Of a stretch of 64,000 nucleotides of DNA, positions 1 through 64,000 are shown piece by piece. Made by a program: the position numbers and the translations under genes. The stretch's first letter is position 1. Every line of letters begins with the position of its first letter. Source of the DNA: Flavobacteriales bacterium (lineage in GTDB: Bacteria > Bacteroidota > Bacteroidia > Flavobacteriales_E > Vicingaceae); NCBI GenBank assembly GCA_002401955.1, contig NVUQ01000011.1, positions 1 through 64,000 of the forward strand. The letters are read 5' to 3'. The notes under the pieces are model-generated. The model searched no databases and had not been told where the DNA came from. It saw only the letters and a program-made list of their open reading frames with translations.

Positions 1-43
1 TTAGTTATTAGATTACAACAATTTCTTTAAATTTATTTTTAAA

Positions 44-562
44 ATGCTTACCTTTATTGTTATGTATAAACACCTATCAGTTACAGTAATAATACTTACT
101 CTTTTAAATTCGGTTTTTTCTCAACAGAATAATCCTTGTGGGGAAATGAAACCAAATTATATGGAGGAATTTTTAGGGGAGGCAGTTTATGATAATTTCA
201 GAAGAACAGAGATTAAATATTCTGAAAACCCTTATGAAATTGAGTATCAAGTTGATTTACTTAAAAATTTCGTTTATAAATTAGTATTCGATATGTCTAA
301 TAAATCGGAAGGTGTGATTGTGAAGCTGTATGATTTAGGAAAGAAAAAAGATAAAGATTCTAAGCCTAAATTACTTTATACTTCTAGTGAAGATGTTATG
401 GATGATGATGCGATGTTTGATGTTATCTTTGAAGCTCCAAAAACAAGAATGTTGATAAAATATGAAGTTAAGGACGCAACCTTTGCTGGTTGTGTAACAT
501 TTGTGTTAGGAGTTTTTTTAAGAGATAATTTTGAAAAACCACCCCCTTTGTTAAAGGAATAA
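44..562 (+). CDS. Hypothetical secreted protein
   Basis: A 172-residue protein with a clear Sec signal peptide: a hydrophobic stretch VTVIILTLLNSVFS followed by QQ. A second methionine at codon 7 (position 62) gives a more typical signal peptide and is a likely alternative start. The mature part is acidic and lysine-rich, with one N-terminal and one C-terminal cysteine, and looks like an all-beta exported domain. I do not recognise the family. The stop codon overlaps the first bases of the MITE-like element that follows. It is the first gene of the window, so its operon context upstream is unknown. Confidence 0.7.
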   Translation: MLTFIVMYKHLSVTVIILTLLNSVFSQQNNPCGEMKPNYMEEFLGEAVYDNFRRTEIKYSENPYEIEYQVDLLKNFVYKLVFDMSNKSEGVIVKLYDLGKKKDKDSKPKLLYTSSEDVMDDDAMFDVIFEAPKTRMLIKYEVKDATFAGCVTFVLGVFLRDNFEKPPPLLKE

Positions 563-678
563 TACCGATTTGTAATCAAAATGCCCTATAATTTCGTTAC
601 TCTCATTCTCTGGCTTTGATTATCTATCGGCATTATACAAAAACCATTGTTGGGTGTTTTGAAATTAAATTGGTATTA
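560..678. repeat. MITE-like element with 12-bp terminal inverted repeats
   Basis: TAATACCGATTT at 560-571 is the inverted complement of AAATTGGTATTA at 667-678, with one mismatch. Inside, 571-584 and 612-632 form a second, imperfect inverted pair (TGTAATCAAAATGCC against GGCTTTGATTA). The 119-bp unit has no coding capacity and could fold into a cruciform or long hairpin. No target-site duplication is obvious. The first three bases are the stop codon of the preceding gene. Calling it a MITE is inference from structure alone; no second copy was noticed in this window. Confidence 0.45.
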
Positions 679-701
679 CCTACAATATCAAACTCCAAAT
701 T
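676..701. repeat. 26-bp copy of the 3' end of ribE
   Basis: Positions 676-701 match 1607-1632 at 25 of 26 bases in the same orientation. The copy at 1607-1632 lies inside ribE and encodes, on the minus strand, the residues NLEFDIVG near the C-terminus. The copy here has no gene around it, so it is a fragment left by duplication or rearrangement. It abuts the right end of the MITE-like element. Confidence 0.6.
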
Positions 702-749
702 GAATTGGTGTTTTTTATTTATATTTGACTATTGATAGTAAATAGTAAA

Positions 750-954
750 ATGACTATAGAAAATAAAAAAAGAGTTTAGCCTTAATAAGGAGTTAACTGT
801 TAAAGAGCTTGTTTTTAGAATACAAGCTTCAAAACAAATGATTCATATCGTTTAAAAAAAGCTTCTTTCTGAAAACTATGTTGAAAAATTAGGGAGAACA
901 CCTAAAACGGTATATCGTTTATTAAACAAATCTCAACTTAGCAATATTGCTTAA
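750..954 (+). pseudogene. Broken winged-helix DNA-binding protein
   Basis: ATG at 750 opens a frame (MTIENKKR) that stops at once. One frame over, 760-954 reads KKEFSLNKELTVKEL, then FRIQASKQMIHIV, a stop codon at 853-855, then KKLLSENYVEKLGRTPKTVY. With one frameshift and one nonsense codon removed, this looks like a short winged helix-turn-helix of the kind found in small regulators or antitoxins. The original family is uncertain. The 408-base stretch from 563 to 970 holds only this remnant, the MITE-like element and the ribE scrap; I see no intact gene in it. Confidence 0.5.
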
Positions 955-970
955 ATTAAAATTCTACAAA

Positions 971-1381
971 ATGAAAAATATATTATTATTACTTGTTACA
1001 GTTACGTTATTTGCGAGCTGTTCAAAAGAGGAAAACACTCCTGAACCTATGGTTGAGACTGTTGAAGTTGACAAATGTGCTACACTAGCTTCATGTATCA
1101 TTGGTACTTGGTCTAGTGATAGTATGATTTATCAAGGTAATATGACCTCCTTACTTAATCAGTCTACAACATTTACTTACAACTCTGATGGTACACGTGT
1201 TCAGACTATTAGTGGTACAGTCGTTGGTCCTCCAACTACATATTCAGTTGCTGGAAATGTATTAACTATTACTAGTTTATCTACTAATGTATTTATCTTT
1301 AACATTGTATCTGATGTACTGGTTATAGAAGATGACTTAGGTGGTGGTTTCATACGATACTTCTACTACAGTCGAATTTAA
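971..1381 (+). CDS. Lipocalin-like lipoprotein
   Basis: ATG at 971 is preferred over an upstream TTG at 947 because it begins a classic lipoprotein signal: MKNILLLLVTVTLFASC, with lipobox FASC. The mature protein of about 120 residues contains CIIGTWSSDSMIYQG early and FTYNSDGTRVQTISG in the middle, the pattern of Bacteroidetes lipocalin-like domains (GTW motif, then strands with a YNSDGT turn). It is probably an outer-membrane-anchored binding protein of unknown ligand. It stands alone between a pseudogene and the end of ribE, and a terminator-like hairpin follows eight bases after its stop. Confidence 0.75.
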   Translation: MKNILLLLVTVTLFASCSKEENTPEPMVETVEVDKCATLASCIIGTWSSDSMIYQGNMTSLLNQSTTFTYNSDGTRVQTISGTVVGPPTTYSVAGNVLTITSLSTNVFIFNIVSDVLVIEDDLGGGFIRYFYYSRI

Positions 1382-1388
1382 TATTAAC

Positions 1389-1410
1389 GGGAGTCATTGG
1401 TTTGGCTCCC
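1389..1410 (+). terminator. Terminator-like hairpin after the lipocalin-like gene
   Basis: GGGAGTCA at 1389-1396 pairs with TGGCTCCC at 1403-1410 (8 bp including one G-U) around a six-base loop. It lacks a strong following T tract, so intrinsic termination is only likely. The remaining stretch to the ribE stop (1411-1575) shows no convincing gene. Confidence 0.4.
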
Positions 1411-1575
1411 AACTAAACTTATTTATTATGAAAAATTCAAAATTACCTGCTGTAGCCTTGATGGGTCAACTTTAAATCAAATCGCAGAAAAAATTAAAAC
1501 AAAAAAAATTGCAAAAAAAGTAATCGGGCTAGCTGTTGTAGGTAGTTTTAAAGGTTTTGATGTAATTACTGATAT

Positions 1576-2163
1576 TTAATCATTCCCTAATAACTTCGCC
1601 ACATACTTACCAACAATATCAAACTCCAAATTAATATTATCTCCTACTTTTAATGTATTAAAAGTGGTGTGCTCTTTTGTAAAAGGTATGATACAAACAG
1701 AAAATTGATTGTTCTTAGAATTAACAACCGTTAAACTCACTCCATTTACAGTAATGGAGCCTTTTTCTACTGTCACATTTCCGTTTTTAGGATCATATTC
1801 GAAAGTAAACATCCAGCTTCCGTTTTGTTCTAAAACTGATTTGCAAATTGCCGTTTGATCAACATGCCCTTGAACAACATGCCCATCGAAACGACCATTA
1901 GCCAACATTGCTCTTTCTAAATTAACGCTACTACCAATTTCTAAATCTCCTATGTTTGATTTTTCTAAAGTCTCTTTAATTGCAGTAACAACATAAGTAT
2001 CCTCTTTAATTCCAACAACCGTTAAACAAACTCCATTGTGTGCTAAACTTTGGTCAATTTTAAGCTCATTTGTAATGTTACTTTTAACTGAAAAATGAAC
2101 GTTTTCTCCTTCTTTTTCAATTTTCACAACCTCTCCTAATCCTTCGATTATTCCTGTAAACAT
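1576..2163 (-). CDS. ribE: Riboflavin synthase, alpha subunit
   Basis: 195 residues beginning MFTGIIEGLGEV, the invariant start of riboflavin synthase alpha chains. It dismutates two molecules of 6,7-dimethyl-8-ribityllumazine to riboflavin in the cytosol. Two homologous lumazine-binding barrels are visible: HNGVCLTVVG in the first (about residues 42-51) and VNGVSLTVV in the second (about 140-148), with GHVVQGHVDQ between them. Length is normal. Upstream is a 26-bp-stem hairpin rather than any recognisable FMN riboswitch. It is transcribed in the same direction as the T9SS substrate gene before it, but probably separately. Confidence 0.95.
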   Translation of the reverse strand: MFTGIIEGLGEVVKIEKEGENVHFSVKSNITNELKIDQSLAHNGVCLTVVGIKEDTYVVTAIKETLEKSNIGDLEIGSSVNLERAMLANGRFDGHVVQGHVDQTAICKSVLEQNGSWMFTFEYDPKNGNVTVEKGSITVNGVSLTVVNSKNNQFSVCIIPFTKEHTTFNTLKVGDNINLEFDIVGKYVAKLLGND

Positions 2164-2176
2164 AGTTTTTGCTTTT

Positions 2177-2238
2177 CGTCATTGCGAGGAACGAAGCAAT
2201 CTCACAATTAAAAGATTGCTTCGTTCCTCGCAATGACG
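2177..2238. repeat. Perfect 26-bp inverted repeat (REP-like hairpin)
   Basis: CGTCATTGCGAGGAACGAAG begins the left arm (2177-2202), and its exact complement forms the right arm (2213-2238), around a ten-base loop. The arms are much richer in G+C than the surroundings. It sits in the short gap between a T9SS substrate gene and ribE, where it could end transcription of the former. The conserved-looking core suggests a dispersed palindromic repeat rather than a gene-specific terminator. Confidence 0.8.
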
Positions 2239-2250
2239 TATTTTTTAATT

Positions 2251-4914
2251 TTATTCTCCTTTGGTTTTCAATAAAGTAATAAACCCTTTTAATTTTCTTG
2301 GGTTAATTCCTTCTAAACATTGTTCATTAACTGTACACGTATAAAAGTATGTCCCATCAGTACATGGTTTTTCACTGTCTTGTTCTGTTCCATCCCACAA
2401 AATATTTGGATCTGAAGTCCAATAAACCAAGTTTCCCCAACGGTTAAAAATTTTCATGTCTACCGATTCTACAAAACGATAAGGAAATGGTTTAAAAACA
2501 TCATTTAACCCGTCTTCTCCAGGTGTAAACACGTTTGGTAATCGATAAATATAACATTCAGTTTCATCTGTTGCATCAGACTTAGTTACACAGCCATTAT
2601 TTCCAACACAAACACCATTAGGGTTATCTATACAAACAGAATCACTGTACAAACTCTCATTCCCTACAGAATCAATACCTGTTATAACATAACAGCCAAC
2701 CATAGAAGACGCATTCTCATACAAATAGGAAGATTCTGTACCATTAGAAATGTTTGTTATTAATACATATTCTCCATTTAATGAATCTTTCTTATAAATA
2801 TTAAATTGAATTACATCATCAGCACATCCTGGGTTTTGGTTTATCCAACTCAAAAGGCTTTGTTGTTTTTGACAATTAATTTCAACACACAAACTTGGTG
2901 GACAAGGATCAATATTATCAAATGGTTGCCCACATTTTTCTTGCGAGTAATTTTCTATAGGGTCTATCGTTCCAGGAGAAGAATACTTTCCTATACTTTT
3001 TACTTTATAGCAATAGGTAGTTAAATTAGCTAAACCAGAATCTACATAAGAAGTGTTTGATGTAATATCAAGCGAATCAAAAATAAGTGAAACTGGGTTT
3101 TGTCGATAAATAACATGTTGAGTATTTGTCCATGGGACAAATTCATTCCAAGTTAAAGTTAATCGATTATCTGATGGGCTTAAATTTAAATAAATAGAAG
3201 AAGCTACTGCTGATGCCCCCATTAAGTCTCTTGTTCCACTGGTTAAATTATAAATATCTACTCGATAGTAATATTGAAAGTCTAGGGTATTTAAAAGTGT
3301 ATCGGTATACATCGTATCATTAATAGTTACAGTAGAATCAATCAACACCATATTGCTTGACGATTGCTCTCCCCTATAAATTAAATAGCGATAAGGTCCT
3401 TGCCATTGGATAACATCATGTTCTGTTGGTTTAGACCATTCAACATACATGGATCCATTTGTTGGAGATGTTGAATTTACATTTACTCGGGTTATAATAG
3501 GAACATCTTTAATCAATTGATTACAAACTTCATCAGATGCAATACTTTCTGAACCATCAGGATAACAAGCTACAATTCGATAACAATAATCTTCACCAGG
3601 AACCAAACCAAGCCCATTATTATTGTCACTAAAAGTGGTGTCGTTTATAGTGCTTGTTGTTGCAATAAGTTGAAACCCTACACTTGTAGGTATTCCTGTT
3701 TCACAAGGTCCGGGAGCCCAGCCTGAAGGGCCTAATTTTCTGTAAACCTTATAGCCTGTTACTTGAGAGCACCTTGTTTTATCCCAAATTAAATTAATGT
3801 TATTTGTTTGAACCGTTGCTATTACATTTTCAGGCTTAGGCCCAATTACTAAAATTCTAGTGGTATGGAAGTCTACCATACTAAAAGTGCTCGCATCTTC
3901 AGCTTTTATAGAGACAAAATAAGGGCTTTTTCTTATATGGTTACATTGTGTTTCCCAATAAAAAACAGCGGAAGTTATTGTTGATGGTAATGTTGTTTGT
4001 TGAAAAATTGCTGGAGAAACTATAGAATAAGGAATTCCCGTAGAGGTTAGTGTAACATCATCACTTCCTGTTGCTGCATAATTAAGAATTAAAGTATCTC
4101 CCGCTATCACACAAGTATCTGTAATGCCTGTAATATTTGGTGGGTCTGGACAGTTTCCAACAACTGTAATTTGCATGTCTCTTAAAACACTACCAATTTT
4201 AAACCCATTTCTAAATTCTTCTATTAAAATAGCAACATTATATTCACCGATTAACCCTGGAAAATCCCAAATTAAATCCCCTGTAAATCCATCTATGGTG
4301 ATAGAATTAGCTGCTTGAGGAAATTGATAGTTAAAAATTGGTAAGCCTCCTGCCCCAAAACTTTGTTGTAGAGAATAATACAAACTATCCCCGTCTACAT
4401 CTACTGCTCCAGGGTTATGAAGATAAATAGATCCTGAACAAGCATTATCTATTGGTGGGTTGTTTAATACAGGCGAATTATTTATACCCATAAACGGATT
4501 AATATATAATTCTGTTTGTATATAAAAAGGTACGTTCACAGAGGATGGAATATTATGTATCCCTGCATTTCTATTAGGATCTTCAACACTTATAGTGTAT
4601 GGAGATGGTGCTGGTGCTGGGTAAGTGTGCTGCCCCACATAGATGTTTTTTTGAATAATAGTAGTTATAGGAACACCATTTCCTGCTCCGTTAATTCTAA
4701 TAATAGAGTCTGTTGGGTTTCCATCTCCCCATGATATACCTAACTTCGGTCTATCAGCATTGGAAGAAACACTTATGTCAGTATAAGTAACAACCGTAAT
4801 TTCATAAGTTAGCCCTGAAACATGCTTAAAAGTAATTTCTCCAGCTCTGTTATGTGTCGCAAAAGCATTAGCAGAAATTAATAAAAGTAATATGTAAAAA
4901 AGTTTCTTAAACAT
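2251..4914 (-). CDS. T9SS-exported fibronectin-type surface protein with CHU_C sorting domain
   Basis: 887 residues with a signal peptide (MFKKLFYILLLLISANAFA). The N-terminal half begins HNRAGEITFKHVSG and includes an Ig/cadherin-like section with DVDGDSLYYSL. The middle has several fibronectin III-like units, for example NVIATVQTNNINLIWD and STSPTNGSMYVEWSKP. The C-terminus is a gliding-motility-associated (CHU_C, T9SS type B) sorting domain: LPNVFTPGEDGLNDVF, then IFNRWGNLVYW and DGTYFYTC. That domain directs export through the type IX system and surface anchoring. Its ligand is unknown. It is a lone gene with a perfect palindrome just upstream. Confidence 0.9.
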   Translation of the reverse strand: MFKKLFYILLLLISANAFATHNRAGEITFKHVSGLTYEITVVTYTDISVSSNADRPKLGISWGDGNPTDSIIRINGAGNGVPITTIIQKNIYVGQHTYPAPAPSPYTISVEDPNRNAGIHNIPSSVNVPFYIQTELYINPFMGINNSPVLNNPPIDNACSGSIYLHNPGAVDVDGDSLYYSLQQSFGAGGLPIFNYQFPQAANSITIDGFTGDLIWDFPGLIGEYNVAILIEEFRNGFKIGSVLRDMQITVVGNCPDPPNITGITDTCVIAGDTLILNYAATGSDDVTLTSTGIPYSIVSPAIFQQTTLPSTITSAVFYWETQCNHIRKSPYFVSIKAEDASTFSMVDFHTTRILVIGPKPENVIATVQTNNINLIWDKTRCSQVTGYKVYRKLGPSGWAPGPCETGIPTSVGFQLIATTSTINDTTFSDNNNGLGLVPGEDYCYRIVACYPDGSESIASDEVCNQLIKDVPIITRVNVNSTSPTNGSMYVEWSKPTEHDVIQWQGPYRYLIYRGEQSSSNMVLIDSTVTINDTMYTDTLLNTLDFQYYYRVDIYNLTSGTRDLMGASAVASSIYLNLSPSDNRLTLTWNEFVPWTNTQHVIYRQNPVSLIFDSLDITSNTSYVDSGLANLTTYCYKVKSIGKYSSPGTIDPIENYSQEKCGQPFDNIDPCPPSLCVEINCQKQQSLLSWINQNPGCADDVIQFNIYKKDSLNGEYVLITNISNGTESSYLYENASSMVGCYVITGIDSVGNESLYSDSVCIDNPNGVCVGNNGCVTKSDATDETECYIYRLPNVFTPGEDGLNDVFKPFPYRFVESVDMKIFNRWGNLVYWTSDPNILWDGTEQDSEKPCTDGTYFYTCTVNEQCLEGINPRKLKGFITLLKTKGE

Positions 4915-4955
4915 TGTAGAACCAATAAAATTAAGCTTTTTTAAAGAAACTTTTG

Positions 4956-4975
4956 ATGTTGTTGTACAACAACAT
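4956..4975. promoter_or_regulatory. Perfect 20-bp palindrome upstream of the T9SS substrate gene
   Basis: ATGTTGTTGTACAACAACAT is a perfect dyad with no spacer, about 40 bases upstream of the minus-strand start at 4914 and downstream of mqnC. A T run follows it on the plus strand only, so as a terminator it faces the wrong way for the minus-strand genes. An operator for a dimeric regulator, or a terminator with a tight loop, are both possible. Confidence 0.4.
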
Positions 4976-5022
4976 TTTTTGCCTTAAAATTTTAAGACGA
5001 GTTTTTTTATGATAAGATTGCA

Positions 5023-6147
5023 TTAATAATCAATTACTTGTTGAACCATATCTTTTGGAAGTTCTCTATTTTCATACTCTTGTGTTCTTAATTGAGGTTT
5101 AAACCCCGCTTTTTTTATTGAGTCTTGAATACCGTCAGCAGTAAAACGGTGTGGTGCACCTGCAGCTGAAACAACATTTTCTTCAATCATAATTGACCCA
5201 AAATCATTAGCACCAGCATGCAAACATGTTTGTGCTGTTTTTTCTCCAACCGTTAACCAAGATGCTTGAATATTTTCTACGTTTGGCAACATTATTCTGC
5301 TCAAAGCAATCATTCTAATGTACTCATCATCCGTTACGTTATTAGAAACACCTTTTACTCGCTTTAATAATGTTCCGTCATCCATAAATGGCCATGGAAT
5401 AAATGCTAAAAACCCGTTTACGCTTTCTGGTTTTTCACTTTGAACTTGTCTGATATCTACTAAATGTTCAAAACGTTCAGCAACTGTTTCTATATGTCCA
5501 AACATCATTGTTGCAGATGTTGTAATATTTAATTGATGCGCAGCTCTCATTACATCTAGCCATTCTCTACCAGAACACTTTCCTTTAGAAATTAATCTTC
5601 TTACTCTATCGTTTAGTATTTCTGCACCAGCCCCTGGTAAAGAATCTAATCCTGCCTCTTTTAATGCCGTTAACACTTCTGTATGAGTTAAGCCTTCTAA
5701 CTTAGCAATGTGAGCTATTTCTGGAGGCCCTAAACAATGTAGTTTAATACTCGGAAACATTGATTTAATACCTCTAAAAGTATCTTCATAAAATTTTAAG
5801 CCTAAATCTGGGTGGTGCCCTCCTTGTAATAACAATTGGTTACCACCATATTTTATGGTTTCCTCAATTTTTACCTTATATTCTTCCATTGTAGTAACGT
5901 AAGCTTCCTTATGTCCTGGAACTCTAAAGAAATTACAAAACTTACAATTGGCAATACAAACATTAGTGGTGTTTAAGTTTCTATCAATAATCCAAGTAAC
6001 TTTATTGCTCTTCTTCTTTTGTTTTTTCAACTCATTTCCCACAAACATTAGCTCTGCTGTAGAGGCATTGTGAAACAAAAACTCTCCTTCTTCAGCACTT
6101 AAAAACTCTAGTTTTAACGCTCTTTTTAATAATGTATCTACTTGCAT
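5023..6147 (-). CDS. mqnC: Cyclic dehypoxanthine futalosine synthase (MqnC)
   Basis: 374-residue radical SAM enzyme of the futalosine pathway to menaquinone; it cyclises dehypoxanthine futalosine. The three cluster cysteines are in CIANCKFC (about residues 60-67), preceded by IIDRNLNTTNV. Further signatures are QGGHHPDLGL, HCLGPPEI, LPGAGAEIL and GFLAFIPWPF, which favour MqnC over its paralogue MqnE (aminofutalosine synthase). The cell therefore probably makes menaquinone by the futalosine route rather than the classical Men route. The other mqn genes are not in the window. Confidence 0.92.
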   Translation of the reverse strand: MQVDTLLKRALKLEFLSAEEGEFLFHNASTAELMFVGNELKKQKKKSNKVTWIIDRNLNTTNVCIANCKFCNFFRVPGHKEAYVTTMEEYKVKIEETIKYGGNQLLLQGGHHPDLGLKFYEDTFRGIKSMFPSIKLHCLGPPEIAHIAKLEGLTHTEVLTALKEAGLDSLPGAGAEILNDRVRRLISKGKCSGREWLDVMRAAHQLNITTSATMMFGHIETVAERFEHLVDIRQVQSEKPESVNGFLAFIPWPFMDDGTLLKRVKGVSNNVTDDEYIRMIALSRIMLPNVENIQASWLTVGEKTAQTCLHAGANDFGSIMIEENVVSAAGAPHRFTADGIQDSIKKAGFKPQLRTQEYENRELPKDMVQQVIDY

Positions 6148-6205
6148 TAACCTGTATTTATATTATGCTTAAATTCGCTTCTTCAAAAATACTACAAAAA
6201 CAAGT

Positions 6206-7612
6206 ATGGAAATAAAAAAAGCAAGTAAATTAGGAGTTAAAGACAACGCAGTTTTTTTAATTGCTACAGATAAAGATTTATCTTTAAAAAACTTCTCTAA
6301 AGAAGAAATTATATACATCAAAAAAGAGCTTAAAGCTGAGCATAAACAAATAGAAATTAACCGTTTAACCAGCGTTGTTTATATCGTTTTACTAGATAAA
6401 AATGCTGATTACAAAGCCGCAGAAAAAGCACGAAATGCTGCGAGCACTTTAACCTCAGCGTTAAATAAAGCCAAGATTAAAACTGTTTCTGTTGTCTCAG
6501 ATTTAGCGTTAACCAGTGCGTTTATAGAAGGAATTGCTTTATCAAATTACCAGTTTTTAAAATATTTTTCTGATAAAAAAACAAATACTTTGGCTGAAAT
6601 TAAAGTTATTGGAACAATTAAAGCTTCAGGAATAGAAGAGCTTCACAATACTGTTAACGCAACTAATTATGCTAAAGATTTGGTAAATGAACCTCAATCT
6701 TTTTTAACTGCCACACAAATTTCTAAGGAAATTAAAAAGCTTGGAAAAGAAGCTGGTTTTACTGTTGAAGTTTTCAATAAAAAGAAAATAGAAGCTTTAA
6801 AAATGGGAGGTTTATTGGCTGTAAACAAAGGAAGTATTGAGCCGCCTACATTTTCTATATTAGAATGGAAACCAAAAAATGCTAAAAACAAAAAACCAAT
6901 AGTTTTAGTAGGCAAAGGTGTTGTTTATGATACTGGAGGTTTAAGTTTAAAGCCTACTGCTAACTCTATGGATTTTATGAAATGTGATATGGGTGGAGCC
7001 GCTGCAGTAATTGGTGGTTTGTATGCTATTGCAAAAAACAAATTGCCATATCATGTAATAGGACTTGTACCAGCAACAGATAATAGGCCGAGTGGGGATG
7101 CTTATGCTCCTGGGGATGTAATTACTATGCACAATAAAAAAACAGTGGAAGTGCTAAATACAGATGCAGAAGGGCGTTTAATAATGGCAGATGCATTAAG
7201 TTATGCGCAAAAATACAAGCCAGAGTTAGTTTTTGATATTGCCACTTTAACCGGTGCAGCAGCAGGAGCTATTGGTCATTATGGTGTTGTTGGAATGGGT
7301 AATGCTGAAGAAAAAACAATGGCAAAACTTAAAACTAGTGGAAACAATGTTTTTGAAAGAATCGCTGAATTTCCATTTTGGGACGAATATAATGAGCAAT
7401 TAAAATCGCCAATTGCAGATTTAACCAACCTTGGAAACGGTTCTGGAGGCGCAATAACAGCCGGTAAATTTTTAGAAAATTTTACTGATTATCCTTACAT
7501 ACATTTAGATATTGCCGGCCCTGCTTTTTTACACAAACCTATTAAATACTTGTCTCAAGGTGGTACTGGTGTTGGTGTTCGTTTGTTTTATGATTTTGTG
7601 AAAAACTATTAA
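6206..7612 (+). CDS. pepA: M17 leucyl aminopeptidase
   Basis: 468-residue cytosolic metallopeptidase of the M17 family, releasing N-terminal residues from peptides. The catalytic C-terminal domain shows VGKGVVYDTGGLSLKP (metal-binding Lys and Asp), KCDMGGAAAVIG, and the family signature NTDAEGRLIMADAL (about residues 323-336). The N-terminal domain (residues 1-170) is divergent, as is usual. It is divergent from mqnC with about 58 bases between the starts. A 73-base gap separates it from pdxA. Confidence 0.92.
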   Translation: MEIKKASKLGVKDNAVFLIATDKDLSLKNFSKEEIIYIKKELKAEHKQIEINRLTSVVYIVLLDKNADYKAAEKARNAASTLTSALNKAKIKTVSVVSDLALTSAFIEGIALSNYQFLKYFSDKKTNTLAEIKVIGTIKASGIEELHNTVNATNYAKDLVNEPQSFLTATQISKEIKKLGKEAGFTVEVFNKKKIEALKMGGLLAVNKGSIEPPTFSILEWKPKNAKNKKPIVLVGKGVVYDTGGLSLKPTANSMDFMKCDMGGAAAVIGGLYAIAKNKLPYHVIGLVPATDNRPSGDAYAPGDVITMHNKKTVEVLNTDAEGRLIMADALSYAQKYKPELVFDIATLTGAAAGAIGHYGVVGMGNAEEKTMAKLKTSGNNVFERIAEFPFWDEYNEQLKSPIADLTNLGNGSGGAITAGKFLENFTDYPYIHLDIAGPAFLHKPIKYLSQGGTGVGVRLFYDFVKNY

Positions 7613-7685
7613 ATAGTTTAAGAGATAGTCAGCTTAACAACATTAACAAATAACCTTATAAACTCTTAACCTTATAAACTCAAAA

Positions 7686-8726
7686 ATGAAAAAAATGAAA
7701 ATAGGAATAAGCATTGGCGATATTAACGGTATTGGAATGGAAGTTATTATTAAAACTTTTAGAGACGCAAGAATGCTTGATATGTGTACACCAATCGTTT
7801 ATGGGTCTTCTAAAATTTCTTCTTTTCATAGCAAAGCTTTAGAAATAAATGATTTTAGTTTTAATAAAATTAAAAACGCCAAAGAAGCAAAAATTAAGAA
7901 AGCAAACATCATAGAATGTTGGCAAGAAGATGTAGAAATTATTTTAGGTAAATCTACAGAAGAGGGCGGAAAATATGCACTAGCTTCTCTCGAAGCTGCA
8001 ACAGCAGATTTAACTGCTGGCAATATTGATGCTTTAGTTACTGCACCAATTAACAAAGATAATATTCAATCTGAAACGTTCGATTTTCCTGGTCATACTG
8101 AATATTTAAGTGAAAAATTTAACGGAGAATCTCTAATGTTAATGGTTGGAGAAAATATTAAAATAGGTGTGGCAACCAATCATATTCCTATCAGTAAAGT
8201 TGCCAATACTCTTACTGCTGAGAACATTTTTGGGAAGCTTAAAATCTTAAACAAAACCTTGGTTCAAGATTTTTGTGTTACTAACCCTAGAATTGCTGTT
8301 TTGGGACTAAACCCTCACGCTGGGGATAATGGGTTAATTGGAAAAGAAGAAGAAAATATTATTATTCCTGCTATTGATAATGCTAAGAGTATTGGGATAA
8401 ATGCTTTTGGACCTTATCCTGCTGATGGGTTTTTCGGTTCTGGGAACTACAAAAAATTTGATGCTATTTTAGCCATGTATCACGATCAAGGATTGATTCC
8501 TTTTAAATCGCTCTCGTTTGGTGATGGAACAAACTTTACTGCGGGATTAAATATTATTAGAACATCTCCAGACCATGGTGTTGCCTACGAAATTGCTGGA
8601 CAAAATAAAGCAGAAGAAAATTCGTTTAGACAAGCAATATATGTAGCCTGTGATATTCATAAAAACAGAATGTTTTCTGAAAAAATAAATGAAACTCCGT
8701 TGGCTACAAAAAAGTTACAACACTAA
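7686..8726 (+). CDS. pdxA: 4-hydroxythreonine-4-phosphate dehydrogenase (PdxA)
   Basis: 346 residues. The enzyme oxidises 4-phosphohydroxy-L-threonine in the DXP-dependent pathway to pyridoxal phosphate. Seen: KIGISIGDINGIGMEV at the N-terminus, TAPINKDNIQ, the metal-binding FPGHTEYL, LNPHAGDNGLIGKEE, and MYHDQGLIPFK near residue 260. Length is typical. A second methionine at codon 4 (7695) is an alternative start. The next gene starts seven bases after its stop with a TTG codon, so pdxA may be cotranscribed with the surface-glycan genes downstream. Confidence 0.93.
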   Translation: MKKMKIGISIGDINGIGMEVIIKTFRDARMLDMCTPIVYGSSKISSFHSKALEINDFSFNKIKNAKEAKIKKANIIECWQEDVEIILGKSTEEGGKYALASLEAATADLTAGNIDALVTAPINKDNIQSETFDFPGHTEYLSEKFNGESLMLMVGENIKIGVATNHIPISKVANTLTAENIFGKLKILNKTLVQDFCVTNPRIAVLGLNPHAGDNGLIGKEEENIIIPAIDNAKSIGINAFGPYPADGFFGSGNYKKFDAILAMYHDQGLIPFKSLSFGDGTNFTAGLNIIRTSPDHGVAYEIAGQNKAEENSFRQAIYVACDIHKNRMFSEKINETPLATKKLQH

Positions 8727-8733
8727 CAATTAA

Positions 8734-10326
8734 TTGAGTTTAGCTCTAAACATTAATACTACTTTTTCTAATACAAGGGGATGGTTTATCCTTTGCTTGT
8801 CTAGTATTGCCTTAGGGTTATCTGTTTCGAAACCATTAATGGCCTTGGGGTTATTTGGTTTACTCATTGTTTGGCTTATTGATGGAAATCTTAAAGAAAA
8901 AATTAAAGCTTTTTACAATAACAAAACAGCATTAATAATTAGTTCTATTTACCTTCTTACCGTTTTAGGCTTCTTTTGGACTAGTAATCTTGAATTCGCA
9001 ATAGATGATTTGAGAAGAAAGCTTCCTATCTTTTTTATTCCTTTCTATGTTTCTGGGTTTAGTCCAATTACTAAAAAAGAACTTCATTTATTATTAAAAG
9101 TGTTTATTGCTGGAGTTCTCATTTCAACATTCTGGAGTTTATTTGTTTATCTGGGGGGGCTTAACATTAATATTGTAGACAAAAGAGACCTTTCTCGATT
9201 TAATTCTCATATCCGTTTTGGTCTTGCAATAGCGTTAACTATCTTTTTTTGTTTTTATTACTTTTTTCACAGCCAAACAATTAAAAAAAGAGTGTTGTGG
9301 TTAGGTCTTTCTTGTTGGTTAATTACATCATTGTTTCTTTTCAGCTTATTTACAGGCTTAGTAGTTTTCGTAATTACAGGTGTTATTTTACTCTTTGTTT
9401 TTGGAATAAGAGCCAGTAAAAACAGTATTATATTTTCATCTATATTGGTTTTTATTGCATTGTTTTTAGGAGGAAGTTTCTTTCTTTCCTCCTCAATAAA
9501 GGATTTTAATGAAAGTAATATTCCTAAAACAATAAGCGAAAAACCATTTACCAAAGAAGGAAACAAATACAGAAAAGACAAAAAAACAGAAGAAAGCACT
9601 TTAAGGGAAAATGGGTATTTTGTAGAAAAACACATTTCTGACAAGGAGTTTTCTGATGCATGGAACAACAGAAGCGACATTAATTATGAGGCTTTAGATT
9701 TAAAACAAAACATTATTAAGTTTACTCTTAGAAGATTTATTACTTCTAAAGGGTTGCGAAAAGATGCCGAAGCAATAAACAGCCTAAGCCTAAAAGAAAT
9801 TAAAGCAATTGAAAACGGTGTTCCAAACCACCGTTTTTTAAAGAAGAACGATATTTCTATAAGAATTCAACAAATTTTATGGGAACATAATTCTTACCTC
9901 GAAGGAAGAAGTTTTAACGGGCATTCAGTTTTAATGCGCTGGGAGTATTGGAAAACAGCAATAAATATTATTAAAGAGGACTTCCTGTTTGGGGTAGGAA
10001 CAGGAGATGTACAAGATGTTTTTAACGAACAATTCAAACTAAACAAGTCTAGGCTAGAAAATAAATATAGGCTCAGAACACATAACCAATTTCTAGCTTA
10101 TGGAGTCAGTTATGGGTTAATTGGTTTGTTTTGGTTTATCATTTGTTTATTTTATCCCTTTATAAAGTTTCGACTTTATAAAAATTATATTTACTTTGCT
10201 TTTTTAAGTATTATTATTTTATCCATGATATCGGAAGATACACTAGAAACACAAGCGGGTATTAACCTTTTTGCATTTTTTAATACTCTATTTTTGTTAA
10301 GGTTAAAAGAAAATATAACAAACTGA
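8734..10326 (+). CDS. O-antigen ligase/polymerase-like membrane protein
   Basis: 530 residues starting at TTG; the next methionine lies inside the first membrane segment, so TTG is the best start. About ten to twelve hydrophobic segments flank a long hydrophilic loop (roughly residues 255-430), the layout of Wzy_C/O-antigen ligase proteins. Within and after the loop, WEHNSYLEGRSFNGHSVLMR and FGVGTGDVQDVFNEQF followed by RTHNQFLAYGVSYG resemble the conserved H-containing part of that family. It probably joins or polymerises lipid-linked glycans in the periplasm. It is followed after one base by a CotH-family gene. Confidence 0.8.
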   Translation: MSLALNINTTFSNTRGWFILCLSSIALGLSVSKPLMALGLFGLLIVWLIDGNLKEKIKAFYNNKTALIISSIYLLTVLGFFWTSNLEFAIDDLRRKLPIFFIPFYVSGFSPITKKELHLLLKVFIAGVLISTFWSLFVYLGGLNINIVDKRDLSRFNSHIRFGLAIALTIFFCFYYFFHSQTIKKRVLWLGLSCWLITSLFLFSLFTGLVVFVITGVILLFVFGIRASKNSIIFSSILVFIALFLGGSFFLSSSIKDFNESNIPKTISEKPFTKEGNKYRKDKKTEESTLRENGYFVEKHISDKEFSDAWNNRSDINYEALDLKQNIIKFTLRRFITSKGLRKDAEAINSLSLKEIKAIENGVPNHRFLKKNDISIRIQQILWEHNSYLEGRSFNGHSVLMRWEYWKTAINIIKEDFLFGVGTGDVQDVFNEQFKLNKSRLENKYRLRTHNQFLAYGVSYGLIGLFWFIICLFYPFIKFRLYKNYIYFAFLSIIILSMISEDTLETQAGINLFAFFNTLFLLRLKENITN

Positions 10327-10327
10327 A

Positions 10328-13300
10328 ATGAAGCTTCTTGCCGCCAATATTTTTCCTTGTATTAAAAACTTTCACGTCTTAGTTTGGTTGTTTTTTGTAT
10401 CGTGCGGAAGCTCTGCGATACAAGAAGACACTACTCCAAAAATTATTAAAGACTATTTTATTGAATGTGAGGCTAGCGATTTTTCAAATCTTCAAATCAA
10501 TTTTAATGAGAATAACTATATACCTATTAAAATAACTTATAACGGAGAAACTCGAAAGGCAAAAATGAGAATCCGAGGAGATACTTCTCGAAAAGACCCC
10601 AAAAAATCTTTAAAAATAAAATTCGATTCTTTGCTGATTGATAACATTCCTAAAGTTTTAAATTTTAACGCTGAATATGCGGATAAAACCTATATCCGAC
10701 AATATTTATCTAGCCAATTAATGAAAGAGTCTGGTCAAATCTGTTTTAACTCTGAACACGCCAAAATATTTATAAACGGTAAATTTCATGGTCTTTTTTT
10801 ACAAGTAGAAAATATGGATAAGGATTTTCTAGAAAGAAACCATTTATCAAAAAAAGGCAACCTTTACAAGGGGACTAAAGATGGTGCTTGCCTTAGTGTT
10901 TTTGACGATTTTGATGCTAAATGGGAAAAGAAAACAAATAAAAAAAGTGATCATAACGACTTATCAAAACTTATAAATGACCTCAACTCTGTTTCAGATA
11001 ATGAATTTCATAGTTTTATAAAAAAGACTTTTGAGTATGATAAATTGGTAAACATTTTGGCTTTAAATATGTTTTTATCAAATAGCAGCACATATTATCA
11101 TAATTACTATCTCTATCACGATTTATATGATACAGGAAAATGGCAAATGATTCCTTGGGACATGGATAAAACACTGTCTTATTACAATTGGATGCCATAT
11201 ACCTACCATCGAACATCCAGCGAATGGGAGTCTGACAACCCCTTGGTTGAAAGATCAATTTTATGTGCTCCGATGTTTAATGATATTAAAAAAAGAATTG
11301 TCGAACTACATAAATCACACTTAAACAACCAATATCTTACTCCAAAAATTGATAGTTTAACAACTATACTTTCTAAAATTATTCCATTAGATAGCAATGA
11401 TAAAATTAACTCAGTAAAAGAGTGGAAAAATTATGCGAATAACGAAAAAAAATACTTTGATAATCACTATAAACTATTACAAAAACAATTTAACCAACAA
11501 CCCCTTAGTTTTAATGTATTTCGATTTAAACAAACCCAAACTGATAAAGTAACTTTTAGGTGGAACAAATCTTTACATCCTGCAAATAAAAACATAACAT
11601 ATATTCTTACGTATGGAACAGATTTTTTATTGAAAGACAGTTCAAAAACAACTTATATCACTAACATAACAGACACATTTTATACTCTCAAGAAACAATT
11701 AACAGAAGATACTTATTATTGGAAAGTAACTGCTTTTGATAGCGAATATTATACGGATGGTTTTAATACAAAAAACATCTTTACTGTAAAAAGAGGAACT
11801 CCTTTACCTCAAAATATTTCTACTAATTTAACCTTAACAAAAGAGATGTCTCCTTATGTTGGTTCAATTAAAACCACCATCAAAAAAGGTGCAACACTTA
11901 CGATAGATGCTGGTGTAGAAATACACTTTAAACAAGATGCTACTATTGAGTGTTATGGCAATTTTATTGCAAACGGAACCGCGAAAGAGCCTATTATTCT
12001 TATGCCAAAAAATACAGCTACAGAATGGGATTTTATTTATTTTTATGAGTCTTCTGAAACGGCTTATTTAAAAAACGTAATCCTAAAAGAAGGAACTATA
12101 AATTCTAAAAGAACAAAATTAACCCTTGAAAATTCATCCATTCTTGTAGATAAAAAATTTATGGGTGATGGTTGGAACAATAGAAAAGTTTTAATGTTTA
12201 GTGGCAATGGAAATGTTCACGTCAACAACAGCACTTTTATAGGAAATGGTGAGGGTGAGGGTCTTGTTTTCTTTTATGGTGAAGCCATTACAGAAAATTC
12301 TTTTTTTGAAAATGTTCCAGATGCCATCGAATACATTTCAATGAACAAAGGTGTTATTCGAAATAATTATGTAACAAGATCTCCTGACGATGCTGTTGAT
12401 TTAAACAACTGTAATAATATTCTTATTGAAAAAAACATATTGTTTAACAATAAAGATAAAGGAATCTCTATTGGAACTGAACAGTACGGTGCATCAATTA
12501 AAAATATTCAAATTAAAAACAACTTAATCGTGGGAAATAAAACGGCTATTGCTATAAAAGATAGTTCCGTAGCACACATTAGTAACAATACGCTTTTTAA
12601 AAATGTTAAAGCAATTTACGCATATAGAAAAAGAGAAGATTACCCCTTGGGAGGAACAGCATTTGTTCGAAATACTATTTTAGAAAAAAATGAAAAACTG
12701 AATGCCTATGGAGACGAATATTCGAAAATAACGGTAAACAACACTATTGTTCACAACAAGGTTTTAGCTGGAAAAAACAACATGCAGGGTGATCCAAAAT
12801 TTATAGATGCTGGAGGAAATAATTTTCATTTAAGAGCAAATTCTCCTTGCCTTAAAAAAGGAGATGACAACAATGATATTGGAGCTTTTAATAGTAATGG
12901 AACTACAGTTAGTTTTTCTAAAGTACATGTAAAATCTAGCAAAGAAAACAATACTGGAGATTGGATTGAACTTATTAATAATTACAATGTTTCTGTGAAC
13001 TTATCTTTATACAAAATCATAATTACCTCTAACCAAAAGAAAAAAGAATTTGTATTTCCCATTGGAACAACATTGTCACATTTAAATAATTTATTTATTG
13101 TCAATAAATATTCTTCATTTATAAAAAATTTAGAAAGCTTAAGACCTGTTGTAGGAAACCTTCCTAAACTCAACTTGAATCAAACAGTTTTAACGCTAGT
13201 TAATCCTGGAGGTGATATTATTGACACCTACACTTACTCTGCTGAAACCATTAATTCTGAGAACATTACCTTTGTTTCGAATCAGGTTAATGATAAAACA

Positions 13301-13330
13301 AAAAAAACTTGGGAATTGGTAACCGATTAA
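10328..13330 (+). CDS. CotH-family lipoprotein with beta-helix and lamin-tail domains
   Basis: 1000 residues. The N-terminus carries a lipoprotein signal ending in FVSC (Cys26). Domains in order: a CotH kinase-like domain (about 35-400) with KMRIRGDTSRKDPKKSLKI, GKFHGLFLQVENMDKDFLE and MIPWDMDKTL; a fibronectin-like unit (about 400-495); a right-handed parallel beta-helix (about 505-850) with repeated NN/N-I strands such as NNCNNILIEKNI; and a lamin-tail-like beta domain (about 875-985) with DWIELINNYN. CotH proteins are atypical extracellular kinases in other bacteria; activity here is inferred. Its stop is immediately followed by the ATG of a second CotH gene. Confidence 0.85.
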   Translation: MKLLAANIFPCIKNFHVLVWLFFVSCGSSAIQEDTTPKIIKDYFIECEASDFSNLQINFNENNYIPIKITYNGETRKAKMRIRGDTSRKDPKKSLKIKFDSLLIDNIPKVLNFNAEYADKTYIRQYLSSQLMKESGQICFNSEHAKIFINGKFHGLFLQVENMDKDFLERNHLSKKGNLYKGTKDGACLSVFDDFDAKWEKKTNKKSDHNDLSKLINDLNSVSDNEFHSFIKKTFEYDKLVNILALNMFLSNSSTYYHNYYLYHDLYDTGKWQMIPWDMDKTLSYYNWMPYTYHRTSSEWESDNPLVERSILCAPMFNDIKKRIVELHKSHLNNQYLTPKIDSLTTILSKIIPLDSNDKINSVKEWKNYANNEKKYFDNHYKLLQKQFNQQPLSFNVFRFKQTQTDKVTFRWNKSLHPANKNITYILTYGTDFLLKDSSKTTYITNITDTFYTLKKQLTEDTYYWKVTAFDSEYYTDGFNTKNIFTVKRGTPLPQNISTNLTLTKEMSPYVGSIKTTIKKGATLTIDAGVEIHFKQDATIECYGNFIANGTAKEPIILMPKNTATEWDFIYFYESSETAYLKNVILKEGTINSKRTKLTLENSSILVDKKFMGDGWNNRKVLMFSGNGNVHVNNSTFIGNGEGEGLVFFYGEAITENSFFENVPDAIEYISMNKGVIRNNYVTRSPDDAVDLNNCNNILIEKNILFNNKDKGISIGTEQYGASIKNIQIKNNLIVGNKTAIAIKDSSVAHISNNTLFKNVKAIYAYRKREDYPLGGTAFVRNTILEKNEKLNAYGDEYSKITVNNTIVHNKVLAGKNNMQGDPKFIDAGGNNFHLRANSPCLKKGDDNNDIGAFNSNGTTVSFSKVHVKSSKENNTGDWIELINNYNVSVNLSLYKIIITSNQKKKEFVFPIGTTLSHLNNLFIVNKYSSFIKNLESLRPVVGNLPKLNLNQTVLTLVNPGGDIIDTYTYSAETINSENITFVSNQVNDKTKKTWELVTD

Positions 13331-15295
13331 ATGTCTTCACAATTAAAAAAATACATTTTCATTATTTTACTGATAGGGGCATCATGTGGTGGTTATTGGT
13401 GGTTTTATAGTTCTCATTGGGGTGTTTCAATAACAAAAGAGCACTTATGGGAATATTCGTTTCAACAAAAAGGAAAGGAATCGTTTGATGATGTTATTTG
13501 GGAAAAACCACAAGAGGTAAAGCCCTTTCCTGAAGATAGAAGCAATTTAAATCTTGTTTTTCGAACAAGATTTACCCTAAAAGATTTCTCTAAAGTAGTT
13601 GAAGGAAGCCTTGAGTATGGGTTCAGGTATTCTGCTAAAGTTTTGATTAATGGAACAGAATGTTCCTATACCAATAGAAATCTCATTACCCCTTCATTAG
13701 AAAATGACAAACTAAAAATTGAAGAATACTGGAGGCCTCGAAAAGTGACTATAAACCAAGAGGTTTTGGCTGAGCTCTTAAAAAATGGAGAAAATACGAT
13801 TACCATTATTGTTTATAATCTTGAAGACCTTAAAACCATTGACTGCTCAAAGAAACAACTCGCTTTTTTAACTGAAGGAAACAGCAATAATTTAGAATCT
13901 AACTACAAAATAAAAAAACCTTCGAGTTATTTTAGTGAATCTAACATTCCTATTTTTAAAATAAACACCAACGATTCTGTAATCCCTGATGAGCCAAAAA
14001 TTGAAGCTTCGTTAAATATTGTAAATATCCCTTCCCGCACAAATAAGTTATCTGGCCCATATGTTTTTCATAACATCAAAATTGAACGAAGAGGCAACAC
14101 CTCTCAAACTTTTGCAAAAAAATCATATAGCATCAATTTATGTGATAGCAATTACAAAAAAAAATCCCGCTCTCTACTTGGTTTACCCGATTCAAAAAAG
14201 TGGGTTTTGTATGGTCCGTATGCAGACAAATCATTAATCAGAAATTCGTTAACCTATTCCATTTATCGCCAAATGGGGAATTATGCGCCTCGTACCCGTT
14301 TTATAGATTTAGTAATTAACGACAATTACCGAGGCATATATGTTTTGACCGAAAAAATTCAATTAGGGTCAAACCATTTAGATATTCCTTCTTTTAAAAT
14401 GGGTTTAAAGGATAGTTCAAAAGCTTCTGGAGGGTATTTATTGGAAATTGACAGAAACCTCTGGAGAGGGGCTTATCCTCCGCCTAACGACACCTCATCC
14501 ATTCCATCTTCCTATATGGTGAAAGAGCCAAAAAGGAGTCAAATTAGTCCTGAAATTGAGAAAACCATAAAAAGGCAATACAATACTTTTGAAAAACACC
14601 TTTATGAAAATGACAGCATTTATAATTATTTAGACATAAACTCTTTTGTCGATTACTTAATTATTACAGAGTTTACAAAGAATATAGACGGCTATTGTTT
14701 AAGTACCTTTTTGTATAACAAAGAGATATCGAGTCCGACTCCAAAATATTACCTTGGCCCTATTTGGGATTATAACTTTTCATTAGGTTTAACTGACTAC
14801 CGAGAAGGTTTTAACCCTGAAGGCTATGTATACAATTCTACCAAATACATCCCGTTTTGGTGGAAAACTCTTTTAAAAGACGAAACATATAACAACGCTT
14901 TAAAAAAGAGGTATTTCGAACTTAGAAAAGGAGTCTTGTCCAATCGAAATATTGAAAACAGTATTGATTCATTACACACAATTTTAAAAAATGCTAATGT
15001 TCTTAATTTTAAAAAGTGGCCCGTTCTTAATTCTCCGGATTTTTGGCCCAACTATTTTTTAGGTAAAACATATTTAGACGAAATTGCTTATTTAAAATCA
15101 TGGATTAACAAACGACTTAATTTTTTAGACAATGACATCTTAGCTAAAGAAAAAAAAGGCCTAAAATATTACGAAATATCTATTCGTAACAACAAAAAAT
15201 GGATGCGTGAGATTAAAATAAAAGCAAAAAAGAGAGAAATAAGTGTTGATGAAATGATTAAAATTGATGCTAAATATATGGTTAAAGTGTTTTAA
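13331..15295 (+). CDS. CotH-family protein with shared C-terminal module
   Basis: 654 residues with one N-terminal membrane segment (IFIILLIGASCGGYWWFY), so the protein is outside the cytoplasm. A small beta-rich region (about 35-180) precedes the CotH domain (about 215-600): RRGNTSQTFAKKSYSINL, PYADKSLIRNSLTYSIYR, RGIYVLTEKIQLG, GGYLLEIDR and YLGPIWDYNFSLG. The WDYN motif replaces the WDMD of its neighbour. Residues 619-651 are a helical module (KKWMREIKIKAKKREI, then DEMIKIDAKY) found also in two other proteins of this locus. The start abuts the stop of the first CotH gene, indicating coupled translation. Confidence 0.87.
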   Translation: MSSQLKKYIFIILLIGASCGGYWWFYSSHWGVSITKEHLWEYSFQQKGKESFDDVIWEKPQEVKPFPEDRSNLNLVFRTRFTLKDFSKVVEGSLEYGFRYSAKVLINGTECSYTNRNLITPSLENDKLKIEEYWRPRKVTINQEVLAELLKNGENTITIIVYNLEDLKTIDCSKKQLAFLTEGNSNNLESNYKIKKPSSYFSESNIPIFKINTNDSVIPDEPKIEASLNIVNIPSRTNKLSGPYVFHNIKIERRGNTSQTFAKKSYSINLCDSNYKKKSRSLLGLPDSKKWVLYGPYADKSLIRNSLTYSIYRQMGNYAPRTRFIDLVINDNYRGIYVLTEKIQLGSNHLDIPSFKMGLKDSSKASGGYLLEIDRNLWRGAYPPPNDTSSIPSSYMVKEPKRSQISPEIEKTIKRQYNTFEKHLYENDSIYNYLDINSFVDYLIITEFTKNIDGYCLSTFLYNKEISSPTPKYYLGPIWDYNFSLGLTDYREGFNPEGYVYNSTKYIPFWWKTLLKDETYNNALKKRYFELRKGVLSNRNIENSIDSLHTILKNANVLNFKKWPVLNSPDFWPNYFLGKTYLDEIAYLKSWINKRLNFLDNDILAKEKKGLKYYEISIRNNKKWMREIKIKAKKREISVDEMIKIDAKYMVKVF

Positions 15296-15366
15296 CTAAT
15301 ACATTGTACAAATGTCTTAACAAGTTTTTCGAACGGACAACCATTTTAACAAGAATATAAAAGTGA

Positions 15367-15374
15367 TATATTTG
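15367..15374 (+). promoter_or_regulatory. Bacteroidetes-type -7 box
   Basis: TATATTTG matches the TAnnTTTG box of the Bacteroidetes housekeeping sigma factor, 34 bases upstream of the GTG start at 15409. No good TTG -33 element lies at the expected distance, so this is moderate evidence for a promoter opening the GT2-methyltransferase unit. Confidence 0.45.
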
Positions 15375-15408
15375 TATTCTTTTAAATTTTTAAACTATAA
15401 AAATAACC

Positions 15409-16560
15409 GTGAGTGAGCAAATAGAACTTTCCGTTGTAATGCCTTGTTTAAACGAGTCAGAAACATTAGCAGTATGTATTAGAAAAGCAAAAAAGTGTTT
15501 TAATGACAACAACATTGTCGGGGAAGTTGTTATTGCTGATAATGGAAGCACGGACGGCTCCCAAGATATTGCTGTTTCTGAGGGTGCTGTGGTGGCAAAT
15601 ATTAAAGCGAAAGGGTATGGAAGTGCCCTTTGGGGAGGTTTTCAAGCTGCGAAAGGAAAATATATTATCATGGGAGATTCCGATGATAGTTATGATTTCG
15701 GAGATTTATTAAAGTTTGTAGAAAAATTGCGAGAAGGCTATGATCTCGTTATGGGAAACCGATTTAAAGGAGGTATAAAAAAGGGTGCAATGCCTTTTCT
15801 TCATCGTTATCTTGGTAACCCGGTATTGTCATTCATTGGTAAATTATTTTTTAAAATTCCTGTTGGCGATTTTCATTGTGGTTTAAGAGGCTTCACAAAA
15901 GAAGCAATAATGGGTATGGGGCTACAAACTACAGGAATGGAGTTTGCTTCAGAAATTGTTGTTAAAGCCTCTTTATTAAAAATGAAAATGACTGAAGTTC
16001 CTACTGTTCTATCTCCTGATGGAAGATCTGGAGAGCCCCACCTAAACACTTGGAATGACGGATGGAGGCATTTACGGTTTTTATTAATGTATAGTCCAAA
16101 ATGGCTGTTCCTGTTTCCTGGATTATTTTGTATGTCGATTGGAGTTCTTTTATCTGCTGCACTAATGATAAATCCTTTAGAAATCTTTAATACTGTTTTT
16201 GATGTACACACCTTACTCTATAGTGCTGGTATAATTCTGGTTGGGTTTCAATTTGTTGCCTTTTATTTTATTACTAAAGTTTTTACGACAACTGCAGGTC
16301 TATTGCCTAAAAGTGAATCGTTTGATAATTTATTTCGATTTTTTAATCTTGAAAAAGGCTTATATGTTGGTCTAATATTGATTCTTTTAGGGGTAGGTTT
16401 GTCTATTGTTGCTGTTCAAAGTTGGGCTCAAGAAAGCTTTGGAGATCTAGAACCAACGAAAATGTTTAGAATCATTATTCCTGCTGTTCTATCCTTAATT
16501 CTTGGTGTTCAGACTGTTCTAAATAGTTTTTTCCTGAGCATTTTGGGGCTAAAAAAATAA
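15409..16560 (+). CDS. GT2 glycosyltransferase, DPM1-like with C-terminal membrane segments
   Basis: 383 residues from a GTG start (GTGAGTGAG), chosen because the next ATG falls inside the first strand. The GT-A domain (about 1-225) has LSVVMPCLNESETLAVC, ADNGSTDGSQDIA and the metal-binding GDSDDSYDF, as in dolichyl- or undecaprenyl-phosphate sugar synthases. About four hydrophobic segments follow (about 228-380). It probably loads a sugar onto a polyprenyl phosphate for use by GT-C enzymes such as the membrane proteins encoded nearby. A methyltransferase gene follows after 27 bases. Confidence 0.88.
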   Translation: MSEQIELSVVMPCLNESETLAVCIRKAKKCFNDNNIVGEVVIADNGSTDGSQDIAVSEGAVVANIKAKGYGSALWGGFQAAKGKYIIMGDSDDSYDFGDLLKFVEKLREGYDLVMGNRFKGGIKKGAMPFLHRYLGNPVLSFIGKLFFKIPVGDFHCGLRGFTKEAIMGMGLQTTGMEFASEIVVKASLLKMKMTEVPTVLSPDGRSGEPHLNTWNDGWRHLRFLLMYSPKWLFLFPGLFCMSIGVLLSAALMINPLEIFNTVFDVHTLLYSAGIILVGFQFVAFYFITKVFTTTAGLLPKSESFDNLFRFFNLEKGLYVGLILILLGVGLSIVAVQSWAQESFGDLEPTKMFRIIIPAVLSLILGVQTVLNSFFLSILGLKK

Positions 16561-16587
16561 TGTTATATTAATTTTAAAATAACTGTT

Positions 16588-17271
16588 ATGAGTTCTCCAA
16601 TTGTAGATCAAAAAAGCAATTCTTATAAAGAAGCATTAGTAAAGGTTCATAAAAAGATTTCACACTCTACTCGTATCAGTATTATTGCAAATAAAATATC
16701 TAAAAATATCTCTTCTCACTTTCCAGAGGCCTCTGAAATAAATTGTTTAGATGTTGGAACAGGAGACATGACCATTGCAGAACTTATTGGAGAGATCAGC
16801 CCATCGACTAATTGGAAATGCATAGACATTCATGAATTACCTAAGGAGTTAAAAAACAGTGAGAAATGGAAAAAATATCAGCAATTTGATGGCAATAACA
16901 TTCCTTTTCCGAACAATAGTTTTGATATTTCTGTTTTTTCCGATGTTTTGCATCACACAGGAGATAGTGCCCCTAAACTTATTGCAGAGGCAGCCAGAGT
17001 AAGCAAATATATCGTTATTAAAGATCATTTTGAATATTCATTTTACTCTAGGTCTATTTTAAAGTTAATGGACATTGTAGGTAATTGGGGATATGGTGTT
17101 TCCATTCCTAAACGATACTTTTCTAAAAAATCTTTTGAGAGTTTGGTAGATAGTTCTGGACTTAAAATTGTTGATCTAAATGTAGGTGTTAGGTTATATG
17201 ATCACCTTCCGATTGTCAAATCAGTATTAAATCCCAAATGGCAATTTATTGCCGTATTAACGAATAAATAA
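16588..17271 (+). CDS. SAM-dependent class I methyltransferase
   Basis: 227 residues. A Rossmann-type SAM site is visible as INCLDVGTGDMTIAELIG (about residues 50-66), an acidic residue ending the second strand (CIDIHEL), and motif IV-like SVFSDVLHHTGDSA (about 114-127). Substrate unknown; with GT2 upstream it may modify a polyprenyl or glycan intermediate. Its last 15 bases overlap the 3' end of the convergent membrane-protein gene. Confidence 0.8.
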   Translation: MSSPIVDQKSNSYKEALVKVHKKISHSTRISIIANKISKNISSHFPEASEINCLDVGTGDMTIAELIGEISPSTNWKCIDIHELPKELKNSEKWKKYQQFDGNNIPFPNNSFDISVFSDVLHHTGDSAPKLIAEAARVSKYIVIKDHFEYSFYSRSILKLMDIVGNWGYGVSIPKRYFSKKSFESLVDSSGLKIVDLNVGVRLYDHLPIVKSVLNPKWQFIAVLTNK

Positions 17272-18564
17272 ATTTCTTTTACTTCTATAGGCTCTCAAAA
17301 AAAACAGGCTCAACTCTTTTATAGCTAATCCAATTATTGCGAAAGCAAAAAATAGAAATGGCATATACCAAACAATTGGATCTACATGAGTATGGATTAC
17401 AGAATGTTGTCTAAAGATGACTAACCATGAAATTGAGGCTAATAATGCAACAACAGAAGCTAATATTAAACTTTTATACTTTTTGAAAAACGATAAGCTT
17501 GCAACAGAAATTATATAGTACCAGACTAACTGTTCAAAGCTAAACTGAAAATTTCTATTATAGTCAATAGCTCGCTCTTGCAAGTAATATTTTAGCACGC
17601 TCAAAACTTTTAATTTCTCTGGGTCAATAGCACTTTCTCCAGCTGTTCTATACATAAATCGCGAAAAAATATGTATAAAGGCTTCGTTAAAACTTCCTTC
17701 GAGACTCCATAATTGTAGACATAAAACGCACAAGGCTATTATAACTCCGAATACTATAGCTAAACCAGCCAATACCCCACTTAAAAATACATTTTTATAA
17801 TAATTTTTTTTATCGATCCCAAAATATATGATTGGTATAAATATCATTAAAACAGAGCATGAAATAAATTCGAAACCGGTAAACAAATACTTTAAGAATA
17901 CCGACAAGGTTATATATAAAAAAATTTGAACGTTATTAATTTCTTTTCCAGCATTAATATCACTAAATATTTTCCAAGTAATAATTAAGGGTAAAAACAT
18001 AAACCCGAAAAACATATACATTTCATTGCCATAACAGATAAACCAAAAGTTAAATATTAAAGCAATCGCAATAAAAAATTTTATAAACATGCCGTATTTA
18101 TCAAAAATCAAATGAATGAGTATGGCAAAAATAAAGGCGTTAATTAGTGCTGTAATAAATAAGAACAATTCAACCATAACATTTGGTTCATAATCGAGAA
18201 GTGTATTAATTAAGGTGAAAATTAAAGTGTGAATAGCTGGGTGCGATTTGTAAACTTGATAATTCTCTATTTTATATTTATTAAGGAATATTTTTTTTTG
18301 AAACCTCTTAGCGCAAATGCTATTATTACCGTTACATTCTTTTGGGGTTGGATAGCACCTACCCATTAACATACCGTCTGAAAAAAGGCCATTTTGCTCA
18401 GAGTTAGCAATTCTTCCCCATACCAAGCTTTGGGTTCCGTCCATAAACACATCAAAATGATATTGGGAATCCATTGTTTTAAAAAAATTGTTATTAAAAG
18501 ACAAAAGAAGTAATCCCCAAATTAACAAAAACTGTATTTTTTTTATTCTAAAAATTTCTATCAT
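17257..18564 (-). CDS. Polytopic membrane protein, possible GT-C glycosyltransferase
   Basis: 435 residues with about ten hydrophobic segments. A large first extracytoplasmic loop (about residues 28-105) has four cysteines, including CYPTPKECNGNNSICAKR. An acidic-aromatic pair (YHFDVFMDGTQ) after the first membrane segment recalls the catalytic loop of GT-C enzymes, but no family motif is certain. It lies in the glycan island upstream of the similarly built 548-residue protein's 3' side and converges with a methyltransferase gene. I can only call it a multi-spanning protein of probable glycan function. Confidence 0.6.
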   Translation of the reverse strand: MIEIFRIKKIQFLLIWGLLLLSFNNNFFKTMDSQYHFDVFMDGTQSLVWGRIANSEQNGLFSDGMLMGRCYPTPKECNGNNSICAKRFQKKIFLNKYKIENYQVYKSHPAIHTLIFTLINTLLDYEPNVMVELFLFITALINAFIFAILIHLIFDKYGMFIKFFIAIALIFNFWFICYGNEMYMFFGFMFLPLIITWKIFSDINAGKEINNVQIFLYITLSVFLKYLFTGFEFISCSVLMIFIPIIYFGIDKKNYYKNVFLSGVLAGLAIVFGVIIALCVLCLQLWSLEGSFNEAFIHIFSRFMYRTAGESAIDPEKLKVLSVLKYYLQERAIDYNRNFQFSFEQLVWYYIISVASLSFFKKYKSLILASVVALLASISWLVIFRQHSVIHTHVDPIVWYMPFLFFAFAIIGLAIKELSLFFLRAYRSKRNLFIR

Positions 18565-18606
18565 CTCAATCGTTCTTCGTAGATTAACACTACTTATGAA
18601 TATCTT

Positions 18607-20253
18607 TTAATAAGAGGCCTTTTTCGCTCTGTTTCTTATTACGTATTTTGCTGATATTTCTAACATCTCATCAACACTAACACCTCTTTTCTTGGCATCT
18701 AAATTTACTTTAGAGAACCATTCTTCGTTTTGTTTAATTCTTTCGATTATTTCATTGATCTCATTCTGAGCTTCCACATCTTTATTTTCAACATAGCCTT
18801 TTTTTTGTTCTTCATCCGTTTTCTGAAATACGTGTACCTCATATTCCTTCCCCCACACCTTAAAAGTTTTTTCAGGGTAAAAGCTTTTTAAGAGCTTCAA
18901 CTTGCCATCATTGAACATGGTTTTTTTCGAGAGTTTTCCCTCTATTTCTGAAAATTGCCCCTCCCAAAGTATTAACTCGCCTATTTCCATGTTGTTTGAT
19001 GGGCTCTCTTTGTCTTTAAATTTTTTCATATGCCCTTCGTTGCTTTTGTCACTAAAAGGGTCTAAATTGGCTTGGTATGCAAAGTAAGGAGCCATGTAAT
19101 AAATCTTTTTTTTTGAGTAATTTTTTTTATACCAACTAGCAACATCCAGGAGACAGTGCTCAGAAAGTATCATCCTCTGATCAACGATTAAGTTTTGAAC
19201 AGTTGTAATGGTTAGAATTAGTCCTAAAGAAATTAAGGAAATAACAACATATTTTTCATTCCATGCTTTTAAAAATAACTCTTGCAGCTCATTAATAGCA
19301 AGCAAAGCAATTAATGCTATTAAAGGCACTATAGTGCCTGTAACTCTTAATAAACCAAGCGACCCCCACCCTTGCCACCAATAAATAGAATGAACACCAA
19401 TTATTGAAACAATTGGAAATAGAATTAACAAAATCCACTTTAAATTAGTTTTACTAAAAACTTGCTTTGATTTAATAGATATACTTAATCGAAATAAAAT
19501 ACCTCCCAAAAACAATAGAGAAACAACTGTTCCTGCAATATTCTTGTAGTTTTGGATAAAGTGAAACAAGTCTCCTGAGCCATAAGTGCTTCGTGCTGCC
19601 GAATAGGGTCTGCTTGTAATTATCCAAAATATATCATTGTAATAAAAATACCCACCTATACTATAAATTATGGGTCCCGTGAGTAGAAAAAAAACATACT
19701 TAAATTCTTTTTCAATGAGTAAATATAAAATAAACCAAGGAATAACTATATAACTCTCAGGCCTAGCAAATATAGAGAACGATAACAAAATACAACCCCA
19801 TAAAAAATTTCGTTTTAAAAATAAGTGTAAAGCAATTATTATTATTACAGCAAAGAGAACTTCTGTCAATCCAGATAACACCAATTTAAAAAAAACAGGT
19901 GATGAAAAACAAAAAACTATTGCCAACCACCCATATTTTAAAGATAATTGCTGAGCTATTTTAAGAATAAACACTCCGCAAACAACAAACAGTAAAATGT
20001 TAAAAAAAATCATGCCGTTAAACCCAAATTGAGCAAAAGGAGAGCTTAATATAGTGAAAAGGGGTTTCCCCCAATGGTGCACTAATAATGAAGGATAATA
20101 CCAAGAGTATTTTGCTATCTGGAAGTGTTTAATCCCGTCTCCAGGGTCAAGAATGTTTTCGCCAAGAAAATAAGCGTAACCGACAAAAATAAAACTCAGA
20201 CAGGTAACAATCAATAAATTTAGCACTCTATTAACCCCCGCATTCTTTATCAT
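18607..20253 (-). CDS. GT39-like membrane glycosyltransferase with shared C-terminal module
   Basis: 548 residues. About ten to twelve membrane segments (1-350) come first, with ENILDPGDGIKHFQIAKYSW after the first one, the usual place of the catalytic Asp in GT39/ArnT-type enzymes. A hydrophilic domain follows (about 360-490, probably periplasmic) with YYMAPYFAYQANLDPFSDK. Residues 507-539 are the shared helical module (EEWFSKVNLDAKKRGV, then DEMLEISAKYV). It probably transfers a sugar from a polyprenyl-phosphate donor. It is transcribed toward the 435-residue membrane protein, 42 bases away. Confidence 0.7.
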   Translation of the reverse strand: MIKNAGVNRVLNLLIVTCLSFIFVGYAYFLGENILDPGDGIKHFQIAKYSWYYPSLLVHHWGKPLFTILSSPFAQFGFNGMIFFNILLFVVCGVFILKIAQQLSLKYGWLAIVFCFSSPVFFKLVLSGLTEVLFAVIIIIALHLFLKRNFLWGCILLSFSIFARPESYIVIPWFILYLLIEKEFKYVFFLLTGPIIYSIGGYFYYNDIFWIITSRPYSAARSTYGSGDLFHFIQNYKNIAGTVVSLLFLGGILFRLSISIKSKQVFSKTNLKWILLILFPIVSIIGVHSIYWWQGWGSLGLLRVTGTIVPLIALIALLAINELQELFLKAWNEKYVVISLISLGLILTITTVQNLIVDQRMILSEHCLLDVASWYKKNYSKKKIYYMAPYFAYQANLDPFSDKSNEGHMKKFKDKESPSNNMEIGELILWEGQFSEIEGKLSKKTMFNDGKLKLLKSFYPEKTFKVWGKEYEVHVFQKTDEEQKKGYVENKDVEAQNEINEIIERIKQNEEWFSKVNLDAKKRGVSVDEMLEISAKYVIRNRAKKASY

Positions 20254-20343
20254 AAAAAATATTTTATAAATTAAAAACCAAATATAGTTCTTATTATTGC
20301 AAAATTATAGTTTCTAAATATCCACTTAAAAGTTACTTAAAAT

Positions 20344-21090
20344 ATGAGCGATAATAATTTTTCTTTTAAAGAGGTCGATGTTGAAGGCCATGAAACACTA
20401 GATGCAATTTCTGATGCTGATAATTTCAATGAATGGATGTACGATACTATTTCACCATATTGTTCGGGTAAAATATTAGAAATCGGGAGCGGCATTGGTA
20501 ATATTTCAAGGTATTTTTTAGAAAATAAAAGAAATATTACTTTAAGTGATATAAGAGATGAATATTGTAATAAATTACGTGCTAATTTTAATGAACATAA
20601 TCCAGAAGTAGTAAATGTTAATATTGCTGATGCTGATTTTGACACTAAATACTCACATTTAATTGGACAATTTGATACAGTCTTTTCCCTTAATGTTGTT
20701 GAACATATTGAAGATGATTTGTTAGCTATAAAAAACATCAAAAAGTTACTTCGAAAAGGTGGGATTATTATTACTCTTGTACCTGCTTGGAATACACTTT
20801 ATAATGAATTTGATAAATCTCTAGAACACTATCGTAGATATAATGCATCATCACTCAATACTCTTCTAAAGAATGAATACGAAATTGTTCATACTCAATA
20901 CTTTAATTTAATGGGAATTTTTGGATGGATCCTCACAGGGTCGATAATGAAAAAGAAAACTATTCCTAAAGGACAAATGGGCTTATACAATAAGCTTGTA
21001 CCCATATTTAAAATTATTGACAAAATAGTATTCCACAAGATTGGCTTATCTGTAATCTCTATTGGACGTAAATCGTCCTCCGAAAACTAA
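20344..21090 (+). CDS. SAM-dependent class I methyltransferase
   Basis: 248 residues. The SAM-binding motif is KILEIGSGIGNISRYFL (about residues 42-58), followed by TLSDIRDEY as motif II and FSLNVVEHIEDDLLAIKNI as motif IV (about 119-137). A later segment, WNTLYNEFDKSLEHYRRY, is common in UbiG/type 11-like enzymes near polysaccharide genes. Substrate unknown. It is a single plus-strand gene set between minus-strand membrane proteins, which fits the mosaic make-up of this island. Confidence 0.82.
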   Translation: MSDNNFSFKEVDVEGHETLDAISDADNFNEWMYDTISPYCSGKILEIGSGIGNISRYFLENKRNITLSDIRDEYCNKLRANFNEHNPEVVNVNIADADFDTKYSHLIGQFDTVFSLNVVEHIEDDLLAIKNIKKLLRKGGIIITLVPAWNTLYNEFDKSLEHYRRYNASSLNTLLKNEYEIVHTQYFNLMGIFGWILTGSIMKKKTIPKGQMGLYNKLVPIFKIIDKIVFHKIGLSVISIGRKSSSEN

Positions 21091-21116
21091 CCCAATAAAC
21101 AAGTTTGAATTTGAAT

Positions 21117-22265
21117 TTATTTACTATTTGCAGTCAACTTCAATAAAAGTTCATTAAGTACATTTCCCACAAATGGAGAAAATATAACAATAGAAAACAT
21201 AACAAATCTATTTCCGAACTCAGTCGCATACCACATATCCCATTTTGCATAAAACAAAAACTGACCAGCAATTATGGTCAACAACATTACAGCCCAAAGT
21301 TGATTTTTCATCTTTCTTATCATAATAACCCCAATACAAGCAATAATTATTACCGGGTTAGCTTCCACAACACCTAATGTCGGGTGAAATAAAAGGTTAT
21401 ATAGTCCTGATAGCAACTCTTGATTAAATCCAGATGAATAATCCAGAGTGATCATGTTGTAGTTTTCATCAAAAGTAATCGTTTTATGGTATCCTGTAAC
21501 AAAGGCATTACCATAGAGTAGAAGATTTGAATATAATAGAGGAACTAAACTTATGCAAAAAATAATTATTATCGAAAAAGACACTTTGACTCCTTCTGTT
21601 ATACTCTTTTTATGCGCCCAATCTACTTTGTTTTTAAAATAATCCCAAAAAACGAATAAAAACATTATTCCTATCCAAGGAATATTAGAAACTGCAGCAA
21701 AACATGCAAACCCAAGAATTAAAGCGGCCAAATAATATTTTTTCCTTAATATATAAAGTACTCCTGCCGCTATAAGCACTGTAGAAAATAAAGAACCTAA
21801 ATAATTATATGAATAATTCATTATTATAGTGCCTGTTGCAAAAAGAAACGCTGTCATCAATGAGATACTTTTATTAAAAAAAACTCTGTTTATAGCATAA
21901 ATAATAACATTTAACATGATTGCCAAAAGAAGATTATAGTACATCACTCCTATCGCACCAAAAAGGAGATAAAAAGGAACGGTGGTTATTGAAAATAAAA
22001 TGCTATACTTTGTAACTAAAACTCCTTCTGGTGATAAAGCAAAGCCTCCACTTAAATGAAGCCTCTCTTCAAAATTATTTGCCATATTTAAATCAAAATC
22101 GTTGATAATAGAAACAACTATTTTTTCATAGGCAAATGAATCACCTGTTGAGTAGTGTCGGCATTCATGATAATTATCAAACGATTTAATATAGGGAACA
22201 TATATTAGCAGTGAGATTATAACGATAAAAACGTAAATAACTCTTTCATCAACCTTACTTATCAT
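21117..22265 (-). CDS. Polytopic membrane protein, probable GT-C glycosyltransferase
   Basis: 382 residues with about nine membrane segments. After the first segment, residues HYSTGDSFAYEKIVVSIIND carry an acidic pair in the position of the GT-C catalytic loop. A further sequence, GGFALSPEGVLVTKYS, is typical of Bacteroidetes dolichyl-phosphate-mannose transferase-like proteins. Its start overlaps the 145-residue gene by 11 bases, so the two are translated from one message with the GT2 gene upstream. Confidence 0.68.
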   Translation of the reverse strand: MISKVDERVIYVFIVIISLLIYVPYIKSFDNYHECRHYSTGDSFAYEKIVVSIINDFDLNMANNFEERLHLSGGFALSPEGVLVTKYSILFSITTVPFYLLFGAIGVMYYNLLLAIMLNVIIYAINRVFFNKSISLMTAFLFATGTIIMNYSYNYLGSLFSTVLIAAGVLYILRKKYYLAALILGFACFAAVSNIPWIGIMFLFVFWDYFKNKVDWAHKKSITEGVKVSFSIIIIFCISLVPLLYSNLLLYGNAFVTGYHKTITFDENYNMITLDYSSGFNQELLSGLYNLLFHPTLGVVEANPVIIIACIGVIMIRKMKNQLWAVMLLTIIAGQFLFYAKWDMWYATEFGNRFVMFSIVIFSPFVGNVLNELLLKLTANSK

Positions 22266-22692
22266 CTTTACTCATTATAAATTTAACCGATCTTAAAATC
22301 ATTTCCTCTTCACTTACCCCTTCATCCAATGCTTGTTTTTTTACTTTATAAAACCAAATACTGTCGTTTTTTATTCTTGAGATTAAGCTTTGTTCTCTAC
22401 TTTCTTGTTCCTCAAAATATAAATCTTCTGCCATTAATGAGTTCGCTTCAATTTCAATCATTGCAGGAATTGTTAAACCTCTTACTTTTGCTGTCTTTTT
22501 AATATTGTGCATCCAAAGACTATCCTTTTTTATTCTCTCAATTTTAATTCGTAGGCTTGGGCTTACTCGATGCGAATCAACATGGAATTTCTTATTGTAA
22601 CTATATGGCTCACGACCATTATTTACTAGGGCGTATATAAAAATCATAAATGCACTAGAGCAAATAACAGATATAACCAAATACTTTTTCAT
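22255..22692 (-). CDS. Small membrane-anchored protein with two copies of the shared module
   Basis: 145 residues. One N-terminal membrane segment or uncleaved signal (YLVISVICSSAFMIFIYAL) is followed by a wholly helical, charged exterior. Residues 55-87 and 108-140 are two copies of a 33-residue module (SLWMHNIKKTAKVRGL; SIWFYKVKKQALDEGV), also found at the C-termini of a CotH protein and a GT39-like protein nearby. Apart from the anchor and linker the protein is nothing but this module. Function unknown; an adaptor or docking role is a guess. It overlaps the membrane protein gene downstream and lies six bases after the GT2 stop. Confidence 0.75.
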   Translation of the reverse strand: MKKYLVISVICSSAFMIFIYALVNNGREPYSYNKKFHVDSHRVSPSLRIKIERIKKDSLWMHNIKKTAKVRGLTIPAMIEIEANSLMAEDLYFEEQESREQSLISRIKNDSIWFYKVKKQALDEGVSEEEMILRSVKFIMSKDDK

Positions 22693-22698
22693 TAAAAT

Positions 22699-23412
22699 TT
22701 ATTTACTAAAAATATTATATTTAATAATACAATAAATTGCTCTAAATCCGTCTCTCCAACCTATTTTTTTACCTTCTTCAAAGGTTCTTCCGTAATAAGA
22801 AATGCCTACTTCATAGATTCTAATATTAGGAATTCTAGAAAGTTTTGCAGTTAGTTCAGGCTCAAATCCAAAACGGTTTTCTTTTAAGTTTAAGCTCTTG
22901 GCGATATCAGACCTTATTAACTTGTAACATGTTTCCATATCTGTTAAGTTTAAATTCGTAAGCATATTGGAAAATGTAGTTAAGACTTTATTTCCAATCG
23001 AATGCCAAAAGAACAAAATACGGTGCGGATTTCCACCCATAAAACGAGAACCATAAACAACATCAGCAAAACCACTTAAAATAGGCTTTAGTAATAGGTT
23101 GTATTCTTCTGGGTCGTATTCTAAATCTGCATCCTGCACAATTAAATAATCACCTGTTGCAAGTTTAATTGCTTTATGTATAGCAGCTCCTTTCCCCTTG
23201 TTTTTTTCTTGAGAATATAATTGAATAATTATATCGGAATTACTAGCCTTATATTCTTCTATTTTTTCTATAGTGTTATCCGAGGAAAAATCATTTACAA
23301 TAATTATTTCCTTAGAAACTCCTTCTGGCAAAACCACCTTTTTAACTTTATCTAAAATTAAATGAATTGTTCTTGCTTCATTATAAGCTGGGATTAATAT
23401 GGATAATTTCAT
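22699..23412 (-). CDS. GT2 glycosyltransferase, DPM1-like
   Basis: 237 residues, a compact GT-A fold without membrane segments. KLSILIPAYNEARTIHLIL opens the domain, VNDFSSDNTIEKIEEY binds the nucleotide, and QDADLEYDPEEYNLLL carries the DXD metal site (about residues 94-109). GSRFMGGNPHRILFFWHS and ETCYKLIRSDI are typical of polyprenyl-phosphate mannose or glucose synthases. It probably supplies the lipid-linked sugar to the GT-C-like proteins around it. Its start overlaps the upstream membrane-protein gene by four bases. Confidence 0.9.
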   Translation of the reverse strand: MKLSILIPAYNEARTIHLILDKVKKVVLPEGVSKEIIIVNDFSSDNTIEKIEEYKASNSDIIIQLYSQEKNKGKGAAIHKAIKLATGDYLIVQDADLEYDPEEYNLLLKPILSGFADVVYGSRFMGGNPHRILFFWHSIGNKVLTTFSNMLTNLNLTDMETCYKLIRSDIAKSLNLKENRFGFEPELTAKLSRIPNIRIYEVGISYYGRTFEEGKKIGWRDGFRAIYCIIKYNIFSK

Positions 23413-24794
23413 TTAATATAAATCTTTAAAGAATCCTGGCAAAAATACAAATTATATGCTTTATTTTTCCAGTCTTTCGGATTGGCAGTTATGTCGGAAG
23501 TAAATAAACATTTAGGTTTTGTTTTTATAGGTTTAAATTTAATTAGCTTTTCACTTATAGGTGTGTTTTTTTGTAGCCGTTTAAAGCGTTCTTTTAATTG
23601 AATATCATATTGCCTAGCAGAACCCGAAAAAACATCCTTTAGAGCATTAAATCCATTCGCTGTTATAATTAAGCCTAAAAACAAAACAATACCTAGAACT
23701 CGTTTGGTTTTATCTAAAAAATTAAGGTTTATCTTTTGGTTATAATAATTGTACCAAACCGTAAGGTTAACAAACCAAAATGGCAGAAAAAAAGCATACG
23801 CAACATTAAGTGTTCTGTGTTGCCCTAATATTCCTGTTAACCAATACGGAGGAAAAACACAAATAAAAGTTACAGTAAACAAAAATAATAATGATAGCCA
23901 ACGGTTTAGATAAAAAGAGTTTTGAAAAACAACATTTTCTTTTCTCATCTTTTTATTGATTTCGAAATAAAATATAGAGGCTATAATTAGAGGGATAGAT
24001 ACAATCCAATAAAATGAAAAACGAGCAACCTGTAATATTGAATAGCTTAATGAATGTGTAAAATTGTAAGCCTCCACATAAGCATCTCCTCTAAAACCAT
24101 TCCCTGGTGCAAAAATTAGAATTGAAGCAAAAAGAATAGCAAACAACAATTGAATTACGACTAGACTTTTTCTTTCTAGTTGGTTTTTGTAAAAAACAAT
24201 TGTTATTATACTCAATAAAAATAAAACTAATAAGGTTAAGACCTCGTTAAATCCACAGACAAAAAAGAGAAGAATAATTAAAGGAACACCCCTTATTAAG
24301 CACCTTTTTTTTCGGATTGTTTTAATTAAAAGTCCAATATAAAATTGAAAAATAATTATTCCTAAAAAATAAATTACCGATCCTGTAAACCAATAAACTC
24401 CTTCAGAAATAATTGGCATATTATGAAAAAACAATAAGCTTAAAACAAGAGAAATCGTTATTTGAAATTGTAGCTTTTCCTTAAAAAATAATTGTTTAAC
24501 AAAATAAAATGAAGATGAAAGAAACAAAAGTATCATCAAAAAAGGTGCAATTTTGTAGCCGAAAAAGCTCCCAAAACCTATTGGATTTAAATAACTAAAT
24601 ATATTAGAAGCATATCTTCCATTCCAACCCAAAAATGTACCTTTTAAAAGCTGAAAATATTCTTGAGTTTGAAAATAATACGCAAACACAAAATCATCAG
24701 CACTAGGATTCGTAAAAAAGCACAAATAAAAATATGGAAAAATTGCCAATAACAATCCAAATAAAAATAACTGCTCTTTTTTTAGTTTATTCAT
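23409..24794 (-). CDS. Polytopic membrane protein resembling DUF6056
   Basis: ATG at 24794 gives a 461-residue protein beginning MNKLKKEQLFLFGLLL, positive residues before the first membrane segment; an in-frame ATG at 24863 would add 23 residues. About ten membrane segments are seen. The first outside loop has NPSADDFVFAYYFQTQEYF and GWNGRYASN, which I associate with the DUF6056 family of probable glycosyltransferases. A cysteine-containing tail (KPKCLFTSDI) is probably periplasmic. It overlaps the GT2 gene by four bases (ATGA) and heads the GT2-module-protein-GT-C unit. Confidence 0.68.
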   Translation of the reverse strand: MNKLKKEQLFLFGLLLAIFPYFYLCFFTNPSADDFVFAYYFQTQEYFQLLKGTFLGWNGRYASNIFSYLNPIGFGSFFGYKIAPFLMILLFLSSSFYFVKQLFFKEKLQFQITISLVLSLLFFHNMPIISEGVYWFTGSVIYFLGIIIFQFYIGLLIKTIRKKRCLIRGVPLIILLFFVCGFNEVLTLLVLFLLSIITIVFYKNQLERKSLVVIQLLFAILFASILIFAPGNGFRGDAYVEAYNFTHSLSYSILQVARFSFYWIVSIPLIIASIFYFEINKKMRKENVVFQNSFYLNRWLSLLFLFTVTFICVFPPYWLTGILGQHRTLNVAYAFFLPFWFVNLTVWYNYYNQKINLNFLDKTKRVLGIVLFLGLIITANGFNALKDVFSGSARQYDIQLKERFKRLQKNTPISEKLIKFKPIKTKPKCLFTSDITANPKDWKNKAYNLYFCQDSLKIYIK

Positions 24795-24952
24795 CACGAT
24801 AAAAATAGTTGTAGAGAAACACAAAAGCTTAAAAAAGAGTCTTTTTCTTATGGTCACGAACACAATCTGTTGATTTTCAAGTGTTTAGGGTTGTTTTTTA
24901 AAGCGTGGACTTTCTCAATAAATTAATAGTTTGGTACTAGAAAAGGGTCTTA

Positions 24953-24981
24953 GGCTTTTAAATGGCTTTTAAATGGCTTTT
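24953..24981. repeat. Short 11-bp tandem repeat
   Basis: GGCTTTTAAAT occurs twice in direct succession (24953-24963 and 24964-24974), followed by a partial third copy GGCTTTT (24975-24981). It lies in the 172-base gap between mnmG and the surface-glycan genes, 35 bases from a parS-like site. No function is evident. Confidence 0.4.
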
Positions 24982-25015
24982 TTGACATTTCAGGTGTTAC
25001 TTTTTCTTTTTTTAT

Positions 25016-25031
25016 TGTTCCACGTGAAACA
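25016..25031. promoter_or_regulatory. parS-like centromere site, downstream of mnmG
   Basis: TGTTCCACGTGAAACA differs from the widely conserved ParB-binding parS sequence (TGTTTCACGTGAAACA) at one position. It lies just past the mnmG stop. An identical site in opposite orientation is at 26912-26927. parS sites are concentrated near the chromosome origin, often beside mnmG (gidA). Confidence 0.75.
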
Positions 25032-25036
25032 AAAAA

Positions 25037-26899
25037 TCATCTTCCATGAAAAACCATTAAGACAGAAACATCTGATGGAGAAATACCACTTATTCGAGAA
25101 GCCTGACCAATTGTTCTTGGTTTGATTTTAGTTAACTTATCTACCGCCTCTGCAGATAAAGAACTTAACTTTGAATAGTCAATATCTTTATATATTTTAA
25201 TATCCTCTAGGCGCATAAGTTTGTCTGCAACTTCTTTTTCTCGCTTAATATAGCCTTCATATTTCATTAATATTTCAGCGTTTTCTATTTCAATTGGTGA
25301 ATAATTAATTAAAGCTTCTGCCAATTTTTCGTTGTTGTCTTTCAATCCTAAAACAGTAATATTAGGACGGGTAACAACTGTAGAAGCTTTTACTTTTTGT
25401 TTTAAAGGCGAAGATTTTTGTTCTTCCAAATAGGGGTTTACTTCGCCTGGAACAAGACTTGTTTTTGAAAAATTTGAAATAATAGATTCTATATTCTTCG
25501 CTTTTTTCTCCATTGCTTTTAATCGACATTCATCAGCCAATCCTAACTTGTAAGAAATCTCAGTTAGTCTTATATCTGCATTATCCTGTCTTAAAAGTAT
25601 TCTATACTCTGCTCTAGAGGTAAACATTCTATAAGGCTCAGAAGTTCCTTTTGTAACAAGGTCATCTATTAAAACACCTATATAAGCTTGATCTCTTTTT
25701 AATATAAAAGGCTCTTTGTTGTTGTTTTTTAAATGAGCGTTTATTCCTGCCATTAAACCTTGTCCGGCAGCCTCTTCATAACCAGTGGTTCCATTTATTT
25801 GGCCGGCAAAATATAGATTAGAAACAACTTTAGTTTCTAAAGTATTGTTTAGTTGTGTAGGTTGAAAAAAGTCATATTCTATTGCATAACCAGGCCTAAA
25901 CATTTTAGCGTGTTCAAAGCCAGGAATTAGTTGCATTGCTTTAATTTGAACATCTTCTGGTAAAGAGGTAGAAAACCCGTTTAAATAAATTTCACAAGTA
26001 TCCCAACCTTCCGGTTCAACAAAAAGCTGATGCCTTTCTCGTTCGGAAAAACGTACAATTTTATCTTCTATTGAAGGACAATATCTGGGTCCAAGGCCTC
26101 GGATTCTGCCGGCAAACATCGGTGATTTTTCAAATCCTGTTTGTAAAACATCATGTACATTTTGATTCGTATAACCTATAAAACAACTTCTTTGCTTTGT
26201 TAGTTTATGGTCAGCTTTATAAGAAAATGTTCCTGGATTTTCGTCTCCAGGCTGCTCTTCTAGCTTTGTATAATCAATGGATCTACCGTCAACTCTTGGT
26301 GGTGTTCCTGTTTTCATTCTTCCAGATTCAAAACCTAAAGAAACTAATTGTTCTGTAAGCCCAACTGATGGTCTTGCGCCAGCTCTTCCTCCGCCAAACT
26401 GTTTTTCTCCTATGTGTATTAGCCCATTTAAAAAAGTTCCGTTGGTAAGGATTACTGATTTAGCTTTAAACTCTACACCTATTTGTGTTTTTACACCAAC
26501 ACACTCTCCATTTTCAACTAACAAGCCAACAACCATATCTTGCCAAAAATCCAAACCTTCGGTTTGTTCTAGCATTAAACGCCATTCTTTAGAAAAAAGC
26601 ATCCTGTCATTTTGAGTTCTTGGACTCCACATTGCAGGTCCTTTAGATCGGTTTAGCATCTTAAACTGGATGGCACTTTTATCGCTTATAATACCAGAAT
26701 AGCCGCCTAATGCATCTATCTCTCTTACTATTTGTCCTTTGGCAACACCTCCCATTGCAGGGTTGCATGACATTTGTGCTATCGTGTCCATATTCATTGT
26801 AATTAACAATGTTTTAGACCCTAAATTAGCTGCAGCTGCAGCTGCTTCACATCCTGCATGACCACCGCCAACAACAATTATATCGTATTCTTCGTTCAT
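25037..26899 (-). CDS. mnmG: tRNA uridine 5-carboxymethylaminomethyl modification enzyme MnmG (GidA)
   Basis: 620 residues, normal length. With MnmE it installs the carboxymethylaminomethyl group on U34 of certain tRNAs, using FAD, NADH and methylene-THF. The FAD motif is VVGGGHAGCEAAAAAANLG (residues 9-27). Conserved blocks include MSCNPAMGGVAKGQIVREID, MKTGTPPRVDGRSIDY, GLGPRYCPSIEDKI and GYEEAAGQGLMAGINA. The C-terminal helical MnmE/tRNA-binding domain ends ISGISPSDVSVLMVFHGR. It is the last gene of a long minus-strand run, and parS-like sites flank it. Confidence 0.97.
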   Translation of the reverse strand: MNEEYDIIVVGGGHAGCEAAAAAANLGSKTLLITMNMDTIAQMSCNPAMGGVAKGQIVREIDALGGYSGIISDKSAIQFKMLNRSKGPAMWSPRTQNDRMLFSKEWRLMLEQTEGLDFWQDMVVGLLVENGECVGVKTQIGVEFKAKSVILTNGTFLNGLIHIGEKQFGGGRAGARPSVGLTEQLVSLGFESGRMKTGTPPRVDGRSIDYTKLEEQPGDENPGTFSYKADHKLTKQRSCFIGYTNQNVHDVLQTGFEKSPMFAGRIRGLGPRYCPSIEDKIVRFSERERHQLFVEPEGWDTCEIYLNGFSTSLPEDVQIKAMQLIPGFEHAKMFRPGYAIEYDFFQPTQLNNTLETKVVSNLYFAGQINGTTGYEEAAGQGLMAGINAHLKNNNKEPFILKRDQAYIGVLIDDLVTKGTSEPYRMFTSRAEYRILLRQDNADIRLTEISYKLGLADECRLKAMEKKAKNIESIISNFSKTSLVPGEVNPYLEEQKSSPLKQKVKASTVVTRPNITVLGLKDNNEKLAEALINYSPIEIENAEILMKYEGYIKREKEVADKLMRLEDIKIYKDIDYSKLSSLSAEAVDKLTKIKPRTIGQASRISGISPSDVSVLMVFHGR

Positions 26900-26911
26900 T
26901 AAATTTTAAAT

Positions 26912-26927
26912 TGTTTCACGTGGAACA
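26912..26927. promoter_or_regulatory. parS-like centromere site, upstream of mnmG
   Basis: TGTTTCACGTGGAACA is the exact reverse complement of the site at 25016-25031, within the 32-base gap between ybeY and mnmG. As a near-palindrome with the CACGTG core it fits ParB/Spo0J recognition. The pair brackets mnmG. Confidence 0.75.
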
Positions 26928-26931
26928 AAAA

Positions 26932-27363
26932 CTATTTTGGATGCAAAGATAAATAAAAATCTTCTTTACTCCGCATAAGCTCTTTGTCTGAATCACTCTT
27001 GTCATTATATCCAACAAGATGCAGTATACCGTGTATCATCACCCTGTTTAACTCCTCCTTAAAAGTAGTGTGAAAAGTGATGGCATTTTCTTTAACACGA
27101 TCGATACTGATGAAAATATCACCACTAATAAGATCTCCATCACAATAATTAAATGTGATAATGTCAGTAAAAGTGTCGTGATTTAAATGCTCTAAATTGA
27201 TTTTGTGAAGATAAGTGTCGGAACAAAAAACATAGGTAATGTCGCCTGTTTTTTTAGCTTCTTTTGAAATGGTTTTTTGAGCCCACAAAGCGGTATTGTT
27301 TTGATTATCAAGCTGAAAAGCTATGTCTTCAGAAAAAAAAGAAATAAGACCTTTTGAAGTCAT
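26932..27363 (-). CDS. ybeY: Endoribonuclease YbeY (rRNA maturation)
   Basis: 143 residues. YbeY is a zinc-dependent endoribonuclease acting in 16S rRNA 3'-end processing and ribosome quality control. The metal site is HGILHLVGYNDKSD (about residues 111-124), matching the H-x3-H-x5-D/H pattern. Upstream are the conserved LNHDTFTDIITF and GDIFISIDRVKENA. Its start overlaps the stop of the anti-sigma-like gene by one base (TAATG), so the two are translationally coupled. Confidence 0.94.
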   Translation of the reverse strand: MTSKGLISFFSEDIAFQLDNQNNTALWAQKTISKEAKKTGDITYVFCSDTYLHKINLEHLNHDTFTDIITFNYCDGDLISGDIFISIDRVKENAITFHTTFKEELNRVMIHGILHLVGYNDKSDSDKELMRSKEDFYLSLHPK

Positions 27364-27782
27364 TAGTTATTCGAAATATAGAATCTTAGTTTTATTGTAG
27401 ATCCGTTTTCTTCAAAAACAACATCGTCAGCCAAACTCTTCATTAAAAACACCCCTCTTCCGCTTAACTTTTCTATATTCTCGGGTAAGGTAGGGTCAGG
27501 TATATTATCATAATCAAAACCAGCACCTTCATCTTTTATAGTAAACTCAACATCTTTTGTTGTTGTTTCCATATTTAGATTTACTTTCTTATCTGGGTTT
27601 AACTTGTTTCCGTGAGTAATAGCATTGTTAACAGCCTCTGTTAGTGCAATTAGAATGTTGCCGTAATGATCTTCTCCAAATTTATTTTGTTCACAAATAG
27701 CTTCTATAAAGTTTTCAATCTCAGAAAGACTCTCTAATGTAGATGGAAGCTCTATTTGTTGAACAATTCCGTTTTGAATCAT
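27363..27782 (-). CDS. RsbW-like serine kinase / anti-sigma ATPase domain protein
   Basis: 139 residues made of a single GHKL (HATPase_c) domain. The N box is ALTEAVNNAITHGNKLNPDKK (ending near residue 65), the G1 box is FTIKDEGAGFDYDNIPDP, and the G2 region is LSGRGVFLMKSLADDV. This is the RsbW/SpoIIAB pattern of anti-sigma factor kinases. No sigma factor or anti-anti-sigma gene is adjacent, so its partner is unknown. ATGA overlap couples it to the DUF4175 gene, and it precedes ybeY. Confidence 0.88.
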   Translation of the reverse strand: MIQNGIVQQIELPSTLESLSEIENFIEAICEQNKFGEDHYGNILIALTEAVNNAITHGNKLNPDKKVNLNMETTTKDVEFTIKDEGAGFDYDNIPDPTLPENIEKLSGRGVFLMKSLADDVVFEENGSTIKLRFYISNN

Positions 27783-30700
27783 TGATTAATGTTTTGAAAA
27801 TATTTTGTTACTTTTTTCTTATAAAAAATACTAAGGTTTGGTGGCGTTGTCTTAATTAAATCCACTTCCTGTTCTTTTTGATTGTTATACTCAAAAAAGA
27901 GTTTAGGGTTACCTTTTACTTTTTCTTTTCCCTCTTTAGATTCTCTTTTTTCGTCCCACTCCCTTTCTCTGTCTGCCTTATCAGACTCTAACAATCGTGT
28001 TAAAATTTCTTTTTGTCGATTAATCGTTTGCTGTGTAATTCTTTTATTTACAATGTCTGTTTCCGTTTCTTCCATTAATTTAGAAAGCCCATTAACTCCA
28101 GAACCCCCTTTTTTAAGCTTGTTTAATTCTTGTCTAATTTTAGCTTGTTGTGCAGCCATTTTAGCCAAAGACTCACTCATTCCTTTACCTCCTGGCATTC
28201 CCATTCCTTCACCATCCTTATCTCCAGGTTTTTTTCCGCCTGGTTTGTTTCCTTTTTCCATTGCTTTTTTCATTGCTTCTAATTGTTTTTGAAGCGACTT
28301 TTGCATTTTCTTAATAGATCCCATCCCTGGTTTTGGCTGACCTTTTCCTCCTGGTTTATCACAACTTCCTTTGCCTGGTTTTTGTTGTGCTTGTTTTTGC
28401 ATTTGTTGTAAAGCTTCATCAAACAACAAGGCTAAATTATTTATAGATGTCATAATATGTTGCTGTCTTGCTGCAGCCATAGGAGTTTGACGATCCGCCA
28501 TAAAACCTATTGTTTTTTGCATGTTATTATTAATGGCACTTATTTCTTTATTGATGGTTGATTCTAGCTGAACAACTCGTTTACTTAATGCAAATAAAGA
28601 GTCTTCTATCATTTTAGCGTCATCTTTTAGCTTTTTTTGTTGTTGGGTTACTGCTACATACTCAGGGTTTTTTCTATCCATTTTTTTGTACTTCACCATT
28701 AATTCTTCCTGTTCAAAAGATAAATGAAGCAAATTGTCTAACAGCTGCCTTAACGCATCCATATCTTCTCCAGAATCTTGAGCTTCTTGTTGCATTGCTG
28801 CCATTTTTTGAGCCATTTCACTCATTTTTTGAGCAGCTTCTTTTTGAGATTCTGAAGACTTTTTGTTCTTTTTATTATCAAGTTGTTCGGAGCTTTTTTG
28901 CATGTCTTCAGAAATTTCTTCTTGTTCTTTTTTGGTGTCTTCTACTCCATTGGGATTTTCCAATTCTTTATCCATCTTCTCCAATTCGTTTAACTCTTTC
29001 TTAACATCCTCAAACTCTTTACTGATGTCTTCTTGTTTTTCTTTTAGCTTCTCATTATCTTCTTTTTTATTTTTTGTATCCTCAGCTAAATCATTTTGTT
29101 TGTCAGCAAGCTCGTTTAATTTGTTTTTTACTTCATCCAGCTTTTCTTCGAATTCCATTTGTTTAAACAACTCTAATGACCTATCTAACTCTTTTTCTAA
29201 ATCTTTGTTAGACATATCCATTTTTTCCATCTCGCTCTCCATCAAGCTTTTATCCATTTTCTCCATCATTTCTTGAAGCTTTTCCATCATCTTTTTCATC
29301 TCATCAGTCATTAACTCATCGAATAATTTTTGAAGTTGCTCTTGTTTTTGAAGAATTTCCTCACTACGCTGTTTGTACTGATTTTGTTGACTATTATTTC
29401 TTTCGTTTTCTTTTTGAATTTCATTCACCTTTTCCTCTAGCTCCTTTTGTTTTTTCAACAACTCTTTTAATTTCTCTTTTTCTTCCCAACCTACCTTCTT
29501 TTTTTCTGCTAGTTTTTTCTTTAATTCTTCTAAATCTTTCTGAATTTGTTTTGCATCAGAAATACTTTCGGTTAAATTTTTCTTGATGTCTTTATTGCTT
29601 TTTGATGCATCACTGTTTCGCTCATTAATTGTTTTCGATTTAAAGGTTTTTAAGGCTGTTTTAGCAGGCTTTCTTCCGTTTACCCCATCATTGTCCCAAA
29701 CCTCAAAATAATAAGCTATTTCATCTCCTGGAAGGATGTTTAATTCTTCTAAGTTCCAGAAATGAAAAAACTCATCCATAGTAACAGAACTGTTATATGG
29801 GATTTTAACAGAATTCATTTTATTTCTATCGGGCAAAGAGTCTATTTTATTGGTGATTTTATAGTTAAAGCTTAACGCAGAAAACCCATAATCATCAGAA
29901 ATTTCTCCTTTAAAGTAAAAGCGATTATCATTAGTGGAGTCTTGTTTTTCACTTACTGTAATAGATGGAAATTTATCGGGAATAACTTGCAAAACATATT
30001 CAATCGTATCTCCAAACTGAACAAAGCTATTAGAAGGTATAATTGCATAGCCTGAATTTTGTTTTGCAGTTTTTTTATAAGAAAACTGGTTGCCCGAACT
30101 TTTTAATTGCTCAGATTTTCCTTCCATTATAAAATAAATATAATCTGCGTCTTCTGCATTTATATTCCATTGTAAAACCGTTCCTTCTGGCAAAATTAAA
30201 TCTCCTTTGTTTTGTAATACCTCGTTTGTTTTATTGAGATAAGTGGGATAATTAATGTTAATCGAAAAATTAGTTAAAACCGGATTTGGAACAACTGATA
30301 ATTCATAATCTTGAGAATAAAAACCAGCAGCATAAAGCTTAAAATTCTTTTTTTCTTGAACATTTTTAAAGGCATGCGAATAAGTTTTTTTATCTGTTTT
30401 ACTTAGAGTGTATCTATTTCCAGCTTCTTCTAAATAAATCTTGTCTGGCAATTCGTTTCCAGAAACAACTACCTCTAAATTAAAATCTTTGTTTTTTAAA
30501 ACTGACAACTCGTTATTGGTTATTTCCATCTTAAATGGAGCAACAGGGGCAATGTAAGTCCTGTGGTTTACTAATCGTTCAGCACCAACGGTGAATATTT
30601 TTGGTGAAACAATTAAAACTCCTATCAACAACAAAAACGGAATAAAAAAGTACTTGAGGTGTTGTTTGTTTTCTGCAAAATTAACTGCACTTGTAAAGGG

Positions 30701-31123
30701 AACGGGCTTTAATTCTAGTGATTTCTGATCAATACTTGCTAATAATAAATTACTCGTATTCTGTGTTGCTTTATGCTCTAGTTGCAACACATTAATTAAT
30801 TTATCTTTTACTTCGTCAAAATGATTTCCAATAATTTCTGCTGCCTGATTATGGTTAATCACTTTACCAAACTTGTACAGTTGCGATAATGGAACAACAA
30901 CATAATTAATCAACAAATAAGCAGTAATAGCAATAAAAGAATAAAAAAGCATTGTGCGTCCTGTTGTATTAAACTGGGCAAAATATTCAATGGAAGTAAA
31001 CACAATAAATGATGCCAAGAACAGGCCAACACTGTAAATACCACCTTTTAAAAGCCTATTTTTATAGTACTTTCTAATAAATGCATCTAGCTTGTGTATT
31101 AATATTTGATAGTTATTACTCAT
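27779..31123 (-). CDS. Large DUF4175-type membrane protein with coiled coil
   Basis: 1114 residues. Two membrane segments near the N-terminus (about 25-75) and one near 160-178 are followed by a beta-rich extracytoplasmic region (about 185-510). A very long charged coiled coil (about 515-860), rich in Lys, Glu and Gln, comes next. A Gly/Pro/Lys section (about 925-1000) with MPGGKGMSESLAKMAAQQAK leads to the C-terminus. This layout is that of the Bacteroidetes DUF4175 family, of unknown function. A 118-base gap separates it from the GT4 gene upstream; it is tightly coupled to the RsbW-like gene downstream. Confidence 0.85.
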   Translation of the reverse strand: MSNNYQILIHKLDAFIRKYYKNRLLKGGIYSVGLFLASFIVFTSIEYFAQFNTTGRTMLFYSFIAITAYLLINYVVVPLSQLYKFGKVINHNQAAEIIGNHFDEVKDKLINVLQLEHKATQNTSNLLLASIDQKSLELKPVPFTSAVNFAENKQHLKYFFIPFLLLIGVLIVSPKIFTVGAERLVNHRTYIAPVAPFKMEITNNELSVLKNKDFNLEVVVSGNELPDKIYLEEAGNRYTLSKTDKKTYSHAFKNVQEKKNFKLYAAGFYSQDYELSVVPNPVLTNFSININYPTYLNKTNEVLQNKGDLILPEGTVLQWNINAEDADYIYFIMEGKSEQLKSSGNQFSYKKTAKQNSGYAIIPSNSFVQFGDTIEYVLQVIPDKFPSITVSEKQDSTNDNRFYFKGEISDDYGFSALSFNYKITNKIDSLPDRNKMNSVKIPYNSSVTMDEFFHFWNLEELNILPGDEIAYYFEVWDNDGVNGRKPAKTALKTFKSKTINERNSDASKSNKDIKKNLTESISDAKQIQKDLEELKKKLAEKKKVGWEEKEKLKELLKKQKELEEKVNEIQKENERNNSQQNQYKQRSEEILQKQEQLQKLFDELMTDEMKKMMEKLQEMMEKMDKSLMESEMEKMDMSNKDLEKELDRSLELFKQMEFEEKLDEVKNKLNELADKQNDLAEDTKNKKEDNEKLKEKQEDISKEFEDVKKELNELEKMDKELENPNGVEDTKKEQEEISEDMQKSSEQLDNKKNKKSSESQKEAAQKMSEMAQKMAAMQQEAQDSGEDMDALRQLLDNLLHLSFEQEELMVKYKKMDRKNPEYVAVTQQQKKLKDDAKMIEDSLFALSKRVVQLESTINKEISAINNNMQKTIGFMADRQTPMAAARQQHIMTSINNLALLFDEALQQMQKQAQQKPGKGSCDKPGGKGQPKPGMGSIKKMQKSLQKQLEAMKKAMEKGNKPGGKKPGDKDGEGMGMPGGKGMSESLAKMAAQQAKIRQELNKLKKGGSGVNGLSKLMEETETDIVNKRITQQTINRQKEILTRLLESDKADREREWDEKRESKEGKEKVKGNPKLFFEYNNQKEQEVDLIKTTPPNLSIFYKKKVTKYFQNINQ

Positions 31124-31241
31124 TTGTTTTTAAACGCTTAAAGACTTTAAAACTTATAACGTGAGCCTATAAAGTTCGGACTTTTTTATGATAAATCATT
31201 TTGTTTAAACACCTTCATTCATAAAACAACTCTATTTAACT

Positions 31242-32345
31242 CTAAACAAGTTCTAAATAATTCTCTATTTCATGAATTATTTGATTCAGTTGAAATTTCA
31301 ATTCAACTCGTTTTCTTCCGTTTTCACCAAGTACAGATCTTAACTCAGGGCTCGAATTTAATTCAATAATTTTTTTAGCGAAAAAGTCTTCATCAGGGTA
31401 AGGAACTAAAAAGCCTGTCTCCTTATCAGCAACTATTTCAGGGTTACTTGTAATATCAAAAGCTACAATTGGTTTTTTCGCTGCCATAGCCTCTACTAGT
31501 ACATATCCAAAACCCTCCCATATTGAAGTTAAAACAAAAACATCTAAAGCCTTCATAAAACCCTCCATATCCTTAACAAAGCCTAAAAACAATATTTCCT
31601 CTTCCAGCCCAAAAGCTATAGTTTGGGTTTTCAACTTTTCTTCTTCCTCTCCAGATCCAGCAATTAACAACTTAAAACTAATCCCTTGTTCTTTTAACTT
31701 TTTAGCGACACCAAGCAAATGCTGTTGCCCTTTTTGTTTGGTTAATCTCCCTGCGTTTCCAATAATTAGTTCACTCCCTCTCCTTTTAAACACAACACTC
31801 TGTTTTTGGGCTATTTCATCATACAAAGCTAAATCGATTCCATGATATATAACTTCGATCTTTTTTTCAAGTTCTTTACTCTTAAAGTTTCCAAGGATTT
31901 TCCTTTTTGTCTCTTCTGAGTTGGCTATTATATGTGTCAAGGTTTTTTCTAAAATCTTTCTATTTAAAAAAGTATTTTTAACTGGAGCTGCTAATCCTCT
32001 TAGGTAAACAATGTTCTTTACACCAGCTTTTTTTGCAGCGAACGATGCTATTTTAAGGTCTGGAGATGCCGAAATGAAAACAGTATCAATATTCTCCTCT
32101 ACAAAATACCTCGTAAGTTTTGACTGCTTTTGTCTATTTAAGAATGATAAATTACCAATTGTAAATGGTTTGGTTTGTATCTTATTTTTAAGGCTTTCTG
32201 TATATAATGGAGAATCTTTTTTTGAAACAATGCAAACAAGATAGCTTAGTTTTTTAAACTCTATAGCGTACTCTAAGTGCAGCTTTTCTCCACCACCCCA
32301 AAATGGAGTAGAATTAAAAAAACATATTTTATTCTTTTTCACCAA
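31242..32345 (-). CDS. GT4 family glycosyltransferase
   Basis: 367 residues with a GT-B fold. NSTPFWGGGEKLHLEYA in the N-terminal domain is the acceptor-side glycine loop. The C-terminal domain has IGNAGRLTKQKGQQHLL (about residues 194-210), and the nucleotide-sugar site EGFGYVLVEAMAAKKPIVAF (E-x7-E, about 278-297). It probably adds a sugar to LPS core or another surface glycan. It starts one base after the stop of the upstream GT2 gene, so both are cotranscribed. Confidence 0.92.
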   Translation of the reverse strand: MVKKNKICFFNSTPFWGGGEKLHLEYAIEFKKLSYLVCIVSKKDSPLYTESLKNKIQTKPFTIGNLSFLNRQKQSKLTRYFVEENIDTVFISASPDLKIASFAAKKAGVKNIVYLRGLAAPVKNTFLNRKILEKTLTHIIANSEETKRKILGNFKSKELEKKIEVIYHGIDLALYDEIAQKQSVVFKRRGSELIIGNAGRLTKQKGQQHLLGVAKKLKEQGISFKLLIAGSGEEEEKLKTQTIAFGLEEEILFLGFVKDMEGFMKALDVFVLTSIWEGFGYVLVEAMAAKKPIVAFDITSNPEIVADKETGFLVPYPDEDFFAKKIIELNSSPELRSVLGENGRKRVELKFQLNQIIHEIENYLELV

Positions 32346-32346
32346 G

Positions 32347-33105
32347 TTATATTTCCTTTTGTAATTGTGCTATTTTTTTGTACTTGAGCCCTGCCGCATA
32401 ACCAGAATTTCGACAAACAATATAACCATAGTAACCATCTAAAAACCCTGCTTTTAGAACATAATCTCTAAAAAACTTAAATATAGGTTTATAAAATATT
32501 TTAAGACTACTACTCTTTTTCCCTTTATTAAAAGCAGCTTTAGAGCTAATATCCGTGAAGTATTCGATCTGCTTTAAATGTTGTTCTTCTGTATAAAATG
32601 AATAATGGAGAATATCTAAATTAATGTGCTCAACTCTAATGCCTTTATTCATAATTACTTTATCATGAGGGTTTTCTCCTCCCCACTTTCCTTTTGTAGA
32701 ATCCCAAAGCCTTAGTTTTTCATCAGGATACCAGCCGCAATGCTTTATCCATTGACCACAATAATTTGTTAACCGATTAAAACTATAGGCATCCGATTGG
32801 TAATTATTTTTTATCTCAATTATTACTTCTTGCAATTCTTTTGTAAGGGCTTCATCCGCATCTAAAGAAAGAACATATTGATATTTGGCTTGGGTAATAG
32901 CCCAATTTTTTTGCTCAATGTGTCCTTCAAATTTATGCTCAACAAAACGAGCTCTTTTTTGTATGCAAATTTGTTTAGTTGTGTCTGTAGAAAAAGAATC
33001 AACAACTACAATGTCATCAGCTATAGGAAGAACAGAGTCTAAACATCGAGCGATATTTTTTTCCTCATTAAAAGTTATTATTACAACTGATAGTTGAATT
33101 TGCAT
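32347..33105 (-). CDS. GT2 glycosyltransferase of the WaaE/KdtX type
   Basis: 252 residues. LSVVIITFNEEKNIARCLDS starts the GT-A domain, VVDSFSTDTTKQI follows, and LSLDADEALTKEL has the metal-binding DXD (about residues 95-107). A tryptophan-rich part (CGQWIKHCGWYPDEKLRLWD) and the C-terminal FFRDYVLKAGFLDGYYGYIV match lipooligosaccharide core glucosyltransferases (WaaE/KdtX-like). It probably acts on the inner face of the inner membrane on lipid A-core. It forms a unit with the GT4 gene. Confidence 0.9.
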   Translation of the reverse strand: MQIQLSVVIITFNEEKNIARCLDSVLPIADDIVVVDSFSTDTTKQICIQKRARFVEHKFEGHIEQKNWAITQAKYQYVLSLDADEALTKELQEVIIEIKNNYQSDAYSFNRLTNYCGQWIKHCGWYPDEKLRLWDSTKGKWGGENPHDKVIMNKGIRVEHINLDILHYSFYTEEQHLKQIEYFTDISSKAAFNKGKKSSSLKIFYKPIFKFFRDYVLKAGFLDGYYGYIVCRNSGYAAGLKYKKIAQLQKEI

Positions 33106-33137
33106 AAGGCAAAGTAACGAAAATAGGTAATACGATT

Positions 33138-34166
33138 TTAAGCTTTTTTCAGTGTAAATGAAAAAGTAGAGCCTACATCAACTGTACTTCTAACATTAAT
33201 TGTTTGATTATGTGCCTCAATAATATGTTTTACGATAGAAAGTCCCAGGCCAGTTCCTCCGCTCTCTCTAGCTCTCCCTTTATCTGTTCTGTAAAAACGT
33301 TCGAATAGGCGAGATAAATGTTCTTCGGCTATTCCTTGTCCATCATCAGCCACCTCAACTAAAATATTATCATGCATATCAAACAATTTAATTAGGGTTT
33401 CTCCATTTTCTTTCCCGTATTTTAAGGAGTTTACAATTAAATTAACTAGTACTTGGTTAATTCCCCCAGCATCAGCTTTTACCCAAACTGGTTTGTTTGA
33501 TTCATCAACAAAAATAATAGTTCCTTTGTTTTTTTTTGCCTTTAACTCCAAAGAGTTAATCACTTCTTTTATGAGCTCTGCTAAATCTATTTTTTCAATA
33601 TTCATTTCAATAGCTCCCGATTCTAATTTAGAAATTTCGTCTAAATCTTCTATTAAGGAGATCATTCGATTAACACTTTTGTTTGCTTTTTTAAGGTAAT
33701 TAACATTAATGCTTGGATCTTCTAGCCCTCCCTCTAAAAGGGTTAATAGATATCCTTGAATATTGAATATTGGTGTTTTTAACTCATGAGAAACATTTCC
33801 AACAAACTCTCTTCGATAATTTTCGAGCCCTTTTAATCGCTCTATTTCTTGTTTATTTAATTTATCCCAATCTTCAACTTCTTCTTGTATTTGGTTTAAA
33901 CTAAATTCTTTTTGTTCTTCGCCTTTTTTAAGTTTTAGCTTGTGTATAGTTCTATAAATTACTTTAATTTTTTTATAAATAAACTTTTCTACCGCGATTC
34001 TAAATCCAATATAAGAGGCTAAAAATGCTAGTGGAAAAACGGTTAAAATCAAAAAAACATTTACTGTTGAAATAAAATATTCCAACAAAAAAACAATTAA
34101 AGTAACGGCAATTGCAACTGTAATCGAAATTCTAAGAGCTATTCCATTAGGCGTTAAATCTTTCAA
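33138..34166 (-). CDS. Two-component sensor histidine kinase (PhoR-like)
   Basis: 342 residues. Two N-terminal membrane segments (about 12-55) with almost no periplasmic loop come first. A cytoplasmic linker is followed by the HisKA box FVGNVSHELKTPIFNIQGYL (phospho-His near residue 124). HATPase boxes are LVNLIVNSLKYGKENG, VADDGQGIAEEHLSRLFERF and GTGLGLSIVKHII. This is the PhoR type commonly paired with a PhoB-like regulator; the only regulator in the window is 23 kb away. It lies between rfaE2-like and GT2 genes in a minus-strand run. Confidence 0.9.
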   Translation of the reverse strand: MKDLTPNGIALRISITVAIAVTLIVFLLEYFISTVNVFLILTVFPLAFLASYIGFRIAVEKFIYKKIKVIYRTIHKLKLKKGEEQKEFSLNQIQEEVEDWDKLNKQEIERLKGLENYRREFVGNVSHELKTPIFNIQGYLLTLLEGGLEDPSINVNYLKKANKSVNRMISLIEDLDEISKLESGAIEMNIEKIDLAELIKEVINSLELKAKKNKGTIIFVDESNKPVWVKADAGGINQVLVNLIVNSLKYGKENGETLIKLFDMHDNILVEVADDGQGIAEEHLSRLFERFYRTDKGRARESGGTGLGLSIVKHIIEAHNQTINVRSTVDVGSTFSFTLKKA

Positions 34167-34190
34167 TTTGTTTGGTTTAAAGTCTGAAAA

Positions 34191-34712
34191 CTAATTATTC
34201 TTAATCTTCTCTTCAATTTTAGTTGTAGAATAGCCATCGACAAACTGAATTACCTTAACTTTTCCATTGTTGTTTTTTACCACATCAGATCCTACAATGT
34301 ATTTTTTATTTGAGTTATCTGTACAATTTTCATCATAATCTCCTCCTTTAATTAATACATCAGGAATAATTTCTGAAATAAGATTAAATGGTGTGTCATC
34401 GTTAAAAATAATAACAGCATCTACAAAGGCTAATGCTGCAATAATTAGTGCTCTAGAGTTTTCATCTTGTAATGGTCTCGAATCTCCTTTTCCAAGTTGT
34501 CTAACAGATTCGTCAGCATTTATAGCAACAATAAACTTATCGCCAGAACTTGCAGCTTGTGCTAAATACTCAATATGTCCGCGATGTAAAATATCAAAAA
34601 CGCCATTGGTAAAAACAATTTTTTCATTACTTGATTTCCAACCCTCTATCTTCTCTAAAAGAATTGATTTAACAATTACTTTTTCTTTAATAGTTGTGAG
34701 GTGATTACTCAT
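34191..34712 (-). CDS. rfaE2: RfaE2-like cytidylyltransferase (heptose-1-phosphate adenylyltransferase)
   Basis: 173 residues of the nucleotidyltransferase superfamily. TNGVFDILHRGHIEYL holds the HxGH active site (about residues 34-49). INADESVRQLGKGDSRPLQD and later IKGGDYDENC match the adenylyltransferase half of RfaE, which turns D-glycero-beta-D-manno-heptose 1-phosphate into ADP-heptose for LPS. It lacks the kinase half (RfaE1). In Bacteroidetes this stand-alone form is common. It overlaps the flippase-like gene upstream by eight bases. Confidence 0.85.
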   Translation of the reverse strand: MSNHLTTIKEKVIVKSILLEKIEGWKSSNEKIVFTNGVFDILHRGHIEYLAQAASSGDKFIVAINADESVRQLGKGDSRPLQDENSRALIIAALAFVDAVIIFNDDTPFNLISEIIPDVLIKGGDYDENCTDNSNKKYIVGSDVVKNNNGKVKVIQFVDGYSTTKIEEKIKNN

Positions 34713-35673
34713 TTTCTTTTTTGCTAATTATTGGTAAAGCAATTAATGAAAGTAATCCAAAAATAATGGTAAACAAAGTAAGTGCTGTCCATGCCAACAT
34801 ACTAAATGACCCTGCATTTTCTATTCCATATAAATCTGTTAAAACCGTAGCAACCACAAGGGGGTAAAGTCCTATTCCTCCTGGTGTTGCAGAAATAGCA
34901 GCAGCACCAACAACAAAGGCGGCAAAAACAGCACCAATACTCAGCCCTGCTGTTTCGGGCAAAGCAAAAGAGCACACCCAAATCATAGAAATATAACACA
35001 CCCAAATAAACACTGTATGGCCAATATATGCGGCTCGTTGTTTTAATTTAAAAATAGTTTTAACCCCTTCAAAAATGCCTGTTATTAAAGAAATAACTTT
35101 TTCTTTTATTTTCTTTGAAATAAGTATGACTGTAACTCCAGCAATTACAACTCCAGCAACAATATAATATATCCAAACTGGTAGGCCTGAGCTTGTTGAG
35201 TCTTTTATAGAATTAAAGGTTTCTACGTCTTTTTGTAAATAAACGGTTAACGCAAACACAATTCCCAGCATCACAAGATCAATAATTCGCTCAACAATAA
35301 TGGTCCCAAAAACTTTATCTGTCTTAGCTTCTTTTTCAAACCTAGCGTAATAACCTGCTCTCGCTAATTCTCCAGAACGAGGAATCGTTAAATTAAGAAC
35401 ATACCCTATCATTACGCTATGATACATTTTCCAAAAACTAGGTTTATATCCTAGTGGTTCTAACATGTATTTCCAACGGTAAGCTCTACTCATATGGCTT
35501 AACATCATGATGATAATCCCGTAAAGTATAAAGCTATAATCTGCTTTTATAAATGCCTCTTCTAAGCTTTGCAACTCTTTTTCAGACATGTTGGAAATAA
35601 AAAACCAAGTTAAATAAACTCCTATTCCGAGCGGAACAATAATTTTAAGCGTATTAATTAGTCGTTTTTTCAA
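34705..35673 (-). CDS. LPTS-type (lysylphosphatidylglycerol synthase TM region) membrane protein
   Basis: 322 residues with about eight membrane segments. RAYRWKYMLEPLGYKPSFWK and the following TIPRSGELARAGYYARFEKE are the conserved cytoplasmic loop of the UPF0104/LPG_synthase_TM family. AISATPGGIGLYPLVVATVL near residue 270 is its other hallmark. Members without the MprF synthase half are thought to move or handle lipids; no enzymatic role can be read here. It lies 24 bases after panC and overlaps the rfaE2-like gene. Confidence 0.85.
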   Translation of the reverse strand: MKKRLINTLKIIVPLGIGVYLTWFFISNMSEKELQSLEEAFIKADYSFILYGIIIMMLSHMSRAYRWKYMLEPLGYKPSFWKMYHSVMIGYVLNLTIPRSGELARAGYYARFEKEAKTDKVFGTIIVERIIDLVMLGIVFALTVYLQKDVETFNSIKDSTSSGLPVWIYYIVAGVVIAGVTVILISKKIKEKVISLITGIFEGVKTIFKLKQRAAYIGHTVFIWVCYISMIWVCSFALPETAGLSIGAVFAAFVVGAAAISATPGGIGLYPLVVATVLTDLYGIENAGSFSMLAWTALTLFTIIFGLLSLIALPIISKKENE

Positions 35674-35697
35674 AGCTGAGTTTAATAGGCGGCTAAA

Positions 35698-36537
35698 TTA
35701 GTTAATAATTGTCATATTGTCGATTAACCTAACTCCGCTAACGTTAACTGCAGTAAAAGCAACCCGAACTTTTGATTCTTCCCACTCTTTTATGGGTTTT
35801 AATGTTCTACTGTCTGCTATTTCAAAATACTCAACATCTAAGAGGTTAAACTCTTCCATTTTATTAAAAAAATATGCTTTTAATTGGTTTACTGTGTGTG
35901 TATTTTGATGTTGACTAACAAATGTTAACGCTTTACTTATTTCACTTGCCACATCTTTTTCTTTGGTAGTCAATCTTTCATTTCTAGAACTCATTGCCAA
36001 TCCATTTTTTTCTCTATAAATGGCACATCCAATAATGTTTACAGAAGAGTTAATTTGTTTTACTAACGCTCGAATTACAGCCAACTGTTGAAAATCTTTT
36101 TCTCCAAAATAAGCATTGGTTGGTTGTAGGATTTTAAAAAAACGTTCTATTACAATAGCAACACCATTAAAGTGCCCAGGCCTATGTTCCGCCTCCATCA
36201 CTTCGGAAAGAACTCTAAAATCAAACTCTTTTTTTATTTTTGATGGGTACATTTCTTCAACAGTAGGAATAAAAACCACATCACAATTTGCTTCTTTCAA
36301 TTTTGCTAAGTCAGCCTCGGTATTTCGTGGATATTTAGCTAAATCTTCCTTTTTATTAAACTGTTTGGGGTTTACAAAAATGCTACAAATGGTTAATTCG
36401 TTTTCCTTTTGTGAGGTTTCAATTAATGAAATATGAGCCTGATGTAAAGCTCCCATTGTAGCAACAAAACCACTACTTTTTGAGCCTTTTTCTCTTAAAA
36501 AAGATTGGATTTCTTTTACCGTTGTAAAAACCAGCAT
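35698..36537 (-). CDS. panC: Pantothenate synthetase
   Basis: 279 residues, normal length. It condenses pantoate with beta-alanine using ATP in coenzyme A synthesis. Seen: FVATMGALHQAHISLI (HIGH-like motif, residues 24-39), FVNPKQFNKKEDLAKYPR, YFGEKDFQQLAVI and LAMSSRNERLT. It heads a minus-strand run with the LPTS protein and rfaE2-like. The usual partner panD is not present. Confidence 0.96.
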   Translation of the reverse strand: MLVFTTVKEIQSFLREKGSKSSGFVATMGALHQAHISLIETSQKENELTICSIFVNPKQFNKKEDLAKYPRNTEADLAKLKEANCDVVFIPTVEEMYPSKIKKEFDFRVLSEVMEAEHRPGHFNGVAIVIERFFKILQPTNAYFGEKDFQQLAVIRALVKQINSSVNIIGCAIYREKNGLAMSSRNERLTTKEKDVASEISKALTFVSQHQNTHTVNQLKAYFFNKMEEFNLLDVEYFEIADSRTLKPIKEWEESKVRVAFTAVNVSGVRLIDNMTIIN

Positions 36538-36690
36538 ATTACTTTAAATGTTCAAATTTTTAGCAAAGAAACTAATTAATCGAAAAATACGATGCCAAGC
36601 ACCCTTTTTCTTTAGTAAAAACCCCTATTCATTGTTTAATTTGCTTTCTCTTCCAGCTCTTCTTAATTTATCACAATGATACGCAAAAGT

Positions 36691-38586
36691 TTAATCTATC
36701 AATTTAGTTACCTTAAACTCTGTTCTACGGTTGTTTTGATGTTTCTCTTCAGAACATTCTACACCATTTTTACATTCGTTAATTAGGTGTTTTTCTCCAT
36801 AGCCTTTAGAGCTTATTCTTGCATGATTTATTCCCTTAGACACGATATACTCTACAGCAGCATGTGCTCGTTTATCCGAAAGAACTAGATTATATCTGCC
36901 GCTTGCTCGAGAATCGGTATGCGAACTTAGTTCAATTACAATCTTTGGATTATCTTCCATTACTTGAACTAAATTATCTAAAGGCGGCTTAGCATCTTCT
37001 CTAATCAACCATTTATCGTAATCATAATAGATATTTTCAACTACAATTGGTTTCTCAATAATCAATTCATCCAACGCCAAATTCTTCACTTCAAAATCTT
37101 CAGAATACTTTTTACCAACAGTAGAGATCTTCTTGCTTGTAGCAAAAAAACCTTCTTTACTTACATGAATTTTAAAGTTACCATTTAACGGAAGTTTAAA
37201 CTTAAACTTTCCATTTTCAGAGGTTATACTTTCTTCAATTTTACTACCAGAAACTTCACTTAAAATTACTTTTACACCTACCAAAGGGTCTCCAGATTTA
37301 ATGCTCGTTACCTCTCCAAAAGCAAAGAATTTTGGAGGTCTTTTTACAAACTCAAAAATTGCATCATTACCAGACGATCTAGTTGATACAATAAATCCAG
37401 TAGAATCATTTTTTGCCAGTACAAACCCAAAATCATCCTTACTGCTATTCAATGGGTAGTTCAGATTTTCTGGGGTTAACCATTTCCCGTCCACAAAAGA
37501 GGTGATAAATACATCCAGCCCCCCCAACGTTTTATGAGCGTCTGATGAAAAATACAATGAACCATCTTTGTGATAATATGGGAACATTTCATTTCCTGAA
37601 GAGTTAATAGTACTTCCCATATTTATAGGTTTAGACCAACTATCACCTTCTTTGAGGGCCAGCCACAGATCAGTCCCTCCCTTTCCTCCTGGCATATCAG
37701 ATATGAAAAATAACTTCTTTTCATCTTCTGAAAGAGCTGGGTGGCCAGTAGAATAGAGGTCACTATTAAAAGGAAGTTCTTCAATGTTTTTCCACTTTCC
37801 GTCTATCAATTTAGCCATATAAATCTTAAGATTATTCTCTCCAACACTTTTATCATTTAACTTTCTTTTTTTGTAGTTATTTCTTGTAAAATAAGCTGTT
37901 TTCCCGTCTTTGGTAAAATCAGCTGGCCCTTCATGATATTTTCCGTTAATGTCTCCTTTCAAGATTTCAGGATCCAGCCATCTGCCGCTTTCATCTTTTT
38001 CAGTAAAATATAAATCCAAGTAAGAGTTTCCTGTCCAACTACTTTTTTTAGAATTGAAAACCACATTTTTATCAGCACTAAAAACGACTCCTCCCATATA
38101 TTCTGTCTGTCCAAAAACATTTTTAAACCCCTCAATTTTAGTTTCTTTCAATTCGAACAAAGTTGTATCTCTATAAAAATCATTGATCGAGTTGCAAGAC
38201 GCAAATAGCACTTTAGCTTCTAGGTGTTTAGAGTCGGTTGATAGAACCTTTTTTAACCAAAATTTAGCTTCCTTATAATTTTCTTCTTGCATTAAGATTC
38301 TTGCGTAATTTAAGTACTCTATATTGCCACTTTGTTTAAAGTGAATGGCATCATTGTAATAATGTTTCGCATTTACAATATCGTTTGTGTAGTAATAACT
38401 GTTTGCTAAATTTACTTGTGCAATATTTACTCTTTTGTTCGCCAAAATTTTATTGTAATGAACTATTGCTTTTTGGTAATGTTTATGATCGTACTCTCTA
38501 TTTGCCTTTTTTAATCGAGTATTAGAACAAGAGGTCATTAGTAAGGCAACAACCAAAAAATATAATATGTTTAACCTCATCTTCAT
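36691..38586 (-). CDS. PorE-like OmpA-family lipoprotein (TPR, PD40 propeller, CarD-like, OmpA)
   Basis: 631 residues with a lipoprotein signal ending LLMTSC. TPR-like helices (about 25-125) are followed by a WD40/PD40 beta-propeller (about 145-420) with repeated units such as HPALSEDEKKLFFISDMPGG and GSLYFSSDAHKTLGGLDVF. A carboxypeptidase regulatory-like beta domain (about 425-510) and an OmpA peptidoglycan-binding domain (about 520-631) with ELSSHTDSRASGRYN and LSDKRAHAAVEYI complete it. This is the PorE architecture; PorE links the T9SS PorP/SprF protein to peptidoglycan. It lies three bases after the PorP/SprF gene. It may be specific to the adhesin in this operon rather than the core T9SS PorE. 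Confidence 0.85.
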   Translation of the reverse strand: MKMRLNILYFLVVALLMTSCSNTRLKKANREYDHKHYQKAIVHYNKILANKRVNIAQVNLANSYYYTNDIVNAKHYYNDAIHFKQSGNIEYLNYARILMQEENYKEAKFWLKKVLSTDSKHLEAKVLFASCNSINDFYRDTTLFELKETKIEGFKNVFGQTEYMGGVVFSADKNVVFNSKKSSWTGNSYLDLYFTEKDESGRWLDPEILKGDINGKYHEGPADFTKDGKTAYFTRNNYKKRKLNDKSVGENNLKIYMAKLIDGKWKNIEELPFNSDLYSTGHPALSEDEKKLFFISDMPGGKGGTDLWLALKEGDSWSKPINMGSTINSSGNEMFPYYHKDGSLYFSSDAHKTLGGLDVFITSFVDGKWLTPENLNYPLNSSKDDFGFVLAKNDSTGFIVSTRSSGNDAIFEFVKRPPKFFAFGEVTSIKSGDPLVGVKVILSEVSGSKIEESITSENGKFKFKLPLNGNFKIHVSKEGFFATSKKISTVGKKYSEDFEVKNLALDELIIEKPIVVENIYYDYDKWLIREDAKPPLDNLVQVMEDNPKIVIELSSHTDSRASGRYNLVLSDKRAHAAVEYIVSKGINHARISSKGYGEKHLINECKNGVECSEEKHQNNRRTEFKVTKLID

Positions 38587-38589
38587 AGC

Positions 38590-39510
38590 TTAAAAGAATC
38601 TTGGGGTTTTAATGTTTACTAAATCTTTACCGAAATCATATCCAATCATAATTTCGTGCGATCCATTTGAGTAGTTTCCAATTTCTGTTATGGTAAAATC
38701 GTAAGAATAACCTACTCTAAATCGTTTATTAGCTTGGTATTCTATTATGCCTATAATTGCATCGTTGGTTCTATAAGAAACTCCAAACCAAATTGTTTCA
38801 TCATACAACAGGCTCAAATTAATATCTGCTTCTAATGGTGCTGATTTTACATACTTAATTAGAGTTGATGGTTTGAGCTTAAGTTTTTCAGATACCTCTA
38901 TAACAACCCCTCCATTAATTAAAAAGTGTTTTCTTAAAAATGAACTTTGATCGATATTAATATTAAACGATTGTCCATCTTCATAAGCTAATAAGGTAGG
39001 AATAGAGACTCCAGCATACCACCTTTTAGCATAATAATAAGTTCCAAAACCAAACTTTGGTAAAAACTCACTTTCGCCATCAGCAATCAAAGCTCCATCA
39101 TCAGCATCCCAAACTTTTAAGTCTTCTGTTTTAACACTATAGTTCGAAAGTCCTCCTCTTAGCCCGAAAGCTAGTTTACCACTACCCAATTTTACATTAT
39201 AAGAATAACTAGCATTAATGTCTGTTTGAGAGGTTACTCCAATTTTATCGTGTGCGATAATAAATCCAAGCCCCATTTTATTATTCGCGATAGGTCCATC
39301 TCCAGAAACCAAAAGTGTTTTAGGGGCTCCATCGAAAGCCACCCATTGATTTCTGTGTAATAAAGTAGCGCTAAAATATTTATGGGAACCCGTGTAAGCA
39401 GGATTAATAAACAAGCCATTAAACATATACTGACTCACCATTACTTCTTGTTGTGCCGTGGCAAACAAAGAGCAAAAAGCTAATATCGTTATAATTATTA
39501 ATTTCTTCAT
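38590..39510 (-). CDS. PorP/SprF family outer-membrane protein
   Basis: 306 residues with a signal peptide (IIITILAFCSLFATAQQ). QQEVMVSQYMFNGLFINPAY is the diagnostic start of PorP/SprF proteins, followed by GSHKYFSATLLHRNQWVAFD. The rest is a beta-barrel with alternating aromatic strands ending EIMIGYDFG. SprF in Flavobacterium johnsoniae is needed for surface delivery of the SprB adhesin. Here the gene directly follows a SprB-repeat adhesin by four bases, so it is probably that adhesin's dedicated partner. Confidence 0.93.
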   Translation of the reverse strand: MKKLIIITILAFCSLFATAQQEVMVSQYMFNGLFINPAYTGSHKYFSATLLHRNQWVAFDGAPKTLLVSGDGPIANNKMGLGFIIAHDKIGVTSQTDINASYSYNVKLGSGKLAFGLRGGLSNYSVKTEDLKVWDADDGALIADGESEFLPKFGFGTYYYAKRWYAGVSIPTLLAYEDGQSFNINIDQSSFLRKHFLINGGVVIEVSEKLKLKPSTLIKYVKSAPLEADINLSLLYDETIWFGVSYRTNDAIIGIIEYQANKRFRVGYSYDFTITEIGNYSNGSHEIMIGYDFGKDLVNIKTPRFF

Positions 39511-39514
39511 TTTG

Positions 39515-42500
39515 TTATCTTCTTATGTCTACAAACCCTTTTAACTCAAGATTCTGCAATGGTATTTTAAGTATTACGAAATAAGTTCCTTCGGGTACAT
39601 CATCTCCTCCACTGGAAGTTCCTGCCCAATCGTTTTGATATCCTGTTTGACTAAACACTTCATTTCCCCAACGGTTAAAAATGACAATTTCATTGTCTGG
39701 ATAAACTTCTAAACCTCTTACTAAGAAAAAGTCGTTTTTACCATCTCCATTTGGGGTTATTCCCGTTGGCATTTCTAGCGAAAGTGCTTCGGTTAATGTA
39801 ATTGTTGCAAAACTTTCACATCCATTATCATCTATTACCGATACACTATATGTCCCTGCTTGAAGATTAGTTATATCTTCTACAACTGCACCATTCGACC
39901 AATTAATTACAAAAGGAGGTGTTCCGCCAATTATTGTCAAATCAATAGAACCATCGCTTCCATTATTTTGGCTTGTATTATGACTTCCTGTAAAGGTTGG
40001 ACTGAACAAATTTAATGACATTGGATTTGTTATGTTATCGATATCATAGAATGCTGAATCAATACAACCGAAGCTATCTGTAACAAATACTGAATAAAGC
40101 CCTTCTTTTAAGCCTGTGATAAACGAAACAACATCTCCGTTAGACCATTGATACGTAAACGGACCATTTCCTTCTGGAAATAAGTTAATAGAACCTATAG
40201 CGTTTCCACATATGGCTGGTGTAATAATACTATTAATATTAGTAGAATCTGGTTGAGAAATAGACATTGTATCTACTAATACACATCCGTTTGTATCTGA
40301 TAAATTGATGTAATAATCTCCTGAAGAAAGTCCGCTAATATCTTCTGTTATTGCATTAAACCCAATATTACTCGTCCAATTAAATAGGTAAGATGGTGAA
40401 CCTCCTGTCGGGGATAACATTACAGCTCCATCAGATGCTCCATTACAACTTATATTTAAGCCATTTGGAAAAATCGAAGAACTATCATTTAATGCTAAAG
40501 CAGAAATCGGCTCTTGTAACGAGTAAGATAGGCTCACGCTACATCCATTACTATCAATTATTACTAAATCGTAATCTCCTACAACCAACGAATCTATAAA
40601 TGCTGTATTGTTACTATATCCATTAGGCCCTCTCCAATCATATATATAGCCTGAAGTTCCATCAATTGCTGTGCCCATTAAAGTTCCATTATCAAATCCA
40701 AAACAACTAATATTATCTCCCGAAGGGTATATACTTGGAGTAATTGATCCAGCTATAGAAGTGCTTGGTTCTGATAATGTGAGACTATCATTCCAAGTAC
40801 ATCCATTTGTATCTGCCAAAACCAAATAATAGGTGCTAACGTACAAACTATCTGGATTTTGTTGGGAACTATTAAATGATCCAGAATTTGTCCAGTTATA
40901 TGTGAATCCAGGATTTCCTCCAGTAACTGCTGTAAAAATAATTCCTGAAGAATCTCCCATACAGGCAATGCTGTTTCCACTTGCGAATATCGTTGTAGTT
41001 AATGTGGATTTTAAAGTGTCGGGTTGAGTTAACTCTACGCTATTTAACAAAGTACAATTGTTCGTGTCTGTAATGGTATAATTATAGTTTCCTGCTTCTA
41101 ATCCAGAATTATTAAAGTTTACTGAAGAATAGGAGTTTGGTCCAGACCAATTAATTGAATAAGGGTTATTCCCTCCTGATGTAAATGCGTTTATTGCTCC
41201 ATCAGAAAGTCCTGAACAAGAAATATTGTTTCCTCCAAAATAAGTTAAGGTGAATAAAGAATCTTGTAACGCTAAAGGTTCTGTTAAAGTGATTGAAGTA
41301 TCATAAGCACAACCATTAGTGTCTAAAACATTTACAACATAGGTTCCTGCTACGCCTCCTGAAATATCTTCTGAAGTAAACAAAACACCTCCAGGGCCAC
41401 TCCAAGAATAATTATAGCTAGGATTTCCCCCGCTCATTGTTAAATCAATTACTCCATCGTTTAATCCGTTACAGCTTATATTATTTCCTCCTACAAAAAG
41501 AGAAGGAACAACAGAGCTACTTAGAGAATTTGGCTCAGATATTAAAAGAGAATCCATTTCTATACAACCATTAGTGTCTGTTACAGTAATATAGTGCATT
41601 CCCGTTTTTAACCCAGTTACATCCTCGGTTATTTCTGAAAAGGAGTTTGGTCCTGTCCAGTTGTATGTATAGGTAGGAACCCCTCCTGTTGTTGTTAAAT
41701 CAATAGCTCCAGTAGAATCATTATTACAGCTTAAATTAAATCCTCCAATAAAAGTTGGTGAGTTTAAAGTTAAATTCAATTTTGAAGGTTCTAAAAGGGT
41801 GATAAAATTAACTGCACTACAGCCATTAGTATCTAAAATGTTAACCTGATAAGTTCCTGCGGTTAAATTAGAAGGGTCTTGAACATTGCTTGAAAAAGCA
41901 TTTGGCCCGATCCAATTATAGGTATATGATGGGGTTCCTCCTGCCACTTGTAAATCTATTGCTCCATCAGAAGAAGCACTACAGCTTACATTAAACCCAC
42001 CAACGAAAATCGGACTTGCAAGTCCAGACTGTAAAGCCTGTGGTTGTGTTAAACTTGTTGCTGTATTTGCAACACAACCATTGGTATCAGTAACAATTAC
42101 TGAATATGTTCCAGCAGCAATATTGTTTAAATCTTCTGTGTTTACTGAATTACTCCAATTAAATGTAAATGGTGCAGTACCTCCAATAACATTTAGGTTA
42201 ATTGCTCCATCAAAAAAACCATTACAACTAACATTGTATCCGCCATTATAGGTAAAAATAGAAGTCGTTAACTCCAATGAATCTGGTTGAGTTAAAATAA
42301 ACGAAAGTAAAGTAGAATCAATACAGCCATTATCATCTGTTATTTGAACAGTATAGGTTCCGGCTTCCAAATTATTAATATCCTCTAAGTTAGAAGTGTA
42401 AGAATTGGGACCAACCCAAGAGTAATTATATGGTGCAGCCCCTCCTGTAACGGTTAAATCAATTGAACCATTCGATAATCCAAAACAACTAATGTTATAA

Positions 42501-45500
42501 TTCCCTTGGTAATTAGCCCCTATAGAAGTTCCGTTAAGGGTGTCTGGTTCAGTTAAAGTAATGCTGTCGATTCCGATACAACCGTTTGTATCAGTAACTG
42601 TTAAAAAATAAATTCCAGCTTCTAAATTACTTATGTTCTGACTTCCTGAAGTAAATGAATTGGGTCCGGTCCAACTAAATGAATAAGGACCAAAACCTCC
42701 TGTGGGTGTAGCATTTATATTTCCATCAGAAAGACCATTACAAGAAATGTTATTTCCTCCATTGTATTGAGTTGCAACGAAAGATATCGTTACTGCATTC
42801 GGTTCAGATAAAGAAACTGTTGAATCCGTAAAGCACCCATTGGTATCCGTTAAAATAACTAAATACACACCTGCTTCTAAACCAGTAATATCTTGTAGCG
42901 TATCATTAAACCCATTTGGTCCGGTCCAAGCATAAGAGTATGGAGAAGTACCCCCCGCTGGTGTAATATCAATTGAACCATCAAAAGCACCTTTACAACT
43001 AATATTGCTCCCCCCTAAAAAAGAACTTGTAGTAGTTGTTAGTGCTAATGTTCCTGGTTGATCTACCTGAATGCTTAATGTTTTTATACAGGTTCCCGCA
43101 TCAGTTATTGTCAATGTATAGGTTCCTCCTTCAAGAGAGGAAATATCTTCTAATGAACTTGTAAAAGAGTTTGGACCAACCCAAGAATAAGTATATGTTG
43201 GTACTCCTCCTGTAACTGTTATATTTATAGCCCCATCGTTAAAAGCTCCACAAGAAGCGGGAGTTACAATACTGGTTACAACAATTTCTGAAGGTTCTAT
43301 TAAGGTTGCAGAATCAAGATAGGTACATAGGTTAGCGTCAATTACGGACAAGTAATAAGTTCCGGCTTCCAACCCTGAAATATTTTCTAGAGATGATGTA
43401 AATCCATTCGGTCCAGTCCATAAAACTATATATGGAACTGTTCCTCCCACAATTGATTGATTAACACTTCCATCCAAAGCATTGTAACAAGAAACGTTGA
43501 AACCTCCAGTATAAGAAGATAATGTTGTAGATGATGATAGATTAAGAGCTGGTTCGTTAATATTGACGTTTGCACTTGAAGGTGTTGTGCACCCATTATT
43601 ATCGGTAACATTAACAATATAGGCTCCTGCAATTAAGCCTACTGCTGTTGGGGTTGATTGAGGCGGAGTACTGTTCCATGTATAACTATATGAGCCACTT
43701 CCTCCGCTTGCTAAAGCTGTTGCAGAGCCATTATTATCTCCTTTACATAATACATCAACACTATCTGTAATTATAACGCCCAATCCTATTTGCGGTTCAG
43801 AAATAGTAACGGGTAATGAAACCGAACAGTTTTTTGAATCAGTAACTGTTACCGTATAGTTCCCTGCCAATAAATTAATTGCTGATGCCGTAAATTGACC
43901 TGGAGAAGTATTCCAAACATAATTATAGGATGTTGTTCCTCCACTAGGCAAAACAGTTGCGGATCCTGTTGCATCGCCTTTACATAATACATTTGTTACC
44001 GAAGTTATTAAAGCACTTAAGCTATCTGTAGGCTCATTAATTACCACCATTGCAGAATCAATACAACTATTATGATCTGTTACAAAAACAGTATAATTTC
44101 CTGCAAATAAATTAATTGCTGCTGGGTTTGTTTGAACTGGGTTGGAGTTCCAGCTGTAGGTATAAGGAGGTGTTCCTCCTGTTAAATTGCTTAGCGCAGA
44201 CCCCGTTGATTCTCCTTTACAACCTACATCAACACTATTAGAAATACTTGCTATAAGGGCGGCTGGTTGAGTAAGGGTTATAGAAGCATTAGTAGTACAG
44301 CCATTTGTGTCTGTCATTAAAACACTGTAAGTTCCTGCTTCTAATCCTGAAATATTCTGAATTGAAGAAGTAAAACCATTTGGCCCAATCCAGCTATAAC
44401 TATAAGGAAGAGTTCCTCCAGAGGGAGTTAGAGAGATGGACCCATCAAACAGGCCGTTACAAGAAATGTTATAACCTCCATTATAAGTAAATCTTACCAA
44501 ATTTGCAGACAGCTGCTCAGGTTCCGTAATTGATAAATTCCCACTAGTAGAACATCCTTCAGCATCTATTACAAAAACAGTATATGTTCCTGGAATTAAA
44601 CTATTAATATTTTTATTGGTTGAAGTAAACCCTGCTGGGCCCGTCCAAGAATAGGTATATGGAGGTAGACCTGTAAAAACCGTTAAGTCAATAGAGCCAT
44701 TATTGTTTCCGTTACAATCTACATTAATAGGGTCTAATAGTAAACTCATATTGCTCACATAAAGACTAACACTTCTTGTTTCTATACAAAAACTTGCTGT
44801 TGTTGTCATTGTATAGGTTGTTGTTGCCAATGGCGTTGCGATAGGGTTGGGAATATTTGGATTATCTAACCCCGTTATAGGGCTCCAACTAAATATTGAT
44901 CCTCCAGTAGCTCCCATTTGAGTATTATTCCCAATACAGAAAGAGTCAATTTTGGGCGTAATAGTAGGAAATAATGAATCTTGCAGAAAAAACTGAAGAC
45001 TATCAATTATTTCATTGGAACAAAACGGGTTTCCTAAATACACCATTATGTATTCTGATATTTCTGGAAATGTGTCAAGAATAGTAACTATGGGTAAATC
45101 TATAGAATCTAATCCAGCAGGAATAGTTATACTTTTAGGAATTAAAGGGTTAGGGTTTGCACCAATCTGAACATAATCTAAACCATTAGTTGCTGTTCCA
45201 TCTAGCCAATATTGTATATTTAATGGGTTTGAATTAGCTTGTCCAGCCGGTCTCTTAAAGGTAACATCACCATCGTTACAGCCCTCTACCAAAAATGGAA
45301 TATTACCCGCTGTCTTACTTAACAATAATACATTATTGCTATTAATTTTCTCAATAAAAACTCCAGAATCATAAATTTTATCTGAAGCATCTGCAACAAC
45401 TAGTATTAAGTGGTAAGTTTGACAAGGTTGTACTTCAGAAATTGCAGTTAAACCGGTTGTGTATCCATCATATTGAATTAATTGACTGTTATCGTTATTC

Positions 45501-46129
45501 TGATAATATGCAGTGTTACTGTTTTGGTTAACATTATTAATTGTAACTGGTGTTGAACTATTAGGAACTAAAGCAATATTGCGATAAATTCCAGCTCCAG
45601 GATCAGGGACAATTCCGGGCCCACTAATAAAAAAACCAAAAACATCATTATACTGGGAGCCAACCCACTCTTCATATTCTTCTGATGCAAAAACGAAATC
45701 AAAACTTATTGTATCCCCTTGAGGAACGATATCAAATTCAAACTCACAATATTCATAGGTAGTTCTTCCTGTATAATTATCTAATAAAGGGTAGGTTTGA
45801 GGGTTGCCATTATAGGGTTGTGTCCAAACGGTTGATTTATTCCCAACATTGTTTGGTCCAATTGCATTTCCAATTGATCCTGTTGCAATTATGAGCCCCT
45901 CATTTACCCCTAAACTAGTATTTGTTGCATTATACAAGCCAAAACCATTGGTTCCACAATCTACCTGAGCATTAAAAATTTGTACCCCCTTACCACTAAT
46001 AACTTTAGCCAAAGAATCAAGGCTCAACGAACCATCCACCAACAATTGTGCAGAAACTATAGAGTGTAACCCTACGAACATTAATAAAATACTGCAAATA
46101 TTAAATGTTATGTGTCTAAGGCTTTTCAT
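39515..46129 (-). CDS. Giant T9SS-exported adhesin with 20 SprB repeats
   Basis: 2204 residues. A signal peptide is followed by a choice-of-anchor L-like domain (about 35-270; FVFASEEYEEWVGSQYNDVF) and a Calx-beta-like section (about 280-385). Then come 20 tandem SprB repeats of about 75 residues (about 465-2105), typified by NISCNGLSDG, GPNGFTSS and VTDTNGC, most with two cysteines. A CHU_C type B sorting domain (ITPNGDGKNDFFLV, IFNRWGNEVFSQ, DVPEGTYFVI) closes the protein. SprB is the mobile gliding adhesin of flavobacteria; a role in gliding or surface attachment is inferred. Its ATG follows the stop of the 107-residue gene without any gap. Confidence 0.93.
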   Translation of the reverse strand: MKSLRHITFNICSILLMFVGLHSIVSAQLLVDGSLSLDSLAKVISGKGVQIFNAQVDCGTNGFGLYNATNTSLGVNEGLIIATGSIGNAIGPNNVGNKSTVWTQPYNGNPQTYPLLDNYTGRTTYEYCEFEFDIVPQGDTISFDFVFASEEYEEWVGSQYNDVFGFFISGPGIVPDPGAGIYRNIALVPNSSTPVTINNVNQNSNTAYYQNNDNSQLIQYDGYTTGLTAISEVQPCQTYHLILVVADASDKIYDSGVFIEKINSNNVLLLSKTAGNIPFLVEGCNDGDVTFKRPAGQANSNPLNIQYWLDGTATNGLDYVQIGANPNPLIPKSITIPAGLDSIDLPIVTILDTFPEISEYIMVYLGNPFCSNEIIDSLQFFLQDSLFPTITPKIDSFCIGNNTQMGATGGSIFSWSPITGLDNPNIPNPIATPLATTTYTMTTTASFCIETRSVSLYVSNMSLLLDPINVDCNGNNNGSIDLTVFTGLPPYTYSWTGPAGFTSTNKNINSLIPGTYTVFVIDAEGCSTSGNLSITEPEQLSANLVRFTYNGGYNISCNGLFDGSISLTPSGGTLPYSYSWIGPNGFTSSIQNISGLEAGTYSVLMTDTNGCTTNASITLTQPAALIASISNSVDVGCKGESTGSALSNLTGGTPPYTYSWNSNPVQTNPAAINLFAGNYTVFVTDHNSCIDSAMVVINEPTDSLSALITSVTNVLCKGDATGSATVLPSGGTTSYNYVWNTSPGQFTASAINLLAGNYTVTVTDSKNCSVSLPVTISEPQIGLGVIITDSVDVLCKGDNNGSATALASGGSGSYSYTWNSTPPQSTPTAVGLIAGAYIVNVTDNNGCTTPSSANVNINEPALNLSSSTTLSSYTGGFNVSCYNALDGSVNQSIVGGTVPYIVLWTGPNGFTSSLENISGLEAGTYYLSVIDANLCTYLDSATLIEPSEIVVTSIVTPASCGAFNDGAINITVTGGVPTYTYSWVGPNSFTSSLEDISSLEGGTYTLTITDAGTCIKTLSIQVDQPGTLALTTTTSSFLGGSNISCKGAFDGSIDITPAGGTSPYSYAWTGPNGFNDTLQDITGLEAGVYLVILTDTNGCFTDSTVSLSEPNAVTISFVATQYNGGNNISCNGLSDGNINATPTGGFGPYSFSWTGPNSFTSGSQNISNLEAGIYFLTVTDTNGCIGIDSITLTEPDTLNGTSIGANYQGNYNISCFGLSNGSIDLTVTGGAAPYNYSWVGPNSYTSNLEDINNLEAGTYTVQITDDNGCIDSTLLSFILTQPDSLELTTSIFTYNGGYNVSCNGFFDGAINLNVIGGTAPFTFNWSNSVNTEDLNNIAAGTYSVIVTDTNGCVANTATSLTQPQALQSGLASPIFVGGFNVSCSASSDGAIDLQVAGGTPSYTYNWIGPNAFSSNVQDPSNLTAGTYQVNILDTNGCSAVNFITLLEPSKLNLTLNSPTFIGGFNLSCNNDSTGAIDLTTTGGVPTYTYNWTGPNSFSEITEDVTGLKTGMHYITVTDTNGCIEMDSLLISEPNSLSSSVVPSLFVGGNNISCNGLNDGVIDLTMSGGNPSYNYSWSGPGGVLFTSEDISGGVAGTYVVNVLDTNGCAYDTSITLTEPLALQDSLFTLTYFGGNNISCSGLSDGAINAFTSGGNNPYSINWSGPNSYSSVNFNNSGLEAGNYNYTITDTNNCTLLNSVELTQPDTLKSTLTTTIFASGNSIACMGDSSGIIFTAVTGGNPGFTYNWTNSGSFNSSQQNPDSLYVSTYYLVLADTNGCTWNDSLTLSEPSTSIAGSITPSIYPSGDNISCFGFDNGTLMGTAIDGTSGYIYDWRGPNGYSNNTAFIDSLVVGDYDLVIIDSNGCSVSLSYSLQEPISALALNDSSSIFPNGLNISCNGASDGAVMLSPTGGSPSYLFNWTSNIGFNAITEDISGLSSGDYYINLSDTNGCVLVDTMSISQPDSTNINSIITPAICGNAIGSINLFPEGNGPFTYQWSNGDVVSFITGLKEGLYSVFVTDSFGCIDSAFYDIDNITNPMSLNLFSPTFTGSHNTSQNNGSDGSIDLTIIGGTPPFVINWSNGAVVEDITNLQAGTYSVSVIDDNGCESFATITLTEALSLEMPTGITPNGDGKNDFFLVRGLEVYPDNEIVIFNRWGNEVFSQTGYQNDWAGTSSGGDDVPEGTYFVILKIPLQNLELKGFVDIRR
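39815..44735 (-). repeat. Tandem SprB-repeat coding array, 20 units
   Basis: About 20 units of 205-235 bp inside the giant adhesin gene, each encoding one SprB repeat. Units in the middle are the most alike in protein sequence; units 3-5 and 19 are shorter and more divergent. Identity at DNA level is moderate, so this is an old array rather than a recent expansion. Confidence 0.85.
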
Positions 46130-46453
46130 CTAAAACTTTCTTAGGTTAGCACATTTAGATTCCGCTTCTTTTTGTGTTAAATCAGTTTGTTGAATTTTTG
46201 AATATATTATTTTTAGTTTACGCTTTAAAAGTTCAACATCTGCTTTTTTAACCCCAATAATTTTAATAGGGATACATGCGTATTGAATTTTTGATTGAGT
46301 TGTTTTACTAATTGAGCCAACCCAAATCTTATACGTTTCTGTTGAAAGATTTTCTATGTAAAAATAGGTCAATTCTTCTTTTTCTTCAGCTCTTAAACCA
46401 TTAGAGAAAATAGAAATTAACATAACAAAAGTTATAGTAAAAAACTGCCTCAT
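46130..46453 (-). CDS. Small secreted protein upstream of the SprB-like adhesin
   Basis: 107 residues with a signal peptide (FFTITFVMLISIFSNGLRA) and a short mature part containing two cysteines (YACIPI and SKCANL) that could form a disulfide. I do not recognise the family. Its TAG stop is immediately followed by the ATG of the giant adhesin gene, so the two are translationally coupled and the adhesin's translation signals lie within this gene. It is the first gene of the T9SS cassette. Confidence 0.7.
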   Translation of the reverse strand: MRQFFTITFVMLISIFSNGLRAEEKEELTYFYIENLSTETYKIWVGSISKTTQSKIQYACIPIKIIGVKKADVELLKRKLKIIYSKIQQTDLTQKEAESKCANLRKF

Positions 46454-46488
46454 AATTCTTTTAATTTTGTATTTATCCCGACCAAGTG

Positions 46489-46496
46489 CAAATTTA
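46489..46496 (-). promoter_or_regulatory. Possible -7 box for the T9SS adhesin operon
   Basis: On the minus strand this reads TAAATTTG, matching TAnnTTTG, 36 bases upstream of the ATG at 46453. No convincing TTG lies at the expected upstream distance, so support is partial. Confidence 0.35.
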
Positions 46497-46674
46497 CCTC
46501 GACTAAGTTGAACGTTTAGATTATTTAAAGGTTACATTCAGCAATATTTTTTAATAGTTTTAACGACCTCAAAAAATACATTTTATATTATAGATTTGGT
46601 TTCGTGTTGAATTTTACAACTTCTCTTTTTACAAAAAATTTGTGATTTGTTAACACAACTAAGAAGCTATAAAC

Positions 46675-46705
46675 TTGACAAACAGCTAAAAATAGAGTAC
46701 CTTTG
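46675..46705 (+). promoter_or_regulatory. Promoter of the glycogen synthase-DUF4270-glmS operon
   Basis: TTG at 46675-46677 and TACCTTTG at 46698-46705 are separated by 20 bases, fitting the Bacteroidetes TTG/TAnnTTTG promoter. It is 22 bases upstream of the ATG at 46728 and inside the longer frame beginning at 46647, which supports the downstream ATG. The gap from 46454 to 46674 is AT-rich and holds nothing else I can name. Confidence 0.6.
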
Positions 46706-46727
46706 CAACAAAATTTACAGGCAGATT

Positions 46728-47558
46728 ATGAAAAAGAAGAAGATTTTATTTATTTCCCAAGAAATTACTCCTTACCTAGAAGAAAACGAATTAGGTCGTT
46801 TTGGAAGGTATTTACCACAAGGCATCCAAGAAGATGGAAAAGAAATTAGAACGTTTATGCCAAAATTTGGCTGTATAAACGAAAGAAGAAATCAGTTACA
46901 CGAGGTAATTCGTTTGTCTGGTATGAATTTAATCATTAACGATAATGACCATCCGTTAATTATTAAAGTTGGATCTATACAGGCTGCAAGAATGCAAGTT
47001 TACTTTATTGATAGTGAAGATTTCTTTCAAAGAAAAGCTGTGTTTCATGATAAAAAAACAGGTAAGTTTTTTAAAGACAATGATGAAAGAGCAATCTTTT
47101 TTATTAGAGGTGTATTAGAAACAGTAAAAAAATTAGGTTGGGTTCCAGACATTATTCATTGTCATGGTTGGATGACAAGTTTAGTTCCTCTTTACATTAA
47201 AACCTCGTTTAAAAAAGATCCTATTTTCGAAAACTCCAAAGTAATTTTCTCCCTATACAATAATGAGTTTGATAAGCCGTTAAACAAAGACTTTGCTAAA
47301 AAAGCAATGATGGAGGGGATTTCAGAAGAGGCAATAGCTGCATATGCTGATACTTCTTTTGTTGGGTTAAATAAAGCTGCAATAGATGCTTCTGATGCTA
47401 TTATTATGGCAAGCGAAACTATAAACCCAGAACTAGAAGCATACTTTAAAGATGCTGATAAACCTAAGTTGGATTATCAAACACCAGAAGAGTATATTGG
47501 TGCTTATTCTAAGTTTTATGATGAAATTTTAGAGTCTACAGAGGTCTTACAAGATTAA
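46728..47558 (+). CDS. Glycogen/starch synthase N-terminal (GT5 catalytic) domain protein
   Basis: 276 residues from ATG 46728 (MKKKKILFISQEI); an upstream frame start at 46647 is disfavoured by the promoter lying inside it. It matches the N-terminal half of GT5 synthases: ITPYLEENELGRFGRYLPQG in place of the usual KxGGL loop, FMPKFGCINERRNQLHEVIR, and DIIHCHGWMTSLVPLYI. The C-terminal GT-B half with the E-x7-E site is absent, which is normal for this Bacteroidetes type. The conserved KxGG of active synthases is not clear here, so catalytic activity is doubtful. It precedes a DUF4270 lipoprotein by 37 bases. Confidence 0.82.
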   Translation: MKKKKILFISQEITPYLEENELGRFGRYLPQGIQEDGKEIRTFMPKFGCINERRNQLHEVIRLSGMNLIINDNDHPLIIKVGSIQAARMQVYFIDSEDFFQRKAVFHDKKTGKFFKDNDERAIFFIRGVLETVKKLGWVPDIIHCHGWMTSLVPLYIKTSFKKDPIFENSKVIFSLYNNEFDKPLNKDFAKKAMMEGISEEAIAAYADTSFVGLNKAAIDASDAIIMASETINPELEAYFKDADKPKLDYQTPEEYIGAYSKFYDEILESTEVLQD

Positions 47559-47595
47559 AAAACATCAAGGATAACTTAAAACAATTATAAAGCAG

Positions 47596-48933
47596 ATGAA
47601 AATAACATCTTATTCTTTACTGCGGAAAGCCATATTTCTTTCCGCAATATTTTTTTTAACCTTACTGTTTTCTTGTAAAAAAGACGGAAAACTCGCGCCA
47701 GATTTTGATAATGGAAACTTGTCTGTGAGTTTTGTAGATACTTTTTCTATCCTAACAAGTATAGTACAAGAAGATTCTTTAAGAACAGATTTGTCAACCT
47801 CTAATTTATTAGGAATTTATAATGACCCTATATTCGGGCCTGTTTCATCATCTATTTATACTCAGGTTTTACTTACGGGGGTTAATGTAAATTTTGAGAC
47901 AACAACAACAAATGTTGACTCTGTAGTTCTTACATTAGACTATAATGGGCTTTATGGCAACCCTTACTTTCAAGCATCTGTAAATGTTTATGAGCTTGAC
48001 TCTAAAATGGACAAAGATGTTGATTATTATTCTAATACTATAATTCCTCATAAAATGAATATTTTGGGTAGTTCTACTTTCACACCAAATCTAACCGATA
48101 GTGTTAATTTAAATTTTAACTCTACAACCCTTAAACCACACTTAAGAATAAGACTTAACGATTCTTTTGGTGATTCGCTTCTTGCTGCAGATGATAATGG
48201 GTCTAAACAATTAGCTGACAATGCTACTTTTACAAGCTTTATGAAAGGTCTTCTTATTACAAGACCCATTCTTAGTAAACAAGAATTTCAAAACCCTCCT
48301 CCTCCAGGCACTGGTTCAATTCTCTCATTTGATATGAATTCTTCTATGTCAACACTTACAATTTATTATGACGACACCTCATCTTACAGTTTTACAATTA
48401 ATACTTCTGCAGAAAAATACTCTCGTTTTGCTCATGACTACACAGGTACAGATATTGAAAAACACCTAAATAATGATGTTACAAAGAATACAAACAGAGC
48501 CTATATTTCATCATTGGCTAGGGTTAAAACAAAAATAGAATTACCAACAATTAAAGACTTAACAAAAGAAGGCTCTGTTGTTATTAATAAAGCAGAAATG
48601 ATTTTTACTGTAGAAAGTGGTTCTGAAGGAAGTTTTGATGATGTATTCGACAACCTTGATTTGGTGTGGATAGATGAAAATGGAGATTCTTTTTTTCTTC
48701 TTGATATTAACGAAGGGGCGTCACATTATGGCGGGTCTTATGATGAAACTACAAAGTCTTATACCATTAACATCTCTCGACACATCCATCAATTAGTTTA
48801 CAACACAACAACAGATTATGGCATGTACTTGGTTGCACGAGGGTCATCAACCACAGCCAACAGAGTTGTAATTAGTTCTGAAAATAGCTCAACCTATAAA
48901 ATCAGACTAGAAATAACGTATTCTAAAATTTAA
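47596..48933 (+). CDS. DUF4270 family lipoprotein
   Basis: 445 residues with lipoprotein signal LSAIFFLTLLFSC (Cys near residue 27). The mature protein is beta-rich, with VSFVDTFSILTSIVQEDSLR early and SLARVKTKIELPTIKDLTK late, characteristic of the Bacteroidetes DUF4270 family. Its function is unknown, and it is probably outer-membrane anchored. It stands between the glycogen synthase-like gene and glmS; the glmS start is three bases after its stop, so the three form an operon. Confidence 0.87.
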   Translation: MKITSYSLLRKAIFLSAIFFLTLLFSCKKDGKLAPDFDNGNLSVSFVDTFSILTSIVQEDSLRTDLSTSNLLGIYNDPIFGPVSSSIYTQVLLTGVNVNFETTTTNVDSVVLTLDYNGLYGNPYFQASVNVYELDSKMDKDVDYYSNTIIPHKMNILGSSTFTPNLTDSVNLNFNSTTLKPHLRIRLNDSFGDSLLAADDNGSKQLADNATFTSFMKGLLITRPILSKQEFQNPPPPGTGSILSFDMNSSMSTLTIYYDDTSSYSFTINTSAEKYSRFAHDYTGTDIEKHLNNDVTKNTNRAYISSLARVKTKIELPTIKDLTKEGSVVINKAEMIFTVESGSEGSFDDVFDNLDLVWIDENGDSFFLLDINEGASHYGGSYDETTKSYTINISRHIHQLVYNTTTDYGMYLVARGSSTTANRVVISSENSSTYKIRLEITYSKI

Positions 48934-48936
48934 CTT

Positions 48937-50781
48937 ATGTGTGGAATTGTTGCTTATGTTGGCGATAAACAAGCCTACCCAATATTAATAAAAGGGCTTA
49001 AACGTCTAGAGTATAGAGGTTATGATAGCTCAGGAGTGGCTCTTATCAATGATGAAAACCTCAATTTATATAAAAAGCAAGGCAAGGTTATTGAATTAGA
49101 AAATTTCGTAAAAGGTAAAGACATTACTAGTAACATTGGAATTGGACATACTCGATGGGCAACACATGGCGCTCCAAACGATACCAATGCTCATCCACAT
49201 TATTCTAAATCTAAAAATTTAGCAATAATCCACAATGGAATAATTGAGAATTATTCGAGTTTAAAAAAGGAATTAATACAACGAGGACACGAATTTTATA
49301 GCGATACTGATACCGAGGTGCTAATTCATCTAATTGAAGATATTCAATTTGTTGCGAAAGTTGATTTGGTTGAGGCCGTTAGAATTGCCTTAAATGAAGT
49401 TATCGGAGCTTACGCCATTGTAATCCTCTCAAAAGAAAACCCTGATTTAATGATTGCTGCTAAAAAAAGTAGTCCATTGGTTATTGGTGTTGGAAAAGAA
49501 GGTGACTATTTTGTTGCTTCCGATGCCACTCCAATTGTTGAATATACAAAAAATGTGGTTTATTTAGATGATGAGCAAATAGCTGTTATCCAAAAAAATA
49601 AAAAATTAAGGTTAATCGACATTAAAAACCAAGAAATTACCCCTTATATTCAGGAGCTAGAACTACATTTAGAAGCTATTGAAAAAGGCGGGTATGAGCA
49701 TTTTATGCTTAAAGAAATATACGAGCAACCTACTTCTATTAGAAATAGTATGAGAGGTAGGATTGATGTAAATAAAGGCATCGTTTCTTTGGGTGGAATT
49801 AGAGATTATGAGCAAAAAATAATAAACGCCAATCGCATTATTATTGTTGCTTGTGGAACCTCTTGGCATGCCGGTTTAGTTGGAGAATACTTACTTGAAG
49901 ATTTAACACGTATTCCTGTAGAAGTAGAATATGCTTCAGAATTTAGATATAGAAACCCTATTATAAACGAAAATGATGTGGTTATTGCTATTTCTCAATC
50001 AGGAGAAACTGCCGATACATTAGCTGCTATTAAATTAGCTAAAGAAAAAGGTGCAACCATTATTGGGATTTGCAATGTTGTTGGCTCTACTATTTCCAGA
50101 GAAACACATTGTGGTTCTTACACACATGCAGGTCCAGAAATTGGTGTTGCATCTACCAAAGCATTTACAGCACAAGTAACGATTCTTTCTTTAATGGCCT
50201 TATCAATAGCTCAGAAAAAAGGAACGTTATCCGATTCTAAATACCGAGAATTATTAGCAGAGCTCGATGCTATTCCAAATAAAGTTGAGAAAATGTTACA
50301 GTCTGATGAGCAGATTAAATACATTTCTGAGTTATTTAAAGATGCTTCTAACTTTTTATATTTAGGAAGAGGGTATAATTTTCCTGTTGCATTAGAAGGT
50401 GCATTAAAACTAAAAGAAATATCCTACATTCACGCAGAAGGGTATCCTGCTGCAGAGATGAAACACGGACCTATTGCATTAATAGATGAAGAAATGCCTA
50501 TTGTAGTTATCGCTACAAAACATGGCAACTACGAAAAAGTAGTAAGTAACATTGAAGAGGTTAAAGCAAGAAGTGGTAAAATTATAGCCATTGTAACTGA
50601 AGGGGATACCGAAGTTAAAGCTATTGCCGACCACGTAATTGAAATACCTGAAGCAGCAGACTTTTTAAGCCCTTTACTTACGTCTATTCCTTTACAATTA
50701 TTATCATACCATATTGCTGTAATGAGAGGGTGTAATGTAGATCAGCCAAGAAATTTAGCAAAAAGTGTTACGGTAGAATAA
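48937..50781 (+). CDS. glmS: Glutamine-fructose-6-phosphate aminotransferase
   Basis: 614 residues, full length. It makes glucosamine-6-phosphate from fructose-6-phosphate and glutamine for peptidoglycan and LPS. The N-terminal Ntn amidotransferase begins MCGIVAYVGDKQA, with catalytic Cys2 and GHTRWATHGAPNDTNAHPH. Two SIS domains follow with ACGTSWHAGLVGEYLLE and SQSGETADTLAAIKLAKEKG, and GRGYNFPVALEGALKLKEIS. The C-terminus is the family's QPRNLAKSVTVE. No glmS ribozyme is expected or seen, since only three bases separate it from the upstream gene. Confidence 0.97.
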   Translation: MCGIVAYVGDKQAYPILIKGLKRLEYRGYDSSGVALINDENLNLYKKQGKVIELENFVKGKDITSNIGIGHTRWATHGAPNDTNAHPHYSKSKNLAIIHNGIIENYSSLKKELIQRGHEFYSDTDTEVLIHLIEDIQFVAKVDLVEAVRIALNEVIGAYAIVILSKENPDLMIAAKKSSPLVIGVGKEGDYFVASDATPIVEYTKNVVYLDDEQIAVIQKNKKLRLIDIKNQEITPYIQELELHLEAIEKGGYEHFMLKEIYEQPTSIRNSMRGRIDVNKGIVSLGGIRDYEQKIINANRIIIVACGTSWHAGLVGEYLLEDLTRIPVEVEYASEFRYRNPIINENDVVIAISQSGETADTLAAIKLAKEKGATIIGICNVVGSTISRETHCGSYTHAGPEIGVASTKAFTAQVTILSLMALSIAQKKGTLSDSKYRELLAELDAIPNKVEKMLQSDEQIKYISELFKDASNFLYLGRGYNFPVALEGALKLKEISYIHAEGYPAAEMKHGPIALIDEEMPIVVIATKHGNYEKVVSNIEEVKARSGKIIAIVTEGDTEVKAIADHVIEIPEAADFLSPLLTSIPLQLLSYHIAVMRGCNVDQPRNLAKSVTVE

Positions 50782-50783
50782 CC

Positions 50784-51260
50784 CTACTTTGCTTTTTTGA
50801 TATCCATTAAGGCTTTTTCAAGACTGTTTGCATCGCTTTCTTTTTTAAAAAGAAACCAAAGATCAGATACTTCTCTTAAATCTTCAGTAATAACCTCTGC
50901 ATGAAAAAGGTTTTCAAAATCAATTTTCTTTTTTGAAATTAACACCTTGTTTTTAAGGTTTACAATTAATGTAAAACCAGAGGCTTGAGGAATAGCATAG
51001 ACATCTGTAACATCATTCAAATCAAGCTCAAAAGTTTCTTCCGTTTGATTAATGGCTGTTTTTACAATACTTTGTAATGCCAACCTTAAACCATTATTAT
51101 CAGAATTTTTAACTATATAAAAAGAAGAGTCACTAAGTGTAGAATGTGCTGTTTCTATTAGCTGAACTACTTTATTAAACACCTCTTTTTTATTTGTTTC
51201 TTGCCCTTTTAAAACAAAGCAAAAACAAACAATACTTAGAAATAAAATAGCTTTTTTCAT
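50784..51260 (-). CDS. Hypothetical secreted protein
   Basis: 158 residues with a signal peptide (KAILFLSIVCFCFVLKGQ). The mature part is charged and contains VTDVYAIPQASGFTLIVNLK in the middle. I do not recognise the family. It lies convergent with glmS (two bases between the stops) and 14 bases after the TM2 protein gene. It probably forms the end of a cysC-TM2-hypothetical unit. Confidence 0.65.
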   Translation of the reverse strand: MKKAILFLSIVCFCFVLKGQETNKKEVFNKVVQLIETAHSTLSDSSFYIVKNSDNNGLRLALQSIVKTAINQTEETFELDLNDVTDVYAIPQASGFTLIVNLKNKVLISKKKIDFENLFHAEVITEDLREVSDLWFLFKKESDANSLEKALMDIKKAK

Positions 51261-51274
51261 CTTACTAAACTACG

Positions 51275-51688
51275 TTATTCTCTCCACATAATAATTTGAG
51301 ATTTATGCTCAAACTTTGATAAATCTTTAGTAAAAATAATATTAACTAAGTCTATTAATGGTAGTATACCTAACCCTCCAAAAGTTAGTGAATAGACAAT
51401 AGGTGTTCTATGGTGTGTTCCAAAATAAACACGATGCCCACCAAACAAACCTGTGAAAACAGTAAATAAAATTGCTTTTCCTCTTTTAAATTTAACTTGC
51501 CTTCCTTTGTTTCCAACAATAACAGAATCTGTTTCGACCTGAACATAAAACTCATTACAAAAGCTCTCTTGAGGCTCTAATAAAAGAGACTTTCTAATGG
51601 TTCCAGAATTGTTTGTGTCTATAAAAACATTATTTGCCTTAGATATATTTCCAAGTAAAAGAAATAAGAAAATAATACAAGGCCTCAT
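51275..51688 (-). CDS. TM2-domain protein with signal peptide
   Basis: 137 residues. A signal peptide (IIFLFLLLGNISKA) comes first and a spacer with one cysteine follows. The C-terminal TM2 domain (about 72-125) has KAILFTVFTGLFGGHRVYFG and GLGILPLIDLVNII, two membrane helices joined by a short turn with the family's GxHRxYxG element. Function unknown. Its start overlaps the cysC stop by four bases (ATGA), so it is cotranscribed with cysC. Confidence 0.8.
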   Translation of the reverse strand: MRPCIIFLFLLLGNISKANNVFIDTNNSGTIRKSLLLEPQESFCNEFYVQVETDSVIVGNKGRQVKFKRGKAILFTVFTGLFGGHRVYFGTHHRTPIVYSLTFGGLGILPLIDLVNIIFTKDLSKFEHKSQIIMWRE

Positions 51689-52302
51689 TTCCGAGTAATT
51701 AAAGGAATAATATATTCTAATATTTGAGTGGCAGCCTCTTCAACAGTCAATTCATCCGTTATTATATATATATTAGGATTTTGAGGTGCTTCAAAAGGAG
51801 CGTCAATACCAGTAAAGTTTTTTATTTCTCCTGCTCTCGCTTTTTTATATAACCCTTTTACGTCTCTTTTTTCACATATTTCTATTGGAGTATTTACAAA
51901 AACCTCTAGAAAATTATCCGCTCCAATAATTTTTTTTGCGTTTGCTCTAATTTCAATTGTGGGGCTAACAAAGCAGTTAATAGTAATTATACCACAGTTT
52001 AAAAACAATTTAGAAACTTCAGCAATTCGTCTAATATTTTCTGTTCGATCTTCTTCGCTAAAACCCAAATTATTGTTTATCCCTACCCGAACATTATCTC
52101 CATCTAACACTTGAGTTAAAAAGCCTTGTTCATTTAAAGCTCTTTCTAAAGCTACAGCTATTGTGGTTTTTCCTGACCCAGATAACCCTGTCATCCAAAT
52201 TACTTTGGCATGTTGATTTAACAACACTTCTTTATCTTGTCTTCCTAAAATGGAATCAAAAACAGGGTGAATATGTTCAGATTTTTCATTCATATCAAAC
52301 AC
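51685..52302 (-). CDS. cysC: Adenylylsulfate kinase (APS kinase)
   Basis: 205 residues. It phosphorylates APS to PAPS with ATP. The P-loop is GLSGSGKTTIAVALERAL (about residues 38-55), followed by LDGDNVRVGINNNLGFSEED and FVNTPIEICEKRDVKGLYKK, all characteristic. ATG at 52302 or codon 4 (52293) could be the start; MNEKSEHIHPV looks natural. The ATP sulfurylase genes (cysDN) are not in the window. cysQ and two DUF2061 genes 3-5 kb away suggest a divided sulfate-activation set. Confidence 0.93.
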   Translation of the reverse strand: MFDMNEKSEHIHPVFDSILGRQDKEVLLNQHAKVIWMTGLSGSGKTTIAVALERALNEQGFLTQVLDGDNVRVGINNNLGFSEEDRTENIRRIAEVSKLFLNCGIITINCFVSPTIEIRANAKKIIGADNFLEVFVNTPIEICEKRDVKGLYKKARAGEIKNFTGIDAPFEAPQNPNIYIITDELTVEEAATQILEYIIPLITRK

Positions 52303-52325
52303 AAAAATACCTTTTTAAGAATTAG

Positions 52326-52333
52326 TATATTTG
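52326..52333 (+). promoter_or_regulatory. -7 box for deoC
   Basis: TATATTTG matches TAnnTTTG 18 bases upstream of the deoC ATG at 52352. In the same 49-base divergent gap, 52302-52309 reads TATTTTTG on the minus strand, a possible counterpart for cysC. Neither has a clear -33 TTG. Confidence 0.4.
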
Positions 52334-52351
52334 ACGTTCAATAATTTTTTT

Positions 52352-53263
52352 ATGAATAAAATAAAACAGGGTTTCGATTTTAGTTCTTCGCCAAAAGTTG
52401 ATCAGGTTGGTATTAATGATCGAATTGCTAGAATTACAGCAAGAAGCATTAAAAAAGAGTCCAAAATGCAAGGCTTAAGAATGGCGTTGAATATGATTGA
52501 TTTAACCACGCTAGAAGGTGCTGATACCGATAAAAAAGTGATGCAACTATGCAATAAGGCTCAACATTTACATGATTCTTACCCTAACTTACCAAGTGTA
52601 GCTGCGGTTTGTGTATATCCTAATTTCGTAAAAACAGCTAAAGAATGCTTAAAAGGTTCAGGAATAAATGTTGCTTCTGTGGCAACAGCTTTTCCTAGTG
52701 GGCATTCGAGTTTAAAAATAAAATTATTGGATACTAATATTGCTGTTGATGCTGGTGCAGAAGAGATAGATATGGTAATAAGTAGAGGCAAATTTCATGA
52801 AGGAGATTACAATTTTGTTTATGATGAAATTGCCGCCATTAAAGAAGCTTGCGGAAGTTCACGATTAAAAGTGATTTTAGAAACAGGCGAATTAGGAACA
52901 TTTGATAAAGTAAGAAGAGCTAGTGATATTGCTATGGAAGCAGGTGCTGATTTTATCAAAACCTCAACAGGTAAAATTAGTCCTGCAGCAACATTACCTG
53001 TAACGTTGGTAATGTTAGAAGCAATAAAAGATTATTATTATAAAACAGGAGTCCAAGTAGGAATGAAGCCTGCTGGTGGTATTTCAAACTCAAAATTGGC
53101 TTTACAATATTTAATGTTAGTTAAAGAAACGCTTGGTAAAGATTGGTTAACAAATGAATGGTTCCGGTTTGGAGCAAGCAGCTTAGCAAATGATTTACTA
53201 ATGCAAATAATTAAACAAGATACTGGAATTTACCAATCGAAAGATTATTTCTCAAAAGATTAA
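52352..53263 (+). CDS. deoC: Deoxyribose-phosphate aldolase
   Basis: 303 residues from ATG 52352. It cleaves 2-deoxyribose 5-phosphate to glyceraldehyde 3-phosphate and acetaldehyde by a Schiff-base lysine. Seen: MIDLTTLEGADTDKKVMQLC at the N-terminal strand, CVYPNFVKTAKECLKGSG, AFPSGHSSLKIKL, VILETGELG, and FIKTSTGK with the catalytic lysine (about residue 214). It is longer than the 250-residue E. coli enzyme, matching the eukaryote-like DeoC subtype. Two aldehyde dehydrogenase-like genes follow at three-base spacing, which could remove the acetaldehyde. Confidence 0.93.
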   Translation: MNKIKQGFDFSSSPKVDQVGINDRIARITARSIKKESKMQGLRMALNMIDLTTLEGADTDKKVMQLCNKAQHLHDSYPNLPSVAAVCVYPNFVKTAKECLKGSGINVASVATAFPSGHSSLKIKLLDTNIAVDAGAEEIDMVISRGKFHEGDYNFVYDEIAAIKEACGSSRLKVILETGELGTFDKVRRASDIAMEAGADFIKTSTGKISPAATLPVTLVMLEAIKDYYYKTGVQVGMKPAGGISNSKLALQYLMLVKETLGKDWLTNEWFRFGASSLANDLLMQIIKQDTGIYQSKDYFSKD

Positions 53264-53266
53264 AAA

Positions 53267-54733
53267 ATGGCTAAAAAGACAATTAAAATAAATTTTGATA
53301 CTGGTTGGGATTTGGCTCCTGCTCCAGAAAGTACGGGTCACATCCAAATAAATAACAAATATGATTTATTTATTGGAGGAAAATGGGTGAAGCCTTCTTC
53401 GGGAAAATATTTTGAAACGACTAATCCTGCTGATGAACAAAAATTAGCACTGATTGCTGAAGCAAATGCTAAAGATGTAGATAAAGCGGTTAAAGCTGCC
53501 CGAAAAGCTTATGATACTGTTTGGAGTAAGATGCCTGCTAAAGAAAGGGGTAAATACATTTATCGTATTGCTAGGCTAATTCAAGAAAAAGCTCGAGAAT
53601 TTGCAGTTATTGAAACTTTAGATGGCGGTAAACCGATTAGAGAATCTAGAGACATTGATATTCCTTTAGCTGCTGCACATTTTTTCTATTATGCTGGTTG
53701 GGCCGATAAATTAGAATATGCGTTTCCTAATAGAAAACCAAAATCTTTAGGTGTTGCAGGACAAATTACTCCTTGGAACTTTCCGTTATTAATGGCTGCC
53801 TGGAAAATTGCTCCAGCTTTAGCAACAGGAAATACTGTAGTTTTAAAACCCGCGGAAACAACTTCTTTAACGGCACTCAAATTAGCAGAAGTGATTAAAG
53901 AGACTGGTTTGCCCGATGGTGTTGTAAACATTGTTACAGGTGCTGGAGAAACTGGTGCAGCAATTGTAAATCATAACGACATAGATAAAATTGCTTTTAC
54001 TGGTTCGACTGGTGTTGGAAAAATTATTCAAAATGCAATTGCTGGTACGAATAAAAAAGCCACATTAGAATTAGGTGGAAAAGCTGCCAATATTATTTTT
54101 GAAGACGCTCCTTTAGACCAAGCTGTTGAAGGGATTATTAATGGAATTTTCTTTAATCAAGGACATGTTTGCTGTGCTGGCTCAAGGTTGTTTATTCAAG
54201 AGTCGGTTTATGATATTGTTATCAGAAAGTTAAAGGACAGAATGGAATCTTTAATCATTGGAAACCCCTTAGATAAAAACACAGATGTTGGAGCAATCAA
54301 TTCTAAAGAGCAACTAACAACCATTAATAAATACATCAAAATTGGAAAAGAAGAGGGTGCTGAAATTTATCAACCAAACTGTGCTCTTCCTAAAAATGGA
54401 TATTGGTGCAAACCAACTTTATTCACCGGAGTTTCTCAATCAAGTAGAATTGTTCAAGAAGAAATATTTGGTCCTGTATTAGCTATTCAAACCTTTAGAA
54501 CTGTTGCAGAAGTTATAGATAAAGCAAACAACACGCCTTTTGGTTTATCTGCGGGTGTATGGACAGATAAAGGTTCTAAGATGTTTAATGTAACTTCTCA
54601 GTTAAATGCTGGTATTGTTTGGGGAAACACTTACAATAAGTTTGATCCTACTTCGCCTTTTGGGGGTTATAAAGAGAGTGGTTTTGGAAGAGAGGGTGGT
54701 TTACACGGTTTAAAAGCCTATTTAAAATTTTAA
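53267..54733 (+). CDS. Aldehyde dehydrogenase, NAD(P)-dependent
   Basis: 488 residues with all catalytic elements. GQITPWNFPLLMAAWKIAPA supplies the catalytic Asn, FTGSTGVGKIIQ the cofactor loop, LELGGKAANIIFEDA the general-base Glu, and FFNQGHVCCAGSRLF the nucleophile Cys302. QEEIFGPVLAIQTF and GGYKESGFGREGG near the end are typical. Placed between deoC and a truncated homologue, it probably oxidises acetaldehyde from deoxyribose phosphate. Together with the next gene it mirrors the two halves of ALDH16-type proteins. Confidence 0.93.
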   Translation: MAKKTIKINFDTGWDLAPAPESTGHIQINNKYDLFIGGKWVKPSSGKYFETTNPADEQKLALIAEANAKDVDKAVKAARKAYDTVWSKMPAKERGKYIYRIARLIQEKAREFAVIETLDGGKPIRESRDIDIPLAAAHFFYYAGWADKLEYAFPNRKPKSLGVAGQITPWNFPLLMAAWKIAPALATGNTVVLKPAETTSLTALKLAEVIKETGLPDGVVNIVTGAGETGAAIVNHNDIDKIAFTGSTGVGKIIQNAIAGTNKKATLELGGKAANIIFEDAPLDQAVEGIINGIFFNQGHVCCAGSRLFIQESVYDIVIRKLKDRMESLIIGNPLDKNTDVGAINSKEQLTTINKYIKIGKEEGAEIYQPNCALPKNGYWCKPTLFTGVSQSSRIVQEEIFGPVLAIQTFRTVAEVIDKANNTPFGLSAGVWTDKGSKMFNVTSQLNAGIVWGNTYNKFDPTSPFGGYKESGFGREGGLHGLKAYLKF

Positions 54734-54736
54734 TTT

Positions 54737-55618
54737 ATGTCAAGATTAGAAATATTGAAAACGTACAAAATATATATCGGTGGTAAATTTCCTAGAACAG
54801 AATCTGGAAGGTTTTACACGCCAAAAAACGGAGATAAAGCATTAGGAAACATTTGTCTTTCTTCAAGAAAAGATTTTAGAAATGCCGTTGTAGCTGCGAG
54901 AAGTGCTTTCGGGAAATGGTCGGGTGCTACAGCTTATAATAGAAGCCAGGTTTTATACCGAATTGCAGAAATGCTTGAGGGAAGAAGAGCACAATTTGTA
55001 GAAGAAATTATTCTTCAAGGATCAAAAAAAGCAGAGGCAGAAAAAGAGGTAAATACTTCTATCGACAGAATAATTTACTATGCAGGTTGGTGCGATAAAT
55101 ACAGCCAAATTTTTAGCGCTGTAAACCCGGTTGCTACATCTCATTTTAATTTTACTGCTCCAGAACCAACAGGTGTTGTATCAGTTTTTGCTCCTGAAGA
55201 AAATAGTTTAATAGGGTTAGTTTCTTCAGTTATGCCAATAATAGCATCGGGTAATACTTGTGTTGTTTTAGCATGTGAAAATATGCCTTTATGTGCTGTT
55301 ACTTTTGCGGAGGTTCTTAACAGTTCTGATGTGCCTGGTGGAGTAATTAATCTTCTTACAGGAAAAAGAAGCGAATTATTAGAACATATGGCTTCGCACA
55401 TGGATGTGAATGCTTTTTTATATACTGGAACAGATAAAAAAGAAATGGAAGCAATTCAAAAATTAGGGGTAGCAAATTTAAAAAGAATACAATTAAAAGA
55501 TTTTTCAAAAATTTACTCATCAGAGCATGAAACGCCTTATTATATTGAAGACTTTTTAGAAATGAAAACAACTTGGCATCCAATAGAAAAAATTGGAGCA
55601 ACAGGAAGTGGTTATTAA
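54737..55618 (+). CDS. Truncated aldehyde dehydrogenase-like protein, no catalytic cysteine
   Basis: 293 residues. It follows the N-terminal half of an ALDH (YKIYIGGKFPRTESGRFYTP; SIDRIIYYAGWCDKYSQIF; EPTGVVSVFAPEENSLIGLV; GGVINLLTGKRSELLEHMA). After YTGTDKKEMEAIQKLG, the expected Glu motif (LELGGK) is replaced by RIQLKDFSK. The whole catalytic-Cys domain is missing, so dehydrogenase activity is very unlikely. The frame is intact and the length clean, so this looks like a retained pseudoenzyme rather than decay. It starts three bases after the active ALDH. A partner subunit role is inferred. Confidence 0.85.
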   Translation: MSRLEILKTYKIYIGGKFPRTESGRFYTPKNGDKALGNICLSSRKDFRNAVVAARSAFGKWSGATAYNRSQVLYRIAEMLEGRRAQFVEEIILQGSKKAEAEKEVNTSIDRIIYYAGWCDKYSQIFSAVNPVATSHFNFTAPEPTGVVSVFAPEENSLIGLVSSVMPIIASGNTCVVLACENMPLCAVTFAEVLNSSDVPGGVINLLTGKRSELLEHMASHMDVNAFLYTGTDKKEMEAIQKLGVANLKRIQLKDFSKIYSSEHETPYYIEDFLEMKTTWHPIEKIGATGSGY

Positions 55619-55685
55619 AATAAACTTCAATCCTTTCTATTTATTCAAACGCATTCGATAAGATTGTAAATTAATTGTAAGCAAT

Positions 55686-55904
55686 ATGGAAAGCAAAATT
55701 TCAAGGAAAAGACACATAGCAAAAACCATTACTTGGAGAATTGTTGCCTCTGCAACAACATTTGGCTTAGCGTGGCTATTTTTTAAAGAAGATCCTCATG
55801 TAGCAGAAAAGGCAACGGGTATTGCCATTGCAGAGTCAGCAATAAAAATGATTTTTTATTATTTTCATGAAAGGGCTTGGTATAAATACAATGCTTTAAA
55901 GTGA
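55686..55904 (+). CDS. DUF2061 membrane protein, single unit
   Basis: 72 residues. SRKRHIAKTITWRIVASATT is the DUF2061 start, followed by a membrane segment, and then a second helix with ESAIKMIFYYFHERAWYKYN. Function unknown; the family is often found with sulfate-assimilation genes in Bacteroidetes, in line with cysC and cysQ here. It stands 67 bases after the truncated ALDH gene. Confidence 0.85.
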   Translation: MESKISRKRHIAKTITWRIVASATTFGLAWLFFKEDPHVAEKATGIAIAESAIKMIFYYFHERAWYKYNALK

Positions 55905-55957
55905 ACTAGCCCTCCCCCTGAATAAAGAGGGGAAAGTAATCGTACTATTTAGCTAGT
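55905..55957. other. Nested inverted repeat between the DUF2061 genes
   Basis: ACTAGC at 55905-55910 pairs with GCTAGT at 55952-55957, and inside them CCCCT (55915-55919) pairs with AGGGG (55928-55932). It could mark an attenuator or terminator between the two DUF2061 genes. The rest of the 122-base gap shows nothing else. Confidence 0.3.
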
Positions 55958-56026
55958 TTATAATTAAAAAATAGGTTATTTCAATAATGCTTAGTACTTT
56001 TTAATTTTAAAAAATTACAAAAATAA

Positions 56027-56443
56027 ATGCTCTTAAATAAATCTAGAAAACGGCACTTAGCCAAGACCATCACATGGAGAGCTCTTGGTTCTTTAGACAC
56101 GATGATTATTGCCTGGGCCGTTTCAGGAGACCCCTTAGTTGGTCTTTCTATTGGAGGAACTGAAGTGCTTACAAAAATGGTTTTTTACTACTTTCATGAA
56201 AGGATTTGGTTTAGAATAAATTGGGGAGCTAAAAAAAGACACCTTGTAAAGACACTTACTTGGCGTACTCTTGCAACAACTGACACCATGTTATTAGCGT
56301 GGTTAATTTCAGGAGATCCTGTTATTGGTTTTAAAATAGGAGGCATAGAAATTTTTACCAAATTATTTCTTTATTACTTTCATGAAAAATTATGGTACAA
56401 ATCAGATTTTGGAGTAAAAACAATAAGAAAAAAGAATGAATAG
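56027..56443 (+). CDS. DUF2061 membrane protein, tandem double unit
   Basis: 138 residues containing two DUF2061 units in tandem (about 1-66 and 67-138). The first has SRKRHLAKTITWRALGSLDT and MVFYYFHERIWFRINWG; the second has KKRHLVKTLTWRTLATTDT and LFLYYFHEKLWYKSDFG. It arose by internal duplication and gives four predicted membrane segments. It overlaps the cysQ start by eight bases, so the two are cotranscribed. A link to sulfate activation is by context only. Confidence 0.87.
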   Translation: MLLNKSRKRHLAKTITWRALGSLDTMIIAWAVSGDPLVGLSIGGTEVLTKMVFYYFHERIWFRINWGAKKRHLVKTLTWRTLATTDTMLLAWLISGDPVIGFKIGGIEIFTKLFLYYFHEKLWYKSDFGVKTIRKKNE

Positions 56444-57227
56444 AGAAGATTGGTTAATCCAAATAATAAATGCGGCACTAAAAGGTGGTAAAGAAATTTT
56501 AGATGTTTACACTTCTGATTTTGCTATTGAGACAAAAGATGATAAATCTCCTTTAACCGAAGCAGACAAAAGAGCTCATATAGCCATCATGAATGATTTA
56601 GAGGCAACAGGCTTACCTGTTTTAAGTGAAGAGGGAGAAAAAATGGAGTACTCCGAACGAAAAGATTGGAAACAATTTTGGATGGTAGACCCGTTAGACG
56701 GAACCAAAGAGTTTATAAAACGAAACGGAGAGTTTACAGTAAACATTGCCTTAATTGAAGATGGCAAAGCAACAATGGGAGTAATCTATGTTCCAGTTAC
56801 CAACGATTTATATTTTGCAGATAAACTAGCTTATAAAATTGAAAACTTTAACAAGCCTACTATTGCTATTAATAACTTATTAGGAAGAGCTGAACAACTT
56901 CCTTTACCACAAACAAGAAACAATTATGTGGTGGTTGGTAGTCGTTCTCATATGAGTGAAGAAACAGAGGGTTTTATTAATAAACTAAAAGAAACTCACA
57001 ACGAAGTTGATATTTTATCTAAAGGAAGCTCTTTGAAACTGTGTATGGTAGCCGAAGGGGCTGCAGATTCTTATCCTCGTTTTGCCCCAACGATGGAGTG
57101 GGATACAGCTGCAGGACAAGCAATTGCAATTGCTTCTGGAGCCTCAGTAATTAATTGGGAAACAAAAAAAACACTTAAATACAACAAAGAAAACTTACTG
57201 AATAGTTGGTTTTTGGTAGAAAGGTAA
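56436..57227 (+). CDS. cysQ: 3'(2'),5'-bisphosphate nucleotidase CysQ
   Basis: 263 residues of the inositol monophosphatase fold. It hydrolyses PAP (left after PAPS use) to AMP. Metal-binding motifs are VLSEEGEKM (about residues 67-75), WMVDPLDGTKEFIKRNGEF (about 88-106) and EWDTAAGQAIA (about 216-226). The presence of cysC and cysQ implies PAPS is made and turned over. It is convergent with the response-regulator gene, six bases between stops. Confidence 0.92.
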   Translation: MNREDWLIQIINAALKGGKEILDVYTSDFAIETKDDKSPLTEADKRAHIAIMNDLEATGLPVLSEEGEKMEYSERKDWKQFWMVDPLDGTKEFIKRNGEFTVNIALIEDGKATMGVIYVPVTNDLYFADKLAYKIENFNKPTIAINNLLGRAEQLPLPQTRNNYVVVGSRSHMSEETEGFINKLKETHNEVDILSKGSSLKLCMVAEGAADSYPRFAPTMEWDTAAGQAIAIASGASVINWETKKTLKYNKENLLNSWFLVER

Positions 57228-57233
57228 TTGCTT

Positions 57234-57905
57234 TTAAGCCTCAAACTTATAGCCAACCCCTTTTATTGTTACAATGTAATGGGCGCCTAATTTTTCTCTA
57301 AGCTTTCTGATGTGCACGTCTATTGTTCTATCTCCAACAACAACATCACCTCCCCATACTGTTTCTAAAATTACTTCTCTAGTAAAAACTTTTCCTGGTT
57401 TAGATGTAAGAAGGGCTAGCAATTCAAACTCTTTTTTAGGAAAAACAAACTCTTCTTCATTTTTATAAACCAAGTATTTTTCTCTGTCTATTTTAATTCC
57501 TGAATTTGCAAACTCGGTTTTGCTCTCAGAAGAAGTTCTTCTTAAAATCGCTTTTACTCTACTAACTAAAAGTCTTGGTTTTATCGGTTTTGTGATGTAA
57601 TCATCTGCTCCAGCATCAAATCCTGCTACTTGCGAATAATCTTCTCCTCTTGCGCTTAAAAAGGCTATTAAAACATCTTTTAACCCTTCTGTGCTTCTTA
57701 TTTCTTGACATGTTTCAATACCATCCATTTCTGGCATCATCACATCTAAAATAATTAAATCGGGATTGTTTTCTTTTGCAATTTCTATCGCCTCTCTTCC
57801 GCTAGTTGCGGTTAATACATCAAAACCCTCTTTCCTTAAATTATAACCCAAAAACTCAATAATATCTTGTTCATCATCAACTAATAATATTTTTTCGTTA
57901 CTCAT
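57234..57905 (-). CDS. PhoB-like response regulator (OmpR family)
   Basis: 223 residues. The receiver domain (1-120) has LLVDDEQDIIEFLGYNLRKE, the phosphoacceptor in LIILDVMMPEMDG, and Lys in DDYITKPIKPRLLV. The winged-helix DNA-binding domain (about 130-223) has KEFELLALLTSKPGKVFTRE and VGDRTIDVHIRKLREKLG, the OmpR/PhoB type. No kinase gene is adjacent; the PhoR-like kinase of the window is at 33-34 kb. A Na/Pi cotransporter gene upstream suggests phosphate signalling. Confidence 0.9.
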   Translation of the reverse strand: MSNEKILLVDDEQDIIEFLGYNLRKEGFDVLTATSGREAIEIAKENNPDLIILDVMMPEMDGIETCQEIRSTEGLKDVLIAFLSARGEDYSQVAGFDAGADDYITKPIKPRLLVSRVKAILRRTSSESKTEFANSGIKIDREKYLVYKNEEEFVFPKKEFELLALLTSKPGKVFTREVILETVWGGDVVVGDRTIDVHIRKLREKLGAHYIVTIKGVGYKFEA

Positions 57906-57983
57906 TGGGGTAGAAATATTACACTAAAGTAACACTATCCTTTTTCTTAAAGGATAATATTATTCTGATTTTGCTCCTCCAAT

Positions 57984-58012
57984 AAAAACTCTTGAGAATG
58001 TAAAGAGTTTTT
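57984..58012 (-). terminator. Terminator after the Na/Pi cotransporter gene
   Basis: AAAAACTCTT at 57984-57993 pairs with AAGAGTTTTT at 58003-58012 around a nine-base loop. On either strand the 3' arm ends in T residues, so it could stop transcription from the cotransporter gene before the response regulator gene. Confidence 0.55.
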
Positions 58013-58038
58013 TTGATGGTATTCTATATTAATTAAGA

Positions 58039-59736
58039 CTAGTGTTCTCCTGTAATTCCTTCTGTTACATTTATTGTGTGATCACCTACTTTTTCTAAAG
58101 AATTATACAAATCGGAATAAATTGCAGCACTTTGAAAGTTATAATCTCCTTTTTCAACACTAACAAAATGCTCTTTTCTAATTGCTTTTCTGTACTTATT
58201 AAGAGCCATTTCTAATTCTTTGGCTTTAGTCATTGAAACAGCACTGTAATCTGTTGCCAAGTTTTCACACATCGTTTCAAGGGTAGACTCAACCAAGTCA
58301 AACATATCTATAATATTTTTTCGTTGCTCAGGTGTAAACCAAACCTTTTCTTCATTTTTTCTTTCTAACCCTTTAGACATTTGATAATAAATATCTCCTA
58401 TTCGCTCCAAATCTCCAACAATCCCCAACATTCCTCTAACTTTTAAAGAAGTAGACTCACTCATTTCTCCTTCAGAAATTTTAGTTAGATAATCGGCTAC
58501 ATCTTGTTCTAATCTATCGGTAATATCCTCGTACTTTTTAACTCTAGCGAGCATTTTACTCATTTTTTTATTGTCTTGTTCAGTCACTAATTCCTTTACA
58601 AAACCATTCATCTTTTGCACAATTTTACCAAACTTAGCAGTTTCCTTTTGTGCTTCAATTAATGAGAGTTCAGGTGTAGCCATTATTCCTGTGCTAATAT
58701 ATTCCAAGCCAAACTCTTCATCATCACCTTTTGATGGGACAAGCCTTGTAACAATTGCCGCAATTTTATTAACAAACCAGATTAAAAGCAAACTGTTTAT
58801 AATATTGAAAGTGGTGTGAAACAGTGAAAGTTGCATTTCTGTTTCTGATTTAACAAATTCTGGGTTAATCGATTGTAGCATGTTATGAAAAGGAATCCAC
58901 AAATACTCTATTAAGCTCAAGAATGGGTGGAAAATAATAACTACCCAAATCACACCAAAAACATTAAATATAAGGTGAGCCATTGCGGCTCTTTTTGCAT
59001 GAATATTTGCTACAGCAGCAGCTAAATTAGCGGTAATTGTTGTTCCAATATTTTCTCCTAACACAATTGCCGCTGCAACATCAAGAGGAATAACACCTTG
59101 GTTACACAACACCAGTGTTATTGCCATTGCAGCACTAGAAGATTGTACTACAACAGTTAATATCGATCCTATTAGTACAAACATTAATGTGGAGAGAATC
59201 CCCATATTGGCAAAATCTGCAATAAAGGCTACAGCTTCTGGGTTACCCTTAATATCTGGCACAGCACTCTTTAAGGCATCTAGCCCCATAAATAATAAAG
59301 CAAACCCAATAATAAATTCACCCCAAGATTTTAGCTTAGCTTTATTAGAAAAAATCATTGGAAAACCAACCGCTAAAATAGGAAGTGCAAAATGAGCAAT
59401 TTTAAATTTAAATCCGAACAACGAAACCAACCAAGCAGTAACCGTTGTACCAATATTAGCACCCATTATTACCCCAATAGATTCCGTGAGCGAAAGTAAC
59501 CCTGCATTAACAAAGCTTACCACCATTACTGTGGTTGCCGATGAGGATTGAATTAAGCAAGTAATTAAAAACCCTGTTCCTAATCCAAAAAAACGGGTAG
59601 AGGTCATTGCGCTTAGTATTCTTCTTAAACTACTACCAGCAGCTTTTTGAATACCTTCACTCATTATTTTCATTCCATAAATGAAAAACCCTAACGCACC
59701 TATTAATGTAAGAAAATCTAAAAACCCAAAATCCAT
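58039..59736 (-). CDS. Na+/phosphate cotransporter family protein with PhoU-like domain
   Basis: 565 residues. Two inverted Na/Pi units are seen, each with the hallmark Gln-Ser run: TCLIQSSSATTVMVVSF (about residues 60-76) and TVVVQSSSAAMAITLVL (about 195-211), with GANIGTTVTAWL and GENIGTTITANLA after them. About eight membrane segments end near 325. The remaining 230 residues are helical and PhoU-like (RGMLGIVGDLERIGDIYYQM, SLEKVGDHTINVTEGI). It imports phosphate with sodium; the PhoU part may regulate it. A good promoter lies upstream. Confidence 0.93.
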   Translation of the reverse strand: MDFGFLDFLTLIGALGFFIYGMKIMSEGIQKAAGSSLRRILSAMTSTRFFGLGTGFLITCLIQSSSATTVMVVSFVNAGLLSLTESIGVIMGANIGTTVTAWLVSLFGFKFKIAHFALPILAVGFPMIFSNKAKLKSWGEFIIGFALLFMGLDALKSAVPDIKGNPEAVAFIADFANMGILSTLMFVLIGSILTVVVQSSSAAMAITLVLCNQGVIPLDVAAAIVLGENIGTTITANLAAAVANIHAKRAAMAHLIFNVFGVIWVVIIFHPFLSLIEYLWIPFHNMLQSINPEFVKSETEMQLSLFHTTFNIINSLLLIWFVNKIAAIVTRLVPSKGDDEEFGLEYISTGIMATPELSLIEAQKETAKFGKIVQKMNGFVKELVTEQDNKKMSKMLARVKKYEDITDRLEQDVADYLTKISEGEMSESTSLKVRGMLGIVGDLERIGDIYYQMSKGLERKNEEKVWFTPEQRKNIIDMFDLVESTLETMCENLATDYSAVSMTKAKELEMALNKYRKAIRKEHFVSVEKGDYNFQSAAIYSDLYNSLEKVGDHTINVTEGITGEH

Positions 59737-59759
59737 AACTTATCGTTTTAATTATCTCA

Positions 59760-59788
59760 CAAATGTATCTCGGTATTGTTATACCCAA
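59760..59788 (-). promoter_or_regulatory. Promoter of the Na/Pi cotransporter gene
   Basis: On the minus strand, TTG (59786-59788, within TTTGGG) is followed after 18 bases by TACATTTG (59760-59767), a good Bacteroidetes-type promoter. The ATG at 59736 is 23 bases downstream of the -7 box. Confidence 0.6.
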
Positions 59789-59898
59789 ATAAAATCAATG
59801 TTAAGTAATTGTTAAGTCTTACATTATCATCATAAACACACCTAAAAAGAGCTAATTAATTTTTTATCCTTTTTAAAACTCTCTTTCCATAGACTTTG

Positions 59899-59906
59899 TA
59901 TATTTG
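59899..59906 (+). promoter_or_regulatory. -7 box very close to a small gene's start
   Basis: TATATTTG fits TAnnTTTG and lies only five bases upstream of the ATG at 59912. A transcript starting some seven bases downstream would be leaderless or nearly so, or would use a later ATG (59921 or 59924). No clear -33 element. Confidence 0.4.
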
Positions 59907-59911
59907 CCATA

Positions 59912-60214
59912 ATGAAAATGATGAAAACAGTAGCAATAACCTTACTAGTGGTGTTAACAATACCAAGTATCATCTCTACTGTCTCTTCATTTTACAACGT
60001 TGATTGTGAACTTCTCTGTTGTGAAAAGCCAACAGAAGAAGAGAAAAAAGAAAATAAATCGGAAAAAGATTTAGATGATTTAGAAGAAACTCTTTTCTCA
60101 GAAAATGAAACAAACTCATTAGCTGAACCTAACACTCGCTCATATTCATTTAGAGGAATTTCTTTTATAGATATTGTCTCGGATATTATTACTCCACCAC
60201 CAGAATTATTGTAG
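59912..60214 (+). CDS. Small secreted acidic protein
   Basis: 100 residues. A signal peptide or anchor (TVAITLLVVLTIPSIISTVSSF) is followed by a cluster DCELLCC, then a very acidic and lysine-rich run, and ends DIVSDIITPPPELL. I do not recognise a family. Three alternative methionines (codons 1, 3 and 4) exist. It lies 85 bases before the SulP gene; it could be translated from its own near-leaderless promoter. The CxxxCC motif might bind a metal or form disulfides. Confidence 0.6.
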   Translation: MKMMKTVAITLLVVLTIPSIISTVSSFYNVDCELLCCEKPTEEEKKENKSEKDLDDLEETLFSENETNSLAEPNTRSYSFRGISFIDIVSDIITPPPELL

Positions 60215-60260
60215 TTTTTCTTTGTCAATTCATTTTGGCTACTTACTAAATTACAAACCC

Positions 60261-60283
60261 TTTTTGTTGACTACCAACAAAAA
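60261..60283. other. Hairpin in the SulP leader
   Basis: TTTTTGTTG (60261-60269) pairs with CAACAAAAA (60275-60283) around a five-base loop, 17 bases upstream of the SulP ATG. It could end the small gene's transcript or shield the SulP start. Confidence 0.4.
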
Positions 60284-60299
60284 AATTCAATAATATATA

Positions 60300-62144
60300 A
60301 TGAAAAACTTATTCGATTTTAAACATTTTAAAGGCGACCTTTTTGGTGGGCTTACTGCAGGTATTGTGGCTCTACCTTTAGCATTAGCCTTTGGTGTAAG
60401 TTCTGGGCTTGGACCAAGTGCCGGGCTTTATGGTGCAATATTCGTTAGTTTCTTTGCTGCACTGTTTGGCGGTACTAACACTCAAATATCTGGACCAACA
60501 GCTCCCATGACAGCATTAAGCATGGTGATTATTGCTGGAATAATAGCTCTTAACAATGGAGACGTATCTAAAGCATTACCCTCTATCTTAATTGTTTTTA
60601 TACTTGCTGGGTTAATACAAATTGGCTTAGGTTTTTTAAAACTAGGAACTTATATTAAATACATTCCAAACCCTGTTGTTTCTGGGTTTATGACCGCTAT
60701 TGGTGTAATGATATTAGTTACACAATTAATGCCTGCAGTTGGTTATTACCCAGAAGAAGACACCTCTTTTATAAACACTTTTAAACTGCATGCTGAAGAG
60801 GTAATTCTTGAAAATATTCTAGAAGAAGAAGAGAAAGAGGGAATCTTGGTTTTGGAAAATTTTAAAGAAACGATTAGTCGGGCCGAAAACATAACCGAAG
60901 AACAAATTTTTCAAGAGTCAAAAACTTTAGCAAAAAAACACTCTTCTGGGGTGTTGGGAACCTTTAAAATGCTTCCGAAAGCACTAAACAACATTAACTG
61001 GCTTGAACTTCTTTTAACGTTAAGCACCATTGTTATTATTTATGGTTTCAAAAAAATAACGACAGCCGTTCCTAGTACTTTGATCGCACTTCTCGTTGTT
61101 TCTGGAGCTGCTTATGGTCTAAATCTCAACTATCACTCTATTCAGGAGATTCCTAATGGCTTGCCAATATTTCATTCAGAAATATTTACCTCATTTCGTT
61201 TAGACACCATTACCCCTTATATTATTTCTGCAATAACGCTTGCTTTGTTAGGCGCGATAGATTCTCTGCTTACTTCTGTTGTTGCTGATAATATGACTAA
61301 GACTAGCCACAGACCCAATAAAGAATTAATAGGACAAGGTATAGGAAATGTTTTTTCTGCTTTCTTTGGTGGAATTCCTGGAGCTGGGGCAACAATAAGA
61401 ACTGTAGTAAACATAAAAGCTGGAGGTAAAACAAGACTTTCTGGTATGATTGCAGGGATTTTATTATTGTTAATTCTATTAGTTTTAGGCTCTGTTGCAT
61501 CACAAATACCTGCTGCAGTTTTGGCTGGAATCTTAGTTACTGTTGGAATTGGTGTAATGGATTACAAAGGTCTTAAAGCAATTCCCAACCTTCCTAGAAG
61601 AGAGGTTTTTATTATGCTTATTGTTTTAGTTCTTTCTACGGTTTGGGATTTAATTTATGCTGTTGGAATAGGTTTGATTTTAGCCTCTTTAACTTTCATG
61701 AAAGAGATCTCAGATTTAACTTTTAAAAGATCTACCATTACTCGTTTAGAAGATCTTAAAGGGCTTACCAATGAAATTAGTATTCCAGATAATTTGAAAG
61801 AAGAGATTATTGTAAAAGATATTAATGGCCCGCTATTTTTTGGTTCTACAAGTGATTTCCAAATCATGGCTAAAAAAATTCCAAAAACCACCTCTGCTGT
61901 AATAATGAAAATGGAAGATGTATCCTACATGGATCAATCGGGTGTTTTTGCGATGGAAGATGTTTTGATAGAATTGTGCAAAAACGATATAATTATTTTG
62001 TTGGTAAATGTGCCTGAACAACCAAAATATATGATGGAAAGAATAGACATCATTCCTGACCTAATTCCTGAAGAACAGATCTTTAGTTCAGAAAATGAAT
62101 GTCTATTATGGATAAAAAATAATGTAAAAGATACGGTTAACTAA
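60300..62144 (+). CDS. SulP/SLC26 family anion transporter with STAS domain
   Basis: 614 residues. The N-terminus FKGDLFGGLTAGIVALPLAL and GLGPSAGLYGAIFVSF, then TQISGPTAPMT, are SulP hallmarks, and IPGAGATIRTVVNIKAGG comes later in the membrane domain (about 1-470). A STAS domain (about 500-612) has KMEDVSYMDQSGVFAMEDVL. An unusual acidic loop of about 60-70 residues (about 155-225, with ENILEEEEKEGILVLENF) is inserted between membrane segments. The following carbonic anhydrase gene suggests bicarbonate, rather than sulfate, as the substrate. Confidence 0.92.
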   Translation: MKNLFDFKHFKGDLFGGLTAGIVALPLALAFGVSSGLGPSAGLYGAIFVSFFAALFGGTNTQISGPTAPMTALSMVIIAGIIALNNGDVSKALPSILIVFILAGLIQIGLGFLKLGTYIKYIPNPVVSGFMTAIGVMILVTQLMPAVGYYPEEDTSFINTFKLHAEEVILENILEEEEKEGILVLENFKETISRAENITEEQIFQESKTLAKKHSSGVLGTFKMLPKALNNINWLELLLTLSTIVIIYGFKKITTAVPSTLIALLVVSGAAYGLNLNYHSIQEIPNGLPIFHSEIFTSFRLDTITPYIISAITLALLGAIDSLLTSVVADNMTKTSHRPNKELIGQGIGNVFSAFFGGIPGAGATIRTVVNIKAGGKTRLSGMIAGILLLLILLVLGSVASQIPAAVLAGILVTVGIGVMDYKGLKAIPNLPRREVFIMLIVLVLSTVWDLIYAVGIGLILASLTFMKEISDLTFKRSTITRLEDLKGLTNEISIPDNLKEEIIVKDINGPLFFGSTSDFQIMAKKIPKTTSAVIMKMEDVSYMDQSGVFAMEDVLIELCKNDIIILLVNVPEQPKYMMERIDIIPDLIPEEQIFSSENECLLWIKNNVKDTVN

Positions 62145-62159
62145 AAATAGATTAAAAAC

Positions 62160-62762
62160 ATGGAAACATTAACAAAAGATATACAAAACAAAACAACTCC
62201 TTCTGAAGCGTTAAATAGGCTTAAAGAAGGGAATAAAAGATTTGTGTCACAAACAGTGTTGAGCCGCAATTTTAGTGAGCAGGTTCAAATAACATCTAAT
62301 GGACAAGCTCCGTTTGCTGTTGTATTGGGCTGTATTGACTCAAGGGCTCCTTTAGAATTAATTTTTGATCAAGGTGTTGGAGATATTTTTGGTGCGAGAG
62401 TAGCAGGAAACATCATCAATGAAGATGTTTTAGGCTCTTTAGAGTACTCTTGCAAAGTAGCAGGATCTAAACTAATAGTTGTATTAGGACACACAAAATG
62501 TGGGGCTGTAACAGCTGCGTGTAATAATGTAGAGCTTGGAAATGTAACAGCCTTATTAAACAAAATAAAACCTGCAGTAAATGCTATTGGTGGAGAAATG
62601 ACTCTAGAAAATATTGAAGCTGTTGCCATTAAAAATGTAGAACTTTCTATAGAACAAATAAAAAAGGAAAGTCCAATTCTTGCTGAAATGGAACAAAATG
62701 ATGAAATTAAAATTATTGGTGCTTCATATTCTGTTGAAACTGGAGAAGTAACATTTTTATAA
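62160..62762 (+). CDS. Beta-class carbonic anhydrase
   Basis: 200 residues, cytosolic. It interconverts CO2 and bicarbonate. The zinc site is seen as VLGCIDSRAPLELIFDQGVG (Cys and Asp-Arg dyad, about residues 57-76) and VLGHTKCGAVTAA (His and Cys, about 108-120). GARVAGNIINEDVLGSLEYS is also conserved. It begins 15 bases after the SulP stop, so the two are cotranscribed; together they resemble SulP-carbonic anhydrase pairs used for bicarbonate uptake. Confidence 0.94.
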   Translation: METLTKDIQNKTTPSEALNRLKEGNKRFVSQTVLSRNFSEQVQITSNGQAPFAVVLGCIDSRAPLELIFDQGVGDIFGARVAGNIINEDVLGSLEYSCKVAGSKLIVVLGHTKCGAVTAACNNVELGNVTALLNKIKPAVNAIGGEMTLENIEAVAIKNVELSIEQIKKESPILAEMEQNDEIKIIGASYSVETGEVTFL

Positions 62763-62833
62763 AACACTTCTTTGTGAGGTTGCTTTTTAATTTAGTTACC
62801 CTTCATTAATCACAATAACGGAGATTTAAAAAC

Positions 62834-62866
62834 AAAAATGCCCAGTTAATTAACTGGGCATTTTTT
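62834..62866. terminator. Strong bidirectional terminator
   Basis: A perfect inverted repeat with 16-bp arms (62834-62849 and 62850-62865), core GCCCAGTTAATTAACTGGGC, with A run before and T run after. It stands between the convergent carbonic anhydrase and porin genes and probably ends both transcripts. Confidence 0.85.
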
Positions 62867-62913
62867 ATATCTGAAAATAATGAAGTAAATAATTAACACC
62901 CCAAGTTTTGGGA

Positions 62914-64000
62914 TTAAAAATGTAAATCAAATTGTAATCTGTAAATTAAATCGCTATCCGGACTATCTTCTGTTGTACTGTATGTGATATCAGATTGTAC
63001 TTTTAATTTGTGTCCTTTAAAGAATTTAGAAAGACCCAAAGTGTACTGTGTTTGAGCGTCTTTTCCTGTAATGTCTTTATCCCATTCAGTTAAAGTATAC
63101 CTTCCTGCAACCTCCCAGTTCTTTTTAAACATGTATCCCATTTGAAAGTTCATTCCCTTTCCTACAGAAACATATTTTCCTGTTTTTGTTCCATCAAAAT
63201 TGGTTACACTATCTTGTTCTGCAGTTCTCATAGCATACTCTCCCATCATAGAAAAACCACCATATTTAAACATCATATCTGCAAAAATAGTTGTAATATC
63301 TGTTTCGAAATAACCAGTAATATCATCTCCATTTTCATCTACTCCAATAACATTTTCCATATACTTACCTTGGTTACTTTTTGTTTTAACTGCTCTATCA
63401 TGCAAATCATAAGTACCTCCTAAAGCTAATTTTGGCTTTTCCTCTCTTTTTACCGAAGAGCCAATATAATCGCCTTTACTTTGAAATTTCCCAAAAGGTA
63501 AAATCTCTAACCTACTTGTGTATTGGTAACCACCCAAGTTAACATCAGTTACGTTTCTTCCCTCTCCTTGAGATACAGAAACCATTTCTCTGATGGTAAA
63601 GTTTTTTCCTAATTTAAAATGATGTCTTAATTGAGCACCCATATCTCTATCAATATTAAAATTTGAGTTCAATTTAGAACGATCAACCAATTGTAAGTTT
63701 GCCGAAGAAACAACACGCTCTCTGTTTCCTGGAAGTTTAGTTTGACCAGCCCAAAGTGTAAAGTTTTTATAAAAATTCCACTTTACAACCGCGTCTAATA
63801 TTAATCTTGGAGCATTTTTAGTGTGGGAGCTTGCACCAGAAATATCCCTATTTGTTAAACCTAACTCTATCTTGTATTTAACTTTAGGGCTAAATGCAAA
63901 TCCGCCAAATTTTAACCTTGCTCTTCTAATTAAAAATTGTGAATTACCTGCACTTACACCATCTGTATCGTTTACATTCCATTCTCCTATGTATAAGGAT
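62914..64000 (-). CDS. OprO/OprP-type porin (partial at window end)
   Basis: The frame stays open from the stop at 62914 through 64000, so about 362 residues are present and the N-terminus lies beyond the window. Reading inward from the edge: SLYIGEWNVNDTDG, then FLIRRARLKFGGFAFSPKVK, WAGQTKLPGNRERVVSSANL, and FNIDRDMGAQLRHHF. This is the Porin_O_P pattern (IRRARL-G and Q-K-P-R-SS motifs), a beta-barrel for phosphate or polyphosphate, or other anions, in the outer membrane. The C-terminus ends in an aromatic strand (YRLQFDLHF), as in outer-membrane barrels. Neighbouring Na/Pi and PhoB-like genes fit phosphate uptake. Confidence 0.88.
   Translation of the reverse strand, partial: SLYIGEWNVNDTDGVSAGNSQFLIRRARLKFGGFAFSPKVKYKIELGLTNRDISGASSHTKNAPRLILDAVVKWNFYKNFTLWAGQTKLPGNRERVVSSANLQLVDRSKLNSNFNIDRDMGAQLRHHFKLGKNFTIREMVSVSQGEGRNVTDVNLGGYQYTSRLEILPFGKFQSKGDYIGSSVKREEKPKLALGGTYDLHDRAVKTKSNQGKYMENVIGVDENGDDITGYFETDITTIFADMMFKYGGFSMMGEYAMRTAEQDSVTNFDGTKTGKYVSVGKGMNFQMGYMFKKNWEVAGRYTLTEWDKDITGKDAQTQYTLGLSKFFKGHKLKVQSDITYSTTEDSPDSDLIYRLQFDLHF

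Follow-up and report, generated by a model that had tools for sequence, protein, structure and literature searches.

A portable, predicted three-helix module on extracytoplasmic glycan enzymes of Bacteroidota

Introduction

Apart from a few Proteobacterial systems, little is understood of how the enzymes for acetylation, glycosylation, ligation and trimming of a surface polysaccharide come together on one chain in the periplasm. Dockerins, which bind cohesins, are small, mobile, duplicated and mostly C-terminal modules on diverse carbohydrate-active enzymes, and AlgX of Pseudomonas, which binds AlgK, is an SGNH O-acetyltransferase of the periplasm, acts together with an MBOAT protein and has a carbohydrate-binding module as its C-terminal accessory domain (PDB 4knc, 7ula). 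CotH proteins have a kinase fold, and their glycan substrate is assumed. Further MBOAT-SGNH pairs are PatA/PatB, DltB/DltD and AlgI/AlgJ-X, and in PatA it is the tyrosine of an FxYxxF-type tail that carries the acetyl group (PMC12148441). Exported Bacteroidota proteins, in turn, share the C-terminal domain of type IX secretion (T9SS). The module described here was unnamed before, has three helices, is common to many Bacteroidota and probably serves to hold enzymes at their workplace.

The module in the window genome

The window, i.e. the whole stretch of 64,000 nucleotides that was analysed, contains four module copies, which together with their hosts and neighbours are arranged as follows.

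10328..13330, + strand: neighbouring protein with CotH, right-handed beta-helix and lamin-tail domains (Pfam), without a module match in the profile searches
13331..15295, + strand: CotH-family protein, 654 aa, with N-terminal membrane anchor, module host (PF08757, E = 4.5e-56; N-terminal hydrophobic segment in the sequence)
15146..15292, + strand: module copy 1, CotH residues ~606-654 (33-mer core 619-651, W624), reaching the C-terminus (profile matches; helix 0 boundary by analogy with AlphaFold2 models)
18607..20253, - strand: membrane glycosyltransferase of the GT-C type (548 aa) with ~7 TM segments by prediction, module host (hydropathy; weak, below-cut-off match to NCBIfam NF046093, cell-surface glycopolymer protein)
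18628..18771, - strand: module copy 2, GT-C residues ~495-542 (33-mer core 507-539, W512; profile matches)
22255..22692, - strand: single-pass anchored protein of 145 aa, made up of a TM segment and two modules (sequence, hydropathy, AlphaFold2 model)
22417..22563, - strand: module copy 3, residues ~44-92 of the 145-aa protein (core 55-87, W60; profile matches, AlphaFold2 model)
22261..22416, - strand: module copy 4, residues ~93-144 of the 145-aa protein (core 108-140, W113; profile matches, AlphaFold2 model)
22699..23412, - strand: neighbouring GT2 resembling polyprenyl-phosphate-sugar synthases (sequence; GT2 domain PF00535 confirmed on the neighbouring cluster in relatives)

The GT2 enzyme might possibly make the donor for the GT-C enzymes. 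All four copies fall inside 7.4 kb of the 4.19 Mb draft genome and are the only ones detected in it, a number that is a lower bound at 83% completeness.

The original prediction had aligned four 33-residue segments without gaps, and both the alignment, with I, W, A and M invariant, and the coordinates are correct: 15185-15283 encodes residues 619-651 of the CotH protein, 18637-18735 residues 507-539 of the glycosyltransferase, and 22432-22530 and 22273-22371 residues 55-87 and 108-140 of the 145-residue protein. Searches with phmmer starting from single copies recover other copies at E values of 1e-8 to 1e-3 (weakest 0.45). With a profile from which the window rows were left out, so that it rests on copies from relatives in other genomes although it was initially seeded from the window, the four copies score 51.4, 45.6, 35.8 and 31.4 bits, compared to 7.3 bits for the top-scoring one among 13,800 shuffled window ORFs and about 2 for the next real window ORF. 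An enlarged profile matches 216 times in 4651 ORFs, and the reversed ORFs give no match. A chance alignment is thus ruled out by the shuffles, the reversed ORFs and the window-excluded profile, and the module is a genuine, portable and unnamed domain family that merits its own family entry. All copy counts are lower bounds, as the profile missed a divergent second copy in ArnT-like proteins.

With respect to its anatomy, the helical hairpin originally proposed proved to be present but incomplete: the 33-mer is the second half, i.e. helices 1 and 2, of a unit of ~55 residues for which three helices are predicted, one of them preceding the pair (AlphaFold2 models and comparison of hosts with and without the insert). 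This layout is based on the helices modelled at residues 45-56, 58-71, 75-109, 111-124 and 128-144 of the 145-aa protein, for which pLDDT is ~97 across most of residues 50-140, and at residues 379-396, 398-410 and 415-430 of one SGNH host. According to the models the unit begins with helix 0, which a D/N-P kink separates from helix 1; the invariant W opens helix 1, and after a capped turn (I-S-x-D/E) comes helix 2, which in tandem copies runs on without a break into the next helix 0, and the module is confidently predicted to be an autonomous fold. The loop sizes in GH16-like hosts are consistent with a unit of this length. Counting from the tryptophan as position 0, I-6, W0, A+8 and A+23 are nearly invariant across 209 copies, and K/R+7 (81%), D/E+16 (91%), D/E+22 (82%) and W/Y/F+25 (92%) are strongly conserved. 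Judging from the column profile, many of the conserved positions resemble a fold core, to which K+7, D/E+16 and D+22 are added, and an exposed aromatic platform for sugar binding is not obvious. A tyrosine nucleophile within the module is ruled out, since W and Y are equally frequent at position +25.

As originally predicted, no named family could be assigned. Pfam-A has no above-cut-off match to the module, be it in the window hosts, in 64 members searched singly, in the consensus or in the window copies, and no NCBIfam model, including those for T9SS C-terminal sorting domains, matches over it. Fold comparison with the PDB by Foldseek reached a best E of 0.99, sequence searches of the PDB gave nothing but designed helical repeats, through summed fragments, and no published description was found in a literature search largely confined to papers available without subscription. 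The best sub-threshold Pfam matches to the module were ExoX-like_C (E = 0.0052) and RHH_1 (E = 0.0064), the latter being the best of the RHH_1 matches to 4 of the 64 members, among which there were nine sub-threshold matches of ribbon-helix-helix (RHH) type. Module helices 1 and 2 superpose on the ribbon-helix-helix protein CopG (1ea4) with 1.6 A over 31 residues at E = 9.2; the profile consensus matched none of the RHH families, and a search for RHH proteins in relatives found none. The matches that would suggest an origin from an RHH domain are sub-threshold in sequence as well as fold, and such an origin finds no backing in the consensus.

Distribution and host proteins

Of 396 genomes sampled from the class, 71 have the module; within the family of the window genome it was detected in 21 of 46 genomes with the first profile and in 23 with the second. 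It was found in none of 393 other genomes drawn from the phylum, a draw that includes class members and seems skewed towards very clean genomes, so that this zero is not read as absence outside the class. The named relatives comprise Bacteroidales, Marinilabiliales, Prolixibacteraceae, Lentimicrobiaceae, Saprospiraceae, Cytophagaceae, Flavobacteriales and Sphingobacteriaceae MAGs as well as two records titled Chlorobiota. The GT-C module used as a query against contigs of close relatives gave no match.

Altogether 182 distinct hosts were collected: 99 AlgX/AlgJ-like SGNH proteins, 25 GH16-like lipoproteins, 4 CotH proteins, 13 proteins in three GT-C clusters and 41 others. Those classified among the latter are PMT_2 (ArnT-like) and DUF2079 proteins, both likewise of the GT-C kind, Wzy_C proteins with TPR (O-antigen ligases), GDSL esterases and small two-module anchored proteins; a few could not be placed or are fragments. 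In fold, the SGNH hosts match AlgJ (4o8v, E = 4e-11), AlgX and PatB1, several score above the cut-off for PF16822, and their alignment has invariant D, H and DS columns. In the Ser-Asp-His positions as well as in the MBOAT partner they correspond to AlgX/AlgJ SGNH acetyltransferases. Nearly all GH16-like lipoproteins have the motif EIDFE (EIDIE in two), and one module-less member matches PF00722 below the cut-off (E = 0.0011).

This host range, comprising several enzyme classes, agrees with the original prediction that the module resides on otherwise unrelated proteins. Its assumption that all copies are outside the cytoplasm likewise holds, in that every classifiable host is exported or membrane-anchored and has glycan-related domains, and no cytoplasmic-looking host was seen by hydropathy and sequence inspection; the host range therefore points to exported glycan work. 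A location at or next to the C-terminus, as had also been proposed, applies to 150 of the 182 hosts, in which the last of one to three tandem copies lies within 25 residues of the C-terminus, but not to the first copy of the 145-aa protein nor to the internal copies of GH16-like lipoproteins. The exceptions are chiefly the 25 GH16-like insertions, together with ArnT-like proteins in which a divergent second copy follows the profile-detected one (seen in two of four). The proposed role as a sorting tag is unlikely, because the module is also found internally and on multi-pass proteins of the inner membrane.

Gain and loss of the module

Among SGNH ORFs in named records, gathered with a close four-member alignment as the query, 62 of 84 carry the module, and the others mostly end just past the catalytic domain at ~375 aa. 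Parsimony on the SGNH tree (n = 67) requires at least 12 changes of the trait, three of which are forced by well-supported branches, and adjacent SGNH paralogues can differ in module presence (L043, L192). The loop that separates GNPRNE from RWKRN in the GH16-like family has 10 residues in module-less members, 68-71 where there is one copy and 124 where there are two, and the insertion point is identical wherever it was measured, which fits one insertion followed by loss or duplication. The module is accordingly optional and mobile: it was added at the C-termini of unrelated extracytoplasmic glycan enzymes, or inserted once into a surface loop of the GH16-like family, and is gained and lost freely without loss of the catalytic domain.

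An MBOAT gene lies directly upstream of 91 of 106 module-bearing and 21 of 25 module-less SGNH genes, the missing cases including contig ends, and 110 of 112 of these MBOATs terminate in FNPFIYFRF, which contains an FxYxxF-type tail. As the module is optional while the MBOAT partners remain unchanged, it is not catalytic. A part in the MBOAT-SGNH catalytic mechanism is ruled out, since module-less hosts have the same MBOATs and the acyl-shuttle tyrosine resides on the MBOAT.

Possible functions

The explanation that we favour, tentatively and with somewhat less than even confidence, is that the module is a mobile accessory targeting domain which may bind a conserved ligand of the cell envelope. 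It would do no chemistry itself. By binding something common to all these bacteria it would enrich its host where the host acts, and this ligand is less likely to be a private protein partner than the cell wall, a glycan chain or the lipid carrier of such a chain; avidity might then rise with tandem copies, and the small two-copy anchored proteins might be stand-alone binders or bridges. This reading is preferred because of the single-copy genomes, the lack of within-genome co-adaptation and the position of the module in the SGNH hosts, which is the site of the carbohydrate-binding module in AlgX (PMC9734138). In particular, 11 of 20 deeply searched genomes have one detectable copy even at E = 1, nine of them being at least 95% complete; as these 20 genomes were chosen for a single strong match and divergent copies may escape detection, it is with this caveat that the module does not in general require a partner copy carried by another protein. 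When modules of different hosts are compared within a genome, they are 30.8% alike compared to 30.3% expected, with 131 of 500 permutations as high as the observed value, and there is consequently no sign of species-private pairing. Both observations are as expected for a conserved ligand, and they speak against the original suggestion that the module brings module-bearing proteins together. What does not sit easily with a ligand is that the conserved positions are mostly core-like and offer no obvious exposed aromatic platform for sugars, that small all-helical carbohydrate binders are rare, that a glycan substrate of CotH is assumed, and that the clustering of hosts in the window locus fits a protein scaffold equally well.

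Such a scaffold is the main rival of the ligand model. The module would then be a docking domain for a common receptor in the periplasm or membrane, in the manner of the dockerin-cohesin and AlgX-AlgK pairs, uniting O-acetylation, glycosyl transfer and trimming in one assembly, a possibility that we consider real but unlikely. The same C-terminal module on diverse enzymes, its tandem copies and the small two-copy anchored proteins would all suit docking, as would helices 1 and 2, which on our interpretation have more hydrophobic positions than a bare hairpin requires, and the clustering of hosts, with six copies within ~7 kb in genome G042 in addition to the window cluster. In other genomes (for example G119, G316 and G084), however, the hosts are scattered, and since single-host genomes are common the receptor would have to be another protein, of which none was found; the lack of within-genome co-adaptation is a further argument against it. 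Self-association, in which modules pair mutually and form host homo-oligomers or, as originally suggested, hetero-complexes, appears improbable: tandem copies, several hosts per locus and the sub-threshold likeness of helices 1 and 2 to the dimerising RHH pair are in its favour, but single-host genomes exclude obligatory hetero-pairing, modules of one genome are not especially similar and the consensus matches no RHH family. At least as improbable is a passive tail without any specific binding, which would stabilise the C-terminal end of the host or act as a spacer there, as the core-like conservation and the clean gain and loss would allow. It is at odds with how deeply W, K+7, A, D/E+16, D+22, A and W/Y+25 are conserved across ~209 copies from unrelated hosts, with the restriction to glycan enzymes and with a protein that consists of two modules only.

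A further-reaching version of the docking hypothesis, which we regard as quite unlikely, would see in the module a private periplasmic assembly code of Bacteroidota, by which glycosyltransferases, O-acetyltransferases, ligases, trimming enzymes and CotH kinases would all be gathered at one shared receptor and finish surface glycans as a complex, with two-module lipoproteins acting as its bivalent links. Returning to the module as observed, one portable domain that marks such enzymes across Bacteroidia can serve as a tag for uncharacterised glycan enzymes and as a small soluble bait for the ligand or receptor, and the naturally module-less versions make a clean deletion test possible.

Comparison with known systems

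Helices 1 and 2 resemble, below threshold, the RHH proteins of the CopG/Arc type in their helix-turn-helix geometry and the A-x3-[GN]-x-[ST] turn, but the module lacks the N-terminal DNA-contacting beta strand, in whose place both models have a helix, and it is extracytoplasmic. With the T9SS domain it has in common that it is a frequent C-terminal domain of exported Bacteroidota proteins; it differs in being all-helical, in occurring also internally and on multi-pass inner-membrane proteins, and in matching no T9SS model. The main host class, with an SGNH protein directly downstream of an MBOAT with an FxYxxF-type tail, corresponds to the MBOAT-SGNH pairs, to which the module is an extra outside the described mechanism. 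Like the dockerins it is small, mobile, duplicated, mostly C-terminal and spread over diverse carbohydrate-active enzymes, but it has no match to PF00404 and neither a calcium-loop pattern nor an Asp-rich loop, its hosts are periplasmic or membrane proteins, and we know of no cohesin-like partner. The AlgX module, finally, is likewise a C-terminal accessory domain of a periplasmic SGNH O-acetyltransferase, from which the present module is set apart as a helical unit of ~55 residues without a sequence or fold match, in up to three copies and also on glycosyltransferases, CotH and GH16-like proteins. Dockerins and the AlgX binding module are its nearest counterparts in use, not in kind.

Module hosts in the window and their relatives

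The module-bearing CotH protein of the window is adjoined by a second, larger CotH protein that carries no module, and this pair is kept in relatives (clusters C9 and C10). In the window, the small two-module protein is held by a membrane anchor that lacks a lipobox, in contrast to its homologues in three loci from relatives' genomes (L035, L037 and L044), which have lipoprotein-type signals.

10328-13330, large CotH + beta-helix + lamin-tail protein
22255-22692, small two-module protein

Amongst other hosts, Wzy_C/O-antigen ligase proteins (L250:4469-6562 and L253:2681-4732) carry the module after a C-terminal stretch of TPR repeats.

SGNH hosts and associated genes

An MBOAT gene lies directly 5' of the SGNH host genes (L035, L106-L112, L126-L205 and others), and the encoded MBOATs end in the nearly invariant C-terminal sequence FNPFIYFRF (110 of 112 in SGNH-host operons), which includes a motif of the acyl-shuttle type. 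Genes for GH16-like lipoproteins (L037:11422-13425, L121:7934-9889 and 26 homologues) often adjoin MBOAT-SGNH pairs; this family scores below the Pfam cut-off, has the motif SEIDFEI and, in 25 of its 28 members, harbours a module insertion in one loop.

L043 (7754-8884 and 9038-10315) and L192 (2727-3866 and 5914-7233) each encode two SGNH paralogues at close quarters, only one of which bears the module. In L203, an SGNH host gene is broken up, possibly by a frameshift or an assembly error, into ORFs at 5956-6831 and 6862-7278; the module-bearing ORF is intact.
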